Of a stretch of DNA of 64,000 nucleotides, positions 1 through 64,000 are shown in pieces. Below the pieces are notes generated by a model. The model ran no database searches and had not been told where the DNA came from. It saw nothing but the letters and a program-made list of their open reading frames with translations. Source of the stretch: Sphingopyxis sp. MWB1 (GTDB lineage Bacteria; Pseudomonadota; Alphaproteobacteria; Sphingomonadales; Sphingomonadaceae); assembly GCF_000763945.1 (NCBI RefSeq), contig NZ_JQFJ01000005.1, positions 1 through 64,000 of the forward strand. Reading direction: 5' to 3'. The position numbers were made by a program, and so were the translations under genes. Numbering within the stretch: the stretch's first letter is position 1; each line of letters starts with the position of its first letter.

Positions 1-110
1 TTGCCGTTCCTCTCTTTTCTCCGCGTCTCCGCGGGAATGCTATCTCTTCTCCCTCTGCGTTCTCTGCGCTTCTGTGCGAATCGGATTCTTTTCCTGCGCG
101 CCGGGGCGTG

Positions 111-136
111 GATGCCGGATCAAGTCCGGCATGACG
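111..136. repeat. Short inverted repeat, CCGGACTTGATCCGG family
   Basis: The sequence GCCGGATCAAGTCCGGC followed by ATGACGA is a small palindrome. The same family is present as paired copies near 19.05, 21.2 and 39.13 kb. This is a single copy. The rest of bases 1-177 holds no credible gene. Confidence 0.7.
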
Positions 137-177
137 AATGAGGGGAAGCGGATAGCCCGAAGGCGCATGATGAGGGC

Positions 178-816
178 TCAGCGTACGCCGAACCGCCAGC
201 GCAGCAGGGGGCGGGCGAGGAGGAGGCCGGCCAGAAACCCGCCGACATGCGCCCAGATGGCGACCGCGCCAAAGCCGGCGCCCGCGGCAAGGCCCAGCGC
301 GAGTTGCAGGCCGATCCACGCGGCGGCAAGCCAGAGGGCGCGTACCCAGTGGCTGGGGATGGGGCCGATGGCGGGGGCCTGACTGCGCCCGAAGATCAGC
401 GCATAAACGGCGATGAGCGCCGAAATGGCGCCACTCGCGCCGATCATCGGCACTTGGGAGGCGGGGTCGGCAAGGCCTTGCGCCAACGCGCCCGCATAGG
501 CGCCCGCGATGAGCAGGATCGTCATCGCCTTGCTGCCGAGCGGCGCCTCGAGCTGACGGCCGATAAACAGCAGGATGACGATGTTGAGCGCCAGATGGAG
601 CCAGCCGCCATGCAGAAAAGCCGACGACAAGGGCGTCAGCACAAAGGGCATGAAAAAGCCGGGCGGCAGGATGAGATCAGCGTTGAAGCGCGCCGGGATG
701 AACCCAGCGCGGACGATGGCGTCGAGGTGCAGGCCCGTGATCAAAAGCAGCAGGTGAAGCGCCACACAAGCCAGCGCATAGACCGTGACCAGCGGGGCTT
801 CCTGCTGCCTGATCAT
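178..816 (-). CDS. Rhomboid family intramembrane serine protease
   Basis: This 212-residue polytopic membrane protein is a probable rhomboid protease, which cleaves transmembrane substrates within the bilayer. The catalytic serine sits in the GASGAISA motif (GxSG) in a middle helix, and the partner histidine is in AHVGGFLAG in a late helix. An HGGWLHLALN segment matches the conserved loop and second helix of the family. About six hydrophobic helices are visible. It starts 7 bp after the greA stop on the same strand, so it is probably co-transcribed with greA. The physiological substrate cannot be told from sequence. Confidence 0.9.
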   Translation of the reverse strand: MIRQQEAPLVTVYALACVALHLLLLITGLHLDAIVRAGFIPARFNADLILPPGFFMPFVLTPLSSAFLHGGWLHLALNIVILLFIGRQLEAPLGSKAMTILLIAGAYAGALAQGLADPASQVPMIGASGAISALIAVYALIFGRSQAPAIGPIPSHWVRALWLAAAWIGLQLALGLAAGAGFGAVAIWAHVGGFLAGLLLARPLLRWRFGVR

Positions 817-823
817 CGCGGGA

Positions 824-1300
824 TCAGATGAATTCGATCTTGGTCACCAGATAATATTTGTCGCCCGAAGGCACGGTGACTTCGATTTCATCGTCCACCT
901 TGCGCCCGATGAGCGCGCGGCCGAGCGGCGAATTATAGCTGATCTTGCCGACCTTTGCATCGGCTTCGGCCTGGCCGACAATCTGATATTTCACCGGCTT
1001 GTCATCTTCGTCCGACAAGGTGACCGTCGCGCCGAACACGATGCGGTCACCCGACAGGCTGGTCGGGTCGATCACTTGCGCGCGCGACAATTTATCTTCC
1101 AGATCGCCGATGGTCGCCTCGACCTGGCCCTGGCGTTCCTTGGCGGCGTGATATTCGGCATTTTCCGAAAGATCGCCATGCGCGCGCGCTTCCTCGATCG
1201 CATCGACGATCAGCGGGCGCTCGGCCTTCAGCGCAGCGAGCTGCGCGCTGAGCTTTTCATAGCCTTCCGCCAGCATCGGCACCTTTTCAACGCTTGCCAT
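824..1300 (-). CDS. greA: Transcription elongation factor GreA
   Basis: GreA rescues backtracked RNA polymerase by stimulating transcript cleavage. The 158-residue product has the usual length. It has an N-terminal coiled coil carrying the acidic tip segment [15 protein letters not shown], then a C-terminal FKBP-like domain with [18 protein letters not shown]. The open frame extends 25 codons further upstream, but the start at [10 protein letters not shown] gives the family length. It lies downstream of carB on the same strand, an order common in alphaproteobacteria, and just upstream of the rhomboid gene. Confidence 0.97.
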
Positions 1301-1397
1301 GTTTCTTTCGTCCTTCGTCAATAATTCACCGCCGGCGAAACCTTCGCCGGGCGGCTGAGCCGCTGCTTCCGTCAATGTCGGGGGATGAAGCGGTTTT

Positions 1398-4300
1398 TCA
1401 ATAATAGTCCTGAAGGGGCTTTACTTCAAGAGAGCGTGCGCGAAGCGCCCCGATCGCCGCGGTCGCGGCATCGCTGCCGGCGGCCGTGGTGTAATAGGCA
1501 AGGTCCGCGCCCAGCGCCGAAGCGCGGATCGACTGCGAATCTTCGAGGCTCTGCCACCCTTCGGTGGTGTTGAAGATCAGCTGGATGTCGCCATCCTTGA
1601 TCCGGTCGACGATATGCGGGCGCCCTTCGGCAACCTTGTTCACCCGCTCGACCGTGATGCCCTGCCCTTCCAGATAGGAGGCAGTGCCGCCCGTGGCGAC
1701 GACCTGCCAGCCCCAATCGGCCAGCTGGCGCACCGCGCCGACGATGCGGGGCTTGTCGCTGTCCTTCACCGATACAAAGACGCGGCCATCGGTCGGCAGC
1801 CGGTCGCCCGCGCCAAGCTGCGCCTTGGCAAAGGCGAGGTTGAAGTCGCCGTCGATCCCCATGACTTCGCCCGTCGATTTCATTTCCGGGCTGAGCACCG
1901 GGTCGGTGCCGGGGAAGCGCGCGAAGGGGAAAACCGCTTCCTTCACCGCGACATGGTCGATGTCGCGGTTAATTTTGGGAAGGTTGGCGAGCTTTTCGCC
2001 CGCCATCACCCGCGCCGCGATTTTGGCGATGGGCGAACCCACCGCCTTGGCCACGAATGGCACGGTGCGACTGGCGCGCGGATTGACCTCGATCAGATAG
2101 ACGTCCTTGTCCTTGACCGCATATTGGACGTTCATCAGCCCGCGCACGCCAAGCGCGCGCGCCAGCGCATCGGTCTGCCGCTCGATTTCGGCGATAACAT
2201 CGGCGGGCAGGCTGTAGGGCGGGATCGAGCAGGCGCTGTCGCCTGAATGGACCCCGGCTTCCTCGATATGTTGAAGCACGCCCGCGACCACGACATCGTC
2301 ACCGTCGCAAATCGCATCGACATCGACCTCGATTGCATCGCGCAGATATTGGTCGATGAGAACGGGGCTGTCGCCCGACACCTGCACCGCGGTTTCGATG
2401 TAATTTTCAAGCTGCGCCTGATCATCGACAATTTCCATCGCGCGCCCGCCCAGGACATAGCTGGGACGGGTGAGCACCGGATAGCCGATGCGGGCGGCGA
2501 CCGCGACGGCTTCCTCGCGGCTGCGCGCAATGCCATTGTCGGGCTGTTTGAGGCCGAGCTTGGTGACGAGCGCCGCGAAACGTTCGCGGTCTTCGGCAAG
2601 GTCGATGGCGTCGGGCGAGGTGCCGAGGATGGGAATGCCCGCGTCCTCAAGCGCCTGCGCGAGTTTCAGCGGGGTCTGGCCGCCGAACTGGACGATCACA
2701 CCCGCCAGCGTCCCCTTTGACATTTCGACCTGCAATATTTCGAGCACATCTTCCGCCGTCAGCGGCTCGAAATACAGGCGGTCCGACGTGTCATAATCGG
2801 TCGAGACGGTTTCGGGATTGCAATTGACCATGATGGTTTCAAAGCCCGCGTCTTCGAGCGCGAAACAGGCGTGGCAACAGCAATAGTCGAACTCGATCCC
2901 CTGCCCGATGCGGTTGGGGCCGCCGCCGAGGATGACGACCTTGTTGCGCTCGCTGGGGTTCGCTTCGCATTCGGGCGCGCCAAAGGTTGGCGCTTCATAG
3001 GTCGAATAAAGATAGGGGGTTTGCGCGGCAAATTCGGCGGCGCAGGTGTCGATGGTCTTGAACACCGGGCGCACACCCTGCTGATGGCGCAGCGCGCGCA
3101 CATCGGTTTCGCGCATATTGCCGCCCGCCAGCGCGGCGAGCCGCTGGTCGGAAAAGCCCATGGATTTCAGGCGCCGCAGCGCGGCGGCATCCTGCGGCAG
3201 GCCGTCTTTTGCCACGGTCTGCTCCGCCGCGATGATTTCGGCCATGCGCTCCAGGAACCACATGTCATAGCCCGCGACGCGGTTGATTTCCTCCAGCGAC
3301 AGGCCTTCGCGGATCGCCTGCGCGGCGTTGAGCAGCCGGTCGGGGGTGCGGCGGGCGAGTTCGCTGCGAAGCTGGTCATGGCTTGCGCCCTCCAGCCGCT
3401 TGACCTCGTCAAAGCCCGACAGGCCGGTTTCCAGCCCGCGCAGCGCCTTCTGCATCGATTCATGGATGGTACGGCCGATCGCCATTACCTCGCCCACCGA
3501 TTTCATCGCGGTCGACAACAGGGGTTCGGCGCCCTTGAATTTTTCAAAGGCAAAGCGCGGGATCTTGGTGACGACATAGTCGATCGTCGGCTCGAACGAC
3601 GCCGGGGTGACGCCGGTGATGTCGTTCATGATCTCGTCGAGCGTGTATCCAACCGCCAGCTTCGCCGCGACCTTGGCGATCGGGAAGCCCGTCGCCTTCG
3701 ACGCGAGCGCCGACGAGCGCGAAACGCGCGGGTTCATCTCGATCACGATCAGGCGGCCGTCCTTGGGATTGACCGCGAACTGGACGTTCGACCCGCCCGT
3801 TTCGACACCGATCTCGCGCAGCACCGCGATGCTCGCGTTGCGCATGATCTGATATTCCTTGTCGGTCAGCGTCAGCGCAGGCGCGACAGTGATGCTGTCG
3901 CCGGTGTGCACGCCCATCGGATCGACATTCTCGATCGAACAGATGATGATGCAATTGTCCTTGCGGTCGCGCACCACCTCCATCTCATATTCCTTCCAAC
4001 CGAGGAGCGATTCCTCGATCAGGACTTCGGTGGTCGGCGAGGCGATCAGGCCGCCGCGGACGATATGCTCGAACTCCTCGCGGTTATAGGCGATGCCGCC
4101 GCCGGTGCCGCCGAGCGTGAAGGACGGACGGATGATCGAGGGCAGCCCGGTGCGTTCGAGCACGGCAAAGGCTTCTTCCATCGAATGGGCGATGCCGCTG
4201 CGCGCGCTTTCAAGGCCGATCTTGTCCATCGCGTCGCGGAATTTCAGCCGATCCTCGGCCTTGTCGATCGCCTCGGCATCGGCGCCGATCATCTCGACGC

Positions 4301-4634
4301 CATATTTTTCGAGCGTGCCGTCGTTGAACAGCGCAAGCGCGGTGTTGAGCGCGGTCTGCCCGCCCATCGTCGGCAGCACCGCATCGGGGCGCTCCTTTTC
4401 GATGATCTTGGCGACAATCTCGGGCGTGATCGGCTCGACATAGGTCGCGTCGGCCAGCTCGGGATCGGTCATGATCGTCGCGGGGTTGGAGTTGACGAGG
4501 ACGATGCGATAGCCCTCCTCCTTCAGCGCCTTGATCGCCTGCGTCCCCGAATAGTCGAACTCGCACGCCTGACCGATAACAATCGGGCCAGCGCCGATGA
4601 CGAGGATGGATTTTATGTCAGTTCTTTTGGGCAT
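1398..4634 (-). CDS. carB: Carbamoyl-phosphate synthase large subunit
   Basis: CarB makes carbamoyl phosphate from bicarbonate, ammonia delivered by CarA, and two ATP, feeding arginine and pyrimidine synthesis. The 1078-residue length is standard. Two homologous ATP-grasp halves are seen, the first opening with [22 protein letters not shown] and the second with [23 protein letters not shown]-terminal methylglyoxal-synthase-like allosteric domain (from about residue 940) contains [11 protein letters not shown]. The start codon overlaps the stop of the upstream unknown gene (TAATG), so translation is probably coupled to that gene rather than directly to carA. Confidence 0.98.
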
Positions 4635-5377
4635 TATATATTATCCAGATCTAGGCCGGTTTTGTTCTTCACAATCGATTTCACTAGGTCGACGAGCAGT
4701 CCCGCGCGTACGCCCTTCGCCAGTGTACCAAGAGCAGCCGCCGCGTCGTCGATTGCCAGCAGCACGCCTACCTTTATCTGGACTAGGCGCAAACTAGCAG
4801 ATGACCACAGGGTCTGAGCTGCCGTTAGGCTAGCAAGGATTCTGTCTCGATCTTCGAGATCGTTCGCTCCTCGCACTTGTTCGATCAGCCCATCTAAACC
4901 GGCTCGGACTTGATCAAACTCTTTGCTTTTCGCATCCAGCGCAACTATTTTTAGCTTAATTTCCTGAGATTCCATGGTATTTTTGAAATCTCGATTTGGC
5001 TTTTCAGTTTCAAAGGTCAACCACTTCCAACCATTTGGAATGGGAGTTGTTTCTCTCGGAGATACGTCGGAGAGGATCTCTTCCTTTCGGGCGTCAATGG
5101 TCAACGATGTTGCACCCAACGATGCCAAAACGTGCTTAAGTACTGCGCTGTAACGAGTTCGTTTGATTAATGCTGAAGTTCCATCATGGGTGCGGCTCAC
5201 ATCGACCCAACCAAAATCTTCCCACTCACTGACAAGCGAATCTAGCCAGCTTTCAGGGAAAGCCAGATCGTACTTTTCGTGAAGGGCAGAGAGCCGAACA
5301 TACGTTGATGGATCGACTTCATACTCCATAAGCAACGCAAATAGGAATGCCTGTTCAGCCTCCTCAACATTGCTCAC
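4634..5377 (-). CDS. Unrecognised protein nested between carA and carB
   Basis: This 247-residue protein is not a family I recognise. It starts at a GTG that overlaps the carA stop (GTGA) and ends overlapping the carB start (TAATG), so it sits seamlessly inside the carAB operon. Base composition is visibly more AT-rich than both neighbours, suggesting horizontal acquisition. Residues 1-90 are acidic and helical and could form a winged-helix-like fold ([20 protein letters not shown], then [13 protein letters not shown]). Residues 130-247 look mainly helical with a hydrophobic C-terminal stretch. There is no signal peptide or clear membrane anchor. Expression is expected to follow carAB. Its role is unknown. 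Confidence 0.85.
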
Positions 5378-6684
5378 CTGCTCGTCTCCAACCCGCCCAC
5401 AAACTTCTCGAACAGATAGAAGCTGTCCTGCGGCCCCGGGCTCGCCTCGGGGTGATATTGCACGCTGAACGCCTTTTTCCCCGTGATCGCGATGCCGCAG
5501 TTCGATCCGTCGAACAGGCTCTTGTGCGTTTCTACCACACCCGCGGGCAGAGTCGCGGCGTCGACCGCGAAGCCGTGGTTCATGCTCGTGATCTCGACCA
5601 CGCCGTCCGCAAAATCGCCGCCGATGCGCTGCACCGGATGGTTCGCGCCGCGGTGGCCCTGGTGCATCTTGATCGTCTTCGCCCCCGCCGCGAGCGCGAG
5701 CAGCTGGTGGCCAAGGCAGATGCCAAAGATCGGAATGTCGCGTGCCAGCAGCCCCTGGATCACCGGCACCGCATATTCGCCCGTCGCCGCCGGGTCGCCG
5801 GGGCCGTTCGACAGGAACACGCCCGCGGGCTCGAGCGCGAGCACCTCATCCAGCGTCACGGTCGCCGGCACCACGGTGACGCGCGCGCCGGCTTTCACCA
5901 AGTTGCGGAAGATATTGTCCTTCGCGCCATAATCGATCGCGACGACATGGGGGCGATCTTCCCCCCTCCCGCTTGCGGGAGGGGTCGGGGGAGGGCCTGT
6001 TTCGGTCGAGGCGGAGGTCGACATGCCCTCCCCTAGCCCCTCCCGCAAGCGGGAGGGGGATTCATAGCCCTTGCCCAGCGCCCACACGCCGGCGTCCCAG
6101 CCGCCGGTGTCGCCGCGGCTGACCTCTTTCGCGAGGTCCATGCCTTCCAGCCCCGGCCAGCTGCGCGCCATCGCAAGCAGTTCGTCGATGTCGAACTGGC
6201 CATTTGGGCTGTGCGCAACGACGCCGTTCGGCGCGCCCGCGTCGCGGATGCGGCGGGTCAGCGCGCGCGTGTCGATGCCCGCCAGGCCGATCAGCCCCTG
6301 TTCGGCCATCCATTCGGGAAGCGTCTGCACACTGCGGAAATTGCTGGGGGCGGTCGGCAGCTCGCGCGTGATCGCGCCCACCGCGGCGCGCTTGTCGCGC
6401 TCGATGTCCTCTGGGTTCGCGCCCACATTGCCGATGTGCGGAAAGGTGAAGGTGATGATCTGCGCCGCATAGCTGGGGTCAGTCAATATCTCCTGATAGC
6501 CCGTCATCGACGTGTTGAAGCAGATTTCGCCGACCCCGGCGCCGGTTGCGCCATAACCAATGCCCCATAGCAGGGTGCCATCGGCCAGGACGAGGACGCC
6601 CGTTGCCCCCTCGGGCTTTGCCTGGGCGGGGGTCTGGGCTGCGGGCGCGACGGTAGGCGCGGCAGTGGGTGTGGCTGGTGCCAT
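5374..6684 (-). CDS. carA: Carbamoyl-phosphate synthase small (glutaminase) subunit
   Basis: CarA hydrolyses glutamine and channels ammonia to CarB. The N-terminal CPSase domain (LADGTLLWGIGYGATG, then FNTSMTGYQEILTDPSY) is followed by a class I glutamine amidotransferase domain. That domain has the nucleophile in GICLGHQLLALAAG (about residue 317) and the HPEASPGP histidine-glutamate pair. At 436 residues it is longer than usual, for two reasons: an Ala/Pro-rich N-terminal extension of about 25 residues, and an insert at about residues 205-242 (PSRLREGLGEG ... PPPTPPASGRGE) that is simply a translated REP pair. The insert falls in the linker between the two domains, where it is probably tolerated. 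Confidence 0.97.
   Translation of the reverse strand: MAPATPTAAPTVAPAAQTPAQAKPEGATGVLVLADGTLLWGIGYGATGAGVGEICFNTSMTGYQEILTDPSYAAQIITFTFPHIGNVGANPEDIERDKRAAVGAITRELPTAPSNFRSVQTLPEWMAEQGLIGLAGIDTRALTRRIRDAGAPNGVVAHSPNGQFDIDELLAMARSWPGLEGMDLAKEVSRGDTGGWDAGVWALGKGYESPSRLREGLGEGMSTSASTETGPPPTPPASGRGEDRPHVVAIDYGAKDNIFRNLVKAGARVTVVPATVTLDEVLALEPAGVFLSNGPGDPAATGEYAVPVIQGLLARDIPIFGICLGHQLLALAAGAKTIKMHQGHRGANHPVQRIGGDFADGVVEITSMNHGFAVDAATLPAGVVETHKSLFDGSNCGIAITGKKAFSVQYHPEASPGPQDSFYLFEKFVGGLETSR
5959..6062. repeat. REP pair inserted in frame within carA
   Basis: Two inverted copies of a GC-rich palindrome (CCTCCCGCTTGCGGGAGG and CCCTCCCGCAAGCGGGAGGG cores) lie about 30 bp apart inside the carA reading frame. 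The same unit occurs between the YqeY and DUF559 genes and in the tail of the DUF559 gene. It is translated here as a Pro/Gly/Arg-rich linker without breaking the frame. Confidence 0.9.
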
Positions 6685-6816
6685 TCAACATGCTCCGGTC
6701 GGGGGGCTAAACGGCCGACCAATTAGGGCGCAAAAAAATGATTCACAATCTATCGGATTATGAATCTTGTCGTTAAAGAGACTTTTTTCCGCAATGGCAG
6801 CGCATGGGGACAACGC

Positions 6817-7269
6817 ATGATTCGCGATGACATCAAGGCTGCGCAGGTTGCCGCGATGAAGGCCGGCGACAAGGCGCGGCTGGGCACGATCCGGTTGATA
6901 TTGGCCAAGATCAAGGACCGGGACATCGAATTGCGCACGAGCAAGGCGCCCGATGACGACGATGCGCTGGTCACCGATGTTTTGCAGAAAATGGTGAAAC
7001 AGCGCCGCGAATCGATCACCATGTATGAACAGGGCGGCCGCCAGGAACTGGCCGACGCCGAAGCCGCCGAAGTGGCGGTGATCGAAGAATTCCTGCCCGC
7101 GCAGATGAGCGAAGAAGAAGCGAAAGCGGCGATTGCGGCGATTGTTACCGAACTGGGCGCGTCGAGCGTCAAGGATATGGGCCGGGTAATGGCCGCGGTG
7201 AAGGAGCGCCATGGCAGCCAGCTCGACATGAGCAAGGCCAGCGGCTGGGTGAAGGCGGCGCTGGGTTAA
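6817..7269 (+). CDS. GatB/YqeY domain-containing protein
   Basis: This 150-residue protein matches the YqeY family, related to the C-terminal tRNA-binding domain of GatB in the tRNA-dependent amidotransferase. It is helical, opening IRDDIKAAQVAAMKAGDKARLGT and ending SKASGWVKAALG. An open frame continues 19 codons upstream, but the ATG at 6817 has GGGGA about 6 bases before it and matches the family N-terminus. It is divergent from carA and upstream of dnaG and rpoD. The molecular role is not established; tRNA-related activity is inferred from homology. Confidence 0.93.
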   Translation: MIRDDIKAAQVAAMKAGDKARLGTIRLILAKIKDRDIELRTSKAPDDDDALVTDVLQKMVKQRRESITMYEQGGRQELADAEAAEVAVIEEFLPAQMSEEEAKAAIAAIVTELGASSVKDMGRVMAAVKERHGSQLDMSKASGWVKAALG

Positions 7270-7285
7270 ACCCGCTGGCGGCGCT

Positions 7286-7378
7286 GCCCACCCCCGCCCC
7301 CCCGCAAGCGGGAGGGGGATAATCAAACCGCGACGTATCACCTCCCCTCCCGCTTGCGGGAGGGGTCGGGGGTGGGCA
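7286..7378. repeat. Intergenic REP pair (BIME-like)
   Basis: Two inverted GC-rich palindromes (cores CCCGCAAGCGGGAGGGGG and CCCTCCCGCTTGCGGGAGGG) are separated by about 25 AT-richer bases. They fill the gap between the YqeY gene and the DUF559 gene. The outer GCCCACCCC and GGGGTGGGC ends are also complementary, so the whole element can fold into a large hairpin. Confidence 0.9.
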
Positions 7379-7390
7379 TACCGCCCTGTG

Positions 7391-7783
7391 ATGGACGGAC
7401 AGTTTCAGCCCCGTAACACGCCGCGCGCTAAGGCGCTCCGAAATGCCGCAACCCCAGCGGAACGGAGGCTGTGGCGCCATCTTTCCGGCCGAAAAATCGG
7501 CGGGTGGAAATTCAGCCGTCAAATGCCCGTGGGGCAATATTTTGCCGATTTTCTTTGCAGGGAAGCCCGGTTGATCGTCGAACTGGATGGATATTCGCAC
7601 GACATGCGCCAAGGCTACGACCGTCATCGCGATAGCTGGCTCGCGGCCAATGGCTATCACATTCTGCGCTTCACCAACGACGAGGTGCTGGCCAATATCG
7701 AAGGCGTGGTGAGAGAGATCGCGCGCAGTCTGGCCCTTCTGCCCACCCCTGCCCCCTCCCGCAAGCGGGAGGGGAACCAGTGA
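7391..7783 (+). CDS. DUF559 / Vsr-like endonuclease-fold protein
   Basis: This 130-residue protein is a DUF559 member, a small PD-(D/E)XK nuclease-like family related to very-short-patch repair endonucleases. Typical features are RNAATPAERRLWRHL, LIVELDGYSHD with the acidic active-site residues, and the closing GYHILRFTNDEVL. The ATG at 7391 is preferred to the GTG just before it. The gene is bracketed by REP repeats, and its last 14 codons (LLPTPAPSRKREGNQ) are themselves REP sequence. Its stop overlaps the dnaG GTG start. No cellular role is known; a link to the REPs is only suggested by position. Confidence 0.85.
   Translation: MDGQFQPRNTPRAKALRNAATPAERRLWRHLSGRKIGGWKFSRQMPVGQYFADFLCREARLIVELDGYSHDMRQGYDRHRDSWLAANGYHILRFTNDEVLANIEGVVREIARSLALLPTPAPSRKREGNQ
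7743..7775. repeat. Single REP unit forming the 3' end of the DUF559 gene
   Basis: CCCACCCCTGCCCC is followed by the palindrome CCCTCCCGCAAGCGGGAGGG. It encodes the C-terminal tail of the DUF559 protein and ends a few bases before the dnaG start codon. Confidence 0.85.
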
Positions 7784-9678
7784 CCCTCACGCCGCAATGG
7801 CTGGATGAGCTGCGGTCGCGCATCACCTTGTCGACGCTGATCGGGCGGACGGTGAAGATTATACGCGCGGGGCGCGAGTATAAGGCCTGCTGTCCCTTTC
7901 ATAATGAAAAGACGCCCAGTTTCACCATCAATGATGAAAAGGGTTTTTATCATTGTTTCGGCTGCGGCGCGCATGGCGATGCGATCCGCTGGATGACCGA
8001 GCAGCGCGGGCTGGGGTTTATGGATGCGGTGAAGGAGCTCGCCGTCGAGGCCGGGATGGATGTCCCCGCCCCCGATCCGCGCGCCGCCAAAAAGGCCGAG
8101 GCGCAGGCGAGCCTGCGCGATGTGACGCAGGCCGCCGCCGACTGGTTCGCGCAGCAATTGGCGAGCAGCAATGGCGCCCCGGCGCGCGACTATCTGAAAC
8201 GGCGCGGCATTTCGGATGCGACCCGCGAGGCCTTTGGTTTTGGGCTCGCACCCGACAGCCGGGGCTCGCTGAAAGAGGCGCTGAAGAAATTTCCGACGCA
8301 AATGCTGGTCGAGGCGGGGATGCTGATCGCGGTCGATGGCAAGGAGCCTTATGACCGGTTTCGCGGCCGGTTGATGATCCCCATTCGCGATGCGCGCGGC
8401 CGGGTGATTGCCTTTGGCGGCCGAATTTTGGGGGATGGCGAACCCAAATATCTCAACTCCCCCGACACGCCCTTGTTCGACAAGGGGCGGGTTCTTTACA
8501 ATCTCGACAAGGCTTCGCCCGCGTCGCGGCGCACCAACCGGGTGATCGTCGTCGAAGGCTATATGGACGTCATCGCGCTCGCTGAAGCGGGGATTGCCGA
8601 TGCGGTGGCGCCGCTGGGCACCGCGCTCACCGAAAATCAGCTTGGCCTGCTCTGGCGGATGATGCCGGTACCCGTCCTTTGTTTCGATGGCGATGCGGCG
8701 GGGCAAAAGGCGGCGATGCGCGCGGCGGCGCGCGCGCTGCCGCTGCTGCGCCCCGGTTTCAGCCTCGCTTTTGCCACGCTGCCCCCGGGGCAGGACCCCG
8801 ATGATCTGGTGCGCGCCAAGGGGGCCGAGGGCTTTGAGGCGATATTGGAAAGCGCCGAGCCGCTGGTAGAGCGCCTGTGGGCGCATGAGGTCGCCGCTGG
8901 GCCGCTGACGACGCCTGAGGAGCGCGCGGCGCTGAAATCGCGCCTTCTCGCCCATGCCGATGGGATCGAGGATGCCGATGTGCGCCATCATTATCGCGAA
9001 GCGTTTCGCGAGCGGCTCGATGTGCTGTTCGCCCGCGCGCGTCCCGAGCGGAGCGCGCGTCAGCCCTGGACCGGCGGCGCCGGCGCGCGTGGCGGCTGGG
9101 GCGGCGGGCGGCGCTTCCAGCCCGACCCCCGCCTGCAACCTCCGGGCGCCGAAACGCGTATCATCGGCGAGGCAGGAATTTCCGCGCCGTATATCGCCGC
9201 GCTGCTCGCCGGATTGCTGCGTCATCCGTCAGCATTGGCGCGCCATGAGGAGGAATTGTCACGGCTGTTTATCCCCGATTCTGCCGACGCCGAACTGCTG
9301 GCCGTCATGCTTGACAGCGCAATTGCCCACGAAGGGCTTGATTGCGAGGGGTTGCTTGCCATATTGGAGCCAATGAAAGTGTATAATAGGGCGACGACGC
9401 TGCTCCGAGCCGATGGAATGCACTTTTCCTTCACCCGGCGGCTGGAAGATAGCGACGAGGCCGAAGCGGCACGGGAAACCGCGCTTCGTGACCTGGATGA
9501 ATATATCGGCGTGCTGGTAACCCAGCCGGAAATCCGTGCCCGGCTGGCCGAGGCAACAGCGGAATTCCAACGCACGATGGACGAGGAAGGACTGGCGCGA
9601 CAGCAGACACTGCGCGCGCTGGACGAGGATTTGACCCGTCGACTGGCGGCGCTGAGCGAAAACAGCAGCCAGTTTTGA
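7780..9678 (+). CDS. dnaG: DNA primase
   Basis: DnaG lays RNA primers for the replication fork. The 632-residue protein has an N-terminal CHC2 zinc finger (Cys37/Cys38, His41, Cys59, Cys62). A catalytic core and TOPRIM fold follow, with VVEGYMDVIAL at about residue 255 and CFDGDAAGQKAA at about residue 305. A C-terminal helicase-binding region completes it. The start is a GTG overlapping the preceding stop (GTGA). A Gly/Arg-rich linker near residue 430 separates the core from the C-terminal domain. It sits directly before rpoD, as in the classical macromolecular-synthesis operon, with the DUF559 gene intruding upstream. Confidence 0.97.
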   Translation: MTLTPQWLDELRSRITLSTLIGRTVKIIRAGREYKACCPFHNEKTPSFTINDEKGFYHCFGCGAHGDAIRWMTEQRGLGFMDAVKELAVEAGMDVPAPDPRAAKKAEAQASLRDVTQAAADWFAQQLASSNGAPARDYLKRRGISDATREAFGFGLAPDSRGSLKEALKKFPTQMLVEAGMLIAVDGKEPYDRFRGRLMIPIRDARGRVIAFGGRILGDGEPKYLNSPDTPLFDKGRVLYNLDKASPASRRTNRVIVVEGYMDVIALAEAGIADAVAPLGTALTENQLGLLWRMMPVPVLCFDGDAAGQKAAMRAAARALPLLRPGFSLAFATLPPGQDPDDLVRAKGAEGFEAILESAEPLVERLWAHEVAAGPLTTPEERAALKSRLLAHADGIEDADVRHHYREAFRERLDVLFARARPERSARQPWTGGAGARGGWGGGRRFQPDPRLQPPGAETRIIGEAGISAPYIAALLAGLLRHPSALARHEEELSRLFIPDSADAELLAVMLDSAIAHEGLDCEGLLAILEPMKVYNRATTLLRADGMHFSFTRRLEDSDEAEAARETALRDLDEYIGVLVTQPEIRARLAEATAEFQRTMDEEGLARQQTLRALDEDLTRRLAALSENSSQF

Positions 9679-9709
9679 CAATGGATAATGCCCTTTAGGC
9701 AGGAAGAAT

Positions 9710-11719
<2,010 letters not shown>

Positions 11720-11762
11720 GCGCACGCCGCGCCCGCGCGGCCCCGCCTTTCGTCGAAATATG

Positions 11763-11797
11763 CAGGCGTCTGGTCTAACCGGACGCCTGTTTTTTTG
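11763..11797 (+). terminator. Intrinsic terminator after rpoD
   Basis: The stem CAGGCGTC with GACGCCTG, extended by three more pairs (one G-U), closes a short loop TCTAA. A run of seven T follows. It lies 43 bp after the rpoD stop. Confidence 0.93.
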
Positions 11798-11973
11798 AAC
11801 GCGCCGCTATTTAGGGTGCGACCACCAAAAGGTGGCGCTCTCCCCTCCTGCCTTTTGCGGCAGCCAAATAATATGGTGAAAATTACCGACTGTCGGGAAT
11901 TTTTTCTTAAGCCACCGAGCCGCCAAGGCTCATAAAATGGTCGTTAGCCGCATTTTCCGGTCATTCGGGCCAT

Positions 11974-11989
11974 TTGGCACAAGGTTTGC
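11974..11989 (+). promoter_or_regulatory. Sigma-54 (RpoN) type promoter upstream of pspC-like gene
   Basis: TTGGCAC-AAGGT-TTGC matches the -24/-12 consensus TGGCAC-N5-TTGC with the correct spacing. It lies about 55 bp before the pspC-like start codon. Phage-shock genes are classically transcribed by sigma-54 with PspF. The rest of the gap from 11798 to 12043 shows no gene, only AT-richer sequence that could hold activator sites. Confidence 0.75.
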
Positions 11990-12043
11990 GAAGCACAGGG
12001 CGAAGGCGGGGATCATCCCCACGCCACAGAGAAAGACGATAAA

Positions 12044-12346
12044 ATGGATCAGGACTCCCCCAATCTTTTTCGTCGCCGCGACACTTTTTTCGGCATTTGC
12101 GAAGGCATCGGCCAGGATTTCGGTTTCAACCCGCTGTGGTTGCGTCTGGCCTTCGTCATGCCGCTCTTTTTCTTCCCCGTACAAACCGTCCTCGGCTATT
12201 TCGGCCTGGGGCTGGTGGTGCTCGCATCGCGGCTGATCTTTCCACCGCGCAAGACGGCGCTGCCCGCGCTGATCGAGGTGGAAGCAGAGAGGCAAGCCGC
12301 GGCCCCGGTCGCGGCGGACGAAGCAAAGGTCGCCATAGCTGCCTGA
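12044..12346 (+). CDS. PspC domain-containing membrane protein
   Basis: This 100-residue protein carries a PspC domain. A short basic N-terminus (NLFRRRDTFFGICEGIGQDFG) is followed by two hydrophobic segments (LRLAFVMPLFFFP and VLGYFGLGLVVLASRLIF), then an Ala-rich cytoplasmic tail. PspC proteins sense envelope stress at the inner membrane and bind PspA. No pspA, pspB or pspF is adjacent. The sigma-54-type promoter upstream supports membership in a phage-shock regulon. The gene is monocistronic and is followed by a terminator. Confidence 0.85.
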   Translation: MDQDSPNLFRRRDTFFGICEGIGQDFGFNPLWLRLAFVMPLFFFPVQTVLGYFGLGLVVLASRLIFPPRKTALPALIEVEAERQAAAPVAADEAKVAIAA

Positions 12347-12388
12347 ACATCACGGCAGGGGCTTTGCTCCGAAATTAAGGCTTTTTCG

Positions 12389-12424
12389 ACAAAAAAGGGG
12401 GGTTCGCGCGAAACCCCCTTTTTT
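12389..12424. terminator. Bidirectional intrinsic terminator
   Basis: The stem AAAAAAGGGGGGTTCGCG with CGAAACCCCCCTTTTTT-type complementarity has an A run on one side and a T run on the other. It sits about 45 bp after the pspC-like stop. The following stretch to 12569 has no recognised gene. Confidence 0.9.
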
Positions 12425-12569
12425 CGTCCCTCACTGGCACAGCTTTCTCCCCATTTCGGGGCGGTCATATACGCGACGTTTACGACAGAGGCCTATGGTC
12501 ATCCTTTGATGCACGACGTCGCGGATGGGCCTGCGCCCCCAATCCTGCGCCCCCAATGAGGAACAAGAG

Positions 12570-13241
12570 TTGAGCCAGATAATCTCCCCCCTGCCCCAGC
12601 CCCCCGATACCGCCCAGCTGCTGGACGAATTGGTCGGTGGCAAGGGAACGGGCGCCCATCCTTATGTTCGGTCGGGCGCCCTGTCCGAAGCCCCCGAAGC
12701 GATGCGCAATCTGGCCGACGCCGTTCATTTCCTGTGCCTGCTCCACGGGCGTCACCCCGGCGTGGTGGACAGCGCCGCACTGAAAAATGTCGACCCCGAA
12801 GCACGCGCGTGGCTGGAAGAGGCCGTCGAGGCCTTTGCCGACGAACGCGCCTTTTTGTCGCACATTGCTGCCGCCGTCGGCCCCGTACCCAGCACGCCGG
12901 GACAGGCGCAGAGCGAAGCGACCGTCGCGGCTCAGCGCCGCGCACTCGACATGTTGGCGCAATCCGACCGCCATGGCTGCGCGGTGGGGGCCGCCCTTGC
13001 CCTGACGCTCGATTGGTGCACGATCCGCGTCCTGCTCGACATCAGCGCCGCCCGGCTCGACCTTGCGGCCAATCCCAGCCACTTGCCCGACCTTCGCGCA
13101 ACGGCGGCGCTCGCCGCCCGGCTGGGTGCATCCCCACCCATTCAGCGCGCCATGCTGTTTGGCGCCAAACAGTTGCTGCTTCAGCATCAGGGCCTGTGGG
13201 ATTTGATGATGGCACGCGCCAAGGCGCGCGGGACCATTTGA
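12570..13241 (+). CDS. Conserved-looking hypothetical helical protein
   Basis: I do not recognise this family. The most likely start is the TTG at 12570 (product SQIISPLPQPPDTAQLLDEL), because GAGGA precedes it by 8 bases. An in-frame ATG at 12525 has no such site. The product of about 223 residues is soluble and almost entirely helical, with alternating Ala/Leu segments and no signal peptide. It contains LCLLHGRHPGVVD near the N-terminus and GASPPIQRAMLFGAKQLLLQ near the C-terminus. It lies alone between a terminator and moxR. Base usage is like its neighbours. No function is proposed. Confidence 0.8.
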   Translation: MSQIISPLPQPPDTAQLLDELVGGKGTGAHPYVRSGALSEAPEAMRNLADAVHFLCLLHGRHPGVVDSAALKNVDPEARAWLEEAVEAFADERAFLSHIAAAVGPVPSTPGQAQSEATVAAQRRALDMLAQSDRHGCAVGAALALTLDWCTIRVLLDISAARLDLAANPSHLPDLRATAALAARLGASPPIQRAMLFGAKQLLLQHQGLWDLMMARAKARGTI

Positions 13242-13346
13242 GCCAGCGGGCCGCGCCCGCTTTCCCTCTTTGAACGAAACGAAACAGCGCACCGGCGCGC
13301 GGGCCATGCTTGCGCGCCCCCGCCGCCATCGCTATGCCGGTGACGA

Positions 13347-13362
13347 TTTACGTTCACGTTAA
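13347..13362. promoter_or_regulatory. TTTACGTTCACGTTAA operator-like palindrome before moxR
   Basis: This imperfect inverted repeat (TTACGT, two bases, ACGTTAA) ends 18 bases before the moxR start codon. A better copy, TTACGTTTACGTAA, lies before the enoyl-CoA hydratase gene at 20170. The shape resembles sites described for LiuR-type MerR regulators of acyl-CoA catabolism, but the regulator is not in this window. Confidence 0.5.
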
Positions 13363-13380
13363 GGGAAAGGCAGCACGCCC

Positions 13381-14226
13381 ATGCGCTTTGAAGGAACCAG
13401 CGCCTATATTGCCACCGACGATCTGAAGGTCGCCGTCAATGCCGCGACGATGCTGCGCCGTCCCCTGCTGGTCAAGGGCGAACCGGGAACCGGCAAGACG
13501 GTGCTGGCCGAACAAATTGCCCAGGCATTTGACGCGCCGCTGATCACCTGGAACATCAAATCGACGACCAAGGCGCAGCAGGGCCTGTATGAATATGACG
13601 CGGTGGCGCGGCTGCGCGACGGACAGCTTGGCGAAGAGCGGGTCCACGACATTCGCAACTATATCAGGAAGGGCAAGCTGTGGGAGGCTTTTACCAGCCC
13701 GAAACTCCCCGTCCTGCTGATCGACGAGATCGACAAGGCCGATATCGAATTTCCGAACGACCTGCTTCAGGAACTCGATCGCATGGCCTTTCATGTCTAT
13801 GAGACCGACGAGACGATCACGGCGAAGGAACGCCCGATCGTCGTCATCACGTCGAACAATGAAAAGGAATTGCCCGACGCATTTCTGCGCCGCTGTTTCT
13901 TTCACTATATCAAATTCCCTGACCGCGACACGATGGCCGAGATTGTCGAGGTGCATTTCCCTGGCATCCAGAAGACGCTGGTGAGCCGGGCCATGGATAT
14001 TTTCTATGATGTGCGCGAAGTGCCGGGGCTCAAGAAAAAGCCCTCGACCAGCGAGCTGATCGACTGGCTGAAGCTGCTCTTGGCCGAGGATATGCCGCTC
14101 GAAGTGCTGCAGAACCGCGATGTCGGCAAGGCCATCCCGCCGTTGCACGGCGCACTGCTCAAAAATGAGCAGGATGTGATGCTGTTCGAAAAGCTCGCCT
14201 TTATGGCGCGGCGCCAAGGCGGCTGA
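13381..14226 (+). CDS. MoxR family AAA+ ATPase
   Basis: This 281-residue MoxR-type AAA+ ATPase probably acts as a chaperone-like remodeller for metalloenzyme maturation or stress. Walker A is GEPGTGKT (residues 33-40) and Walker B is VLLIDEIDKAD (about 112-122). Sensor 1 is VVITSNNEKELPDAFLRRC, followed by the C-terminal lid. MoxR genes usually pair with a von Willebrand factor A (CoxE-like) partner; here the next gene is cutA instead, 14 bp away. An operator-like palindrome lies just upstream. Confidence 0.93.
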   Translation: MRFEGTSAYIATDDLKVAVNAATMLRRPLLVKGEPGTGKTVLAEQIAQAFDAPLITWNIKSTTKAQQGLYEYDAVARLRDGQLGEERVHDIRNYIRKGKLWEAFTSPKLPVLLIDEIDKADIEFPNDLLQELDRMAFHVYETDETITAKERPIVVITSNNEKELPDAFLRRCFFHYIKFPDRDTMAEIVEVHFPGIQKTLVSRAMDIFYDVREVPGLKKKPSTSELIDWLKLLLAEDMPLEVLQNRDVGKAIPPLHGALLKNEQDVMLFEKLAFMARRQGG

Positions 14227-14240
14227 TCAGGGCGGCTGAG

Positions 14241-14558
14241 ATGAACGGGGGGCGCTGTATCGTCATCACCACGACGGTCGGCAGCGCCGAAGCAGCGGAG
14301 CGCATCGCAGACGCGGTGATCGCCGAGCGCCTCGCCGCCTGTGTGCAAAGCTGGCCGATCTCGAGCCGCTATCGCTGGCAGGGCGCGGTCGCAGCCGACA
14401 GCGAGATACGGCTGGAGATGAAGACCATAAACGAGCGCGCCGAGGCGCTGGTGGCGCGGGTAGCGGCGCTCCATCCCTATGAGCTGCCCGAAATATTGGT
14501 AGCAAGCGTGGCCGCTTCCGAAGCTTATGCGGCGTGGGTCGAAGCGGAGACGCGCTGA
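14241..14558 (+). CDS. cutA: Divalent-cation tolerance protein CutA
   Basis: This 105-residue CutA1 protein belongs to a small trimeric family with a PII-like ferredoxin fold. Family hallmarks are the opening ITTTVGSAEAAERIADAVI, the central ERLAACVQSWPISSRYRWQG and the closing HPYELPEILV. It was originally tied to copper tolerance, but its real role is unclear. It lies 14 bp after moxR and ends 7 bp before the convergent chemoreceptor gene. Confidence 0.95.
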   Translation: MNGGRCIVITTTVGSAEAAERIADAVIAERLAACVQSWPISSRYRWQGAVAADSEIRLEMKTINERAEALVARVAALHPYELPEILVASVAASEAYAAWVEAETR

Positions 14559-14565
14559 GAGGCCC

Positions 14566-15975
14566 CTATAGCCGGTAAGCCACCTCGACATCGCCCCAAC
14601 GGCGGCCGTTGATGATTGCGGGCACATAGACGTTGCGGACGGTCACATAATTGCGCCCGTCGCCTTCCTGCCGATAGACCGCCATGAAGAAAGCCGCATT
14701 GCTGCGTTTCGCGGCGGCATCGGTGGCGTCGAATAAAATGCGGCCATTGCGGCAATGGGCGGTGTCATGTTCGAGGTCGCCCGTCGGCGCGCGCGAACAT
14801 TCGGTGACATGGGTAGGCAGAAAGCCGTTCATATCCGCCGCCGAAGACATTTTGACCTGATCATGGCTGGCGACGATGCGGTCGAAAAGCGGGCGCCAAT
14901 TGGCGTCGGCCCAGTCGCTGAGGCTGGTGCGGTACAGGGGCGGGTTGGACCCGGGCACCAGACGATAATCGGTATCGAACAATTGCTCCATCGTCAGTTC
15001 GCCGCGCTCGATGGCGCGTTCGGCGAGCGACACAAATTCGTCGCGCACCTGCCCCGCCAGTTCGACCACCGCGGAATCGGCGGGGCTGACCCCGGCGGAG
15101 ATCACCGTGTTAAACATGCGGTTCGAAACATGTTCCATCGACAGGATCGAATCGCGGGTCGCGTTCAGGGTCGCGCCATTCTCGCGCACCGATTGCACCA
15201 CATGGTCGAGCGCGCCGCGCACCTTGGCGCCATTGGCATGGACCATGGCGGAGCTTTGCGCGATGCGGTCGCTTTGATCGTCGAGCATGGCGACGAGATG
15301 CGTGGCATCGTGCAGCGCGTCGGTGATCGTTTCGAACTGCGCCTCGGCGCGGCTCGACTGTTCGACGCCGGTCTGGATTTCGGCGACCAGCCCGCCCGCT
15401 TCGGCGGCAAGGCTGCCGATGGTGCGGCGAATTTCGTCGGTCGCGCCGCGCGTATTTTGCGCGAGCTTTTTCACCTCGGCCGCGACGACGGCGAAGGTGC
15501 GCCCGGCATCGCCCGCGCGTTCAGCCTCGATCGCGGCATTGAGCGCGAGCATATTGGTCGTTTTGGCGATGGATTCGATGGATTTGCTGACCTGCTGCAC
15601 CTGTTCCATCACCGAGGCGAAGTTTGTGACATGGGTGCCCAGCCGCGCGACCAGCCCGATGACCGAGCGGAATTCGGCGACGGCGTTATGAACCCGCTCT
15701 GCCCCCCGGTCGAGCTGTTCGCAGGCGCGCGCCGACAAGAGCTTGGCTTCGTCGGTCGAATCGGCAATCTGGCGCTGGTCGGCCTCCAGGCTGACGACGA
15801 AATCTTCAAGCCGGCCCAGTTCCTCAACCTGCCGGTCCATCTGGTCGGTAGCCCTTTTTATCTGCCCCGCCGCCTCGCTGCATCCGACCGCCAGTTCGCC
15901 GCAATCGCTGGCGACCGACTGGTCGAGCACCGGCTCACTCGAATGGATCGGATCATATTTCATCTGGGCCCCCAT
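14566..15975 (-). CDS. Soluble methyl-accepting chemotaxis protein
   Basis: This 469-residue chemoreceptor-like protein has no transmembrane helix, so it is predicted to be cytoplasmic. Coiled-coil heptads run from about residue 20 to 300, with the highly conserved hairpin tip [20 protein letters not shown] at about residue 140-160. After the signalling domain comes a C-terminal domain of about 150 residues ([15 protein letters not shown] ... [23 protein letters not shown]) that is probably the sensor. It contains two Cys ([14 protein letters not shown]). No other chemotaxis gene is nearby. An alternative start is the Met at residue 5. Confidence 0.9.
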
Positions 15976-16022
15976 GAAATGATCGCGATGCTATGCCGAA
16001 TATTGGTTAACGGGGCGTCAAC

Positions 16023-18950
16023 TTACTCCGCCGGGGCGGGCGCGGATGCGGCTGCGCCGTTTTCCGACGCCAGCTTGTCGCTGACCGCGCGGATCACCAA
16101 CGCTTCGTCATCCTGCAAATAGCGGCGGGCGAGCGCCTGAAGCTCCGCCGGAGTCGCCGCCTTCACTGCGGCGATAGCGTTGCGGCTGCGGTCGAGCCGT
16201 TCGGGGTGCGAAGACGCCTCGGCAACATAATTCAGCCAATAGCTATTCTCGCCGCGCGCCTTGGCCATCGCCTCGACCATCGGTCGCCGCGCGCGGTCGA
16301 GCAGGTCGGCGCTGACCGGCGCATCGCGAAGATCCCGCGCGATGGCAAAAATCGCGGCGCGCGTGGTCGCGAGATGGCCCGCATCGACATTGCTGGCGGC
16401 GTAAAGATAGCCATAGCCCGGAAATTCGCTCGACAGGCTGACGCCCGCGCCGGGGCTGTAGCTTTCGCCCAGCCGTTCGCGCAATTCCTCGGTCAGCTTG
16501 AGCCGCATGACGCGCGCGAGCAGGGTGAGGCGCATCGCTTCGCCCAAGTCGCTGTCGTCGCGCGCGGGCCAGTAAACGCGCAGTTCCGCCTGATCGGCTG
16601 GCCCCTTGTGAATCAGGGTGCGGTCCTGCCGGTCGCGCGCAAAATGGCGTTCGCGCGCTTCGGTTCGCGGATCGAAGGCCGCGCGGCGTGGCGGTAGCGC
16701 GCCAAAGCTGGCGGCGATGGCGTCGATCACCGCCTGTTCGTCGATGTCGCCGACGACGCCGATCTCGATGGCGCCATGGGCGAGACTGTCGGCGATGGCG
16801 GGTTTCAGCCCCTCCCAATCGAGCGCCATGGCGGTTTCGAGCGGCGGGATTTGCGCGCGGGGGTCGCCGTCGGCGAGAATAGCGCCTGCGTCGCGTCCCA
16901 TCACCGCCCCCGGCGTTGCGTCCATCGCCGCATAGCGCTGCGGCAGGCTGCGGCGAATGAGGGCGAGCCCGTCGGCGCGATAGCCGGGATAGCGCAGGAA
17001 GGCCGCCATCAGCTTGGCCTGAAGGGCAAAATCCTCCGGCGTGGTGACGACGCTGCCGCCAAAGGCATCGGTATCGCTGCCGAAAACCGGGCTGACCGCG
17101 CGGCCCGCGAGGATCGAGCGCAGATCATCGCTGCTATGCGCCTCCAACCCGCCGAGCGACAGATAGCGCGCGAGCGCGACCTTTGTCGGATCATCGCGCG
17201 TCGCGAGCAGATTGCCGCCATCGACGCGCACCGACAAATAGACACGATCCTTTTGAAAAATCGTCTTTTTGATGTTGAGCATCACATGATTGGCAAAGCG
17301 GATGCGGCGGATGCCGAGATCCTTAACCCGGCTATCCCCGACAATCTTTCCGGGCGCGCCGAAATTTTGATAGGCGAAATCCTGCGCCTCCGTTTCCTGA
17401 GGACGCGCGACGGCGATTTGCTGTGCGGCGCCCCACGCGTCGAGGATCACCGCATCGCCCCCCGCGATCGGCTTCTTGGCGGTAACGCGCAGCAGCGGCG
17501 CGCTAAGCCCCGTCATGCGGGCGCGAAAGGCGTGAGTAATCGACGCGGCATCCAGCGTCGGGGCTGCTTCCTCGAACAAGGCCAATGCGGTGTCGGGATG
17601 GCTGACGACAAATTCGCCGTCGGCAGCGCGGATCAACTGGTCCGCGAGCGATTCGCTGCGCCGGGTTTCGGCTCCGGCGGCGCTGTTGCGAAGCGCGGTG
17701 CGCTGGGTGGCAAGCTGTTCGGCGACCTCAGCCTCGGTAAAGCCATAGAGGATCGCGCGGCGCCATTCCTGTTCGATCAATTCCAGCGCCTCGCGCCACG
17801 CCCCCTCCTTGGCGGCGGCGCTGATTGTCACCTGTTCGAACGTCTGCCATCCCGACGCATCGCCGAAGCTACCGCTCAGGATCGGCGAATCTTCTTCCAT
17901 CGCGCGTTTGGCGAGACGGCGGTTGATGATCGCCTCGCCGATATTTTCGGCTGTGCGGCGATAGCGGCGCGCGCGGCTGTCGGCTTCATCAGTCCAGGGG
18001 CGAAAGGCGGTGATCGACACGCTGTCCTGAATGGCAGGATCGACAAAGCTGTCGGCGGCGGCCGGGCGGTCATAGTCGACGTCGCCAATATCGGGGTCCG
18101 CCCCCGCTTCGCCCTGCCCGTGCCAGTCGGAAAAGCGCGCCTTGATCTTTTCCTCGACCTTGGCCGCGTCGAAGTCGCCGACCACGACAAGCGTCGCACG
18201 TTCGGGCCGGTAATAACGCTGGTAAAGGTCGCGCAGCCGCTCCGCCGGGGCAGTGCGGATCACCTCTTCAGTGCCGATGGGCAACCGGTCGGCGACGATC
18301 ATCCCCTCCATCTGGAAGGCCAGCCGGTCGACGAGATTGCGAAGCTGATAGGTATCGCGCGCGCGCCGTTCGGACAGGATAACGCCGCGTTCCCGGTCCA
18401 CCGCATCCGGCGCAATCGTCAGTTCGCTCGCGGTTTCGCGCATCAGCATCAGCCCGGTGTCGACGAGATCGTCCGAAGTGCCGGGCAGGTTGAGCTTGTA
18501 GATGGTTTCGTCAAAACCCGTCGAGGCATTGGTGTCGGCGCCAAAGGACAGACCCTTGCGCTCGAGCAGCCTCACCATCTCGCCTTCGGGAACATGCGTT
18601 GAGCCGTTGAAGGCCATATGTTCAAGAAAATGGGCAAGCCCGCGCTGATCCTCCGCCTCGTCAAAACTGCCGACGGCAAAGCGCAGACGGATGGCGGCGC
18701 TGTTGAGGGGGCGCTTGTTGGCGCGCACGGCATATTTCATCCCGTTGGGAAGGACGCCGAAGCGCACCGCCGGGTCGGGCGCGATGTCGCTGCCTGCAAA
18801 ATTCCACGCCTTGGCCGCCGCGTCCTGCGGATTGGTGGCAGACGGCGCTGGCTGGCCCGATTCCTTGGCAGCGACAGGGACGGATGTAACGGCGAGAAGG
18901 GCGAGCGGCGACAGCGCAGTGGCGAAGCGCCGGAAAAATATCCGGGTCAT
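16023..18950 (-). CDS. M16 family zinc metallopeptidase
   Basis: This 975-residue periplasmic or outer-membrane-associated insulinase-type protease starts with a signal peptide (RFATALSPLALLAVTSVPVAA). The inverted zinc motif HFLEH is at residues 107-111 within GLAHFLEHMAFNGS, followed by the downstream glutamate region. The length fits a two-lobed M16B enzyme (active lobe plus inactive lobe). It is monocistronic, and a repeat region lies between it and purC. The substrate is unknown; such enzymes often degrade short peptides. Confidence 0.95.
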   Translation of the reverse strand: MTRIFFRRFATALSPLALLAVTSVPVAAKESGQPAPSATNPQDAAAKAWNFAGSDIAPDPAVRFGVLPNGMKYAVRANKRPLNSAAIRLRFAVGSFDEAEDQRGLAHFLEHMAFNGSTHVPEGEMVRLLERKGLSFGADTNASTGFDETIYKLNLPGTSDDLVDTGLMLMRETASELTIAPDAVDRERGVILSERRARDTYQLRNLVDRLAFQMEGMIVADRLPIGTEEVIRTAPAERLRDLYQRYYRPERATLVVVGDFDAAKVEEKIKARFSDWHGQGEAGADPDIGDVDYDRPAAADSFVDPAIQDSVSITAFRPWTDEADSRARRYRRTAENIGEAIINRRLAKRAMEEDSPILSGSFGDASGWQTFEQVTISAAAKEGAWREALELIEQEWRRAILYGFTEAEVAEQLATQRTALRNSAAGAETRRSESLADQLIRAADGEFVVSHPDTALALFEEAAPTLDAASITHAFRARMTGLSAPLLRVTAKKPIAGGDAVILDAWGAAQQIAVARPQETEAQDFAYQNFGAPGKIVGDSRVKDLGIRRIRFANHVMLNIKKTIFQKDRVYLSVRVDGGNLLATRDDPTKVALARYLSLGGLEAHSSDDLRSILAGRAVSPVFGSDTDAFGGSVVTTPEDFALQAKLMAAFLRYPGYRADGLALIRRSLPQRYAAMDATPGAVMGRDAGAILADGDPRAQIPPLETAMALDWEGLKPAIADSLAHGAIEIGVVGDIDEQAVIDAIAASFGALPPRRAAFDPRTEARERHFARDRQDRTLIHKGPADQAELRVYWPARDDSDLGEAMRLTLLARVMRLKLTEELRERLGESYSPGAGVSLSSEFPGYGYLYAASNVDAGHLATTRAAIFAIARDLRDAPVSADLLDRARRPMVEAMAKARGENSYWLNYVAEASSHPERLDRSRNAIAAVKAATPAELQALARRYLQDDEALVIRAVSDKLASENGAAASAPAPAE

Positions 18951-19047
18951 CCGTCCGTTCTGGGGATGAATTCGCCAGCGTCAAGGCGCGTGGGAGAAGC
19001 TGGGGTCGAATTTCGACAGGCGGTCAGCTGGCTTGCCCCCGGCCGGA

Positions 19048-19121
19048 TCGTCACCCCGGACTTGATCCGGGGTCCATTTACGCTCCCTAGGCTGGATCCC
19101 GGATCACGTCCGGGATGACGA
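19048..19121. repeat. Paired inverted repeat, CCGGACTTGATCCGG family
   Basis: TCGTCACCCCGGACTTGATC and its inverted partner GGATCACGTCCGGGATGACGA flank a short spacer. Related pairs are at 21207-21297 and 39126-39215. Confidence 0.85.
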
Positions 19122-19160
19122 TGTTAGGCTTTTGGGGCCACCGGTTAGCTGGTGGAACCC

Positions 19161-19937
19161 TCAGCCCTTTTTCTTGCGGTGGCTTTCGAGGTCAAGAACC
19201 GCGGTATCGCCGCCTTCGGGCATCAGGCCCAGGCGGCGGGCGACTTCCTGATAGGCTTCAACCTCACCGCCGAGGTCACGGCGGAAACGGTCCTTGTCGA
19301 GCTTTTCACCCGAGCTCATGTCCCACAGACGACAACCATCGGGGCTGATTTCATCGGCGAGGATGATACGGCTGAAATCGCCATCATAGAGCCGGCCGAA
19401 TTCGAGTTTGAAATCGACAAGGCGGATGCCGATGGCGGCGAACATGCCCGACATGAAATCATTGATGCGGATCGCCATGTCCTGAATATCGTGCAATTCA
19501 TCCTGGCTGCACCAGTTGAAGCAGGCGATATGCTCCTCGGCCACCAGCGGGTCACCGAGCGCGTCATCCTTGTAGCAATATTCGATGAGCGTGCGGGGCA
19601 GTTGCGTCCCCTCTTCGATACCCAGCCGTTTGGTGAGCGAACCCGCGGCAACATTGCGAACAATGACTTCGATCGGGACGATTTCGACCTGACGGATCAA
19701 TTGTTCACGCATGTTGAGGCGGCGGACGAAGTGATGCGGCACGCCGATATTGCCGAGCAGGGTGAAGACATGCTCCGAAATACGGTTGTTGAGCACGCCC
19801 TTGCCATTGATCGTCCCGCGTTTCTGCGCATTGAAGGCGGTCGCGTCATCCTTGAAATATTGGATCAGCGTGCCAGGTTCGGGGCCTTCGTAAAGGATCT
19901 TGGCTTTGCCTTCGTAAATCTGGCGGCGGCGGGCCAT
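19161..19937 (-). CDS. purC: Phosphoribosylaminoimidazole-succinocarboxamide synthase
   Basis: PurC (SAICAR synthetase) joins CAIR and aspartate with ATP in purine synthesis. The sequence starting [18 protein letters not shown] is typical. It continues with [35 protein letters not shown] and [15 protein letters not shown]. The frame continues 15 codons upstream, but the ATG at 19937 gives the standard N-terminus and 258 residues. The C-terminal HRKKKG is basic. Confidence 0.97.
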
Positions 19938-20116
19938 GGGCAGCAACTTTCTGTCGGAACGAAATGAATGGCCCCGGCGCATGCGACTCAGGCAAGAGGC
20001 GCGGTGCCGGGGCGATGGCGCCCTATAGCGCCAAAGCCGCGCCGCGTCATCATCGACGTGGCGCGAGGGGTGAAGGCGCCACTTTCCCCTTGATTGCCAC
20101 GGTCATTGACGATGGC

Positions 20117-20155
20117 TTGGGATGGCTTCGTCGCTTCGCTCCTCGCAACAACGAA
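20117..20155. repeat. GAGGAGCGAAGCGACG-type repeat fragment
   Basis: GATGGCTTCGTCGCTTCGCT followed by CCTCGCAACAACG is a degenerate copy of a dispersed intergenic repeat. A related pair lies at 34680-34770. The surrounding gap 19938-20169 has no gene. Confidence 0.6.
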
Positions 20156-20169
20156 CGGGCAGACAAGGC

Positions 20170-20183
20170 TTACGTTTACGTAA
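20170..20183. promoter_or_regulatory. TTACGTTTACGTAA operator-like palindrome
   Basis: Perfect 6-bp arms (TTACGT, ACGTAA) around two T lie 57 bp before the enoyl-CoA hydratase start codon. The motif resembles sites reported for LiuR-type MerR regulators of branched-chain acyl-CoA catabolism, which would fit the target gene. The assignment is inference. Confidence 0.6.
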
Positions 20184-20240
20184 AGGGCTTGCAATGCGCC
20201 CGCCTGCTTGCAACGCTGCGCCAAACCAAAGGAGAGACCG

Positions 20241-21164
20241 ATGCGCTTTGACCAGATCAGCCTCGACAAGCAGGAAGGGGTCGCGCTGCTCACGCTCAAC
20301 CGTCCCGACCGGATGAACGCCTTTACCACGCAGATGATGCTCGAAATTGTCGCAGCGCTCGATGAGTGCGACGCCGATGATGCGGTGCGCGCGGTAATCT
20401 TTACCGGCGCGGGCGACCGCGCCTTTTGCGCCGGGGCCGATCTGGGCGGGGGCGCAGCGACCTTTGACTATGACAAGCGCAGCGACAAGGCGGCGATCTT
20501 GCCCGAAGGCACGGCGCCAAGCCCGGTGCGCGCGGATGGCAGCATCGATTGGTCGCACCCGCTGATCCGCGATTCAGGCGGGCGGGTATCGATGCGGATT
20601 TTCGAGGCGAAAAAGCCGGTGCTGGGGGCAATCAACGGAGCGGCGGTCGGCATTGGCGCGACGATGACGCTGCCGATGGATGCCCGGCTGGGGAGCGAGA
20701 CGGCGCGTTACGGCTTTGTCTTTGCGCGGCGCGGCATTGTGCCCGAAGCGGCGTCAAGCTGGTTCCTGCCGCGCCTTGTCGGGATCAGCCATGCGGTCGA
20801 TCTTTGCTATTCGGGACGGCTGATCGGCGCGGAGGAAGCGCGCAAAAAGGGGCTGGTGCAATCGGTTCACGCCCCCGGCACGCTGATCGACGCCGCCATC
20901 GCCAAGGCGCGCGAGATGACCGAGCATAGCGCGCCGGTGTCGGTGGCGCTGACCCGCCATATGCTGTGGCGCATGCTGGGCGCGGCCCATCCGATGAGCG
21001 CGCACCGCTGGGACAGCCGCGCCATCTTCGCGCGCGGACGCAGCCCCGATGCGGCCGAAGGGGTGACCAGCTTTCTGGAAAAGCGCCCGCCGAATTTCAC
21101 CGCCAGCGTGGCGGAGGATTATCCGTGGTTCGGGGAGTTTGAAGAAGCGCCGCCGTATAGCTAG
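20241..21164 (+). CDS. Enoyl-CoA hydratase/isomerase family protein
   Basis: This 307-residue crotonase-fold protein probably hydrates an enoyl-CoA. Visible signatures are VALLTLNRPDRMNAF near the N-terminus, FTGAGDRAFCAGADLGGGA (first oxyanion-hole region) and INGAAVGIGATMTLPMD (second oxyanion-hole region). RLGSETARYGFVFARRGIVPE follows in place of the usual catalytic glutamate region. The ATG at 20241 is chosen because AAAGGAGA precedes it by about 6 bases. It appears monocistronic, with an operator-like palindrome upstream. The precise substrate is unknown. Confidence 0.93.
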   Translation: MRFDQISLDKQEGVALLTLNRPDRMNAFTTQMMLEIVAALDECDADDAVRAVIFTGAGDRAFCAGADLGGGAATFDYDKRSDKAAILPEGTAPSPVRADGSIDWSHPLIRDSGGRVSMRIFEAKKPVLGAINGAAVGIGATMTLPMDARLGSETARYGFVFARRGIVPEAASSWFLPRLVGISHAVDLCYSGRLIGAEEARKKGLVQSVHAPGTLIDAAIAKAREMTEHSAPVSVALTRHMLWRMLGAAHPMSAHRWDSRAIFARGRSPDAAEGVTSFLEKRPPNFTASVAEDYPWFGEFEEAPPYS

Positions 21165-21206
21165 GGCGAGATTGTTGGGAGCCGACAGCCAACCGTGCCT
21201 CACCCC

Positions 21207-21297
21207 GTCGTCATTCCGGGCTTGACCCGGAAGCCCGTTTTTTCTTGCGCTCATGCGCAAATCAGCGGGCCCCCGGATCAAGTCCGGGGTGACGGGG
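21207..21297. repeat. Paired inverted repeat, CCGGACTTGATCCGG family
   Basis: CGTCATTCCGGGCTTGACCC and CCCCGGATCAAGTCCGGGGT form outward-facing arms around a small internal palindrome TTGCGCTCATGCGCAA. It lies between the convergent enoyl-CoA hydratase and DUF1801 genes and may serve as a transcriptional punctuation mark. Confidence 0.85.
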
Positions 21298-21693
21298 TTA
21301 TTGGCCCGCCTTCCTCGCCGCATTATGCGCCGCGGCGGCGCGGATCAGGGCGGTGAAGGCCTTTGCATCCAGCGCATCCCCTTCAAACAGGTCGATGGCG
21401 CGGCGGGTGTTGCCGCCGAAGCCGGCATTGAACAACCCCGCCGGATCGTCGAGCGCGGCGCCATGGGCAAAGGTGAATTTCACCTTGTCCTTATAAGTTT
21501 CGCCGGTGCAGAGCAGGCCGCGATAGTCCCAGGCGATGACGCCCAGCGGATTGCTGGGCTTGCGCCATTTGATCGCCTCCGCAACCTCGGGCTCCGCCGC
21601 GCGGATCAGGGCGCGCGCCTCAGCCAGCATCCCGCCGCGCCAGCCGCCTTTTGCAGCGATATGGTCGGTGACGGGATCATCGGCGCCGCTCAT
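21298..21693 (-). CDS. DUF1801 domain protein
   Basis: This 131-residue protein of the DUF1801 (YdhG/YjbR-like) family has the typical EAIKWRKPSNPLGVIAWDYRGLLCTGETYKDKVKFTF segment, split here by the catalytically silent fold. Its start overlaps the stop of the preceding DUF1801 gene (ATGA), so it is the last gene of the ArsR-led operon. Family function is unknown. Confidence 0.85.
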   Translation of the reverse strand: MSGADDPVTDHIAAKGGWRGGMLAEARALIRAAEPEVAEAIKWRKPSNPLGVIAWDYRGLLCTGETYKDKVKFTFAHGAALDDPAGLFNAGFGGNTRRAIDLFEGDALDAKAFTALIRAAAAHNAARKAGQ

Positions 21694-22097
21694 AATTTTT
21701 CGCCCGGAAGCGCGCTTGCCTGCCGGACCCAGTCGGCGAACTGCTCCGCGTCGAAATCATCTTCATGGATATGATAATAGCGCGTGTCGCCGCTTTTCGA
21801 GGAAACGGGCGGGATGGGCTTTAGCGACTGGCCGCGAAAGAAAGTGATCTTTATATATTTGTCGAAGCAATGATAGCTGAGGAACCAACCTTCGCCTTCG
21901 CGGCCATAGAAGGGCGAATTCCATTTCACCGCCTTGGCCACCCCCGGAATTTCGCGCGCGATGATCGCGTCAATCAGTGCGCCAATGGGGCTTTTCCAGC
22001 CCGGCATGGCGGCAATATAGGCCTGCACCGGGCCATCCCCCTCGCCCTTCGGGATTTGGGGATTGCCGCCCGAAAGCAATGTCGGTGTCTTGCTCAT
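21690..22097 (-). CDS. DUF1801 domain protein
   Basis: This second 135-residue DUF1801 protein has AVKWNSPFYGREGEGWFLSY and YIKITFFRGQSL as its core, followed by an acidic HIHEDDFDAEQFADWV tail. It is a distant paralogue of the next gene, with which it is translationally coupled. Similar proteins frequently accompany SRPBCC and ArsR genes in one operon, as here. No biochemical role is established. Confidence 0.85.
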   Translation of the reverse strand: MSKTPTLLSGGNPQIPKGEGDGPVQAYIAAMPGWKSPIGALIDAIIAREIPGVAKAVKWNSPFYGREGEGWFLSYHCFDKYIKITFFRGQSLKPIPPVSSKSGDTRYYHIHEDDFDAEQFADWVRQASALPGEKL

Positions 22098-22100
22098 GGC

Positions 22101-22316
22101 TCACTCCGCCGCGCGCCGACGGCGCATCGCATAGGGCTGAAAGAAAAGGTAAAGGCCGCTGGCCATGAGCAGGAAAAGCGGTGCGAGAGGAACAAGAAAC
22201 AACCATTGCGGCGGCTTAATGCCAAAGCCCTGCACCGCAAAAAGCATGATCACCAGCAAGGTGAAGGCCATCGACAGCCAGCGGTGAAACTGGCGAATCC
22301 CGTGCGAGATTTTCAT
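22101..22316 (-). CDS. Small two-helix membrane protein
   Basis: This 71-residue protein has two hydrophobic stretches (WLSMAFTLLVIMLFAVQGFG and WLFLVPLAPLFLLMASGLYL) and a basic C-terminus MRRRRAAE. It lies in the ArsR operon between the SRPBCC and DUF1801 genes. I do not recognise a named family. Confidence 0.75.
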   Translation of the reverse strand: MKISHGIRQFHRWLSMAFTLLVIMLFAVQGFGIKPPQWLFLVPLAPLFLLMASGLYLFFQPYAMRRRRAAE

Positions 22317-22342
22317 TCGTCCTCTTTCCTTTCCCTAAGCAA

Positions 22343-22753
22343 TCAGTCGATGCGCGTCAGCAAGCCGCCCAACGCCTTCAGGAAACGGGGCCAGCCAGCC
22401 TTTGCGCCATGATAGGCAAGCTGGTTTTCGGGCGCGAATCCTGTCTGTTCCATTCTCAGATGGGTTCCGCCTTCGGTCGGCGTCAGCGTCCAGGTGACGA
22501 TGCTGTCGAGTCCCTTACCCGCCCAGCTATAGCAAAGCCGGTGCGGGGGATCGGCCTCCAGCACCTCGCAATCGACATGGCCCCAATCGGCACCAAAGCT
22601 GAAACGGTGCCCCGGTGTCGCAGCGACATCGCCCGCCATCAGCCATTCGGCGACCAGATGCGGCTGCGTCAGCGCGCGCCACAATTTCTCGGGCGGATGC
22701 GGAAACTGCCGTTCGACGACGACCCGCCGCTGTTCAGGGACCGCGCCGCTCAT
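22343..22753 (-). CDS. SRPBCC (AHSA1-like) domain protein
   Basis: This 136-residue protein of the activator-of-Hsp90-like START superfamily has VVVERQFPHPPEKLWRALTQ at the N-terminus and a ligand-binding cavity fold (WTLTPTEGGTHLRMEQTGF). These proteins often sit next to ArsR regulators, and the pair starts with a 4-bp overlap here. The ligand is unknown. Confidence 0.9.
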   Translation of the reverse strand: MSGAVPEQRRVVVERQFPHPPEKLWRALTQPHLVAEWLMAGDVAATPGHRFSFGADWGHVDCEVLEADPPHRLCYSWAGKGLDSIVTWTLTPTEGGTHLRMEQTGFAPENQLAYHGAKAGWPRFLKALGGLLTRID

Positions 22754-23076
22754 TGATCCATCCGGTTCAGGAGATCATCCAGCCCGTCGAAACGGCTTTC
22801 CCAAAAAGCCTCCATCCGCCGCGTCCAATCGGTGAGCGGGGCCAGCGCCTCGCGCTGCGCGGTATAATGGGTCTGGCGCCCCTCGACGCGCGGCACGACC
22901 AGCCCCGCCATTTTGAGAATGGCGAGATGCTTGGAAACGGCGGGCTGCGATATGCCCGCCTGATCGGTCAGCGCGCCCACGCTCGCCGCGCCCTCCTCGC
23001 ACAGCCGCTCGAACAGCGCGCGCCGGGTCGGATCGGACAGCGCCTTGAAAAGCAGGTCGGGAGCAGCTTGCGTCAA
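22750..23076 (-). CDS. ArsR family transcriptional regulator
   Basis: This 108-residue winged-helix repressor has the HTH ASVGALTDQAGISQPAVSKHLAILKMAGLV and a DPTRRALFERLCEEG motif. No metal-binding CxC is visible, so it is probably of the non-metal ArsR type that accompanies SRPBCC genes. The start is a TTG at 23076, supported by GGAGG 7 bases before it. The Shine-Dalgarno sequence lies in the loop and the start codon in the stem of a 14-bp inverted repeat. A separate palindrome lies just upstream. Autoregulation is likely. Confidence 0.92.
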   Translation of the reverse strand: MTQAAPDLLFKALSDPTRRALFERLCEEGAASVGALTDQAGISQPAVSKHLAILKMAGLVVPRVEGRQTHYTAQREALAPLTDWTRRMEAFWESRFDGLDDLLNRMDQ

Positions 23077-23106
23077 TTCATAACCTCCGGGCTATGAATT
23101 GACGCA
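23069..23106 (-). promoter_or_regulatory. 14-bp perfect inverted repeat over ArsR start codon
   Basis: TGCGTCAATTCATA and TATGAATTGACGCA are perfect complements separated by 10 bases (ACCTCCGGGC) that carry the Shine-Dalgarno sequence. In mRNA this would be a strong hairpin with GGAGG in the loop and the TTG start in the 3' arm. As DNA it could also be an operator. Confidence 0.8.
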
Positions 23107-23122
23107 TAACTATTTAGTTATG
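23105..23122. promoter_or_regulatory. Palindromic operator CATAACTATTTAGTTATG
   Basis: Perfect 8-bp arms around TT form a typical ArsR-type site, immediately upstream of the hairpin and 29 bases before the ArsR start. It is likely the autoregulatory operator. Confidence 0.7.
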
Positions 23123-23128
23123 AATGAG

Positions 23129-24760
23129 TCAAGTCACCTCATAGGCGCGGGCACCATGGGCAACGCTCATGCTGTGCGAGCCCGAGAGCGCGGGGTCATG
23201 CGTGCGGATGGTGGCGACATTGTGCCAGCTTGCTGTCATCCGGTCGCGCGTCAGCTTGACCGTGACATATCCGCGATCCTGTGTGTTCGCCCATTGCAAC
23301 TGCGGCGAGGAAGCGCGGAGCGCGCTGGTGCGGACGCTGTCCGAAATGTCGGGCGTATAGGCATCAAAGCCGGGCGAGGTAACGCTGTGTCCGCCGACCT
23401 CGACGCCCGCCGGGCGGCCATCATGCTGCAGGTTGAACGCCCAGGCATTGTGGCTGTCGCCCGCGAGCGAGACGAAATTGGCGCCTGCGCTCTGCGCCGC
23501 GCCGAGCAGCCGCTCGCGCGCCGCAGGATAGCCGTCCCAGCTATCCATGTTGAGCGGCAGCCCGGCTTTCGCCGCAAGCTGTGACACTTCGATACGGCGG
23601 CGGACATAGTCGGGCTGATCAGCGCCGAACCAGTTGCGCGATTCGGGCGGGCTGAACAGCGACCCCATCAATACCTGCTGCGCGCAAATCTGCCAGCGGG
23701 TCCCCGATTGGACCGAGGCGGCGAGCGCATCGAGCAGCCATTTTTCCTGTTGCTGCCCCAAAAGCTGGCGGGCGGGGTCGCGATATTCGCTGTCGGCAAA
23801 GGCGCGCAGCGTCGCGGCGACATCGCCCTTGTCCTTTAATATGTCGCCGAGTTCAAAGGGCTTGGCGCGCCCCGAAATGCGCGTTTCGGGAAGGAAGATG
23901 GTGGCCAGGTCACCCAGTTGATACTGACGCCAGCGCTGATCCGACACGGGCATCCATTCGCGATAGGCGCGTTCGGCCACCGCGCGGCGGTCGGCCCATT
24001 CGCCCTCCCCCTCATTGTGATTTTGCGCGCCGTCGGTCCACGCATCATTGGTGAATTCATGGTCATCCCATTGCGAAATGACCGGGAAAAGCTGGTGCAG
24101 CCGCTGCAGATCGGGATCGCTGCGATAGGCGGCATAGCGCAAGCGGTAATCGGCGAGCGCGACAATCTCGTGGCTCGGCTGGATCAGCCGGCCGGGAAGC
24201 GCCTGCGCCGCGGAGGGATAATTGCCTACGGGATATTCATAAAGATAATCGCCGACATGGACCGCAAGGTCGATATCCTGCCGCGCGGCGGCATGGCCAT
24301 AGGCGTTGAACCAGCCAAAAGGCAGGTTCGAGCAGGAGAAAAGCGCGAGGGTGAAATGATCCACCCGGCCCGCTGGCAGGGTGCGGGTGCGCCCCGTGAC
24401 CGATTTCGTCCCATCCGGCGCGATGAAACGGTAAAAATACCAGCGCCCCGGCGAAAGGCCGTCCACGACGATCTTGGCAATATGGTCGCGCGCGCGCGCC
24501 GCGGTCACCTGTCCCCCGGCGAGGATCTTCGCAAAATCGGGTGTGTCGGAAAGCTCGACATCAAGCAGGGCATCGGATGACGCGGCATAGCGCGTCCACA
24601 AAAGGACGCTGTCTGTCCCTGGTTCGCCGCTCGCCACGCCATGGGTAAAGCCGCCCGCCATCATCGCGCGCGCGGCGCCGGGAAGCGACAAAGCCGCTAG
24701 GCCCCCGGTCCCCAATTGAATCAAGAGGCGGCGGTCGATCTGGTTCCAAAGCTGATGCAT
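23129..24760 (-). CDS. PhoD-like alkaline phosphatase (Tat-exported)
   Basis: This 543-residue metallophosphatase of the PhoD family probably releases phosphate from mono- or diesters in the periplasm. A Tat-type leader is visible (DRRLLIQLGTGGLAALSLPGAARA). An N-terminal Fn3-like domain with FTHGVASGEPGTDSVLLWTR is followed by a calcineurin-like core: LFSCSN, VHVGDYLYEY, QWDDHEFTND, LAGDSHNAWAFNL. The Met at 24760 is preferred, as the upstream ten codons add nothing. It reads toward the ArsR operon with a 52-bp gap. Confidence 0.93.
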   Translation of the reverse strand: MHQLWNQIDRRLLIQLGTGGLAALSLPGAARAMMAGGFTHGVASGEPGTDSVLLWTRYAASSDALLDVELSDTPDFAKILAGGQVTAARARDHIAKIVVDGLSPGRWYFYRFIAPDGTKSVTGRTRTLPAGRVDHFTLALFSCSNLPFGWFNAYGHAAARQDIDLAVHVGDYLYEYPVGNYPSAAQALPGRLIQPSHEIVALADYRLRYAAYRSDPDLQRLHQLFPVISQWDDHEFTNDAWTDGAQNHNEGEGEWADRRAVAERAYREWMPVSDQRWRQYQLGDLATIFLPETRISGRAKPFELGDILKDKGDVAATLRAFADSEYRDPARQLLGQQQEKWLLDALAASVQSGTRWQICAQQVLMGSLFSPPESRNWFGADQPDYVRRRIEVSQLAAKAGLPLNMDSWDGYPAARERLLGAAQSAGANFVSLAGDSHNAWAFNLQHDGRPAGVEVGGHSVTSPGFDAYTPDISDSVRTSALRASSPQLQWANTQDRGYVTVKLTRDRMTASWHNVATIRTHDPALSGSHSMSVAHGARAYEVT

Positions 24761-24817
24761 CGCGATTCCCTTTGCTGTTTCGCGAGGCACATGCCCCCAC
24801 TTTGTTACGCTTTTGCG

Positions 24818-25939
24818 CTACGCCGCCACCCCCATGCCCAGCAGGATCAGCAAAAAGGTGATTGCAGCGAAGAGACTGAAATAAAGCAGCAAATTCATCC
24901 GCACAAAGGCGCCGAAACGCGACGAACGATAGGCGCCGCGAAGTTGCCGATACATGTGAAAGGGGATGTACATAATCGCCAGCGCAGTCGCCGCCTGCCC
25001 AAAAATCGTCAGATTGACGAGGCGGACGGCGACGAACAGCAGCAGCACGAAACTGATCGAATAGGTCACAAAGACAAAATGATCATAAGTGTGGAAGCGG
25101 CGGCTGAACGGATAAAGCATCCACATGAAGGGCAGCGAGAGCGGGATCAGCGCCCACGCGAATTTATACGCATTCGCCTGAAGTTTATAAATGACCAGTC
25201 CGGGGTTCGCGACGCCCTTTTTGAGGCTTTTGTCGATAAAGGGGATTCCGGTATCCACCTTGGTCCGGGACAGGAATTCCGCGCCGGTTAAAATCTGGGC
25301 GGTGGGATCGTCGAGCACCGGCGGCCCCTTGTCGCGTTCCTCGTCGCTCATCGAGGGGACCATGCCCAGATAGTCCGCGCTTTTATGAAGGGTGGCGCGT
25401 CGTTCGACCAGCGCATCGCGCTCCGCCGGTGGCACGCCGGTCGCGGCGAGCCGTTTGTCGATGCGGTCAATCGCTTCCTCAAAACTGGACGTCAGGGCAT
25501 TGCTGCGTGTCTGTTCCGCCGCCGCGCGCGCGATCTGTTCGCCGATGCCGCCCCCCGGGCCAACCATCGCGAGGACGATATAGGTGAGGAAGACCGCGAA
25601 CAGAAACAGAGCCAGCGGCGAAATAAACCGCGCGCGCTCGCCATGAATATAACGGCGCGTCAAATCCCCCGGTCGCCATGCAAGCAGCGGGAGCGTGTTC
25701 CAGATTTTTCCTTCGAAATGGAAAATGGCGTGAACGAGATCATGGCCGATGGCGCTGAAGCTGCGATGAAGATCGGCCTTTTGCCCGCAATAATGGCAAT
25801 GCGGACCGGTAAGCAATGTCCCGCAATTGAGGCAGCGTCCGCCCGGCCGCGCGCGGCCCTCCCCATGTCCGGCCTCGACCGCCCGGCCCGCAAGGCCCGC
25901 GGTCACCGCCGCCCCCACTGCTTCGATATCCCCGTTCAT
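24818..25939 (-). CDS. DUF3667 domain membrane protein
   Basis: This 373-residue protein starts with a Gly/Ala-rich stretch and a CxxC...CxxC zinc-ribbon-like motif (CLNCGTLLTGPHCHYCGQ). Next is the DUF3667 segment (FEGKIWNTLPLLAWRPGDLTRRYIHGERARFISPLALFLF, discontinuous), then several transmembrane helices. A cytoplasmic charged loop of about 100 residues lies in the middle. The function of the family is unknown. It is transcribed divergently from proA. Confidence 0.88.
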   Translation of the reverse strand: MNGDIEAVGAAVTAGLAGRAVEAGHGEGRARPGGRCLNCGTLLTGPHCHYCGQKADLHRSFSAIGHDLVHAIFHFEGKIWNTLPLLAWRPGDLTRRYIHGERARFISPLALFLFAVFLTYIVLAMVGPGGGIGEQIARAAAEQTRSNALTSSFEEAIDRIDKRLAATGVPPAERDALVERRATLHKSADYLGMVPSMSDEERDKGPPVLDDPTAQILTGAEFLSRTKVDTGIPFIDKSLKKGVANPGLVIYKLQANAYKFAWALIPLSLPFMWMLYPFSRRFHTYDHFVFVTYSISFVLLLFVAVRLVNLTIFGQAATALAIMYIPFHMYRQLRGAYRSSRFGAFVRMNLLLYFSLFAAITFLLILLGMGVAA

Positions 25940-26016
25940 GTGCCTTGCCTAATCCTGTCGGAAGGACCGCGCAACGGGACTTTCACCGCGCGGGCAAAGC
26001 ATGATAGGGCGCAGCC

Positions 26017-27297
26017 ATGAACGCCGACCACCCGAACCCCATGCCCCTTGATGCCGACGCCCTGATCGCTGAGATGGGCGCGCGGGCACGCGCATCCGCC
26101 AAGCGGCTGGCCGTCACATCGACCGAGGAAAAGGCCGCCGCGCTGCGCGCCGCTGCACGCCAGCTTCGGACGCGGAGCGCGGATATATTGGCGGCCAATG
26201 GGCGCGACATGACGGCAGGCGAAAGCGGCGGACTGACCCCCGCAATGCTCGACCGGCTGCGGCTCGACGAAGCGCGACTGGGCGCTATTGCCGATGCGGT
26301 TGAGGCGGTCGCCGCCCTGCCCGACCCGGTCGGCGCCGAAATCGACCGCAGCGGACGTCCCAACGGGCTGGCGCTCAGCCGGGTGCGCGTGCCGCTGGGG
26401 GTGATCGGCATCATCTATGAAAGCCGCCCCAATGTGACCGCTGACGCTGCCGCGCTGGGCATCATGTCGGGCAATGCCGTCATCCTGCGCGGGGGCAGCG
26501 AGGCGGTGCATTCGAACCGCGCCATTCACGCCGCGCTTGCCGCGGGGATGGCCGAAAGCGGACTGCCCGCCGATGCCGTCCAGCTTGTCCCCACGCAGGA
26601 CCGCGCCGCAGTCGGCGCGCTGCTGCGCGCGCAGGGGCTGGTCGATATTATCATCCCGCGTGGCGGCAAGGGGCTGGTCGCACGGGTGCAGGATGAAGCG
26701 CGGGTGCCCGTGCTCGCTCATCTCGACGGCATTTGCCACACCTATATCGACGGGGCGGCGGAACCGGACACGGCGGTCGAGCTGGCGGTCAATGCCAAGA
26801 TGCGGCGCACCGGCATTTGCGGGGCTACCGAGACGATTCTGATCGACCGCGCCTATCCGGAACCCGCGGCCATCATCGACGCACTGATCACCGCAGGATG
26901 CGAAGTGCGCGGCGATGCGGCGATTGCGGCGCTGAGCCCGCATGTCTCCCCCGCCGATGCGAGCGACTGGGACAGCGAATATCTCGACGCCATTGTGTCC
27001 ATCGCCATGGTCAACGGGGTGGACGGGGCGCTGGCCCATATCGACCGCCACTCCAGCCGCCATACGGACGCCATCGTCACCGAAGATGTCACGGTCGCCG
27101 CCCGGTTCCTGAGCGAAGTCGACAGCGCCATCGTCATGCACAATGCCTCCACCCAATTTGCCGACGGCGGCGAATTCGGCTTGGGCGCCGAAATCGGCAT
27201 CGCCACCGGACGGCTGCACGCGCGCGGACCGGTCGCGCTGGAAGGGCTCACCACCTATAAATGGCTGGTGCGCGGAAGTGGCCAGACGCGCACTTGA
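26017..27297 (+). CDS. proA: Glutamate-5-semialdehyde dehydrogenase
   Basis: ProA reduces gamma-glutamyl phosphate to glutamate semialdehyde in proline synthesis. The 426-residue length is normal. Signatures include VPLGVIGIIYESRPNVTADA, GNAVILRGGSEAVHSN and the catalytic cysteine segment AKMRRTGICGATET. It heads a plus-strand operon continuing to nadD, rsfS and rlmH. A toxin-antitoxin pair is inserted directly after it. Confidence 0.97.
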   Translation: MNADHPNPMPLDADALIAEMGARARASAKRLAVTSTEEKAAALRAAARQLRTRSADILAANGRDMTAGESGGLTPAMLDRLRLDEARLGAIADAVEAVAALPDPVGAEIDRSGRPNGLALSRVRVPLGVIGIIYESRPNVTADAAALGIMSGNAVILRGGSEAVHSNRAIHAALAAGMAESGLPADAVQLVPTQDRAAVGALLRAQGLVDIIIPRGGKGLVARVQDEARVPVLAHLDGICHTYIDGAAEPDTAVELAVNAKMRRTGICGATETILIDRAYPEPAAIIDALITAGCEVRGDAAIAALSPHVSPADASDWDSEYLDAIVSIAMVNGVDGALAHIDRHSSRHTDAIVTEDVTVAARFLSEVDSAIVMHNASTQFADGGEFGLGAEIGIATGRLHARGPVALEGLTTYKWLVRGSGQTRT

Positions 27298-27298
27298 A

Positions 27299-27316
27299 TC
27301 ATTTGTATACAAATGA
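27299..27316. promoter_or_regulatory. Perfect 18-bp palindrome before the antitoxin gene
   Basis: TCATTTGTATACAAATGA lies between the proA stop and the antitoxin start. It is the probable operator for ribbon-helix-helix autoregulation of the toxin-antitoxin genes. It is AT-rich in contrast to its surroundings. Confidence 0.85.
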
Positions 27317-27319
27317 TAC

Positions 27320-27592
27320 ATGCAGGGAATGACGAAGCATTCCGTTATTTCTGCGCGCATCGACGCGGAGACGCTTGAACTGGTTGACAAGATTGTTGCC
27401 GAGCAGGGGCGCAGCCGCGCGTGGTTTGTTGCGCAGGCCGTTCGGCACGCCGCGGAACAGGAAGCCCGTTTTGCCGCGTTCATCCAGGAGGGCCGCGACG
27501 ATATCGCTGCGGGCCGGGTCGTCGATCATGCGGATGTGCTGAAAATGATGGACGATATGATTGCTGGCCATGAGGCCCGATGCCCTCAGTAA
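27320..27592 (+). CDS. Ribbon-helix-helix antitoxin (ParD/CopG-like)
   Basis: This 90-residue protein has an N-terminal RHH domain (HSVISARIDAETLELVDKIVAEQGRSRAWFVAQAV, split after 20) and an acidic C-terminus that would bind the toxin. It overlaps the toxin gene by 13 bp. Either the ATG at 27320 or that at 27329 could be used. It is expected to repress its own promoter through the palindrome just upstream. Confidence 0.88.
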   Translation: MQGMTKHSVISARIDAETLELVDKIVAEQGRSRAWFVAQAVRHAAEQEARFAAFIQEGRDDIAAGRVVDHADVLKMMDDMIAGHEARCPQ

Positions 27593-27867
27593 TCTGGTCC
27601 GAAAAGGCCGTGGCCGATCTGGTTGCGCTCAACGACTGGCTCACCCGATATCGGGAGCCACAGGAGGCCACCAAATCCATCAAGGCGATCCGCGATCAAC
27701 TCGCCAATCTGAGCGAATTTCCTGCTGCGGGGTCACCGATCCACGGTGGCACCCGCAAACTGCTGATCAAGAACCACCCCTTTGTCCTTTTATATGAAAT
27801 GGCAGATGGCAGGCTTATGGTCATTCGCCTCGTACACAATCGCAGCGACTGGCAGTCGCTGCTGTGA
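27580..27867 (+). CDS. RelE/ParE family toxin
   Basis: This 95-residue type II toxin has the family layout: VIWSEKAVADLVALNDWLTRY, the LANLSEFPAAGSPIHGGTRKLLI loop (split) and a closing VLLYEMADGRLMVIRLVHNRSDW. ParE members poison gyrase and RelE members cut mRNA; the sequence fits ParE slightly better. Its stop overlaps the nadD start (GTGA), so the module is fused into the operon. Confidence 0.88.
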   Translation: MPSVIWSEKAVADLVALNDWLTRYREPQEATKSIKAIRDQLANLSEFPAAGSPIHGGTRKLLIKNHPFVLLYEMADGRLMVIRLVHNRSDWQSLL

Positions 27868-28517
27868 TCCCCACCGGCCTTCTTGGCGGCAGCTTTAATC
27901 CCGCGCATGGCGGACATCGCGCGATCAGCCTTGATGCGATCAAGGCGCTGGAGCTCGACGAGCTCTGGTGGCTGGTATCCCCCGGCAACCCGCTGAAGCC
28001 CAGGGCGGGAATGGCGCCGCTGCCCGCGCGGCTGGCGTCGGCGCACCGCATGGCGCGCCGCTCCCCTATACGCGCAACCGCGATCGAGGCCGAGCTGGGG
28101 ACGCGCTATACCGTCGATACGCTGCGGCGGCTGGTGCGCCGTTATCCGAATCGGCGCTTTATCTGGATCATGGGCGCCGACAATCTGGTTCAACTGCCCC
28201 GCTGGCGCGATTGGCGGGAAATCGCGCGATTGATGCCGATTGCGGTTATCGCCCGTCCGGGCTATAATGGCCGCACCCATGCCGCAGAGGCCATGGGCTG
28301 GCTGCGGCGCTTTGTCCGGCCCGCGGACCAGAAAGGTCAATGGACAGACTGGAGACCGCCTGCCCTCGTGTTTTTGCGTTTTTCGCCCGATGTGCGATCC
28401 GCAACCGCCATACGGCAGGCCAACCCCCGCTGGTTCGAACGCTATGCAGGCCGCGCACTGCGCGACCCGCTGACGCATTCGCGGCTGGCACCATCGTTTA
28501 GGAAAGGACGCATTTGA
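27864..28517 (+). CDS. nadD: Nicotinate-nucleotide adenylyltransferase
   Basis: NadD makes deamido-NAD from NaMN and ATP. The 217-residue protein opens with TGLLGGSFNPAHGGHRAISLDA, carrying the nucleotidyltransferase GxFxPxHxGH signature. It later has FIWIMGADNLVQLPRWRDW and the ISSTxxR-equivalent SATAIRQANPRW. It begins at GTG overlapping the toxin stop and is coupled to rsfS downstream (TTGA overlap). Confidence 0.95.
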   Translation: MIPTGLLGGSFNPAHGGHRAISLDAIKALELDELWWLVSPGNPLKPRAGMAPLPARLASAHRMARRSPIRATAIEAELGTRYTVDTLRRLVRRYPNRRFIWIMGADNLVQLPRWRDWREIARLMPIAVIARPGYNGRTHAAEAMGWLRRFVRPADQKGQWTDWRPPALVFLRFSPDVRSATAIRQANPRWFERYAGRALRDPLTHSRLAPSFRKGRI

Positions 28518-28912
28518 TCTCCGCCACCCAGGATGCCGCGCCCGGCGCCGCACCCGCAAACGACAGCGTGGACGCGCTCCACGCGCTGATCCTTCACCAG
28601 CTGGACGAAGATCAGGCCCAGGAAGTCATTTCCATCCCCCTTGCCGGCAAAAGCAGCATCGCCGACCATATGGTGATCGCAAGCGGTCGTTCGACGCGCC
28701 ATGTATCGGCGATCGCCGAAAAGCTGGCACAGCGGATCAAGCAGGAGGCAGGCAACCCCGTCCGCATCGAAGGTCTGTCCAATGCCGATTGGGTGCTGAT
28801 CGACGCGGGCGATGTGATCATCCACCTGTTCCGGCCCGAGGTTCGCAGCTTCTACAATCTGGAGCGCATGTGGTCCTTCGGCGACGCGCCCCCGGTTACG
28901 GCGGCAAATTGA
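28514..28912 (+). CDS. rsfS: Ribosomal silencing factor RsfS
   Basis: RsfS binds uL14 and blocks subunit joining during starvation. The 132-residue protein has VISIPLAGKSSIADHMVIASGRSTRHV (split) and ADWVLIDAGDVIIHLFRPEVRSFYNLE, typical of the family. The start is a TTG overlapping the nadD stop, with AAAGGA shortly upstream. Confidence 0.95.
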   Translation: MISATQDAAPGAAPANDSVDALHALILHQLDEDQAQEVISIPLAGKSSIADHMVIASGRSTRHVSAIAEKLAQRIKQEAGNPVRIEGLSNADWVLIDAGDVIIHLFRPEVRSFYNLERMWSFGDAPPVTAAN

Positions 28913-29003
28913 CGTTTCTCGCCCGGTCGGACTAAGGTCAATCCCTGAGGGCGGAAGGCGAAGGCCCTTCCTCCTCTTTTGACCGGAAGCGATGGAACGA
29001 TCC

Positions 29004-29432
29004 ATGTTGCTGCACATCATCGCGCGCGGGCGGATCGGACGCAGCCCCGAAGCCGAACTGGTCACGCGCTATATGAAGCGCGTCAGTTGGGCGCAGAAAA
29101 TTTCCGAACTTCCCGATACGGGCGGGCGAATGCCTGCGGCGATCGATAACAGCCGCACGATCTTGCTGGACGAGGGCGGCGAGCAGATGTCCTCGCTCGA
29201 ATTTGCCCGGCTGCTGGAAAAATGGCGCGATTCAGGCGTGCGTGAGGCGCGCTTTTGCCTCGGCGCCGCCGACGGCTTTACCCCCGAGGAACGCAAAGGT
29301 GCAGACAAGGTCATCGCCTTTGGCCGCGCGACATGGCCCCACTTGATGGCGCGGGCGATGCTCGCCGAGCAATTGTGGCGCGCGACCAGCATTATCGCGG
29401 GCCATCCCTATCACCGCGAGGGACGGCAATGA
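29004..29432 (+). CDS. rlmH: 23S rRNA (pseudouridine1915-N3)-methyltransferase RlmH
   Basis: RlmH methylates pseudouridine 1915 in helix 69 of 23S rRNA. The SPOUT features are FCLGAADGFTPEER (the cofactor knot loop) and the C-terminal HLMARAMLAEQLWRATSIIAGHPYH, split by the family's conserved end. The ATG at 29004 matches the family start; an in-frame ATG at 28992 is also possible. Its stop overlaps the start of the next gene (ATGA). Confidence 0.94.
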   Translation: MLLHIIARGRIGRSPEAELVTRYMKRVSWAQKISELPDTGGRMPAAIDNSRTILLDEGGEQMSSLEFARLLEKWRDSGVREARFCLGAADGFTPEERKGADKVIAFGRATWPHLMARAMLAEQLWRATSIIAGHPYHREGRQ

Positions 29433-30664
29433 GGGGGAAGGCAGTCGCACTCGCCCTGATGACTGCAGCACTGACGGCTGCCGGCTGGCTTCATTTTCAG
29501 GGCGCCGCCGTCGCACAGAGCGACACCTTCGACCCCAACGCGCTGGCCCAAGAGGAGCGCGCGCAGCTCGTCGCCGCGAAGCGCCAGTCGGCGCAGGCCA
29601 TGGCGCGCAGCGCACGGCTGGAAGCCGAAGCCAGATCCGCCGCCAGCGAGGCCGAACGCCTGAAAAAGCGCAGCGCCGCCCTCGCCGCGCGCATTCAGTC
29701 GGCCGAAGCCGATATCAATGCTGCCGAGGCGCGCGTCACGCTCGTCACCCGGCGGCTGGAGGATCAGAAACAGCGGCTGGCCAAGCGACAGCAGCCGCTG
29801 ATCGAGTTAACGGCGGTCTTGCAGCAATTAAGTCGTCAGCCCCCGGTCAGCGTGCTCGCCCAGCCCGGATCGCTGACCGACATGGTCCATGCGCGCGCCG
29901 TGCTCGACGCGATCATGCCCGAAGTGGAACGGCGCAGCGCCGATGTCCGGCATAGCCTTGAAAAACTGCGTAACGTCCATCGCCAACAGGCCATAGCCCT
30001 GCAGGCGCTCAGCGCCAGCAAGGCACAGCTGGCCGAGCGCCGGACCGAACTCGTCAGACTGGAAAATGAAGGGCGGCTGCGCTCGCGCGAACTGATGAGC
30101 AGCGCGCGACTGGAAGCGGACCGCGCGCTCGGCCTCGGCGAAAAGGCGCGCGATATTGTCGAGTTGATGGACCAGCTGGAAACCGACAGCGCGGTGCGCG
30201 CCGAACTGGCACGGCTGCCCGGCCCCATCCCCCGCCCGGCCGACCCCACCAAGGCGGTGGCCGCCGCCGCCCCTCCGCCCGTGACCGAACAGGGAATTGC
30301 TGCCAACGCCTATCGCCTGCCCGCCGTCGGGCGCATCGTGACGGGGCTGGGCGAGGTCAATGACAGCGGCGTGCGTTCGCGCGGCATCACCATCGAGGCG
30401 CAGCCCGGCGGCCAAATTGTCGCGCCCGCGCCGGGACGGATCAGCTTTGCGGGCGATTATCGCGGCTATGGAAAGATCGTCATCATCGACCATGGCGGCG
30501 GCTGGACCAGCCTGATCACCGGCCTCATCGGCCTGTCCACCAGCGTGGGCGATCAGGTCGAGGCCGGAACGCCGCTGGGACGCGCCGGATCGCAGCAAAG
30601 CCGGGTCACCGTTGAACTGCGGCGAGCCGGAACGCCGGTCGATATTGGCGCGATGCTGGGTTAG
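29429..30664 (+). CDS. EnvC-like murein hydrolase activator (degenerate M23)
   Basis: This 411-residue periplasmic protein has a signal peptide (VALALMTAALTAAGWLHFQG), a long coiled coil (about residues 40-250) and a C-terminal LytM/M23 domain. The zinc ligands of active M23 enzymes appear to be missing. The usual H-x-G-x-D strand reads RGITIEA, and the final HxH strand reads VTVELR. It is therefore likely an activator of amidases at the division site, like EnvC, rather than an enzyme. The start at 29429 overlaps the rlmH stop; the longer open frame upstream is spurious. Confidence 0.9.
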   Translation: MRGKAVALALMTAALTAAGWLHFQGAAVAQSDTFDPNALAQEERAQLVAAKRQSAQAMARSARLEAEARSAASEAERLKKRSAALAARIQSAEADINAAEARVTLVTRRLEDQKQRLAKRQQPLIELTAVLQQLSRQPPVSVLAQPGSLTDMVHARAVLDAIMPEVERRSADVRHSLEKLRNVHRQQAIALQALSASKAQLAERRTELVRLENEGRLRSRELMSSARLEADRALGLGEKARDIVELMDQLETDSAVRAELARLPGPIPRPADPTKAVAAAAPPPVTEQGIAANAYRLPAVGRIVTGLGEVNDSGVRSRGITIEAQPGGQIVAPAPGRISFAGDYRGYGKIVIIDHGGGWTSLITGLIGLSTSVGDQVEAGTPLGRAGSQQSRVTVELRRAGTPVDIGAMLG

Positions 30665-30823
30665 GGTTCCGCTCCCGACGGCTGGGCGAACGCCGCTTTT
30701 TCTGCATCCCCTGGCATCCTTCTGTCTTCCGCGACACTGCTTGACCCGCGCGTAAAGAGATTGGAGGTTAAGCTTTCGCCGATTATAAGGCAGATTGAAG
30801 ATCCGCGTGACCGAAAGACTCGC

Positions 30824-32209
30824 ATGACCAAAGCAACGCCGACCAACCGCCTTTCCTCCAAACGCCGCTTTGCCTTGTGGCAAGGCGCCGCCGCGCTCAG
30901 CACGCTGGCGCTTGTACCGCTGGCGACGGGGGCCATGGCGACGGTCGATGCCTCGACAACCGAGGAAATCTCGCGTTTCATGGACGTGTTTCTGGAAGTG
31001 AAGTCCAATTATGTCGAGCCCGTCGCCGACGACAAGCTGATCGAAGGCGCGATCAACGGGATGCTCGCCAGCCTTGATCCGCATTCGGGCTATCTCGATT
31101 CGCGCGCCTTTTCGAACCTGCGGACGCAAACCGATGGCGAATATGGCGGGCTGGGCCTGTCGGTCACCATGGAGGATGGCGTCGTCAAGGTGATCGCACC
31201 GACCGCGGACACCCCCGCCGACCGTGCGGGCATCAAGGCGGGCGATTATATCACCCATCTCAACAAGGAACTGATTTTCGGCCTGACCCTTGATGAGGCC
31301 GTTGAGCAAATGCGCGGGCGCCCCGGCACACAGATCGATATCACCATCGTCCGCGAAGGGCAGGACAAGCCCATCGAGCTGACGCTCACCCGCGAAATCA
31401 TCGATTTGAAGCCCGTCAAATGGGAATTGAGCGGCGATGTCGGTGTCATCACCGTGTCGAGCTTTTCCGCCGATGCCACCCGCGACATGAAAGCGGCGAT
31501 GCTGGCAGCGGAAAAGGCGCTGGGCACGCGCCCGCGCGGCTGGGTGCTCGACCTGCGCTCCAACCCCGGCGGGCTGCTGGATGAGGCGGTTGGCATCAGC
31601 GACCTGTTCCTTGAGCGCGGCGAAATCGTGTCGCAGCGCGGCCGGAAAAAGGGCGATATCGAACGCTATTTCGCTGAACCCGGCGATGCCGCCCATGGCG
31701 CGCCGGTCATCGTGCTGATCGATTCGGGTTCCGCCTCGGCCTCCGAAATTGTCGCGGGCGCCTTGCAGGACCAGCATCGCGCGGTGGTGATGGGCGAGCG
31801 CAGCTTTGGCAAGGGATCGGTGCAGACCGTCCTGCCGCTCACCGATACGACCGCGCTGCGTCTGACGACGGCGCGCTATTATACGCCGTCGGGCCGCAGC
31901 GTGCAGGAAGGCGGGATCGAGCCCGATATTCGCGTGCCGCAGCTCAGCGACCCCGATTATGCCTCGCGCCCCAAATTCCGCGAAAGCGATTTGCGCCGCC
32001 ATCTGGTCAATGAAAAGCGCGTCGACAATGCGCTGATTGAAAAGGATGAAAAGCCCGATCCGCGCTTTTCGGCCACCGCCGAAGAGCTGAAGGCCAAGGG
32101 CATCGACGATTATCAGCTTTATTATGCGCTCGAAGCCATTGGCCGGATCAAGCCGACGGTACAGATGGCCGAAAAGCGAGCCGCGGCCAAGGCCGCCCGG
32201 CGCAACTGA
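30824..32209 (+). CDS. ctpA: Carboxy-terminal processing protease (S41)
   Basis: This 461-residue C-terminal processing peptidase has a signal-anchor (WQGAAALSTLALVPLATGAMA), an N-terminal helical region, a PDZ domain (GLGLSVTMEDGVVKVIAPTADTPADRAGI, split) and a tail-specific protease core. Catalytic Ser lies in IDSGSASASEIVAGALQD and the Lys in GERSFGKGSVQTV. CtpA trims or degrades periplasmic proteins and often acts on murein hydrolase systems, which fits its position after envC. The Met at 30824 is preferred. Confidence 0.95.
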   Translation: MTKATPTNRLSSKRRFALWQGAAALSTLALVPLATGAMATVDASTTEEISRFMDVFLEVKSNYVEPVADDKLIEGAINGMLASLDPHSGYLDSRAFSNLRTQTDGEYGGLGLSVTMEDGVVKVIAPTADTPADRAGIKAGDYITHLNKELIFGLTLDEAVEQMRGRPGTQIDITIVREGQDKPIELTLTREIIDLKPVKWELSGDVGVITVSSFSADATRDMKAAMLAAEKALGTRPRGWVLDLRSNPGGLLDEAVGISDLFLERGEIVSQRGRKKGDIERYFAEPGDAAHGAPVIVLIDSGSASASEIVAGALQDQHRAVVMGERSFGKGSVQTVLPLTDTTALRLTTARYYTPSGRSVQEGGIEPDIRVPQLSDPDYASRPKFRESDLRRHLVNEKRVDNALIEKDEKPDPRFSATAEELKAKGIDDYQLYYALEAIGRIKPTVQMAEKRAAAKAARRN

Positions 32210-32220
32210 GGGATAGCATC

Positions 32221-32706
32221 ATGGCCCTGTCCTCGCGCTTTGCAGCGCCCGTCCTCGCGCTGCTCGCGCCGATGCTCCTCTATGGCGGGGCGCTGGTGTC
32301 ACAATATGGCTTTGGCCTTCACCCGTGCGAAATGTGCTATTGGCAGCGCTGGCCGCATCAGGCGGCGATGATCCTCGCCGCGCTCGCGCTGCTGATGCGC
32401 CGCAACGCGCGGGCAATGGATATGCTGACCCTGCTCGCGGCGCTGGCGATTGCGATCAGCGCGCTGATCGGCGTCTATCACGCCGGGGTCGAATATGGTT
32501 TCTGGGAAGGCATCACCACATGCAGCAGCGGGGCGAGCGGCCCCGTATCGCTCGACAGCATCATGGGCGCGCCGCTGGTGCGCTGTGACGCCGCGCAATG
32601 GACGCTGGGCGGTATTTCGCTGGCCGGGTTCAACGCCATCTTCTCGCTCGGCGCGGCGGCGCTTGTCTTGATTTTGCGGCGGCGCGGGCGCACATCGGGG
32701 CTATGA
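32221..32706 (+). CDS. Disulfide bond formation protein DsbB family
   Basis: This 161-residue inner-membrane protein has four transmembrane helices, the CEMCYWQRWPH CxxC pair after the first helix, and a second cysteine pair (TTCSSGASG and LVRCDAAQW) in the periplasmic loop. It would reoxidise DsbA using quinone. Its stop overlaps the coq7 start (ATGA), a pleasing link because DsbB uses ubiquinone. Confidence 0.93.
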   Translation: MALSSRFAAPVLALLAPMLLYGGALVSQYGFGLHPCEMCYWQRWPHQAAMILAALALLMRRNARAMDMLTLLAALAIAISALIGVYHAGVEYGFWEGITTCSSGASGPVSLDSIMGAPLVRCDAAQWTLGGISLAGFNAIFSLGAAALVLILRRRGRTSGL

Positions 32707-33257
32707 CCCGTCCTTCCCCCGCCCCTTCCGCCCCTCCGGCCAAGGCCGACCGCGCCGCCGCCTCGATGATCCGGGTCGATCAGGCGGGCGAATATGGGGC
32801 GACGCGCATCTATGCGGGGCAGCTCGCCGTCATGGGCGACCGCCACCCGATGGCGCGCGAAATCGCCCATATGGCGGAACAGGAAGAGCGGCACCGCAAA
32901 TTTTTCGACGATATGATCGTGCGGCGCGGGGTGCGCCCCACCGCGCTCCAACCTTTTTGGAATGTCGCGGGCTTTGCGCTGGGCGCAGTGACGGCCGCAA
33001 TGGGCCCGCGCGCTGCCATGGCCTGCACCGCTGCGGTCGAGACCGAGATCGACCGCCATTATCAGGAACAACTCGAAGCGCTGGGCGACAGCGATCCCGA
33101 ACTCAGCGAAGCGGTCGCCGATTTTCGCGCCGAAGAGCTGGAGCATAAGGAAGCCGCCATGGCCGCCGGAGCCGAAAATGCGCCGGGCTATCCGCTGTTG
33201 AGCCTGGCCATCCGGGCCGGTTGCCGCGCAGCCATCGCTTTGTCCAAGCGTATTTGA
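32703..33257 (+). CDS. coq7: Demethoxyubiquinone hydroxylase (Coq7 family)
   Basis: This 184-residue carboxylate-bridged diiron hydroxylase adds the last ring hydroxyl in ubiquinone synthesis. Iron ligand motifs are visible as DQAGEYGATRIY, MAEQEERHRKFF, ETEIDRHYQEQL and EELEHKEAAM. The open frame extends upstream, but the ATG at 32703 overlaps the dsbB stop and matches the family start. Confidence 0.95.
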   Translation: MTRPSPAPSAPPAKADRAAASMIRVDQAGEYGATRIYAGQLAVMGDRHPMAREIAHMAEQEERHRKFFDDMIVRRGVRPTALQPFWNVAGFALGAVTAAMGPRAAMACTAAVETEIDRHYQEQLEALGDSDPELSEAVADFRAEELEHKEAAMAAGAENAPGYPLLSLAIRAGCRAAIALSKRI

Positions 33258-33334
33258 TACTGGCACCACTTCGGCGTTCAGCGTCGATGCAGCTTCGCCC
33301 TGTCACGCAGGATGAAATGACGAAGGAATTGAAG

Positions 33335-33955
33335 ATGACCCGCCTGCCCTTCCTGTCCCTGCTACTGCTCGGCAGCGCCGCCGCCCTGCCCGCCAATGCT
33401 CAGCAAAACCAGGGTCCGGCGGCTGGCGAAAGCGACAAGATCAATCAGGTCATCGTCTATGGTGATGACAAGTGCGAACCGTCGAGCGCCGATGAAATCG
33501 TCGTGTGCAGCCGCCTGCCCGAATCCGACCGTTATCGTGTGCCGCCGATGCTGCGCGGCAATCCGCTCGATCCGCGCAACGAAGCCTGGGCCAATCGCGT
33601 CGTCGCGCTGGAGCGCGTGGGCCGTTTCGGCACCGATAGCTGTTCGCCCGTGGGCCTCGGCGGCTTTACCGGCTGCACCCAGGATCTGATCGCCGGCGCG
33701 CGCGCCGAGCGCAAGGCCGCCGACAAGACCGACTGGCAGGCGATGATCGCCGAAGAACGCGCCAAGCGCCTTGCCGGGATCGACGCTGCCGCCGAAGAGG
33801 TCGAAGCCGCCGTAGTCGCCGAGGAAAAGGCGATGGAAGAGCGCCGCCGCGCCGCCGCCGAATTGGAGCGGCAGGCCAATGGCGAAGCCCCCTCCCCGAT
33901 CCGCGAAGAGGCCGACGTGGACGCCGAGCCGCTGCCCATACCGCCGCAGCCCTAG
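33335..33955 (+). CDS. Secreted hypothetical protein
   Basis: This protein of about 206 residues has a signal peptide (LPFLSLLLLGSAAALPANA) and a cysteine-containing N-terminal half (DDKCEPSSADEIVVCSRLPESDRYR). The C-terminal half is charged and helical, rich in Ala/Glu/Arg. Two candidate starts exist, 33317 and 33335; the second has AAGGA at a good distance. Proteins with the DEIVVCSRLPES motif are common in sphingomonads, but no function is known to me. Confidence 0.85.
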   Translation: MTRLPFLSLLLLGSAAALPANAQQNQGPAAGESDKINQVIVYGDDKCEPSSADEIVVCSRLPESDRYRVPPMLRGNPLDPRNEAWANRVVALERVGRFGTDSCSPVGLGGFTGCTQDLIAGARAERKAADKTDWQAMIAEERAKRLAGIDAAAEEVEAAVVAEEKAMEERRRAAAELERQANGEAPSPIREEADVDAEPLPIPPQP

Positions 33956-33966
33956 GCGGCGCCCCT

Positions 33967-34659
33967 CTATCCGTCGATAAACTTCGCAACTAGATCGGCG
34001 ACCCGCTCGCTGGCTTCCAGCGTCGGCAGATGACCGGTGTCGGGAATGGTTTCCAGCCGGGCCCCGGGGATGGCGCCCGCAATTTCCTCATGATGGGCGC
34101 GGCTGGTGATGCCGTCCTTTTCCCCCCAGATCAGCAGCGTCGGCACCTTGATCTCGCCCAGACGCGGGCGGCTGTCGATGCGCGCCATGATCGCGCGTTG
34201 CTGCGCGAGGAAGGTTTCGGCGCCGGTATCGGCCGCCATTTGCCGCGCGATACCGACAAGATGCGGATCGTCGCGCTTTTCTTCGGGGAACAATATGGGG
34301 ATGCGTTCCTCCACCACCTGATCGAATTTTCCGCTTTCGACGAGGTCGATATAGCCCTGCCTGCGGGCCGTCTGCGCGGGGCCGTCGGCGGAGGCGAGCG
34401 TCGAGATCAGCACGAGCTTCGCCACCCGTTCCGGCGCGCGCCGCATCACTTCAAAAGCGATGAACCCGCCCATGGCGTGGGCGATCAGGATGAAACGCGG
34501 CGGCGCTTTGTCCAGCAGGCGCCGGGCAAAATCCTCGATGCTGTCGTCGCTCCGATTATCGGCGACGATCATCTCCCGGTCAGGCCAGGCCGCGCGCAGC
34601 GGCTGCCACACCGCTTCGGTTAAAAGCTGGCCGGTGATGAGGACGATGGGAAGGGTCAT
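33967..34659 (-). CDS. Alpha/beta hydrolase fold protein lacking the nucleophile serine
   Basis: This 230-residue protein has an alpha/beta hydrolase fold. The nucleophile elbow reads IAHAMGGFIAF where active members have GHSMGG, so the serine is replaced by alanine. The acid (LLIWGEKDGITS) and histidine (PDTGHLPTLE) regions are intact. It is thus either a non-hydrolytic family member or uses another mechanism, as in some lyases and dioxygenases of the fold. It is last in line after the catabolic operon, with a repeat region between. Confidence 0.88.
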   Translation of the reverse strand: MTLPIVLITGQLLTEAVWQPLRAAWPDREMIVADNRSDDSIEDFARRLLDKAPPRFILIAHAMGGFIAFEVMRRAPERVAKLVLISTLASADGPAQTARRQGYIDLVESGKFDQVVEERIPILFPEEKRDDPHLVGIARQMAADTGAETFLAQQRAIMARIDSRPRLGEIKVPTLLIWGEKDGITSRAHHEEIAGAIPGARLETIPDTGHLPTLEASERVADLVAKFIDG

Positions 34660-34679
34660 GGGTTCAATCCTGAAATATC

Positions 34680-34770
34680 GTCATGGCGAGGCGCCGAGGG
34701 CGACGCGGCAATCCAGAGACCGGGTAAACCGTCGTGGATTGCTTCGTTCGGCCCGCAGCGACGGGATGTT
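34680..34770. repeat. Dispersed repeat pair (GCGAGGCGCCGAGGGCGACG type)
   Basis: CGTCATGGCGAGGCGCCGAG followed by GGCGACGCGGCAATCCAG, and a partner GGATTGCTTCG, form a degenerate inverted pair. It occupies the gap between the alpha/beta hydrolase gene and the hydroxyacid dehydrogenase gene. A fragment of the same family is at 20117. Confidence 0.65.
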
Positions 34771-35691
34771 TCATACGACTTGGTGCAGCAGCGCCTCGCC
34801 CGCAGCCAGCCGGCGGCAATTCTCCTCTGCCACCGTCAGGCTGCGCACGAGCGTTTCCGGGGTCAGCCAGGCGATATGCGGGGCGAGCACGGCATTGGAG
34901 AGGCCGAGCAGCGGATGATCCTGCGGCAGCGGCTCCTGTGCAAAAACATCCAGCCCCGCCCCGAGCAAATGGCCCGACGCCAGCGCGTCGACCAGTCGCG
35001 CCTCATCGACCAGTTCGCCGCGCGCGCAATTGACGAGCAGCGCGCCCTTTTTCATCGCAAAGGGGTCGATAGAGCCGCGCGTTTCCTCGGTCAGCGGCAT
35101 GTGGAGCGATACAATATCGCTTTGGGCGATCAGCCGGTCGAGCGGTATATAATCATAGGCGACCGGCTTTTCGCTGCGCGCCGTATAGACGACCCGCGCA
35201 CCCAGCGCTTCGAGCACTGGCGCGAGCCGCTGCGCCGAATGGCCAAAGCCGACGAGTCCGACAGTGCGCCCCGCGATTTCACCGACCGAATCCAGTTCGG
35301 ACGGATCAGCGCTCCACCCCTCGCCCGCGCGCGTGCGCGCGTCAAAAAAACAGGTCCGGCGCAGCACCGCCATCATCAGCGAGAGCGCCATTTCGGCAAC
35401 CGCCTGGCTGTTGGTACCGGGCATATTGCACACCGCGACCCCATGATCACGGGCGGCGTCGAGCGCAATGGTGTTCACCCCCACCCCCAGCTTCTGGATC
35501 AGTTTCAATTTCGGGGCAGCGGCGATAAACTCCGCCGTCACCGGCGTCAGCACGTGAAGCAGAACGGTAATATCCCCCGCCACACCATCAAGCGCCGCAG
35601 CTTCATCGACATGGACGACCACGCCGGGACCAAAGATGGCATCGACGGCTTCGCGAAAACCGGGGCTGGGGCGCGCGTGGAGGACGATCAT
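34771..35691 (-). CDS. D-isomer-specific 2-hydroxyacid dehydrogenase
   Basis: This 306-residue NAD-dependent dehydrogenase has the catalytic histidine in APHIAWLTPET, the arginine in NCARGELVDEARL, the glutamate in DVFAQEPLPQDHPL and the Rossmann motif VGLVGFGHSAQ. The last residue of the usual GxGxxG is changed. It would interconvert a 2-keto acid and a D-2-hydroxy acid. The start at 35691 overlaps the stop of the enolase-like gene (ATGA), so the two are coupled. Confidence 0.92.
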   Translation of the reverse strand: MIVLHARPSPGFREAVDAIFGPGVVVHVDEAAALDGVAGDITVLLHVLTPVTAEFIAAAPKLKLIQKLGVGVNTIALDAARDHGVAVCNMPGTNSQAVAEMALSLMMAVLRRTCFFDARTRAGEGWSADPSELDSVGEIAGRTVGLVGFGHSAQRLAPVLEALGARVVYTARSEKPVAYDYIPLDRLIAQSDIVSLHMPLTEETRGSIDPFAMKKGALLVNCARGELVDEARLVDALASGHLLGAGLDVFAQEPLPQDHPLLGLSNAVLAPHIAWLTPETLVRSLTVAEENCRRLAAGEALLHQVV

Positions 35692-36986
35692 GCCGCCACC
35701 CGCCCGATGGGATCGGCAAAGGCGGTGAAGCCCGCCCATTCGGCGTGGCTTCCTATCGCTTCTTCTATCCGCAGCATTTCATTCCATTTGGCCATGCGTT
35801 CGGAGCGCGTGAAGCTGCCGACCTTGAGCTGCCCGGCGTTCCAGCCGGTTGCGAGATGCGCGATAGTGACATCCTCGCTTTCGCCCGACCGCGCCGAGAC
35901 GATCGCCCCCCAGCCGCGATCGAGCGCCGCGTCGAGCGCTGCCCTGGCCTCAGTCACGGTGCCGACCTGATTGACCTTGATCAGCGCGGCATTGCACACC
36001 GCCGCTTCGGCCGCGCGCGCCACCCGCCCGGCATTGGTCACGAGCACATCGTCGCCGATGATTTGCACGCGGTCGCCGATGCGAGCGGTGATAGCGGCCA
36101 TGGTGGTCCAGTCATCCTGCCCGGCCGGATCCTCAATCGACAGGATCGGATAGCGGCCTGCCCAATCGATGATACGCGCCGCCATTTCCGCGCCCGAGAG
36201 GCGCCGGTCGTCGAGCGCCAGCGCATAGCCCGACGCATCGCCAAATTCATTGGCGGCAATGTCGAGCGAAATGAACACATCCTCGCCCGCGCGGTGGCCA
36301 CTCGCCTCGATGGCCTTGGTCAGCGTGTCCAGCGCATCCTCGTTGGACGAAAAATTGGGCCACCAGCCGCCCTCGTCGGCGACGCCCGAGAGCGGTCCCT
36401 TTTCTTCCATCAACCGGCCGGCCGCCCGATAGACATCATCGGTGATTTCGAGCGCGCGGCGAAAGCTGCCTGCATTGGGGCACATGACCATGAAATCCTG
36501 GACATCGGTGCGCCGCCCGGCATGAGCGCCGCCGCCGAAAATCTGGATTTCGGGGAGCGGAATGCGAACCTTCCGCCCATCGGCAAGATAGCGCCACAGC
36601 GGCGCGCCTGCATCGGCCGCAGCGGCATGAAGCACCGCCATCGACACGGCAACCACGGCATTGGCACCCAGCCGCGCCTTGTTAGCCGTGCCATCGAGGT
36701 CGCACAGGATGCGGTCCACCGCCGCCTGATCACGGGCATCGGCCCCGATGAGCGCGCCCGCGATTTCGGCGCCAATCCCCGCGACCGCGCGATTGACGCC
36801 AAAGCCGCCATAGGCGCTGCCACCGTCGCGCAGGTCGATCGCCTCATGCGCGCCCCGCGACGCGCCCGCCGGGGCGATCGCGCGCCCAACCGCGCCCGAT
36901 TCCAGCGTCACTTCGGCTTCGACCGTCGGGCGCCCACGCGAATCCCAAAGCTGGCGCCCGGTGACGGCGGCGATACGCGAACTCAT
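35688..36986 (-). CDS. Enolase paralogue with altered active site
   Basis: This 432-residue protein is homologous to enolase over its full length. The metal ligands are kept (SLDIAANEFGD, SIEDPAGQDDW, IIGDDVLVTN), as are the lysines (LIKVNQVGTVTE and GQLKVGSFTRSER) and the glutamate of VADEGGWWPN. Two usually invariant positions differ: the loop SHRSGE reads SARSGE, and the catalytic QEFM reads QDFM. A changed substrate is likely, so I give no eno symbol. It is translationally coupled to a kinase (upstream) and a 2-hydroxyacid dehydrogenase (downstream). The long upstream frame is spurious; ATG at 36986 gives the enolase N-terminus. Confidence 0.9.
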   Translation of the reverse strand: MSSRIAAVTGRQLWDSRGRPTVEAEVTLESGAVGRAIAPAGASRGAHEAIDLRDGGSAYGGFGVNRAVAGIGAEIAGALIGADARDQAAVDRILCDLDGTANKARLGANAVVAVSMAVLHAAAADAGAPLWRYLADGRKVRIPLPEIQIFGGGAHAGRRTDVQDFMVMCPNAGSFRRALEITDDVYRAAGRLMEEKGPLSGVADEGGWWPNFSSNEDALDTLTKAIEASGHRAGEDVFISLDIAANEFGDASGYALALDDRRLSGAEMAARIIDWAGRYPILSIEDPAGQDDWTTMAAITARIGDRVQIIGDDVLVTNAGRVARAAEAAVCNAALIKVNQVGTVTEARAALDAALDRGWGAIVSARSGESEDVTIAHLATGWNAGQLKVGSFTRSERMAKWNEMLRIEEAIGSHAEWAGFTAFADPIGRVAA

Positions 36987-37963
36987 ATATTTGTCCTTTT
37001 CCACTGGGCGACGAGCGCATCGAGCGGCGCGGGCGCCAACAGGCACGCGCGGGCCTGATCGCGCACAATGCGCCGATGATCGGGGTCGGTTAGATAAGGC
37101 GCGGGCGACTTGCCCTCGACCCGCGCCAAAAGCAGCGCGGCAGTGAGTGCGCCCGCCCGCCCCAGCAGCGCCTCGGGCGCTTCCCAGTCGATGACGGCGC
37201 AATAGGCCGCGACCATCCCCGCCGCCGCTTCGTTCAGCCGGACGTCGTCGAACCACACGGCTTTGAGCAGCAAATGGGTGGTGCAAAAAGCGAGGTCAAA
37301 GGCGGGGTCGCCATAGACGGCGCATTCGGCGTCAAGGAACAGCGGGCCGTCGGCAGTCACCAGAATATTCTTGGGGCTGACGTCGCCATGGACAAGCGCC
37401 GTCTGGCGCTGCGCCAGATCCTCGGCAAGCGCGCGCAGTGCAGGCGCGCATTCGGCATCGCGATCCGCGACATAGAGAAGAAAAGGGTCGATCCGCAGCG
37501 CGCGAAACATGGCCTGCGTCGAAAAGGCATCGTGGTCGGCAGGGTTGTTCGCCGTGGCGGCATGAACGGCGGCGATGCGCGCGCCCACCGCGGCGGCGAA
37601 ATCCGTATCGATGCGTCCGGCGATCAGTTCCTCTTTCCACACCGGTGCGTCAGCGAGGAAACGCATCGCAAAGCCATAGCCGGGCAGTTCGGCGAGCACT
37701 TCGGGTGCGATGCGCGGGTCAACGCCGCGCGCGCGCCTCAGCCAGCGCACCTCGCTCGCGCCGCGTTCGACGGGGGCATGCCATTCGGCGGCGACGCGGA
37801 GTTGTTCGAGCGGGCGTTTGACGACCAGCGGGCCGTCCACGCCCTCCACCTTCCACACATCGCAGGAAACGCCGCCGGTGAGCGGAACAGGCGCCGCCCC
37901 GTCCGCCACCGCCAGACCGGCGCGGCCCAGATCGTCGACAATAGCCGTGCCCCCATCAGCCAC
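36983..37963 (-). CDS. APH-type phosphotransferase (small-molecule kinase)
   Basis: This 326-residue kinase of the aminoglycoside phosphotransferase fold has the catalytic loop LVHGDVSPKNILV and the metal-binding FLDAECAVYGDPAFDLAF. It most likely phosphorylates a hydroxyl group on a small metabolite. It starts with GTG immediately after the hydrolase stop (TAAGTG) and overlaps the enolase-like start (ATGA). A kinase feeding a lyase of the enolase type is the simplest reading of the context. Confidence 0.9.
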   Translation of the reverse strand: MADGGTAIVDDLGRAGLAVADGAAPVPLTGGVSCDVWKVEGVDGPLVVKRPLEQLRVAAEWHAPVERGASEVRWLRRARGVDPRIAPEVLAELPGYGFAMRFLADAPVWKEELIAGRIDTDFAAAVGARIAAVHAATANNPADHDAFSTQAMFRALRIDPFLLYVADRDAECAPALRALAEDLAQRQTALVHGDVSPKNILVTADGPLFLDAECAVYGDPAFDLAFCTTHLLLKAVWFDDVRLNEAAAGMVAAYCAVIDWEAPEALLGRAGALTAALLLARVEGKSPAPYLTDPDHRRIVRDQARACLLAPAPLDALVAQWKRTNI

Positions 37964-39097
37964 TTACAGCTTCTCCCGGATCCATGCTCCGACCAGATCG
38001 GCGGCATTCTGGCGTTCCTCAATCGAATCCTCGAAATAATGGGCGCCGGTGATGAGTTCGAGGCGCTTGTCCTCGCTGCCCAGAAAGTCGAAAATCTTGC
38101 GCGCGTCGCTGGGGAAAACGCCGGTGTCGGCGGTGCCCTGAACGACCAGTGCGGGCGTGTCATGCTTGGCGAGATGCGGCTTGCCCTGACAGGGCGAGGT
38201 TTCGAGGCTCCACATGTTGAGCCAGGTCTTAATGCTGTTGGCGCGGCCGATGCTGGGCGAGCGATTGGCGATGGCGGGATCGCCGCGATAGCACCAGTTG
38301 GGCTTGCGGTCCGAGGGGTCAATGGCAGGATCAACGCAGCGCAGGTCGCCCCAGCAGCGGAACATCGGGAAGATGCGGTCGGGGATACCCGCGTCATTCA
38401 GCCGCTCAAGCTCGGCTTTCGCCCAATCGGTGATGCGCTGGTTGCGTGCGCGCTGGGCGGCGCGATATTTTGCGATGAAGTCGTCCGAATAGGGCGGGCC
38501 ATTGTCGGGGTTGAAAGGGTCGAGTTCGGGGTCGGTCGCGACCGGGTCATTTTCGTCGATGACCGACGCATCCATCCAGTCGGTGAGTACCTCGGGCCGC
38601 CCCTGATGGGCGTTGAAGCTGATATAAAGATCGCCCTTCACAAGGGTCGCAAGCGCATCCTGCCCGGCGGCAGGCAGCCGGTCGGTCAGCGTCGGCGCAA
38701 TCGCTTCGGCCTGATAGGCGCCCATCAGCGAACCGCCGCCCGAATTGCCGAGGATGACGATGGCCTCCACCCCCGCTTCCTCTTGCAGCCATTTCATGCC
38801 GACGCCGATATCGACGATCGCATGTTCCAGAAGAAATTGATCCTCCATCCCGCGATAGCGGGTGTTCCAGCCAAGGAAGCCGAAACCCTGCCGCGCAAAA
38901 TAAGGGGCGATATAATGTTCGGAGAAATCGACATTATAATGGGTGGCGATGATCGCGACCTTGGGCCGCTTGCCCGCCGCCGTCCAGTAAATGCCCTGAC
39001 AGGGATGGCCGCCTGCCTGAATACGCGGCGCGGTGGGCGACGCGCGGCCGATAAATTGCGCGTCCAGCCCGTCAATCCCGTTCGGGTCCATCATCAT
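37964..39097 (-). CDS. Alpha/beta hydrolase (esterase/lactonase-like)
   Basis: This 377-residue hydrolase has the nucleophile elbow VILGNSGGGSLMGAYQ, an acid loop near LVVQGTADTGVFPSDAR and the histidine in ITGAHYFEDS. It has no signal peptide. It is first in the four-gene operon and could open a lactone or ester to supply the hydroxy acid used by the downstream kinase. The substrate is unknown. A repeat pair lies between its start and the acyl-CoA synthetase gene. Confidence 0.9.
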   Translation of the reverse strand: MMMDPNGIDGLDAQFIGRASPTAPRIQAGGHPCQGIYWTAAGKRPKVAIIATHYNVDFSEHYIAPYFARQGFGFLGWNTRYRGMEDQFLLEHAIVDIGVGMKWLQEEAGVEAIVILGNSGGGSLMGAYQAEAIAPTLTDRLPAAGQDALATLVKGDLYISFNAHQGRPEVLTDWMDASVIDENDPVATDPELDPFNPDNGPPYSDDFIAKYRAAQRARNQRITDWAKAELERLNDAGIPDRIFPMFRCWGDLRCVDPAIDPSDRKPNWCYRGDPAIANRSPSIGRANSIKTWLNMWSLETSPCQGKPHLAKHDTPALVVQGTADTGVFPSDARKIFDFLGSEDKRLELITGAHYFEDSIEERQNAADLVGAWIREKL

Positions 39098-39125
39098 CCT
39101 CTCTCCTGATTGTAAAATTGTAGCG

Positions 39126-39215
39126 CCACACTCGTCACCCCGGACTTGATCCGGGGTCCATTATCTCGACCGGAGTTGAATGGATCTCGGATCAAGTCCG
39201 GGATGACGAGTGTGG
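39126..39215. repeat. Large inverted repeat, CCGGACTTGATCCGG family
   Basis: CCACACTCGTCACCCCGGAC ... and ... ATGACGAGTGTGG are nearly perfect complements around a central spacer. The repeat sits upstream of the hydrolase operon and downstream of the acyl-CoA synthetase gene. Confidence 0.88.
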
Positions 39216-39223
39216 AGCACATC

Positions 39224-40882
39224 TTATCGGCTGACCTCGAAAGGCAGTTCATAGCCCTCCAGCCCTGCGCGGATGTTTTTCTTGTCGACCTTGCCGGTCG
39301 CGCCGAGGGGGATTTCGTCGACGAAGATGATGTCGTCGGGCATCCACCATTTGGCAATTCGGCCGTCGAGATAGGCGCGAATATCGGCGGCGTCGGCAGT
39401 CTTTCCAGGCTTGAGCTGGCACAGCAAAATCGGGCGCTCGTCCCATTTGGGATGGGCAATGCCGACCACCGCCGCGATGGCGACGGCGTCATGGCCGCCG
39501 GCGATATTCTCAATCTCGATCGAGCTGATCCACTCGCCGCCCGACTTGACCACATCCTTGGCCCGGTCGGTAATCTGCATATAGCCCTGATCGTCGATGG
39601 TGCTGACGTCGCCCGTATCGAAAAAACCCTCTTCGTCGAGCACATCGCCGCCTTCGCCGCCAAAATAGGCGCTGGCGATGGTCGGCCCCTTGATCATCAG
39701 GCGGCCCGGCGTTTTTCCGTCATGCGGCAAGCGCTGCCCGGCATCATCAACCAGCTTCATCTCCAGCCCGCAGAGCAGCCGACCCTGTTTGAGCTTATAG
39801 GCCATTTGCGCCGCTTCCGGCTGGGCGGCGACCGCGGCATTGGGCACCGATACGGTGCCAAGCGGCGAGGTTTCGGTCATGCCCCAGCCTTGGACGACAT
39901 CGACGCCATAATCGTCGCGGAAAATGCGGATCAGCGATTCAGGACAAGCCGAGCCGCCGATGGTCACCCGCTCCAGCGTCGTGAAGCGCTTGCCATTATC
40001 CTGCATATATTGAAGCAGCATCTGCCATACGGTCGGCACCGCCGCCGAATAGGTAACCCCTTCTTCCTCGATCAGATTATAGATGGATTCGCCGTCCATC
40101 CTCTGCCCCGGCAGCACCAGCTTTGCCCCCACCGCCGGCGCCGAATAGACGACGCCCCAGGCATTGGCATGATACATGGGCACAACGAGCAGCACCGTAT
40201 CGCGCGCCGACAGGGCGAGCGCGTCGCGCTGCAAGGTCATCAGCGCATGGATATAGTTGGAGCGGTGCGAATAGAGCACGCCCTTGGGATTGCCCGTCGT
40301 CCCGCTGGTGTAGCAGAGGCCGCAGGCGAGATTCTCGTCAAAATCGCCCCAGTCAAATTCGCTCGAATGCCCCGCGATCCAGTCGTCGAACGCCACCGCC
40401 GGATAAGCGGTTTCGGGCAGCGAGGCGGCCTCGCAAAAGAAGATGACTTTCTCGATCGACGGCACTTGCGGCAGCAATTCGGCAACAAGGTCCGCCACCG
40501 CGGGATCGGCAATCAACAGCCGGTCCCCGGCATGGTTGGCGATATAGGCAATTTGTTCGAGGAACAGCCGGGGGTTGAGCGTGTGGAGCACCGCCCCCAT
40601 GCCCGCGGCGCCATACCAGGCGGCCAAATGGCGCGCGCCATTCCAGGCCATGGTGGCGACCCGGTCGCCGGGCTTTATGCCTTCAGCAGCAAGCGCGTTC
40701 GACACGCGCTTTGCGTCGGCATGGACGGCGGCATAGCTCGACCGGGTGACGCGGCCCTCGCCATCGCGCGACACAATCTCCCGCCCCCCATGCCAGGCCG
40801 CGGCATGATCGAGGATGCGATCGACCGTCAGCGGGACATTTTGCATCAGGCCATGCATGGGGGATTCAACCTTGTTTTGCAT
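39224..40882 (-). CDS. Acyl-CoA synthetase (AMP-forming)
   Basis: This synthetase of about 552 residues activates a carboxylic acid as its CoA thioester. The AMP-binding P-loop is CYTSGTTGNPKGVLYSHRSN. QGWGMTETSP, FFDTGDVSTIDDQGYMQITDR and the C-terminal lysine motif LGATGKVDKKNI are all present. It resembles medium-chain AlkK-type ligases. Alternative starts are GTG at 40894 and ATG at 40882. A TTAG-N4-CTAA-type operator lies 24 bp upstream, shared with other genes of the island. Confidence 0.93.
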   Translation of the reverse strand: MQNKVESPMHGLMQNVPLTVDRILDHAAAWHGGREIVSRDGEGRVTRSSYAAVHADAKRVSNALAAEGIKPGDRVATMAWNGARHLAAWYGAAGMGAVLHTLNPRLFLEQIAYIANHAGDRLLIADPAVADLVAELLPQVPSIEKVIFFCEAASLPETAYPAVAFDDWIAGHSSEFDWGDFDENLACGLCYTSGTTGNPKGVLYSHRSNYIHALMTLQRDALALSARDTVLLVVPMYHANAWGVVYSAPAVGAKLVLPGQRMDGESIYNLIEEEGVTYSAAVPTVWQMLLQYMQDNGKRFTTLERVTIGGSACPESLIRIFRDDYGVDVVQGWGMTETSPLGTVSVPNAAVAAQPEAAQMAYKLKQGRLLCGLEMKLVDDAGQRLPHDGKTPGRLMIKGPTIASAYFGGEGGDVLDEEGFFDTGDVSTIDDQGYMQITDRAKDVVKSGGEWISSIEIENIAGGHDAVAIAAVVGIAHPKWDERPILLCQLKPGKTADAADIRAYLDGRIAKWWMPDDIIFVDEIPLGATGKVDKKNIRAGLEGYELPFEVSR

Positions 40883-40905
40883 CTCAACTCTCACTCATTA
40901 GAAAG

Positions 40906-40917
40906 ATAGTATACTAA
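40906..40917. promoter_or_regulatory. MarR-type operator, site 1 (ATAG-TATA-CTAA)
   Basis: The core TAGTATACTA is a perfect palindrome. It is 24 bp before the acyl-CoA synthetase start and in the intergenic region shared with the divergent MarR gene at 41021. Confidence 0.75.
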
Positions 40918-41020
40918 GTATTTTGGGTTAGCAATATCCCTGTTGCTTGCCTCACCCTTAGCCCTCTTCTAGCCTGCTGTCCCCGGCACATGGCCGGATT
41001 CAGGAAGATGCCCGGCCTTT

Positions 41021-41449
41021 ATGCGCACCAATCAATTGATCATCGCGCTGTTTCAGCGCTTTTGCTGGCTCGACGAAGGCTTGCAGGCGCGCCTGCACGC
41101 GCGCGGCTGGCCCGACGTCAGCCGGTCGCAATCCATGGTGATGACCAATATCGTCAGCGGAATCGTGCGCCCGTCGGATATCGCCCGCAATCTGGGGGTC
41201 AGCCGGCAGGCGATCCACAAGACCATCGCACAGATGGCGGCGCTGAGGATTGTCGATATGGCGCCCGATCCAAAGGACCGCCGCCATATGATTGTATCGC
41301 TGACCGAGACGGGCGCACGGATGCGCCGCGACGCGCAGCGCGCGATGGATACGCTGACCGCGCAGCTTGCCGAGCGGCTGGGACAGGATCGTTTCGATGC
41401 GCTGCTCGAAACGCTCGAAGCCGATTGGGGCGACAATATCGAGCGGTAA
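41021..41449 (+). CDS. MarR family transcriptional regulator
   Basis: This 142-residue winged-helix regulator has an HTH in RPSDIARNLGVSRQAIHKTIAQM and a wing in DPKDRRHMIVSLTETG. It is divergent from the acyl-CoA synthetase gene and shares the operator-bearing intergenic region. It is one of two MarR proteins in this island; either could bind the TTAG-N4-CTAA sites. The stop is 5 bp from the convergent reductase stop. Confidence 0.9.
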   Translation: MRTNQLIIALFQRFCWLDEGLQARLHARGWPDVSRSQSMVMTNIVSGIVRPSDIARNLGVSRQAIHKTIAQMAALRIVDMAPDPKDRRHMIVSLTETGARMRRDAQRAMDTLTAQLAERLGQDRFDALLETLEADWGDNIER

Positions 41450-41454
41450 AAGAG

Positions 41455-42030
41455 TCAGGCTGCGAGCGCACCCGCGACGGCGACGAGGCGGTTTGCGGTC
41501 ATCTGGACGAGCGAGGCGGGAAGCGCCTCGGTCAAATTCCCCGCTGCATCAAATGCCTGATGCGCGTTGGGCACGAGCACTTGTTCAGGGATCACCAGAG
41601 TCTGGATGGTCGAGAGTATCTGCCGCAGATGAAGCAGCCCGCGCAGCCCGCCAAAGGGGCTAATCGACGCCGACATCACTGCGCTCGCCTTGCCGCGATA
41701 GGCCGAAAGCGCGATCAGCGATTCCTCACCCGTCGGGCGCGACGCCCAGTCGATGGCATTTTTCAGGAGCGGGGGCACCGATCCATTATATTCGGGCGAG
41801 ACGAAGAGCAGCCCGTCCTGCGCGGCGAAGAGGCTCTTCAGCCGCTGGGCATCCGCGGGAAAAGCATTGGCCTCAATCGCCGCCGAATAAAGCGGCAGAT
41901 CAAATGTCGCGAGGTCGACATCGGTGACATTCGCCCCGGCTTCCTTGAGCGCAGCTATCGCGGCATTGCCGAGCAGACGGTTAAAGGAACCTTCGCGCGT
42001 ACTTCCCACGATAACGGCAATGTTGGTCAC
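41455..42030 (-). CDS. NAD(P)H-dependent FMN reductase
   Basis: This 191-residue flavodoxin-like reductase has the FMN phosphate loop IVGSTREGSFNRLL and the LLFVSPEYNGSVPPLLKNAIDW motif typical of the NADPH-dependent FMN/azo-reductase family. The GTG start at 42030 has GGGAGGG before it. An operator of the shared family lies 23 bp upstream. It may supply reduced flavin or detoxify quinones for the pathway. Confidence 0.92.
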   Translation of the reverse strand: MTNIAVIVGSTREGSFNRLLGNAAIAALKEAGANVTDVDLATFDLPLYSAAIEANAFPADAQRLKSLFAAQDGLLFVSPEYNGSVPPLLKNAIDWASRPTGEESLIALSAYRGKASAVMSASISPFGGLRGLLHLRQILSTIQTLVIPEQVLVPNAHQAFDAAGNLTEALPASLVQMTANRLVAVAGALAA

Positions 42031-42052
42031 AAATCCCTCCCGGCCCATATAG

Positions 42053-42064
42053 TTAGAATACTAA
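42053..42064. promoter_or_regulatory. MarR-type operator, site 2 (TTAG-AATA-CTAA)
   Basis: Within GTTAGAATACTAAC, which has perfect 5-bp arms. It lies 23 bp before the FMN reductase start codon. Confidence 0.78.
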
Positions 42065-42127
42065 CCTATTGGTCGGAGAGGCGGGCGTCAATTGCCCGGG
42101 CGCAAGAAATTACCCAGGTGAGAAATC

Positions 42128-42634
42128 CTATGCCTTGACGTCCGAAAGAACCGCCAGATTGGCGGTTTCCTCCGCCAGATTGTCGATCACCCGCCGCATC
42201 AGCGCCTGAAGCGTCTCCACTTCCTTGTCCGTCATGCCGCGCGTCGCCACTTCATGCACTTCGGCATTCATCGGCGCGAGGATAAGCTCGAGCTTCCTGG
42301 CGTGCGGGGTGAGATAAATATAGGTTTTGCGTCGATCCTCCTCGGTCTTCTTGCGGGTGATGAAGCCCGCTTTTTCCAGACCCTTGAGCGCGACCACGGT
42401 GGTCGGTTCGCGCATTCCCACCCTTTCGCTCAGCTCGCGCTGGGTGATGCCGTCCTCGCGCCAGAGCTGGCGCAGGAAGCGCCATTGTCCCGCCGACACA
42501 TCATGGGTGAGCGTCTTGCGTTCGAGCAGCCGCGAGAAGGAACGAAAGACGATCCGCGCGAGATAGCCGATGCTGTTTTCCGGATGCGTGTAATATTCCG
42601 CCGAATGGCGAAAGCTTTGCGTCTTGCTGGCCAA
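42128..42634 (-). CDS. MarR family transcriptional regulator
   Basis: This regulator of about 168 residues has the winged helix ITQRELSERVGMREPTTVVALKGLEKAGF (split), EEDRRKTYIYLTPHARKLE and C-terminal helices for dimerisation. The TTG at 42634 is preferred because AAAGGGG lies about 7 bases before it; the frame continues to 42676 without a ribosome site. It is divergent from leuD, and operator site 3 lies in between, which makes it the best candidate for the regulon's repressor. Confidence 0.9.
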   Translation of the reverse strand: MASKTQSFRHSAEYYTHPENSIGYLARIVFRSFSRLLERKTLTHDVSAGQWRFLRQLWREDGITQRELSERVGMREPTTVVALKGLEKAGFITRKKTEEDRRKTYIYLTPHARKLELILAPMNAEVHEVATRGMTDKEVETLQALMRRVIDNLAEETANLAVLSDVKA

Positions 42635-42740
42635 TGATGTTCCCCTTTCCGCGAACCTTAGAGCCCTAGGGATCAAGCGGCAATATCCATGACAGATACT
42701 CCAGCTCGCTATCGTTGCACAACAGGCAGCAATGATATAC

Positions 42741-42752
42741 TTAGAATACTAT
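42741..42752. promoter_or_regulatory. MarR-type operator, site 3 (TTAG-AATA-CTAT)
   Basis: This lies between the divergent MarR and leuD genes, 20 bp before the leuD start. One arm base deviates from the consensus. Confidence 0.72.
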
Positions 42753-42771
42753 CTTTCAGCAAAGGGGTGAC

Positions 42772-43359
42772 ATGCAGAAGTTTATCCGGTTGACGGGCGT
42801 GGCCGCGCCCCTCGCGCTCGCCAATATCGACACCGACATGATCATCCCCGCTACCTATATGAAGGCCCTGACCCGCGAAGGATTAGGCAAGCATCTGTTT
42901 CAGGCGCTGCGCTATGCCGAGGATGGCTGCGAGCGGGCGGAGTTCATCCTCAACCGCCCACCCTGCCGCGACGCCACCATCCTGATCGGCGAGCGCAATT
43001 TCGGCTGCGGCTCATCGCGCGAACATGCGGTGTGGGCGCTTGCCGATTTCGGGATCCGCTGCATCATCGCGCCGAGCTTCGGCGATATATTCGCCAATAA
43101 TGCGCGCAAGAACGGCCTGCTGCTTATCCGCCTGCCTGCGGAGACCTGCGCGCGGCTGCGCGGGGAAGCGGCCCGGACGCAATTTGCGCCGATGACCGTC
43201 GATCTGGCCGAGAGGCAGATCAGCCTCTCCTCAGGCGAGAAAATCGGCTTTTCGGTCGACCCGCATGATCGCCGCGTGCTGATGGAGGGGTTGGACGATA
43301 TTGCGCGCACCCTGCGCTATGCCGGGGCAATTGCGGCCTTTGAAGCCGCGCTTTCCTGA
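42772..43359 (+). CDS. leuD: 3-isopropylmalate dehydratase small subunit paralogue
   Basis: This 195-residue swivel-domain subunit of the aconitase superfamily has LANIDTDMIIPATYMKAL and the substrate-recognition loop GERNFGCGSSREHAVWAL. It partners the large subunit encoded convergently 14 bp away. Biosynthetic leuC and leuD normally run in one operon. The convergent layout and shared MarR-type operator suggest a catabolic or otherwise special isomerase, so leucine synthesis should not be assumed. Confidence 0.9.
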   Translation: MQKFIRLTGVAAPLALANIDTDMIIPATYMKALTREGLGKHLFQALRYAEDGCERAEFILNRPPCRDATILIGERNFGCGSSREHAVWALADFGIRCIIAPSFGDIFANNARKNGLLLIRLPAETCARLRGEAARTQFAPMTVDLAERQISLSSGEKIGFSVDPHDRRVLMEGLDDIARTLRYAGAIAAFEAALS

Positions 43360-43373
43360 CCGGCGGGCCAGTC

Positions 43374-44792
43374 TCAGCCCATATCCGCCGGAGCCGCGAT
43401 ACAGCCCGCAAGGGCGCTGGCGGCGGCAAGCGCGGGGCTCATCAAATGGGTGCGCCCGCCCCGTCCCTGCCGGTTTTCGAAATTACGGTTCGACGTCGCC
43501 GCGCAGCGTTCACCGGGCACGAGCCGGTCGGGGTTCATGCCCACGCACATCGAACAACCGGGTTCACGCCAGTCGAATCCGGCGGCGATCAGCGTGTCGG
43601 CGACGCCCTCCTCCTCGGCCTGCCGCTTGACCAGCCCTGACCCCGGCACGACCATGGCGCGGACATGATCCGCCACCCGGCGCCCGCGCACGATATCGGC
43701 GGCAACCCGCAAATCCTCGATCCGGCTGTTGGTACAACTGCCGATGAAAATGCGGTCGAGCCGCAGCCCCGCAATCGGCGCACCCGGCGCCAGATCCATA
43801 TAGGCCAGCGCGCGCTCGGCCACGGCGCGGGCATGGGGGTCGGCAAAACTCGCAGGATCGGGAATGCGGCCATCCACCCCCACCACCTGTGACGGATTGG
43901 TGCCCCAGCTCACCATCGGCGCCACATCGGCGGCGTCGATCCGCACCGCGCGGTCGAACCGGGCGTCGGGGTCGCTGGCAAGGGCGCGCCAGCGTGCCAG
44001 CGCCGCGTCCCAGGCGGCGCCTGACGGGCTGGCAGGACGCCCACGCAAATAGGCAAAGGTCCGCTCATCAGGCGCAACCAGCCCCGCGCGCGCGCCCATT
44101 TCGATGCTGAGATTGCAAAGCGTCATCCGCCCTTCCATCGACAGCGCGGCGACAGCCGGCCCGGCATATTCGATGACATGGCCCGTGGCGCCATCGACGC
44201 CAATCGTCGCCAGCAGGTGCAGCGCCAGATCCTTGGCATGGACATGCGGCGGCAACTGGCCATCGACCCATATCCGCATATTGCGCGACTTGCGCTGACG
44301 GATCGTCTGGGTGGCAAGGACATGCTCCACTTCCGACGTGCCAATGCCAAAGGCGAGCGCGCCAAAAGCGCCATGGGTTGAGGTGTGGCTGTCGCCGCAA
44401 ACGATGGTCATGCCCGGCTGTGATCGTCCCTGTTCGGGGCCGACGACATGGACGATGCCGCCGCGCGGATCGCCCATCGGATAAGCCTCTATGCCAAAGC
44501 GGCGTACATTGTCGGCGAGGGTTTGAAGCTGCGCGCGCGCCTGATCGTCGGCGACCCCCGCGGTTCCTTTCGCCTGCCCGCGCGTCGGAACATTATGGTC
44601 CGAAAGCGCAAGCGCGCGTTCGGGACGGAGCACCGCGCGCCCCGCCGCCCGCAAGCCCGCAAAAGCCTGCGGCGAGGTGACTTCGTGAAGCAGATGCAGG
44701 TCGATATAGAGCAGAGTCTCGCCATCATCCTCGGCAACGGCATGCGCCTCCCATATCCGGTCGTATAATGTTTTCGGATCGGCTCTCGTCAT
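43374..44792 (-). CDS. leuC: 3-isopropylmalate dehydratase large subunit paralogue
   Basis: This 472-residue iron-sulfur hydro-lyase subunit has [12 protein letters not shown] at the N-terminus, the cluster cysteines in [11 protein letters not shown] and [13 protein letters not shown], and [13 protein letters not shown] in the active-site region. The ATG at 44792 is chosen over the ORF extension. Operator site 4 lies 30 bp upstream. With LeuD it would isomerise or hydrate a branched hydroxy diacid. Confidence 0.92.
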
Positions 44793-44821
44793 CCCGCCTG
44801 CGGCTCCGCTTCCCAATATGC

Positions 44822-44833
44822 TTAGAATGCTAA
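44822..44833. promoter_or_regulatory. MarR-type operator, site 4 (TTAG-AATG-CTAA)
   Basis: Within CTTAGAATGCTAAC, 30 bp before the leuC paralogue start. The gap 44834-44924 has no other recognised feature. Confidence 0.77.
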
Positions 44834-44924
44834 CTTATAGGGAGAGCCGAAGGTATAGGGCAAGGCCTTTGTCCCTGCCCCTGCCCCGCCAATCTCCCAG
44901 CCCCACTCCTTGGGGGCGCTGATC

Positions 44925-46220
44925 CTAGAGGCGTCCCAGCGTTTCGCGGCGTGGCCCCAAATATCCGAAAAGATAGGCGGCGACCTTTCGCATCTGTATC
45001 TCTTCCGCCCCTTCGGTAATGCGATAGCGGCGATGGTGGCGATAGATATGCTCAAAGGGCTTGTGCCGCGAATAGCCGATGCCGCCATGCACCTGCATCG
45101 CGCGGTCGGCGGCCTTGCAGACGAGGCGGTTCGCCCAGTAATTGCACATGCTCACCTTGTCTGACAGGCGATGTTCGATCTCCCGGTGCGGTATCTGGTC
45201 CATGTCCCACGCCGTCTTGCGGATGAGCAGGCGCAGCATTTCGGCCTGTGTGGCAAGTTCAACCAGCGGAAACTGGATCGCCTGATTTTTGGCCAGCGCT
45301 TCGCCAAAGGGCTTGCGCGTCCGGGCATAGCGCACGCTTTCCTCGATGCAGTAAACCGCCGCGCCCAGCGACGAGGCCGCCTGGCGGATGCGGTTCTGGT
45401 GGACGAAGCTTTGCGCGATCGACAGCCCGCCGCCTTCCGGTCCCAGCCGCGCGCTGTCGGGCACCCAGACCCCGGTAAAGCTGACGCGCGGATGATCGGT
45501 GGGCATGTTGAAAGTCCACAGATATTCCTCGATTTTGAGCCCCGGAGAAGGATTGGGGACGAGCAGGCAGCTAATGCCCTTCGCCTCGCCATCTGCGCCG
45601 CTGGTGCGGCAAAAGGTCGCGCAATGGGTGGCGGCGTGCATCCCCGTCGTCCACATTTTCTCGCCATCGATGCGCCAGCCCGGCACGCCATCGCGCGTCT
45701 CGGGCACCGCGCGGGTTTTCATATGGGTGGCGTCCGATCCATGCTCGGGTTCGGTCAGGCCAAAGGCGGTGCGGCGCGTGCCTTCAAAGCCGCCGAGGAT
45801 GAACTCGGCCTTTTGCGCGTCGCTGATGCCAAATTGTTCGAACATTTCGACAAAGGGGAAATTGCCGACAATGCTGTGCTCATTTTGCAGATCATTATGC
45901 AGGCCCAGCCCCTTGGCGGCAAAATGCTCGCGGATGACCGCCATCCACAAATTGCTGCCGCCGCGCCCGCCATATTTTTCAGGTGCGGAAAAGCGCCAGT
46001 GGCCCGCCGCATCGGCCCGGCGCGTCGCCTCGCGCAGCAGCGCCTCCCACTCCTCGCGCGGCAGACCCTGATTGTCCCAGTCGGTCCGGCTATGCTCGCG
46101 CCGATGGTCGAAAAAGCGGATATTGTCATCCGCGGCCTCAAGCGGCTTGATCTCGGTCTCGATAAAGGTGTCGAGTTCCTCAAGATAGGCCTGAAGCTCG
46201 GCGGGAATGCTGAAGTCCAT
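44925..46220 (-). CDS. Acyl-CoA dehydrogenase (ACAD10/11-like)
   Basis: This 431-residue flavoprotein of the acyl-CoA dehydrogenase family has AFGLTEPEHGSDATHMKTRA, WTTGMHAATHC, the FAD-binding QAASSLGAAVYCIEESVRYARTRKPFGEAL (split) and MQVHGGIGYSRHKPFEHIYR. It resembles long ACADs of the ACAD10/11 type rather than short-chain dehydrogenases. The ATG at 46220 has AGGGGGA before it. It follows the APH kinase gene by 11 bp, the same pairing found as one fused protein in eukaryotic ACAD10/11. Confidence 0.92.
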   Translation of the reverse strand: MDFSIPAELQAYLEELDTFIETEIKPLEAADDNIRFFDHRREHSRTDWDNQGLPREEWEALLREATRRADAAGHWRFSAPEKYGGRGGSNLWMAVIREHFAAKGLGLHNDLQNEHSIVGNFPFVEMFEQFGISDAQKAEFILGGFEGTRRTAFGLTEPEHGSDATHMKTRAVPETRDGVPGWRIDGEKMWTTGMHAATHCATFCRTSGADGEAKGISCLLVPNPSPGLKIEEYLWTFNMPTDHPRVSFTGVWVPDSARLGPEGGGLSIAQSFVHQNRIRQAASSLGAAVYCIEESVRYARTRKPFGEALAKNQAIQFPLVELATQAEMLRLLIRKTAWDMDQIPHREIEHRLSDKVSMCNYWANRLVCKAADRAMQVHGGIGYSRHKPFEHIYRHHRRYRITEGAEEIQMRKVAAYLFGYLGPRRETLGRL

Positions 46221-46231
46221 AAATCCCCCTC

Positions 46232-47578
46232 TTATCTTTCCCATTGCGCGCGGGCCCACTGTGCGCGGGCACGAGCGAGCGCGGCATATTTGGGGCTGTC
46301 GACCGCACATTTGTCGAGCGCGGCGCGGCGGAGGCGACCCAGCAACCCCGGCTCGGCGAGGCTGCGCGCGCCGCTGAGCAGATCATCGGCCAGCGCACGA
46401 TCCTCGGCGCGGACGGCAGCGTCGAGGTCGCGCATGACGATACCGAGCGCATTCATTGCGACGACCACCTCGAATTTCGCATGGCCTTCGGCGTCGCGCT
46501 TGATCGACTGATCGAGCCAGTCGCGTACCGCTGACAGAATTTCGCCATTGGTCGGCTCCCCCGCGGGTGATCCGGAGGGAGATAGCGAGGGCGGCAGGGG
46601 CTGCATTTTCTCTGCATCCGGAGCGTCATTTTCCAGCAGCGCAAGCAGGTCCAGCTCCTGTTCGGCGGTGCGGCGCCCGATCACGACACGCTCGACGGTG
46701 CGATCGGCGCCGCTGCGCCACATCTGCCCCATTTGCAGGCAGCCCAGCGCCCACCAGAGCGTGCGATAAACGAGCCAGTAATGGAAACGGTCGCGATCGA
46801 CCGGGGCGCCGCCCGCTGCTTCATAAGCGGCAAAATAGTCATCAAGACTGCCAAGCCCCAGCGCGGGCCGGTCGAGCATACCAAAGCGCCAGACGGTCAT
46901 GCATCCAAAGGCCAGATCCTCATGACGGTCGCCGCGATGCGCCAGTTCCCAGTCGAGCACCGCGCGCAGCCCTTCCGGCCCGACCATCATATTACCCATG
47001 CGATAATCACCATGGACCAGCACCGGATCGACCGGCGCGGGCCGATGCGCCTCGCACCAGCGGATTGCAAGCGCAATGATCGGCCGGTCGCCGCCATAGC
47101 TTTCAAATTGTGCCTTCAGCGCCGCCAACGCATCGCCATAGTCCATCACCGGAATGGCATCGGGAAGGGCGGACGCCGGCAGGGCATGGATCCGCGCCAG
47201 TTCGCGGCCCATATCGGCAAGCAAAGTCGGCGGCGGATCGGCCAATATCTTTGCAGGCGCGACCTCGCCCATGATCCGCCGCATGACATAGCCGGTGCCC
47301 AGCCCGTCGCCCTCTTCCAGCACGCCGACCACCTCCGGCGCCATCACCCCGCCTGCACGCGCGGTGCGGACCAGCGCGGCCTCTGTTTCATGGCCAAAGG
47401 GGCGGTCCGCCATATATTTGGCCGAGGGCGCGCGGCGCAGCACAAAGCCCCCGCCTGCCCAGTCAAAGGACCAGCTTTCCATATTGGCGCCGCCCGACAG
47501 CCGCGCCAGACCGGCCACCTCCCCCGGCCCCGCAAGGCGTGTCATCAGGGCAGCGAGCTTATGGTCAAAATCGTTCAT
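46232..47578 (-). CDS. APH-type phosphotransferase (ACAD10/11- or LvaA-like kinase)
   Basis: This kinase of about 448 residues has an APH fold with RLSGGANMESWSFDW at the start, the catalytic loop LVHGDYRMGNMMV and the metal-binding VLDWELAHRGDRHEDLAF. A C-terminal helical extension of about 120 residues (after a Pro/Ser linker PLPPSLSPSGSPAGE) is unusual. By analogy to LvaA and ACAD10/11 it would phosphorylate a 4- or 5-hydroxyacyl-CoA so that the neighbouring dehydrogenase can eliminate phosphate. Starts further upstream would run into the operator. Confidence 0.9.
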   Translation of the reverse strand: MNDFDHKLAALMTRLAGPGEVAGLARLSGGANMESWSFDWAGGGFVLRRAPSAKYMADRPFGHETEAALVRTARAGGVMAPEVVGVLEEGDGLGTGYVMRRIMGEVAPAKILADPPPTLLADMGRELARIHALPASALPDAIPVMDYGDALAALKAQFESYGGDRPIIALAIRWCEAHRPAPVDPVLVHGDYRMGNMMVGPEGLRAVLDWELAHRGDRHEDLAFGCMTVWRFGMLDRPALGLGSLDDYFAAYEAAGGAPVDRDRFHYWLVYRTLWWALGCLQMGQMWRSGADRTVERVVIGRRTAEQELDLLALLENDAPDAEKMQPLPPSLSPSGSPAGEPTNGEILSAVRDWLDQSIKRDAEGHAKFEVVVAMNALGIVMRDLDAAVRAEDRALADDLLSGARSLAEPGLLGRLRRAALDKCAVDSPKYAALARARAQWARAQWER

Positions 47579-47643
47579 GGCATCCCATGGAGCCGCTTCG
47601 CCCCGCCCATATCTCTCCCCCTTCTCCATTGCCGCTTTAATAC

Positions 47644-47655
47644 TTAGTATGCTAA
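47644..47655. promoter_or_regulatory. MarR-type operator, site 5 (TTAG-TATG-CTAA)
   Basis: This lies before the APH kinase gene, 66 bp from the chosen ATG and 15 bp from an alternative ATG at 47629. It lies 145 bp before the divergent EamA gene. Confidence 0.76.
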
Positions 47656-47800
47656 TTACATAGAGCAAGCCCGATCATGGGGCAATGGGGGAGAAAGGCC
47701 AATTTTTGGAAATCACCGCTTTTGATCGCCCGGCCGGGCAGGGGATGGCGAGACAAGCGCCGCCCCTCATTTCCTTGACAGCATATGCGAGCGAGCAGGC

Positions 47801-48712
47801 ATGAACCTTATCTGGCTGCCCGCCGCGCTGATGGGCGGGCTGTTTCAGGCGTGGCGCACCGCAAGTCAGGAACGGCTGCGCGGCACGATGAGCGTCAGCG
47901 GCGCGGGGCTGGTGCGCTATCTCTATGGCCTGCCCTTTGCCCTGCTGTTCGCGGGTCTGTGGCTCGGATGGCACGCGACGCCGCTTCCGGCGTTGACCGC
48001 CGCCTTCCTCGCGCTGGCGGCGGCCGGGGGCCTCTGCCAGATGATCGGCACCCTCTGCCTGATCCTTGCCTTTTCGCATCGCGGCTTCGTGGTCGGCACT
48101 GCCTTTTCCAAGACCGAGGCGATTCAGGCCGCCCTTTTTACGGCACTTTTCTTCCGGCAGAATTTTTCACTCCTGGTCTGGACGGGCATCGGGCTGGGGG
48201 TCCTGGGGGTGCTGACCCTCGCCTTGGGAGGACAGGGGATGAAGGCGCGTCACATCTGGCCGGCGATGCGCCAGCCCGCCGCCCTCTATGGGCTGGGTGC
48301 GGGCGCCATGTTTGCCTTCGCCGCCATCGCCATCAAATTTGCGACCGCACAGCTTTCGGGGGTCGATCTGGTCGGATCAGCGCTGGTCACGCTGGTCGTG
48401 GTGATGGCGATGCAAAGCGCGCTGCACATCGGCTGGGCGGCGGCGCGTGACCGTGCAACATTGATCGCGGTGCTGCGTCAATATCGCCCCTCGGCAGAAA
48501 TCGGCCTCTTGTCGGCGCTTGGCTCGGCCTGCTGGTATGTCGGGTTTGCCGCTGCCCCCGCCGCGCTGGTGCGGATCGTCGGGCAGGTCGAGGTGATCTT
48601 CACCATCGCTTTTGCCCATTTCTATCTGCGCCAGCCTGTCCGCTGGCACGAAGCTCAGGGGTTGGCGCTGGTGGCGACCGGCGTATTGCTTGCGCTGGCC
48701 GCCAGCCTTTAG
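47801..48712 (+). CDS. EamA/DMT family transporter
   Basis: This 303-residue permease of the drug/metabolite transporter superfamily has about ten hydrophobic helices in two homologous halves. The second half ends with IVGQVEVIFTIAFAHFYLRQPV, the family signature region. It may import the island's substrate or export a product; position next to the APH/ACAD genes is the only hint. Its stop overlaps the convergent unknown gene by 4 bp. Confidence 0.9.
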   Translation: MNLIWLPAALMGGLFQAWRTASQERLRGTMSVSGAGLVRYLYGLPFALLFAGLWLGWHATPLPALTAAFLALAAAGGLCQMIGTLCLILAFSHRGFVVGTAFSKTEAIQAALFTALFFRQNFSLLVWTGIGLGVLGVLTLALGGQGMKARHIWPAMRQPAALYGLGAGAMFAFAAIAIKFATAQLSGVDLVGSALVTLVVVMAMQSALHIGWAAARDRATLIAVLRQYRPSAEIGLLSALGSACWYVGFAAAPAALVRIVGQVEVIFTIAFAHFYLRQPVRWHEAQGLALVATGVLLALAASL

Positions 48713-49953
48713 TCCGGATCCGGATCCGGGTCCGCGTCGTCCAGCGTCAGGGGATTGGGCATGGTGGCAAGATCATCGACATAAATCTGCACCGCGTCCC
48801 CGGTCAGGGTGGATTTGAACAGCACCGCCCCCTGATTGTCGCTCATCACGATGCGCGGATACTGGTTTCCGGCATTGCCGACATTGATCGCCTGCTCTTC
48901 TTTCAGCGAATAGAAATCGGAATTGAAGCGGTTGACGAAAATCCCCTTGGCCGCCGCGCTCCAGCACAGCAGAAATTCCGCCGGCCCCTCGTCCGGGGCC
49001 ACAGCGCAGACAAAAGGAAAAGAACAGCTGTTCAAAGCCTCATTCAACCGGATCGGCGCCAATATTTCTCCCTCTGGTCCAGTAACGGGCTGCGCTTTCC
49101 AGCTTTCTCCCGACCGGAATAGTTGCAGCTTTTCGCCATAGATATAATCGCTCGCACCAACGAAAACGAGCATGATACGGTTATTCACCGGATCGAAAGC
49201 CGTGTGAAATTTCTTGAGGCTGCTGTCGGAATAGCTGGTGAGCAAGGTCACGGTTGAATTGCCTGCCTGCGGCGCCCCTATCCGATAAAAGTTTATCTTC
49301 GACGCCGCTTCCTGAAGCGCGACGATGACGCCATCGCCATGGTTCATCAGGACGATATTCACGTCGGTCGCCAAATTGGCTTCCACGGCTCCATAGGCTT
49401 TCAGAAATGTGCCGTGCAGCCGATCCGTGACCATGATCGGATAGGAAGCGGTTGCGAAACCATGACGCCGAAACCACAGCCCCTGCAACTGCTTGTCCGC
49501 CTGACTGATCCAGCAGGCAAAAATCAGGTCCTTTTCCGGGTTATGGATGATGCGGGGACAGACATATTCACCGTCGGACTGGCTGACCTGAATTTCGGGG
49601 TAGCAGGCGGCGATGCCGCGCTGGGTCACATCATATTCACGGGCATAGATGCGGTTTTGCCCCGAAGGATATTCGCTTGCCCAGGTCGCTATAAATTCAT
49701 CGGTACCTTTTACGGTGGTCGCTGACACATCCTTTTGAATCCTTTCCGAATAGACCGTCATGCGGTCCATCGGAAAACGCACCCCCTTGCCCGTACGCAA
49801 CCGGCCCAAAATCATGCGGGTATGAGGTGCAGCTGCCGAAGAGAAAAAGCCGACAAGATGGGCGCTTAACTCGGTACTGATCGCCGTACCAAAGGTTTCA
49901 TGCCCCGTCCCGTCGTAAAAAATGTCGAGCCCGCGGCCCCAATTACTGTTCAT
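48709..49953 (-). CDS. Unrecognised propeller-like repeat protein (short paralogue)
   Basis: I do not recognise this 414-residue protein. It has no signal peptide and ends in an acidic DDADPDPDPD tail. It shows repeats of about 50-60 residues of the type FIATWASEYPSGQNRIYAREY, LIFACWISQADKQLQGLW and EFLLCWSAAAKGIFVNRF, which suggests a beta-propeller. It is homologous to the C-terminal half of the next gene, with one stretch of 23 identical residues. It is last in a three-gene minus-strand cluster. The start at ATG 49953 has GGGAG before it. Confidence 0.85.
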   Translation of the reverse strand: MNSNWGRGLDIFYDGTGHETFGTAISTELSAHLVGFFSSAAAPHTRMILGRLRTGKGVRFPMDRMTVYSERIQKDVSATTVKGTDEFIATWASEYPSGQNRIYAREYDVTQRGIAACYPEIQVSQSDGEYVCPRIIHNPEKDLIFACWISQADKQLQGLWFRRHGFATASYPIMVTDRLHGTFLKAYGAVEANLATDVNIVLMNHGDGVIVALQEAASKINFYRIGAPQAGNSTVTLLTSYSDSSLKKFHTAFDPVNNRIMLVFVGASDYIYGEKLQLFRSGESWKAQPVTGPEGEILAPIRLNEALNSCSFPFVCAVAPDEGPAEFLLCWSAAAKGIFVNRFNSDFYSLKEEQAINVGNAGNQYPRIVMSDNQGAVLFKSTLTGDAVQIYVDDLATMPNPLTLDDADPDPDPD

Positions 49954-49997
49954 GAAATACTCCCTGGCTGAAGGGCGATAGAAAAGTCAGTCCTCCA

Positions 49998-50023
49998 AGG
50001 AGGGGCGGCTGTGGCGCCGCCCC
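49998..50023. other. Intercistronic GC-rich hairpin
   Basis: GGGGCGGC and GCCGCCCC close a 6-base loop, and an adjoining CCTCCAAGGAGG palindrome overlaps it. It lies between the second and third genes of the cluster. Without a T run on the minus strand it may stabilise or attenuate the mRNA rather than terminate it. Confidence 0.6.
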
Positions 50024-50030
50024 TTCCAGG

Positions 50031-52682
50031 TCAATCGTTCGCTGGGGCGGTCGCACCATCATCCTCGACCGTTCGCTCGAAAAAGACGTTGACCGATGCC
50101 ACGTTGGACAGCACGCCCTCGCTGCGCAGCGTGACGCCGTCGATATGGGTCGAATGAAACATGAAGGCGATCTGGTTTTCGCTCGCCGCCAACTCACCGG
50201 GCCCGCACACCGCGCCGCGATTCACCTCCTTCTCTCGACCCAAGCGATTGAAAAACATATCAAATTTTGAGAAGTACACAGGGTCCACCCGGGGACCGGG
50301 GACTGGAGTCGGGGGGACTTCGCACCAGGACACCAGAAATTCATGCTCTCCATTTTTTTCGGAAAGAATAATGATGTTCGGGGTCCGCATATTTTTGGCG
50401 TGCATGTTCAATTGCACGGGAGCGAGAATATGCCCCCCTCTTCCCCGACTGGGGCGCGCATACCATCGACCCCGTCGATTAAACACGCGCAGCCGCATTC
50501 CCAATACGCCGTTCACGCCTCCTGTCGGGGCAATGAATACCAGCATGATATGGCTGCTCAGAGGATCGTAAACAGCCGCAAAACGCCCCATTGAAGCATG
50601 TGAATAGGAAAGCATGAGGTTAACCGCCGATCCGCCCATCACAGGCCGCCCGACGCGGAAGAAATTGATCTTCGAGGCGGCTTCCTGAAGGGCGACGATG
50701 ACGCCATCGCCATGGTTCATCAGGACGATGCGCTGCGTCACATTTTCATCAATTTCGGCCGTGTAATTCAGGAAATTCGTATAAAGCGCCGAAGTGATAG
50801 TGACCGGGTAGCTCGCAGCAGAAAATGTGTTGCCATTCAGGGACATCCATATTCCCTGCAAGGTCTTTTCCTTTATGCTGATCCAGCAGGCAAAGAAAAG
50901 CTGCGCCTCTTCATTATAGATAATGCGCGGGCAGATATAATGATTATCTGATCCACTAAGCTGTTGCTCGGAATTGAAATATTGGATGCCTTGGCGTCCA
51001 TCCACCATATATTTTCGGACATAAATGCGGTAATTGCCCCCCTGCTGATTGCTCGACCAAATGCCGGCAAAGTCATTGCTCTCCGGTATGGGAGCGGGTT
51101 GGAAATCCTTGTCGATCCCTGGAGCCTGGGGGGTCAATACGGTGGGCGGCAGGGTGAGCCCGGTCGCGCTGTGCACTCGTCCATAAATGCGTCGGTTGCT
51201 CCCTTCAATCGATTGATACACACCAACCAAATGTTGGTTTGCGCTGGTTTTGTCGCAATGTTTCAGCAAATTGCGGTAGGTGTCATCGAAGAGGATATTC
51301 AGCCCGGGCAACCAATAGGTATTTCCCGACTGCACGTCCGCCACGACAGCCTGTCGCTCGATGAGCTGGCTCTCGAAGCTCAGCCCCGCGAAACGCGGCT
51401 CGACACATTGATTTTGGTAGCAAACTCCATAGGCTTTAGGCGTGGCAACAGTGCGGTGATTTCCCGGAAAAGACAGGCTATCGACGGAATATTCCGTGCT
51501 GGTCGGTTCGAAATTGGGCGTAAATTCGGCAAAGCGCACACTTGTTTCCCCTTCCCAGGAAACAAGATAGGTCCCCTCCCCGCCCGCATCCGAAGGGATG
51601 TGGGAAATTTCGGGGCGATAATATTTCCCTGGCCGCACATTCAGCTGCACAAATTGAGGCAATGCCGGAAAGGCAAAGGAAACGGCATCTTCTTCGGCGG
51701 CATTTCCGGTGAAAATGGGCTGCGAATAGCCCAGAACAGGCTGTTGCCCATCGCGGACCGAATAGACCGAGAAACAGGTCACCAGCCGCGAACGGACCGG
51801 ATCATAAAGGGTGGCATGATAGCCGATATCGTCATGCGCGACCGAATAAAGCCGTTGATAGCCCACGGCGCCCCCCTGTTCCGGAGGGCTCAGCCGATAG
51901 GTTTCGATATGCCCCATATCGTTGACCAGCTGGAGGAAGGCACCCCCCGCATAGTCGGGAACGAGCGTCAGGTTGCGCGCGAACTGCCGCTCCTCGGGCG
52001 TGCTGTAAGAGGCCGAAACCTTTACATCCATCTCGGTTACCCGCGATGTGGGCTCGAGGCTGTTGATATCCAGCGTGGCGAGACAGAAGCTCCACGGAAG
52101 GTCGCTTCGGGCATCGACACAGGCGAAGTAGAAATGATCGCCCGACGGAACCAGTCGCACCATCAAGGGGGCGATGACATTGGGGAAGGAGATTGGCAGG
52201 GGGTCGGAAATTGTAACCCCTTTCTTCCCTTCCTCGACGCGGGCGAAATAGGCTTCATGCCGTCCGTTGGTTTTATAGAACCAGACGACCGCCAGAATAT
52301 TATAATCAGGGTCGGTGACCAGATTGGCGCTAAGGATACGGCGCCCTTTCTGATTTTCGGCCACCACCAGATCGGTAAAGGTCTGATCCGTATCATGGTG
52401 GCGCAGCACAAGCTCGTCGCCATCGACATTATATTTGTGGATATAGAGGAAAGCGGGCGCGTTTTTTACAAGCCCCTCATCAAGAGCTTCGAAGAAATCG
52501 CGACCATGAAGCAGTTCCGATCCCGGAGCCTCATACAAAATTTCCTCGTCTTCTTCCTCCTCCCCCCCATGCTCATCGCCTTCGTCGGGGCCGCAGGGAG
52601 GCAATGCGTCTGCCCTGGCGCCTCCCTTGTTCTTGTCGGCACCATGACCGCGGGGGCCGGTTTCCTTGGAAAATTTAGACAT
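50031..52682 (-). CDS. Unrecognised propeller-like repeat protein (long paralogue)
   Basis: This protein of about 883 residues is not a family I recognise. An acidic Gly-rich N-terminus (DEGDEHGGEEEEDEEILYE) precedes many repeats such as NILAVVWFYKTNGRHEAYFARV, TYLVSWEGETSVRFAEF, HLVGVYQSIEGSNRRIYGRV and FAGIWSSNQQGGNYRIYVRKY. These are propeller-like blades ending in R-x-Y/F strands. No signal peptide is present. The C-terminal half is a paralogue of the 414-residue neighbour. The ATG at 52682 is preferred (AAGGGA 7 bases before), with in-frame ATGs at 52688 and 52697. Confidence 0.85.
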   Translation of the reverse strand: MSKFSKETGPRGHGADKNKGGARADALPPCGPDEGDEHGGEEEEDEEILYEAPGSELLHGRDFFEALDEGLVKNAPAFLYIHKYNVDGDELVLRHHDTDQTFTDLVVAENQKGRRILSANLVTDPDYNILAVVWFYKTNGRHEAYFARVEEGKKGVTISDPLPISFPNVIAPLMVRLVPSGDHFYFACVDARSDLPWSFCLATLDINSLEPTSRVTEMDVKVSASYSTPEERQFARNLTLVPDYAGGAFLQLVNDMGHIETYRLSPPEQGGAVGYQRLYSVAHDDIGYHATLYDPVRSRLVTCFSVYSVRDGQQPVLGYSQPIFTGNAAEEDAVSFAFPALPQFVQLNVRPGKYYRPEISHIPSDAGGEGTYLVSWEGETSVRFAEFTPNFEPTSTEYSVDSLSFPGNHRTVATPKAYGVCYQNQCVEPRFAGLSFESQLIERQAVVADVQSGNTYWLPGLNILFDDTYRNLLKHCDKTSANQHLVGVYQSIEGSNRRIYGRVHSATGLTLPPTVLTPQAPGIDKDFQPAPIPESNDFAGIWSSNQQGGNYRIYVRKYMVDGRQGIQYFNSEQQLSGSDNHYICPRIIYNEEAQLFFACWISIKEKTLQGIWMSLNGNTFSAASYPVTITSALYTNFLNYTAEIDENVTQRIVLMNHGDGVIVALQEAASKINFFRVGRPVMGGSAVNLMLSYSHASMGRFAAVYDPLSSHIMLVFIAPTGGVNGVLGMRLRVFNRRGRWYARPSRGRGGHILAPVQLNMHAKNMRTPNIIILSEKNGEHEFLVSWCEVPPTPVPGPRVDPVYFSKFDMFFNRLGREKEVNRGAVCGPGELAASENQIAFMFHSTHIDGVTLRSEGVLSNVASVNVFFERTVEDDGATAPAND

Positions 52683-52746
52683 TGTCATTCCCTTCATTCA
52701 GCATGTTGAAATTTCTGAAAAAAATGGGGGATACGCCGCGCGACGA

Positions 52747-55539
52747 TCAGATGATCGAGACGCGATATTCATTGGACCGCGGCTCCAGTCCCGCGACATC
52801 CTGCACCTGGTAGCGGTGCAGCCCTCCCCCTTGTGCGGCCATGATCCGCGCCCAGATGCCGTTGGCATCGCAGGTTGCACGAAGCGGCGGATTGCCGCTG
52901 GCAAAGATGACATATTGCGTTCCCGGCGTGCCGGTGCCGCGGATATAGAGAGTCGAGACCATGGTGCGGCCACCGTTGGGAACGACCTTTCCGTCGGCAT
53001 CGCGCTCCCGAACTTCGGCAATGGCGCTCGGCGTCCAGTCGAGATCGATATGGTAGGAGCGTTCCGGAAACAGGACCGCGCTGCCCTCGTCGGACCTTTT
53101 ATCGAACGCCACCTTGAACTCGATGTCGAGATCGCTGTCATCGCGCAGCCCCTTGAGATCCGAAAGCGACGCCGGGCGTGCAATACCGGTCCCTACCTCG
53201 GCGCTAGCCACCGGGGCATCGAGCAGCAACTCGTCCAGATAAGGGGTGCCATCCGCCTTGATCCCGCGCAGACGCATCCAGACGCGCTGGCCCGCCGCAA
53301 TCAAGGGCCAGGGGGCGACTGTCACATCGGGGTCGCCGGTGAGCGTGGAGACCCGCAGATCATCGCCCACCGCTTGGGGGATACGCGGGCGAGGAAGCGC
53401 CTCGACCGGCAACTCTCCGACGGCCAGATCAAGCTCGTCCGAAGAGCGGCTTACCCCGTCGCGATTGACCATATAATGCACGGTCACGCCCTGCCCCAAG
53501 GCAAAGGCCGTCAGGGAAGTCGGAAGAGCGACAGCCAAAGCCTGCCCTCCGCCGACGGGAATGGGAGCCGTGGTGTAGGAAGCCTCCCACGGAGCGCCGG
53601 CAGGGCCAGTCCAGGTCACGCTGACGAGATCGCCTGCACCCATATCCGAATAGGTGATGATTGCGGTGAGGCTGGCCTGGGCGGCCAGCGGATCGAGTGT
53701 CGCACCATCCGCTTCATTGATTTTCGGCGCAGGAAGGTCAGCCGGGACCGATCCTATGTTAAGCAGCAGACGTTGGGACGAGCGAAGCGTATCATCGGAT
53801 AGCACCGTGTAATAAGCGCGAACGCTGTGCCCATCATTGGCGGTGACATAATATTTATCGAGCGGAAACGGCACTTCGCGATGGCCCCAGCTTGTGCCAA
53901 TCACAAAATGGTCGGAATAGCTGCTTTGAGCATCGCGGCCGTCCCAATAAAGATCGATACGGTCACCAGCAGCCATGCCCAAATAGGGAGGGACGCGCAC
54001 AATCGTGCCGCTGGGCGGAACCGCATCGGGGTTCAGCCAATCGCCATCGGCATAATCAACCGTGGGTGCGTTGAGGCTCGCTTCACCCAGAATTTGCAGC
54101 GCGGAATGAGGCGATTCCATCAAACTGCCCGTGACCGGCTGCACCATATAATAAAGATCGAGCGAGCCACCGGCGAGCAGGCTTACCTCTGCCGAAGGAA
54201 CGATGAAGCTGATGATTTTACCGTGATTATTGCCGGTAACGACAGCCGATGCGCGGTACAGTGTCGGTGAGCCGCTGGCGCTCGTTCCCTGCCACCACAA
54301 CAGAATCTCGTCTCCCGTCGACATGCTGTCCCAGGGAAGAATATCGACCGTCGCGCCTTCCTGCGTGGCCGCAGGGTCGAGCACCCCGCCCGATGCTTCG
54401 CGAACAGTGGGCGGCGCGAGGACAGGCTGTAGCTCTCCCTTGACCTCTACCGAGACGCGCCGCGAAGGGCGTACCGGTCCCCCGGCCGCGGGATGGACAT
54501 GATAGCGCACAACGGCATGCCCCTGCGCGATGGCGCGCACGAGGCTGTTGCGAATGAAAAAGGTCAGAAAAGAGGTGCCCGGGGCCACCTCCATTTCCTG
54601 AATATCGTCAACGGGCTTGCCGTCAAACGCCACCCCCGCCCAGACGAGCTGGACGCGGTCGCCCGTTGCCATTTCCGGATAAGCAAGAACGAGGACCGAT
54701 ACGTCGCGTCCATCCAGCGCATCAAGGTCGATCACCCCACCAGGCGCATCGACCACAAGGGGCGCTGGCAGGCTGCCCCCGCCCGCCTCAACAGCGACCG
54801 TGGATTTTACCGACCAGAGCGACCAATTATTCACCTCGTCGCGTATTTCATAGCGCACGACAATTGCGTCGCCGTCCCCGCCGGCGATGATCGTATCGCG
54901 GTCGATGAACAGCTTGACCGGCTCTCCAACGACCAACGGATCGGTAACGCGCAGACGCTGCGTCCCCCAGGAAAGGGTCAGCCGGTCTCTTTCCGTCATG
55001 TTCAGCCAGGGCGGAATGGTGACAATGACACCCTTCTCCGCTTGCTCTTCGTCGATCACCTCATCGGGAATCTGAGGCGGGGCAAGATTTTCATTTTGAT
55101 AGGGAGTGGCAGGATCGCTGTCCGGGCCGCCGGGGATGGAAAATTTGACCAGGACCCACGCCTCGGGCGACTTTTCCGGCGCCCCGCCAAAAGCAGAGAC
55201 TACCTCGTAAAAGACCCTGGTCAGGCCTTCGGATGCAATGGCCGATACCGGAACATCGAGAGTGAAGATGGATACGCCAAGATTATCGACCGTATAATGG
55301 GCCACAGGCATGTTGGGATCGCCCCAAAAAAGGCTGATCTGATCGCCCTCCACCACATGTCGGTAAGGAATGACCAAGACCTTCACGCTTTTCGTGGGAT
55401 CAAAGACGTCTGCCCAGCCGATTCCTCCATTGATTTCGGCTAGCGGAATCTGGGGGATGAGAAGATCCAAAGACCGCCCGGGCCGCCTATAGGAAAAAGC
55501 AGGCCGACGACCCGAAATATTGACCACGTCATAGCGCAT
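52747..55539 (-). CDS. Unrecognised protein with tandem Ig-like repeats
   Basis: This 930-residue protein has about seven tandem units of roughly 115 residues. Each has the skeleton LDP-x-VxVxPYxxMxxGDxVxLxW followed by a strand-rich half, an immunoglobulin-like pattern seen in large Pseudomonas and Burkholderia surface-type proteins. Examples are VIDLDALDGRDVSVLVLAYPEM and LNPDAVPPSGTIVRVPPYLGM (each split). No signal peptide or anchor is visible, so export would need a non-Sec route or help. It starts the cluster; ATG 55539 has GAGGAAA before it. Function is unknown. Confidence 0.85.
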   Translation of the reverse strand: MRYDVVNISGRRPAFSYRRPGRSLDLLIPQIPLAEINGGIGWADVFDPTKSVKVLVIPYRHVVEGDQISLFWGDPNMPVAHYTVDNLGVSIFTLDVPVSAIASEGLTRVFYEVVSAFGGAPEKSPEAWVLVKFSIPGGPDSDPATPYQNENLAPPQIPDEVIDEEQAEKGVIVTIPPWLNMTERDRLTLSWGTQRLRVTDPLVVGEPVKLFIDRDTIIAGGDGDAIVVRYEIRDEVNNWSLWSVKSTVAVEAGGGSLPAPLVVDAPGGVIDLDALDGRDVSVLVLAYPEMATGDRVQLVWAGVAFDGKPVDDIQEMEVAPGTSFLTFFIRNSLVRAIAQGHAVVRYHVHPAAGGPVRPSRRVSVEVKGELQPVLAPPTVREASGGVLDPAATQEGATVDILPWDSMSTGDEILLWWQGTSASGSPTLYRASAVVTGNNHGKIISFIVPSAEVSLLAGGSLDLYYMVQPVTGSLMESPHSALQILGEASLNAPTVDYADGDWLNPDAVPPSGTIVRVPPYLGMAAGDRIDLYWDGRDAQSSYSDHFVIGTSWGHREVPFPLDKYYVTANDGHSVRAYYTVLSDDTLRSSQRLLLNIGSVPADLPAPKINEADGATLDPLAAQASLTAIITYSDMGAGDLVSVTWTGPAGAPWEASYTTAPIPVGGGQALAVALPTSLTAFALGQGVTVHYMVNRDGVSRSSDELDLAVGELPVEALPRPRIPQAVGDDLRVSTLTGDPDVTVAPWPLIAAGQRVWMRLRGIKADGTPYLDELLLDAPVASAEVGTGIARPASLSDLKGLRDDSDLDIEFKVAFDKRSDEGSAVLFPERSYHIDLDWTPSAIAEVRERDADGKVVPNGGRTMVSTLYIRGTGTPGTQYVIFASGNPPLRATCDANGIWARIMAAQGGGLHRYQVQDVAGLEPRSNEYRVSII

Positions 55540-56152
55540 AAATATTTCCTCTGTTGATTAGGGAAACACGGCATGGGGCACCGAGCCCACCCGAAGCGGC
55601 GCGGAGAGCGGGCGACGTCCGGCCAATCGGTCGTCCACAGAAGGCAGCTGCCGTCGCTCGCCCTTTCGTGGGCAACGCGAAGCTTCGTGACTGGAAAAGG
55701 CCTTTGTTCATGATCCTGCCCCTTCTTCTGCTCGCGGGCGGATGCCACGCGAATTGGTAGGGACTATTTGCCTTCCCCGGCGGATTGGCCACGCAGGTTG
55801 CATCCGGAGCGGACGGGATATTGATCCTTGAGGAATTTCCAGCCCGCCCAGGCATCCGGGGCCTCGGCAACATCGACGTGGTGGCAGGCCGACAGGCGCC
55901 GGAATCCCGAACGGCGGCAGCACCGCGGCTGGATCACTCCAGTCTCACCTGAATTTCCTCCAATGCCGATACAGCCGCCACCGCGCCGGCGAAGCGAAGA
56001 GCAAGGATCGACGACTCGCTACGGAATTTTCCTTCGCTGACAGGCGCAAGGGGGTTGGCGCGGCCGTCCGGCTCCATTTGCGAAGCCTTGCGCTGTATCT
56101 GTCGAACGATGCTTGTCATCGCCCCGACACGCTGATACAGGCGCCGTCCATT
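55540..56152. other. Intergenic region without recognised gene
   Basis: About 610 bp lie between the three-gene cluster and tRNA-Thr. The open frames here lack ribosome sites and convincing protein character. A promoter for the cluster must lie here but I cannot place it. Confidence 0.6.
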
Positions 56153-56228
56153 GCCGCTTTAGCTCAGTTGGTAGAGCACATCATTCGTAATGATGGGGTC
56201 ACAGGTTCGAGTCCTGTAAGCGGCACCA
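56153..56228 (+). tRNA. tRNA-Thr (CGT)
   Basis: The cloverleaf is complete: acceptor GCCGCTT with AAGCGGC, D arm GCTCAGTTGGTAGAGC, anticodon stem CATCA/TGATG with loop TTCGTAA (anticodon CGT, reads ACG), T arm ACAGGTTCGAGTCCTGT, and encoded CCA. It lies 155 bp from the left att site of the integrative element but is not the insertion target. Confidence 0.97.
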
Positions 56229-56382
56229 TTTTCCTGAAATCCCCCTGTGCAGAACAGCCCGACTAGCCCATGCGTTGCTGGGCGGGAAAACCGCGGCGCG
56301 CGCGGGCGCCCTTCCGCAACCATTATGACGCGACCAGACCCCGGCCGCCCGGAGCGGTGGGTCGTTGATATGTGCAGGAAAA

Positions 56383-56402
56383 AATGGTGCCAGAAGAGGA
56401 CT
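56383..56402. repeat. Left attachment site (attL-like)
   Basis: AATGGTGCCAGAAGAGGACT copies the 3' end of tRNA-Leu (62196-62216) except for one missing C. The sequence from 56229 to 56382 is presumed original chromosome downstream of tRNA-Leu. Confidence 0.85.
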
Positions 56403-56453
56403 AACGCCCCAGCACCTGAAAACCGTAGAAAACCTATGGCTTTTCAGACCACA

Positions 56454-56485
56454 CCTGTAACAGTTGGTATATCCACATGTAACAG
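56454..56485. promoter_or_regulatory. Arm-type integrase sites (left end)
   Basis: CCTGTAACAG and ACATGTAACAG occur as direct repeats 11 bp apart. An identical ACATGTAACAG lies at 62124-62134 near the right end, next to the integrase gene. Confidence 0.65.
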
Positions 56486-56565
56486 CTGACGCAAGCAGGA
56501 AGCGGCGTTGATACGCTTCCTGCCCGCGACGGCTAAGCGAAAGGCAACTCAAACGCCGCTGCGGT

Positions 56566-56856
56566 CTATTTGCCGACGAAGCCCGACGCCAGAACGCCTA
56601 TCATGTCGGCTATATCGGGATGCAGATCATAACCAACGATGGCGCGCTTGCCGTAGCCCACGACGCCCGGCTTCCTGCCGTCCTTACACGCAAACCTGCC
56701 AGATTTACCGTCCACTAGTATCGCGCGCGCAAATACAGCTATGTTCGTAGGCAGAGCTTCGCGCTCCTTTCCTACTTGATACGTTCCGTTGATCCGGTCG
56801 GGGTATCGATAGTCCCCGTCAGTATCAATCAAAGCAAAGCGCGTGTCATATTTCAT
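56566..56856 (-). CDS. Unrecognised small protein of the integrative element
   Basis: This 96-residue soluble protein starts at the ATG at 56856, which has a strong AAGGAGG 5 bases before it. It contains RFALIDTDGDYRYPDRINGTY and later VGYGKRAIVGYDLHPDIADMI. No family is recognised. It is encoded outward toward the left end and is divergent from the 228-residue gene. Confidence 0.75.
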   Translation of the reverse strand: MKYDTRFALIDTDGDYRYPDRINGTYQVGKEREALPTNIAVFARAILVDGKSGRFACKDGRKPGVVGYGKRAIVGYDLHPDIADMIGVLASGFVGK

Positions 56857-56936
56857 ATTTGCCTCCTTAACGGTGTGAGGCGAAACCATCTACCGGTACA
56901 AGGCCGCAATGACCAATGGCAAATGGAAGGGCGTAG

Positions 56937-57623
56937 ATGTCGATTAATATTTTTGGCCCCCCTTTCGACTGGGCGGCAACGGGATCAATGGTCCAAGGGG
57001 TCGCAACGCTAGTCGGGGCAATCGCAGTTCTGGGAGCCGCAAAGATGGGAGCCGACACATTCGAGGCATGGCGTCGGCAAAAGGTCACAGAGCGCCACAT
57101 TGAACAAGCAGAGAGAATACTTACGGCAGCATACAAAGCGCGCCGCGCCCTGAAATATGTGCGGTCGCCATTAGTTGATGGCTGGGAGCTTGCGGCGGCA
57201 GAAGAGCATTTTAAAGATAATCACGGGGCAGATTGGGAAAATCGGGCAGGCGAAAATCAGCAGCGCCTTAAGACTGTTCGAGCATTACAAAACCGCCTCA
57301 TAAAAACGGCTGACGAATGGAGCGAGCTGAATGAGGTTCTTCCGGCAGCGCGGGCGCTATTTGGCCCTGATCTGGAAGATGCTGTGGAAAAGCTCGCTCG
57401 CCAGTTCATCGACGTTAACATCATGCTCGAAGCTCACATGGATGATCGCGGAGCCGATCCAGATTATACTCGCGAAGTGAAAGCCGCGATTTATGATGTG
57501 GCACCGCATGGCAGCGTTAACGCTGTGACGGCTGTTATCAACGAGGCGGTTGCTGAAATCGAAACCATTTGCCTGCCCACTATACGACTTGAAGGACCAA
57601 AAACGTCCGTAATCAAAAAATAG
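56937..57623 (+). CDS. Unrecognised membrane-anchored cargo protein
   Basis: This 228-residue protein has one N-terminal transmembrane helix (SMVQGVATLVGAIAVLGAA) and a large helical cytoplasmic domain rich in Ala/Glu/Arg. Composition is AT-richer than the chromosome. The layout (one anchor plus helical domain) recalls many membrane-linked genes on genomic islands, but I see no catalytic motif and assign no function. Confidence 0.78.
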   Translation: MSINIFGPPFDWAATGSMVQGVATLVGAIAVLGAAKMGADTFEAWRRQKVTERHIEQAERILTAAYKARRALKYVRSPLVDGWELAAAEEHFKDNHGADWENRAGENQQRLKTVRALQNRLIKTADEWSELNEVLPAARALFGPDLEDAVEKLARQFIDVNIMLEAHMDDRGADPDYTREVKAAIYDVAPHGSVNAVTAVINEAVAEIETICLPTIRLEGPKTSVIKK

Positions 57624-57783
57624 CATAGCCGTGCGAGGGGCCAAATCTGACCTCACACGCTGCGGCTTCCCCCCGTGGGGGGTGCCCGGCTCTACACAGC
57701 GCGCGCCGGATGATCGCCCGGCACCCTGTCCAGCCCTGCCATCCCGGATAGGATCATAGGTTATAAGCTACGCGCTAGGCTCA

Positions 57784-57863
57784 CAACATATGTTGACGTC
57801 CCCAATGAGCCACCATATGAGCCACCTCCGAGAAAGGCATATCTTTTGAGCCAAGGAGGCACC
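57784..57863. repeat. Palindrome and ATGAGCCACC repeats before the serine recombinase
   Basis: CAACATATGTTG is a perfect 12-bp palindrome. It is followed by direct repeats ATGAGCCACC-AT-ATGAGCCACC and, across the gene start, TGAGCCAAGG and ATGAGCCATC. This layout could be a recombinase site or an operator. Confidence 0.55.
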
Positions 57864-58469
57864 ATGAGCCATCGCGTTGCATATTACCGAGTATCGACCG
57901 GGGACCAAAACATTGAAGCCCAGCGCGCCGCAATGGGCGGCAGCTTCGATCAAGAGTTCAGCGACACAGGGGTAAGCGGCGGGACGCTAGCCGCCGACCG
58001 CCCCGGCTTCGCTAAGTTGCTACAGGCCATCCGCAAGGGCGATACGCTCTGTGTCTATGCCGTGGACCGGCTGGGGCGCGATGCTCTGGACGTACAAGGT
58101 ACAGTGCAGACCCTGATTGATCGCGGCGTCATTGTGGACGTTCACGGGCTGGGAAAGATTGAGGGCGACATCGGCAAGCTGATATTGGCGGTGCTGGCAC
58201 AGGTCGCAGAAATGGAACGCAACCGGATAACCGAACGGTGCAACGCTGGCCGAGAGGCGGCGCGCGCCTCGTTGGCTGCTACCGGTAGAACGCACAAGGG
58301 CAAGCATGGCCTCGGTCGGAAGCCCGTCTACCTTGCCAATGAGAAGGCCATCGGAACCCCCGATAAGATCGCCGCTTGGCGCAGAGCCAACAACGCCAGC
58401 ATCGCCGACACCGCCCGCCACTTTGGCGTCAGCACCGCGACTGTTAAGCGCTACTGCGCTGCCAGCTAG
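57864..58469 (+). CDS. Serine recombinase (resolvase/invertase family)
   Basis: This 201-residue serine recombinase opens with HRVAYYRVSTGDQNIEAQRAA, where the catalytic serine is in YRVST. It continues with FSDTGVSGGTLAADRPGF, the arginine-bearing LCVYAVDRLGRDALD and VLAQVAEMERNRITERCNAGREAAR. It ends with a short HTH NNASIADTARHFGVSTATVKRY. AAGGAGG precedes the ATG at 57864. Its size suits a resolvase or DNA invertase rather than a large integrase. Confidence 0.93.
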   Translation: MSHRVAYYRVSTGDQNIEAQRAAMGGSFDQEFSDTGVSGGTLAADRPGFAKLLQAIRKGDTLCVYAVDRLGRDALDVQGTVQTLIDRGVIVDVHGLGKIEGDIGKLILAVLAQVAEMERNRITERCNAGREAARASLAATGRTHKGKHGLGRKPVYLANEKAIGTPDKIAAWRRANNASIADTARHFGVSTATVKRYCAAS

Positions 58470-58589
58470 AGCACCGGTGCGCCGTAACCGGTGATTCTTC
58501 ACAGGTCGCCGTGCAACGCCTACAGTTCTGCGGCCCGACATTCGGGTGGGAGGGGCCTCCGCCTCAGGCCTCGCGCGCAGGAGTTTCCG

Positions 58590-58772
58590 ATGACCGATCA
58601 CCCCTCCTTGACCACCCCGGCCCGCCTCGCCGAACGCTGGGAGGTCAATACGACGCTGATATACGACCTGCTCAACTCGGGAGAGCTTCCGGGCTTCAAG
58701 CTGGGCGGCAAGCTGTGGCGCATCAAGATGATAGACGTGGAGGCTTACGAGTGCCGTTCATCGGTCGGGTGA
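58590..58772 (+). CDS. Helix-turn-helix excisionase/AlpA-like protein
   Basis: This 60-residue protein of the MerR-like excisionase fold has TPARLAERWEVNTTLIYDLLNSGELPGFKLGGKLWRIK (split) as the DNA-binding wing and turn. CAGGAG lies 8 bases before the ATG. It probably regulates or directs excision of the element. Confidence 0.87.
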   Translation: MTDHPSLTTPARLAERWEVNTTLIYDLLNSGELPGFKLGGKLWRIKMIDVEAYECRSSVG

Positions 58773-59086
58773 TTTGGGACCGCCCTAACAGCCCCAGTTC
58801 GAGTGACCTTCCGGCGCGCCCTGCGTAGCCTAGGCACTCCCCGACCTATTTCCATAGTCCCCATGCGCGGCTTTTCCGTTGATCGCGCCGGGATTTCCTT
58901 GCGGGGTTGCTTCCCCCTCGGTCTGTCGGCCCTCGCCTTTTCACGCACCGGTTTTTGTTGTCCTCGGGTGCGAACTGGCGGGGGCCGCTTCACCTGCGCT
59001 GTCCGTGCTGGGTTGACCAAGGCTGCACGTCCCTGCCCCTTACCTGTCTCGTGTGATTGTCACTTCATAAACTCGAAAGGAACCCG
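58773..59086. other. Intergenic region within the element, no gene seen
   Basis: About 310 bp between the HTH gene and the next small gene. An open frame exists but has no good ribosome site and implausible composition. A promoter for the downstream genes is probable. Confidence 0.5.
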
Positions 59087-59323
59087 ATGACCAACCCGGG
59101 CACATTGCCCATTTCATCCGCTGGATTTGACGCCTTGCGGAACAACACCGACCTCGCCGACTATTTCACTCGCAATGGCAACCGCATCGCAGCCTGTCGC
59201 GCCATGCTCGACCTGCTCGGTATTCCCTACCCCGATTGGGCGCGACGGGACGCCAGCGGGCGCGCAGCCCAGCACAAGGCGATGGTCGCCGCCTTCCGTG
59301 CGGACAACCCCCATGCCCGTTGA
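59087..59323 (+). CDS. Unrecognised small protein
   Basis: This 78-residue protein has GAAAGGA before its ATG. It ends RRDASGRAAQHKAMVAAFRADNPHAR (split), a pattern repeated in the next small protein (SEHRAMLARFRADHP). The two are probably diverged duplicates. It overlaps the next start by 11 bp. Confidence 0.7.
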   Translation: MTNPGTLPISSAGFDALRNNTDLADYFTRNGNRIAACRAMLDLLGIPYPDWARRDASGRAAQHKAMVAAFRADNPHAR

Positions 59324-59513
59324 CACAGACCCAGCCGCAGACGCCGCCGCTTTGGTAGCGGTCGCCGCCAAGCTCGATCTAACGCTCGACAAGTCGCCCC
59401 GCTGGGGAGACTGGAACATCACCGGCCCAGCCTCAGAGCACCGGGCCATGCTGGCGCGCTTCCGCGCCGATCATCCGATGGAGAATCTCCCTTGGGGCTA
59501 TTGCCCTCCATGA
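59313..59513 (+). CDS. Unrecognised small protein (paralogue of preceding one)
   Basis: This 66-residue protein has a start inside the 3' end of the previous gene. It is Ala/Asp-rich with SEHRAMLARFRADHPMENL at the end, and it is coupled to the following gene through an ATGA overlap. Confidence 0.65.
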   Translation: MPVDTDPAADAAALVAVAAKLDLTLDKSPRWGDWNITGPASEHRAMLARFRADHPMENLPWGYCPP

Positions 59514-60469
59514 CGACCGACACCGGGCTTGTACCGGAGGGCATTGGCCACGACCCAGACCTGTCAGGGATGACGGCCCCGGAACGCCGGAAACACCACA
59601 CCCAGGAACTTCGCGGTATCGCCAAGTGGCAGGGTCTCGACGGAGTGAAGGCTTACAAAGCCCGATGGCCGGAGGCTGCCGACATCCGCGTTGACAGCGA
59701 GCCGCGCGCCTACGCCCCTAAGCCCGCTGGATACAAGGCCGCAATCATGGCGATGGTCGGCCTCTGGTTCGACAGCAATGTCGCCTTGGCAGCGAGCAAT
59801 CGCGATGACGTAAGGCGGCTCAACGCCAAGCTGGGGGCAACCTTCGACCCCGATCGCTTCCTAAGCCGCCCGCTGTCTCCGTCGCTCCTACAGGCGATCG
59901 CTGGTGAGTTCGAGCGGCGGGGTAAACATCTCGACACCGCGAAGGCCAAGAGCCTCTCACAGGTGCGGCAGGCCGTGCGCTCCGCCAAAGCCAAGGCCGC
60001 GCCGGAAGGCAAGCCCTTCGCCGGTATTGGCACCCGCACCGCGAAGGCTCTGACAATCGGGCAACGGACGTTCGCCATTGAAACGCACAAGGGCCGCGAG
60101 TGCGTCCGGGTTTCCACAGGCGGGGCACGGCAGCGCATATACCTCGACTTTGTGCAGGAGCTTCTTGCTGGATTGCCACAGGGTGAAGCCAGGGAAGGCC
60201 CCCTCCCTACTATATTACAATATACGGGGGAACTGGCCCCCAGCGACGAGCCAGACCCGTTGGCCGACATTCCGCCAACCCCGGGGACCAACTCCCACAA
60301 TAATCCCACTTTGTCTCCCGGGGAACTGGCCCCCAGCCTGTCCGACAAGGTGAGGTCATTGAAGGCTGACCGTCTCGCCAAGCAATCTGCCGCAGACGAA
60401 CGGACGGCAGCATTGCAAGCCAAGGCCGACGAGCTGGGCTGCGACATCCTCGAACTCGACGACCTGTGA
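59510..60469 (+). CDS. Unrecognised 319-residue element protein
   Basis: This gene starts at the ATG at 59510, overlapping the previous stop. The first 200 residues are basic and helical (RRLNAKLGATFDPDRFLSRPL, SLSQVRQAVRSAKAKAAPEG). A proline-rich tail follows with two GELAPS units from an 18-bp DNA repeat. It may be a replication or packaging helper of the element, but no motif supports this. Confidence 0.75.
   Translation: MTTDTGLVPEGIGHDPDLSGMTAPERRKHHTQELRGIAKWQGLDGVKAYKARWPEAADIRVDSEPRAYAPKPAGYKAAIMAMVGLWFDSNVALAASNRDDVRRLNAKLGATFDPDRFLSRPLSPSLLQAIAGEFERRGKHLDTAKAKSLSQVRQAVRSAKAKAAPEGKPFAGIGTRTAKALTIGQRTFAIETHKGRECVRVSTGGARQRIYLDFVQELLAGLPQGEAREGPLPTILQYTGELAPSDEPDPLADIPPTPGTNSHNNPTLSPGELAPSLSDKVRSLKADRLAKQSAADERTAALQAKADELGCDILELDDL
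60227..60337. repeat. Two 18-bp direct repeats in the element protein gene
   Basis: GGGGAACTGGCCCCCAGC occurs at 60227-60244 and 60320-60337, encoding GELAPS both times. Each copy is nearly palindromic (GGGG-AACTGG-CCCC). Confidence 0.85.
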
Positions 60470-60683
60470 TCCGGTGCGCCCAGCGCACTTCACGACCGAA
60501 ATCCAAGCAACCGACGCGAGGCGACACGCCCGCGCAACCACAAGGAACCCGGTGAAAGCGCCACCGCCACCGCGCCGAAAGACTTCGCAGACTAGTGCTA
60601 CAGCGCCGAAACGGGGGCGGGAGAGAAAACACCCTGCCCGCCCTCCGCGTGTCCCTGCGGTGCTGAAAATCGCCCTCAGGGGG

Positions 60684-62117
60684 CTACAGCCTAAATGCCG
60701 GGATTTTCCCAAGTTCACGATAGACCACGTCGATTTCGTTTTCGCCGTATCGTCGGTTCATCTTACCCGACGAGTGCCCGGTCATCGCGTCCACGGCGCG
60801 CTCGGATAGTCCGTATCGTTCGCCCAGCGTGACGAACCTGTGCCGCCATGCGTGATTGGGTTGCGGGGCACCCACACCCAGCGACCGCACCCATTCTGCC
60901 AGCTTGGACCCCAGCCGGTTCGCTTGCCGATTGATCGCGCTCTCACTCCGCCGCTTGTCGGGGCTGAAGAACAGTGGCCCGGCCCGGCGCTTCGCGACGA
61001 AAGTTAGGAAGCCCTGTGCAATCAGGTCCGGGTGCAGCGGCACGACACGGGCCAACTTGTTTTTGACGCTGCCCGCGTCCGGGGTGATGCGAATAGCGTG
61101 GACCTCGCCCAGCTTCACCACGTCAGCCTTGCGAAGCTGGGTAATCTCGGTCACCCGCGCCCCGGTGTAGCAGAGGAGCCACGGCACCCACCGCTTGGCG
61201 TTCACAAAGTCATCACCCTCTTTCCCTTCCCGGCCCTTCCGGGTTGCAAGGAGCACCTTGCGGGCCTCGTCATCGGACAGCGACCGGCTCCGGGTCTGCG
61301 GCTGTTTGGGCAACTGCACGGGCTTCACATCGCGCGCGGGGTTGCTGTCCAACAGCCCGTCATCAACAGCCCAACCCAGCACGACATTGACCGCAGCCAA
61401 ATAGCTGCCGTTGATCGTCTTGGCGGACAGGCGCTTGCCCCGATAGGTTTCCACATCGCGAAGATGGTTGCGCCAGTCGATAAGGTGCCGCGTGGTCAAC
61501 CGGGTGGCATCATCAATCCCGGTGAAGGCGATCAGCTTTTGGACATACGGACGCCATTGGGCAATCGTCTTGGCGTTCCTGCCGGGCACGGACGCATACC
61601 GCTCAAACAGGTCCATGAGGGCTACCTTGCGCGCGTCCCGTTCCTCTCGCGCCAACTCGCGGGCAAACTCAATATCCTGCCGCTCCCTATCAAGGCGAGT
61701 TGCGGCGGCCCGCAGAGCTTGCTGGGCAGCGAAGGCAGGGTCAGCCTCGGCCCGGGCCTCAACATCATCCCAGTGCGCCCGAGCAAGCTCGGCAGCTTCG
61801 ACGGAGGCTAACTCCATGTCGTCTATGACAGCCTGCGATCGCCGCATGGCTTCGACGCCTGCCGCCACAGGCGGGTCAGCTCTGAGGACAGCACCGCCCC
61901 GGCGCGCGGCGTCGATAAGCTTGTCTGTGACCTCGGCCCACTTCCGAATCTTCGGGGCGGCCTCCCGGCGGTCTTTAGTTTTGAGAGAATATTTCCACTC
62001 TATGCGAGGTTTGCCGGTCGCGGTGCGGAAATGGCCGATCAAATCGGGCGGGACGACACGGCGGAAATAATAGGTTGCCCCGACCTTGGTTTCGTACTCT
62101 CGCATAGCGTTTTCCAT
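60684..62117 (-). CDS. Tyrosine-type site-specific integrase
   Basis: This 477-residue integrase has an N-terminal arm-binding/SAM-like region and a catalytic domain. Catalytic residues are seen in YTGARVTEITQLRKADV (arginine), HAWRHRFVTLGERYG (H-x-x-R) and MTGHSSGKMNRRYGE (histidine plus tyrosine). It lies at the right end of the element next to tRNA-Leu, as expected. An inverted repeat TGTTACA-CA-TGTAACA lies at its start and could mediate autoregulation. Confidence 0.95.
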   Translation of the reverse strand: MENAMREYETKVGATYYFRRVVPPDLIGHFRTATGKPRIEWKYSLKTKDRREAAPKIRKWAEVTDKLIDAARRGGAVLRADPPVAAGVEAMRRSQAVIDDMELASVEAAELARAHWDDVEARAEADPAFAAQQALRAAATRLDRERQDIEFARELAREERDARKVALMDLFERYASVPGRNAKTIAQWRPYVQKLIAFTGIDDATRLTTRHLIDWRNHLRDVETYRGKRLSAKTINGSYLAAVNVVLGWAVDDGLLDSNPARDVKPVQLPKQPQTRSRSLSDDEARKVLLATRKGREGKEGDDFVNAKRWVPWLLCYTGARVTEITQLRKADVVKLGEVHAIRITPDAGSVKNKLARVVPLHPDLIAQGFLTFVAKRRAGPLFFSPDKRRSESAINRQANRLGSKLAEWVRSLGVGAPQPNHAWRHRFVTLGERYGLSERAVDAMTGHSSGKMNRRYGENEIDVVYRELGKIPAFRL

Positions 62118-62134
62118 TGTTACACATGTAACAG
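62118..62134. promoter_or_regulatory. Inverted repeat / arm-type site at integrase start
   Basis: TGTTACA-CA-TGTAACA is a perfect 7-bp inverted repeat that contains ACATGTAACAG shared with the left end of the element. Confidence 0.7.
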
Positions 62135-62195
62135 GCAGGTGAGAAAAACGCGAGGATTTCCAGTTACTTCTAGCTTTTTCAAGAGCTTAGAAGGT

Positions 62196-62216
62196 AATGG
62201 TGCCCAGAAGAGGACT
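62196..62216. repeat. Right attachment site within tRNA-Leu 3' end
   Basis: AATGGTGCCCAGAAGAGGAC plus T spans the CCA end and acceptor stem of tRNA-Leu and matches 56383-56402 with one inserted C. Confidence 0.85.
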
Positions 62217-62284
62217 CGAACCTCCACGACCTTGCGATCGCCAGCACCTGAAGCTGGTGCGTCTACCAATTCCGCCATCTGGGC
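62198..62284 (-). tRNA. tRNA-Leu (CAG)
   Basis: This 87-nt tRNA with a long variable arm has the acceptor GCCCAGA/TCTGGGC, D arm GCGGAATTGGTAGACGC, anticodon loop TTCAGGT (anticodon CAG, reads CTG), T arm with GGTTCGAGTCC, and encoded CCA. Its 3' end is the integration site of the element. Confidence 0.96.
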
Positions 62285-62494
62285 ACGGGGTAGGTGCGGG
62301 CGCTTAGCGGGGGGGTGCGCGGCTTGTCAACTGTGGTGGCGCCATCGAGGCGAAATTTATTGCGGCGCCCACGCATTTGCGCCCCGCGCGGCCCCATGCC
62401 CCTTGCCCCGGCGGGCGCTTCGCGGCATGGGGGCGGGGCGCGGCCTCGCTTTGGCTGCATGAGAGAATCGATCAACCGGATACAGGCGGACGCA

Positions 62495-63451
62495 ATGCAG
62501 AGACTCGATGGGCAATTGATCACCGTGATAGGCGGCGGCGGCTTTGTCGGCCGCTATGTCGTGCAGCGCCTTTTGAGCCGCGGCGCGCGGGTGCGGGTTG
62601 CCCAGCGCCAGCCGCGGCAGGCCACTTTTCTGAAGCCGCTCGGCGGGCTGGGCCAGACGCAGTTCGTCGCTGTCGATGTGCGCGATGCAGCCAGCGTCGC
62701 GCGCGCGGTGGCGGGTAGCGATGCCGTCATCAACCTGGCGGGCAGCTTTGACGATATGATCGCGGTGCAGGCCGAAGGCGCCAAGCATGTCGCCGAAGCC
62801 GCGGCGGCGGCGGGCGTGCGCGCACTGGTGCATTTGTCGGCCATTGGCGCCGACAGCGAGAGCCCCTCGCGCTATGGTCGCAGCAAGGGCGATGGCGAAG
62901 CCGCGGTGCGCGCAGCCTTTCCGGGCGCCGTTATCCTGCGCCCCTCGATCATTTTCGGGCGCGAGGACCAGTTCATCAATCGTTTCGCCGGGATGATCCG
63001 TATCGCGCCCGTCGTGCCGGTCGTCGCCCCGAATACGAGGTTGCAGCCCGTCTATGTCGGCGATGTTGCCGATGCCGTGGTGGCGTCGCTGGAGCCCCAG
63101 GCAGCGGGCAAGCTGTTCGAACTGGGCGGGCCGCAGCAGATGACGATGGCGGCGCTGCTGCGCTGGATCGCCGAGGCGACGGGACGCAAGCGGCTGTTCG
63201 TCGAGCTGCCCGATGCGGTGGCATCGGCGCTGGCGACAGGGCTGGGCTGGGCGCCGGGCGCACCGATCACCCGCGACCAGTGGCTGATGCTGCAGCGGGA
63301 CAATGTCGTGGTCGAGGGCGCCGAAGGATTGCACGCGCTGGGGATTGGCGCGACGTCGCTGCCCGCAGTCGCCGACGGCTGGCTGGTGCAATATAAGCGC
63401 AACGGGCGCTTTGCCGAAATTACCGATGCGGTCGAAAGTGCCGCGCAATAA
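62495..63451 (+). CDS. NAD(P)-binding NDUFA9-like epimerase-fold protein
   Basis: This protein of about 318 residues is of the atypical short-chain dehydrogenase family related to complex I subunit NDUFA9. Rossmann motif ITVIGGGGFVGRYVV is at the N-terminus, with VHLSAIGADSESPSRYGRSKGDGEAAV (split) carrying the YxxxK region, then VPVVAPNTRLQPVYVGDVADAV. ATG at 62495 is preferred; 62459 is possible. It precedes uppP. Confidence 0.9.
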   Translation: MQRLDGQLITVIGGGGFVGRYVVQRLLSRGARVRVAQRQPRQATFLKPLGGLGQTQFVAVDVRDAASVARAVAGSDAVINLAGSFDDMIAVQAEGAKHVAEAAAAAGVRALVHLSAIGADSESPSRYGRSKGDGEAAVRAAFPGAVILRPSIIFGREDQFINRFAGMIRIAPVVPVVAPNTRLQPVYVGDVADAVVASLEPQAAGKLFELGGPQQMTMAALLRWIAEATGRKRLFVELPDAVASALATGLGWAPGAPITRDQWLMLQRDNVVVEGAEGLHALGIGATSLPAVADGWLVQYKRNGRFAEITDAVESAAQ

Positions 63452-63527
63452 GGGCTGGCGACGCTTTGGGTTGCAAATGCGACTGGAAAAAAGCGGCGCT
63501 TCTGCCTAGGCATCAATCAAGGACAAG

Positions 63528-63560
63528 GGGCGTCCGGCGGTGGTCGGGCGCTCTTTTCTT
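63528..63560 (+). terminator. Probable intrinsic terminator
   Basis: GCGTCCG pairs with CGGGCGC (one wobble) around an 8-base loop, followed by TCTTTTCTT. It is 78 bp after the NDUFA9-like stop and before uppP. Confidence 0.6.
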
Positions 63561-63652
63561 GTCACCCTTTGCCATCGCAGCCACAGAAACGGGATCCCTA
63601 TGCCAAGTGCCCTTCCCCACCCCGACGACCACGGCCAAAATGGGGGCGCGGC

Positions 63653-64000
63653 ATGAGCATGTGGCTGACCGCCGTCCTGCTGGGCATTATCGAGGGGCTG
63701 ACCGAATTTCTGCCCGTGTCCTCGACCGGGCATTTGATCCTTGCGAGCGAATTGCTGGGATTCAAGGGCGAAGGATCGGCGGCGTTCAAGATCGCCATCC
63801 AGCTGGGCGCGATTCTGGCGGTGCTGGTGGCTTATCGCGCGCGCTTCTGGGCGGTCAGCCAGGGACTGCTGCGCCGCGAAGCGCCCGCCATCGCCTTTAC
63901 CCGCAACATCCTGATCGGCTTTCTGCCCGCGATGCTGATCGGCGCGGTCGCCTATGAAGGGATTCGCGTCCTGCTGCAGTCGCCGACGACGGTGGCGGTG
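63653..64000 (+). CDS. uppP: Undecaprenyl-diphosphate phosphatase (partial)
   Basis: The first 116 codons of UppP (BacA), which recycles the cell-wall lipid carrier, are present up to the window edge. The hallmark GIIEGLTEFLPVSSTGHLIL holds the (E/Q)-rich active-site motif and PGxSRSxxT will lie beyond the end. Membrane helices are evident. The gene continues past 64000. Confidence 0.95.
   Translation, partial: MSMWLTAVLLGIIEGLTEFLPVSSTGHLILASELLGFKGEGSAAFKIAIQLGAILAVLVAYRARFWAVSQGLLRREAPAIAFTRNILIGFLPAMLIGAVAYEGIRVLLQSPTTVAV

What the first reader, a model, noticed from the sequence alone, without database searches (positions are those of the whole stretch)
40906..47655. Five shared palindromic operators define a MarR regulon over an undescribed catabolic island
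The motif TTAG-N4-CTAA (central bases [AT]AT[AG]) occurs at 40906, 42053, 42741, 44822 and 47644, each just before a start codon: acyl-CoA synthetase, FMN reductase, leuD paralogue, leuC paralogue and APH kinase/ACAD. Two MarR genes lie in the same block. I found no further copy in the intergenic stretches I read, so the clustering looks specific. The seen part is the motif and gene positions; binding by a MarR protein is inference. The pathway combining a ligase, a kinase, an acyl-CoA dehydrogenase and an aconitase-type isomerase is not one I can name.
Basis: partly seen in the sequence, partly recalled or inferred. Interest (0 to 1): 0.8.

Follow-up and report, generated by a model that had tools for sequence, protein, structure and literature searches.

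The report
A catabolic regulon and its repressor
Five short mirror-image DNA sites in the bacterium Sphingopyxis are very likely real switches that belong to a wider, conserved set of unnamed degradation genes, and comparison across many bacteria points to one of the two nearby MarR proteins as the protein that reads them.

Summary
Clustering is far above chance. In three Sphingopyxis examined in full these genes and sites form one 25-30-kb cluster. Operon heads keep the site (FMN reductase 38/39, ligase 39/41, leuD paralogue 36/38); operon-internal genes do not (enolase 0/45). The site follows MarR2 (42128-42634), not MarR1: all 16 plasmid records with MarR2 relatives (36-44% identity) have exact sites nearby (28 sites; 0 in 300 kb of control DNA from three of those plasmids), while nine MarR1-lineage stretches have none. 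Against: five MarR2 orthologues in other sphingomonads have no site nearby. The site is of the SlyA type. Inferred mechanism: MarR2 represses at promoters and is released by an inducer, perhaps a CoA thioester. The kinase/ACAD pair is a facultative member (6/30). Binding is untested.

The parts
40906..40917 (.). operator ATAGTATACTAA (1 mismatch), between divergent ACS1 and MarR1 genes
   Evidence: site within 250 bp upstream of ACS1 in 39 of 41 related loci
42053..42064 (.). operator TTAGAATACTAA upstream of the FMN reductase gene
   Evidence: 38 of 39 related loci
42741..42752 (.). operator TTAGAATACTAT (1 mismatch) between divergent MarR2 and leuD-paralogue genes
   Evidence: 36 of 38 related loci for leuD'
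44822..44833 (.). operator TTAGAATGCTAA upstream of the leuC paralogue
   Evidence: 20 of 30 related loci
47644..47655 (.). operator TTAGTATGCTAA upstream of the APH-type kinase/ACAD pair
   Evidence: present in 6 of 30 Sphingopyxis APHa loci examined, so facultative
42128..42634 (-). MarR2, the proposed cognate repressor (possible longer TTG start at 42676)
   Evidence: Pfam MarR 56.7 bits vs cut-off 24.6; tracks the operator across genomes; conserved PTT-type recognition-helix region
41021..41449 (+).
   Evidence: Pfam MarR_2 35.2 vs 27; nine MarR1-lineage stretches without MarR2 lack the site
39224..40882 (-). ACS1, acyl-CoA ligase, first gene of the 40906 operon
   Evidence: NF004674 846.7 bits vs cut-off 766
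37964..39097 (-). alpha/beta hydrolase-like protein, 91-93% identical in three other Sphingopyxis
   Evidence: weak Hydrolase_4/Peptidase_S9 matches, identity; no PDB sequence relative at E<=0.001
36983..37963 (-). APH-type kinase b
   Evidence: PF01636
35688..36986 (-). enolase paralogue
   Evidence: TIGR01060 471.8 bits vs 300; another enolase-like place at C2:186978, 45% identical
34771..35691 (-). D-isomer-specific 2-hydroxyacid dehydrogenase
   Evidence: PF02826 165.5 bits; conserved synteny
33967..34659 (-). small alpha/beta hydrolase, last gene of the conserved operon
   Evidence: PF00561 69.2 bits; synteny
41455..42030 (-). NADPH-dependent FMN reductase
   Evidence: PF03358
42772..43359 (+). 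leuD paralogue
   Evidence: TIGR00171 199.4 bits vs 116.25
43374..44792 (-). leuC paralogue (61% identical to the other leuC at C2:2495925)
   Evidence: TIGR00170 695.3 vs 560.25
44925..46220 (-). acyl-CoA dehydrogenase
   Evidence: PF00441/PF02770
46232..47578 (-). APH-type kinase a with DUF6285 (possible start at 47629)
   Evidence: PF01636, PF19802

Best explanation
The palindromes are operators of one MarR/SlyA-type repressor, MarR2 (42128-42634). MarR2 would bind as a dimer to TTAG-N4-CTAA in promoter regions, typically 20-60 bp before the start codon, and block transcription of several operons that together form one catabolic regulon: acyl-CoA ligase 1 with hydrolase/kinase/enolase-like/hydroxyacid dehydrogenase, FMN reductase, leuC'D', a second ligase, a TonB-receptor uptake and processing cluster, CoA-transferase and HMG-CoA-lyase-like genes, and in some species a kinase/ACAD pair. 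An inducer, plausibly a CoA thioester or acid of the pathway, would release it. Shown: sites, positions, conservation, co-occurrence with MarR2. Inferred: binding, repression, inducer, chemistry.
For: Own genome: 8 WTAGNATNCTAW sites, all before linked genes, reversed control 0. Genus: 69 of 80 genomes have a match, 57 of 80 have five or more (my count), reversed controls 0-5. Three relatives examined in full carry one 25-30-kb cluster with sites at operon heads. Footprint over loci L124-L172: FMNr 38/39, ACS1 39/41, LeuD' 36/38, MetE-like 35/35, ACS2 35/38, LeuC' 20/30, versus enolase 0/45, hydroxyacid dehydrogenase 0/45, APHb 1/45, CMD 0/21, hydrolase 4/49. MarR2 without MarR1 in the locus, sites kept: L207, L212, L214, L160, L161, L168. 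MarR1 without MarR2 in the genome (G320): 0 sites in 40 kb. All 16 plasmid records with MarR2 relatives (36-44% identity) have an exact site: 28 in 252 kb versus 0 in 300 kb from three of these plasmids and 0.35 expected from shuffles. Similar A+T-rich flanks in distant and Sphingopyxis sites. Published SlyA consensus is TTAGCAAGCTAA / TTAN6TAA (PMC5797941, passages).
Against: No binding or expression data. Five sphingomonad MarR2 orthologues (L208-L211, L213) have no exact site in the stretch fetched; their genomes hold 0-3 exact sites elsewhere (G021 none), whose context was not examined. L113 and L115 have only the one-base-off form. Genomes with MarR1 but no MarR2 also hold 0-3 exact sites elsewhere, the background level. 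Related loci are not independent, so footprint counts overstate the number of independent events. Candidate -35/-10 overlaps are weak, 6-9 of 12 matches. MarR1 is well conserved beside the 40906 site in Sphingopyxis and cannot be excluded as a second binder; one paralogous MarR1-like stretch (L216), which also holds a MarR2 relative, has one exact site.
Confidence: 0.83

Rival explanations
1. MarR1 (41021-41449), alone or together with MarR2, reads the palindromes; MarR2 serves another target.
For: MarR1 is divergent from ACS1 with the 40906 site in the shared gap; a site lies upstream of MarR1 in 37 of 40 related loci. In the Sphingopyxis loci both MarR genes nearly always occur together.
Against: Nine MarR1-lineage stretches (L173, L217-L224; L223 and L224 are neighbours in one genome) have 0 exact sites; G320 has MarR1, many of the catabolic genes, no MarR2 and no site there. 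Loci with MarR2 and no MarR1 nearby keep sites. The recognition-helix region differs between MarR1 and the MarR2 subfamily. Not examined at this length: the MarR1 relatives at G056, G101:C1 and G201:C1:417150; left out because a MarR2 relative is also present: L215, L216.
Confidence: 0.12
2. The palindromes are promoter parts (a conserved -10 region) or another non-regulatory conserved element, not a repressor operator.
For: The A+T-rich centre resembles a -10 box and sites lie close to start codons.
Against: In distant loci the arms TTAG and CTAA recur while the centre varies (TTAGGAAGCTAA, TTAGATGCCTAA, TTAGGTGGCTAA), the opposite of a promoter. WTAGNATNCTAW occurs nowhere else in the genome. 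Presence goes with MarR2.
Confidence: 0.04
3. The regulated pathway is a 4-hydroxyacid (levulinate-type) catabolic route built on the kinase/ACAD pair.
For: APH-type kinase, ACAD and acyl-CoA ligase are the kinds of enzyme in the lva route (recalled).
Against: The kinase gene has the operator in only 6 of 30 loci examined, though 70 of 80 Sphingopyxis genomes have it. In G399, G402, G404 and G405 it lies far from the cluster. The clusters read in full lack it.
Confidence: 0.1

Closest known systems
SlyA/RovA MarR-family regulators (consensus TTAGCAAGCTAA, TTAN6TAA; PMC5797941, passages read; PMC2156107 and PMC6401476 seen only in the listing)
   Same: Same operator architecture and outer letters; MarR fold; MarR2 matches the SlyA model PRK03573 at E 9e-11.
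   Different: Far below the SlyA model cut-off (41.9 vs 120 bits); sits in, and is predicted to repress, a dedicated catabolic cluster, whereas E. coli SlyA is described as antagonising H-NS (abstracts in the listing).
MarR repressors of catabolic clusters such as IacR and IadR/MarR_73 for auxin (PMC9613470 and PMC10374108, passages read; PMC11630574, passages and sections 7-9 read)
   Same: MarR gene beside a catabolic cluster it is thought to repress; MarR2 relatives on plasmids also lie near Rieske oxygenase genes.
   Different: PDB 7l19, given in PMC11630574 as the Enterobacter soli template, matches MarR2 only weakly (28.9 bits) and 7KFO (Variovorax) is not among the hits at E<=1e-4. The iad oxygenase is a two-subunit IadD/E enzyme (PMC10374108); the plasmid module has a Rieske protein with a LigXa_C domain plus Gfo/Idh/MocA and a 4,5-dihydroxyphthalate-decarboxylase-like protein.
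DdvR, MarR-type regulator of LigXa-type genes in Sphingobium SYK-6 (recalled; from no call)
   Same: MarR regulator linked to a LigXa-type Rieske protein.
   Different: Not compared here; relation to MarR2 and its operator not tested.
LeuCD isopropylmalate isomerase and LeuCD-like maleate/citraconate hydratases (latter recalled)
   Same: LeuC' and LeuD' pass the NCBIfam leuC/leuD cut-offs.
   Different: A second leuC, 61% identical, exists in the genome; the island copy sits in a catabolic regulon, so a catabolic hydratase role is likely but untested.

Membership tests
MarR family | MarR DNA-binding domain above the Pfam cut-off | tested here: met
   MarR2: PF01047 56.7 vs 24.6; MarR1: PF12802 35.2 vs 27
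SlyA (orthologue) | score above the NCBIfam SlyA model cut-off | tested here: not met
   PRK03573 41.9 bits vs cut-off 120
SlyA-type DNA recognition | operator TTAN6TAA / TTAG-N4-CTAA associated with the regulator | tested here: met
   association, with five orthologues as exceptions; consensus from PMC5797941
SlyA-type DNA recognition | physical binding of MarR2 to the site | not testable with these tools
   needs EMSA or footprinting
HpaR (homoprotocatechuate regulator) | score above the NCBIfam cut-off | tested here: not met
   TIGR02337 55.7 bits vs 121.2
Isopropylmalate dehydratase LeuC/LeuD | score above leuC and leuD cut-offs | tested here: met
   TIGR00170 695.3 vs 560.25; TIGR00171 199.4 vs 116.25
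Isopropylmalate dehydratase LeuC/LeuD | sole leuC in the genome, as expected of the leucine-biosynthesis copy | tested here: not met
   second leuC at C2:2495925, 61% identical
HMG-CoA lyase | score above the subfamily cut-off | tested here: met
   PRK05692 290.1 vs 246 for the C2 gene; substrate unknown
Succinate--glutarate or mesaconate CoA-transferase | score above equivalog cut-offs | tested here: not met
   277.6 vs 750 and 248 vs 700; class III CoA-transferase of unknown substrate
Levulinate (lva) pathway | full lvaABCDE gene set in one operon (recalled) | not tested
   only kinase, ACAD and ligase were noted; no search for the rest

The most novel reading that the evidence does not exclude
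A MarR subfamily with a shared PTT-type recognition-helix region reads roughly AWWTAC-TTAG-N4-CTAA-GTAWWT across Alpha-, Beta- and Gammaproteobacteria. On plasmids it mostly goes with a module of LigXa-like Rieske oxygenase, reductase, Gfo/Idh/MocA and 4,5-dihydroxyphthalate-decarboxylase-like protein for aromatic (perhaps pyridine) carboxylic acids; in Sphingopyxis it governs an undescribed ~30-kb pathway without that module, which activates acids to CoA thioesters, carries an enolase/kinase branch, and ends in hydration by LeuC'D', CoA transfer and HMG-CoA-lyase-type cleavage, for example of citramalate to acetyl-CoA and pyruvate.
Probability: 0.3. Interest if true: 0.62.

Novelty: new member of a known kind. 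Interest (0 to 1): 0.5.

Why it matters
It turns an observed motif into a regulator-operator pair that can be tested directly, defines the gene set of an unnamed degradation pathway whose sites occur in most Sphingopyxis genomes searched (57 of 80 with five or more), and gives a motif that groups related catabolic clusters in other Proteobacteria. Without the pathway's substrate it remains a well-founded but ordinary kind of discovery: a repressor with palindromic operators over catabolic genes.

Tried and rejected
A plasmid search with MarR1 gave only Agrobacterium/Allorhizobium relatives at about 32% identity; the one fetched stands among unrelated genes and has no site. PDB sequence searches found nothing for the hydrolase and only distant proteins, mostly called hypothetical, for the CMD-like protein. 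The HMG-CoA-lyase-like and CoA-transferase proteins matched broad families, not a substrate. Plasmid searches with the hydrolase and the CoA-transferase gave generic annotation only; one of the CoA-transferase hits was opened. Ten paper searches ran. Those aimed at the cluster (26, 31, 32), a Sphingopyxis MarR operator (35), MarR with Rieske and dihydroxyphthalate decarboxylase (80), MarR with phthalate (81), and MarR with Rieske and TTAG (104) listed no paper that, by title and abstract start, describes this regulon; subscription papers are mostly not held. Whether MarR2 is the Root154 IadR1 of PMC11630574 (gene_00256) cannot be told from the sections read. A levulinate-type reading was set aside.

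The promoter scan let hexamers float near each site, so its matches are weak and are not used as proof. The reversed-pattern control of the genome search is much commoner than the motif when the centre is free (117 vs 21; 6-70 vs 0-11), so it overestimates chance; shuffles and same-replicon DNA were used instead. The same-replicon control came from three of the 16 plasmid records, chosen because they carry next to no annotation. In the footprint, genes below set identity limits, and genes without enough upstream DNA and without a site, were left out of n.
Full report
1. The observation. TTAG-N4-CTAA occurs exactly at 42053, 44822 and 47644 (expected 0.08, 0 of 100 shuffles reach 3). The sites at 40906 and 42741 have one outer A/T change. 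At up to two mismatches the window has no more matches than shuffles.

2. The whole genome. The window is C5:1-64000 of a 3.12-Mb genome. TTAGNATNCTAA with up to one mismatch has nine places: the five, plus C5:140131, C5:148203, C2:1087122 and C2:1202555. Annotation of fetched stretches shows: C5:140131 between a DUF3237-like gene and a TonB-receptor / GST / MFS / SnoaL-like / CMD-like / VOC-like row; C5:148203 upstream of a second acyl-CoA ligase at the other end of that row; C2:1087122 between an HMG-CoA-lyase-like and a class III CoA-transferase gene. Names rest on family hits except SnoaL, SDR, DUF3237 and the second ligase, which are my reading of the sequence; the MetE-like, CMD-like and VOC-like proteins are below the cut-offs of the families they match. 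C2:1202555 has another centre and no such context. With WTAGNATNCTAW the genome has 8 matches and 0 for the reversed pattern; 73 of 199 family genomes have any match, most genomes having 0-2. One genome, G016, has 57 and is a separate case.

3. The genus. Record titles show it is Sphingopyxis. In 80 genus genomes 69 have a match and 57 have five or more (my count). In three relatives read in full (G405: L104/L105; G402: L106/L107; G408: L108/L109) the genes split over three places here form one cluster of 25-30 kb, with small differences in gene content: LeuC', LeuD', MarR2, FMN reductase, MarR1, ACS1, hydrolase, kinase, enolase-like, hydroxyacid dehydrogenase, small hydrolase, MetE-like, ACS2, VOC, GST, SMP30, CMD, SnoaL, SDR, MFS, TonB receptor, DUF3237, GSTs, CoA-transferase, HMGL-like, with operators at operon heads. 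In others (G399, G400, G407) the sites fall in two groups or more.

4. Footprint with an internal control. Over the 49 loci, counting those in which the gene was found and upstream DNA was held, a WTAGN4CTAW site lies within 250 bp upstream of FMNr in 38 of 39, ACS1 39 of 41, LeuD' 36 of 38, MarR2 40 of 43, MarR1 37 of 40, MetE-like 35 of 35, ACS2 35 of 38, LeuC' 20 of 30, TonB receptor 2 of 2, DUF3237 2 of 3; and of enolase 0 of 45, hydroxyacid dehydrogenase 0 of 45, APHb 1 of 45, CMD 0 of 21, VOC 2 of 32, hydrolase 4 of 49. CoA-transferase and HMGL were each held once there, without a site (0 of 1); their site is seen in the own genome and in L105, L107 and L109. The kinase of the kinase/ACAD pair has the site in 6 of the 30 loci held; 70 of 80 genomes have the gene.

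5. Which MarR. Of 397 family genomes, 21 have MarR1 relatives (E<=1e-20) and 20 have MarR2 relatives (E<=1e-30). MarR2 without MarR1 in the locus but with sites: L207, L212, L214, L160, L161, L168. MarR1 without MarR2: G320, with many of the catabolic genes, has no site in L223/L224 and no MarR2 in its genome. Nine MarR1-lineage stretches (L173, L217-L224) have 0 exact sites; L215 and L216 were left out of that set because a MarR2 relative is also present, and L216 has one exact site. L138 and L166, which show sites without a MarR2 found in the locus, have a MarR2 elsewhere in their genomes. Against this, five MarR2 orthologues away from the cluster (L208-L211, L213) have no exact site nearby, and L113 and L115 have only the one-base-off form.

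6. A test outside the sphingomonads. All 16 plasmid records with a MarR2 relative at E<=1e-25 (36-44% identity, relisted) were fetched at their best place. All 16 have at least one exact TTAG-N4-CTAA: 28 sites in 252 kb, against 0.35 expected from shuffles and 0 in 300 kb taken from three of the same plasmids. L282 and L297 come from two strains of one Acidovorax species and share the same site, so the 16 are not all independent. Using the Polaromonas proteins (L281, itself one of the 16) as queries at E<=1e-20, a relative of the Rieske protein (LigXa_C domain) is in 14 of 16 stretches, of the 4,5-dihydroxyphthalate-decarboxylase-like protein in 15, of the PDR/VanB reductase in 15, of Gfo/Idh/MocA in 14, and all four in 11. 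The Rieske / Idh / decarboxylase triad also lies beside the cluster in the non-Sphingopyxis loci L112 (same contig as L156), L116, L117, L157, L160, L161 and L207, and split over L214/L215, but not in L212, the window, L013-L015 or L104-L107. Flanks are alike: A+T-rich, then mostly A/G and C before TTAG in both sets. The recognition-helix region reads PTT or PTA in the MarR2 set and is different in MarR1.

7. Mechanism. TTAGCAAGCTAA / TTAN6TAA is the published SlyA site (PMC5797941, passages). The best reading is a SlyA-type MarR dimer on promoter-proximal operators acting as a repressor, released by a ligand. Location (median -21 to -62 bp from start codons for ACS1, LeuD', FMNr, ACS2, MetE-like and LeuC') fits repression. 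Binding, repression and the ligand are inferred; that some MarR repressors beside CoA ligases respond to CoA thioesters is recalled knowledge.

8. Pathway. Not named. Two ligases, a TonB receptor, LeuC'D' (a second leuC exists, 61% identical), a class III CoA-transferase (PDB relatives include succinate--hydroxymethylglutarate CoA-transferase) and an HMG-CoA-lyase-like protein would fit hydration of a methylated C4/C5 diacid to citramalate, CoA transfer and cleavage to acetyl-CoA and pyruvate. This is inference with low confidence. The enolase/kinase/dehydrogenase branch is unexplained.

9. Verdict. Novelty: a new member of a known kind of regulation over an undescribed gene set.

Noticed in passing
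window 35688-36986: Island enolase scores well above the enolase cut-off but appears to differ at conserved active-site positions (SARSGE where E. coli has SHRSGE; QDFM for QEFM, compared from memory), beside a kinase and a hydroxyacid dehydrogenase. Another enolase-like place, 45% identical, is at C2:186978, reported with one in-frame stop within the match, which was not looked into.
   Followed up: partly
L154 (Sphingopyxis terrae), MarR1-ACS1 gap: The gap is 395 bp instead of about 125; the extra ~270 bp is bounded by inverted repeats (AGGGTCAGGACCCATTAAT...), like a miniature mobile element, and leaves the operator intact.
   Followed up: no
genome G016: 57 matches, those listed of ATAGTATCCTAT/TTAGTATCCTAA type, versus 1 reversed control in one family genome: a genome-wide repeat or another regulator's site.
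   Followed up: no
L216 (G324 C1:160000-179900): A paralogous set in a Sphingopyxis: MarR1-like (38%), DUF3237-like and TonB-receptor-like genes with ATAGTATTCTAA and TTAGTTTGCTAA nearby, and a 46% MarR2 relative at C1:168677.
   Followed up: partly
L283, L291, L292: nadC (quinolinate phosphoribosyltransferase) genes lie in MarR2-relative clusters of Thalassospira and Massilia plasmids, and L292 (Variovorax) has a 2,5-dihydroxypyridine dioxygenase, hinting at pyridine carboxylate substrates.
   Followed up: no
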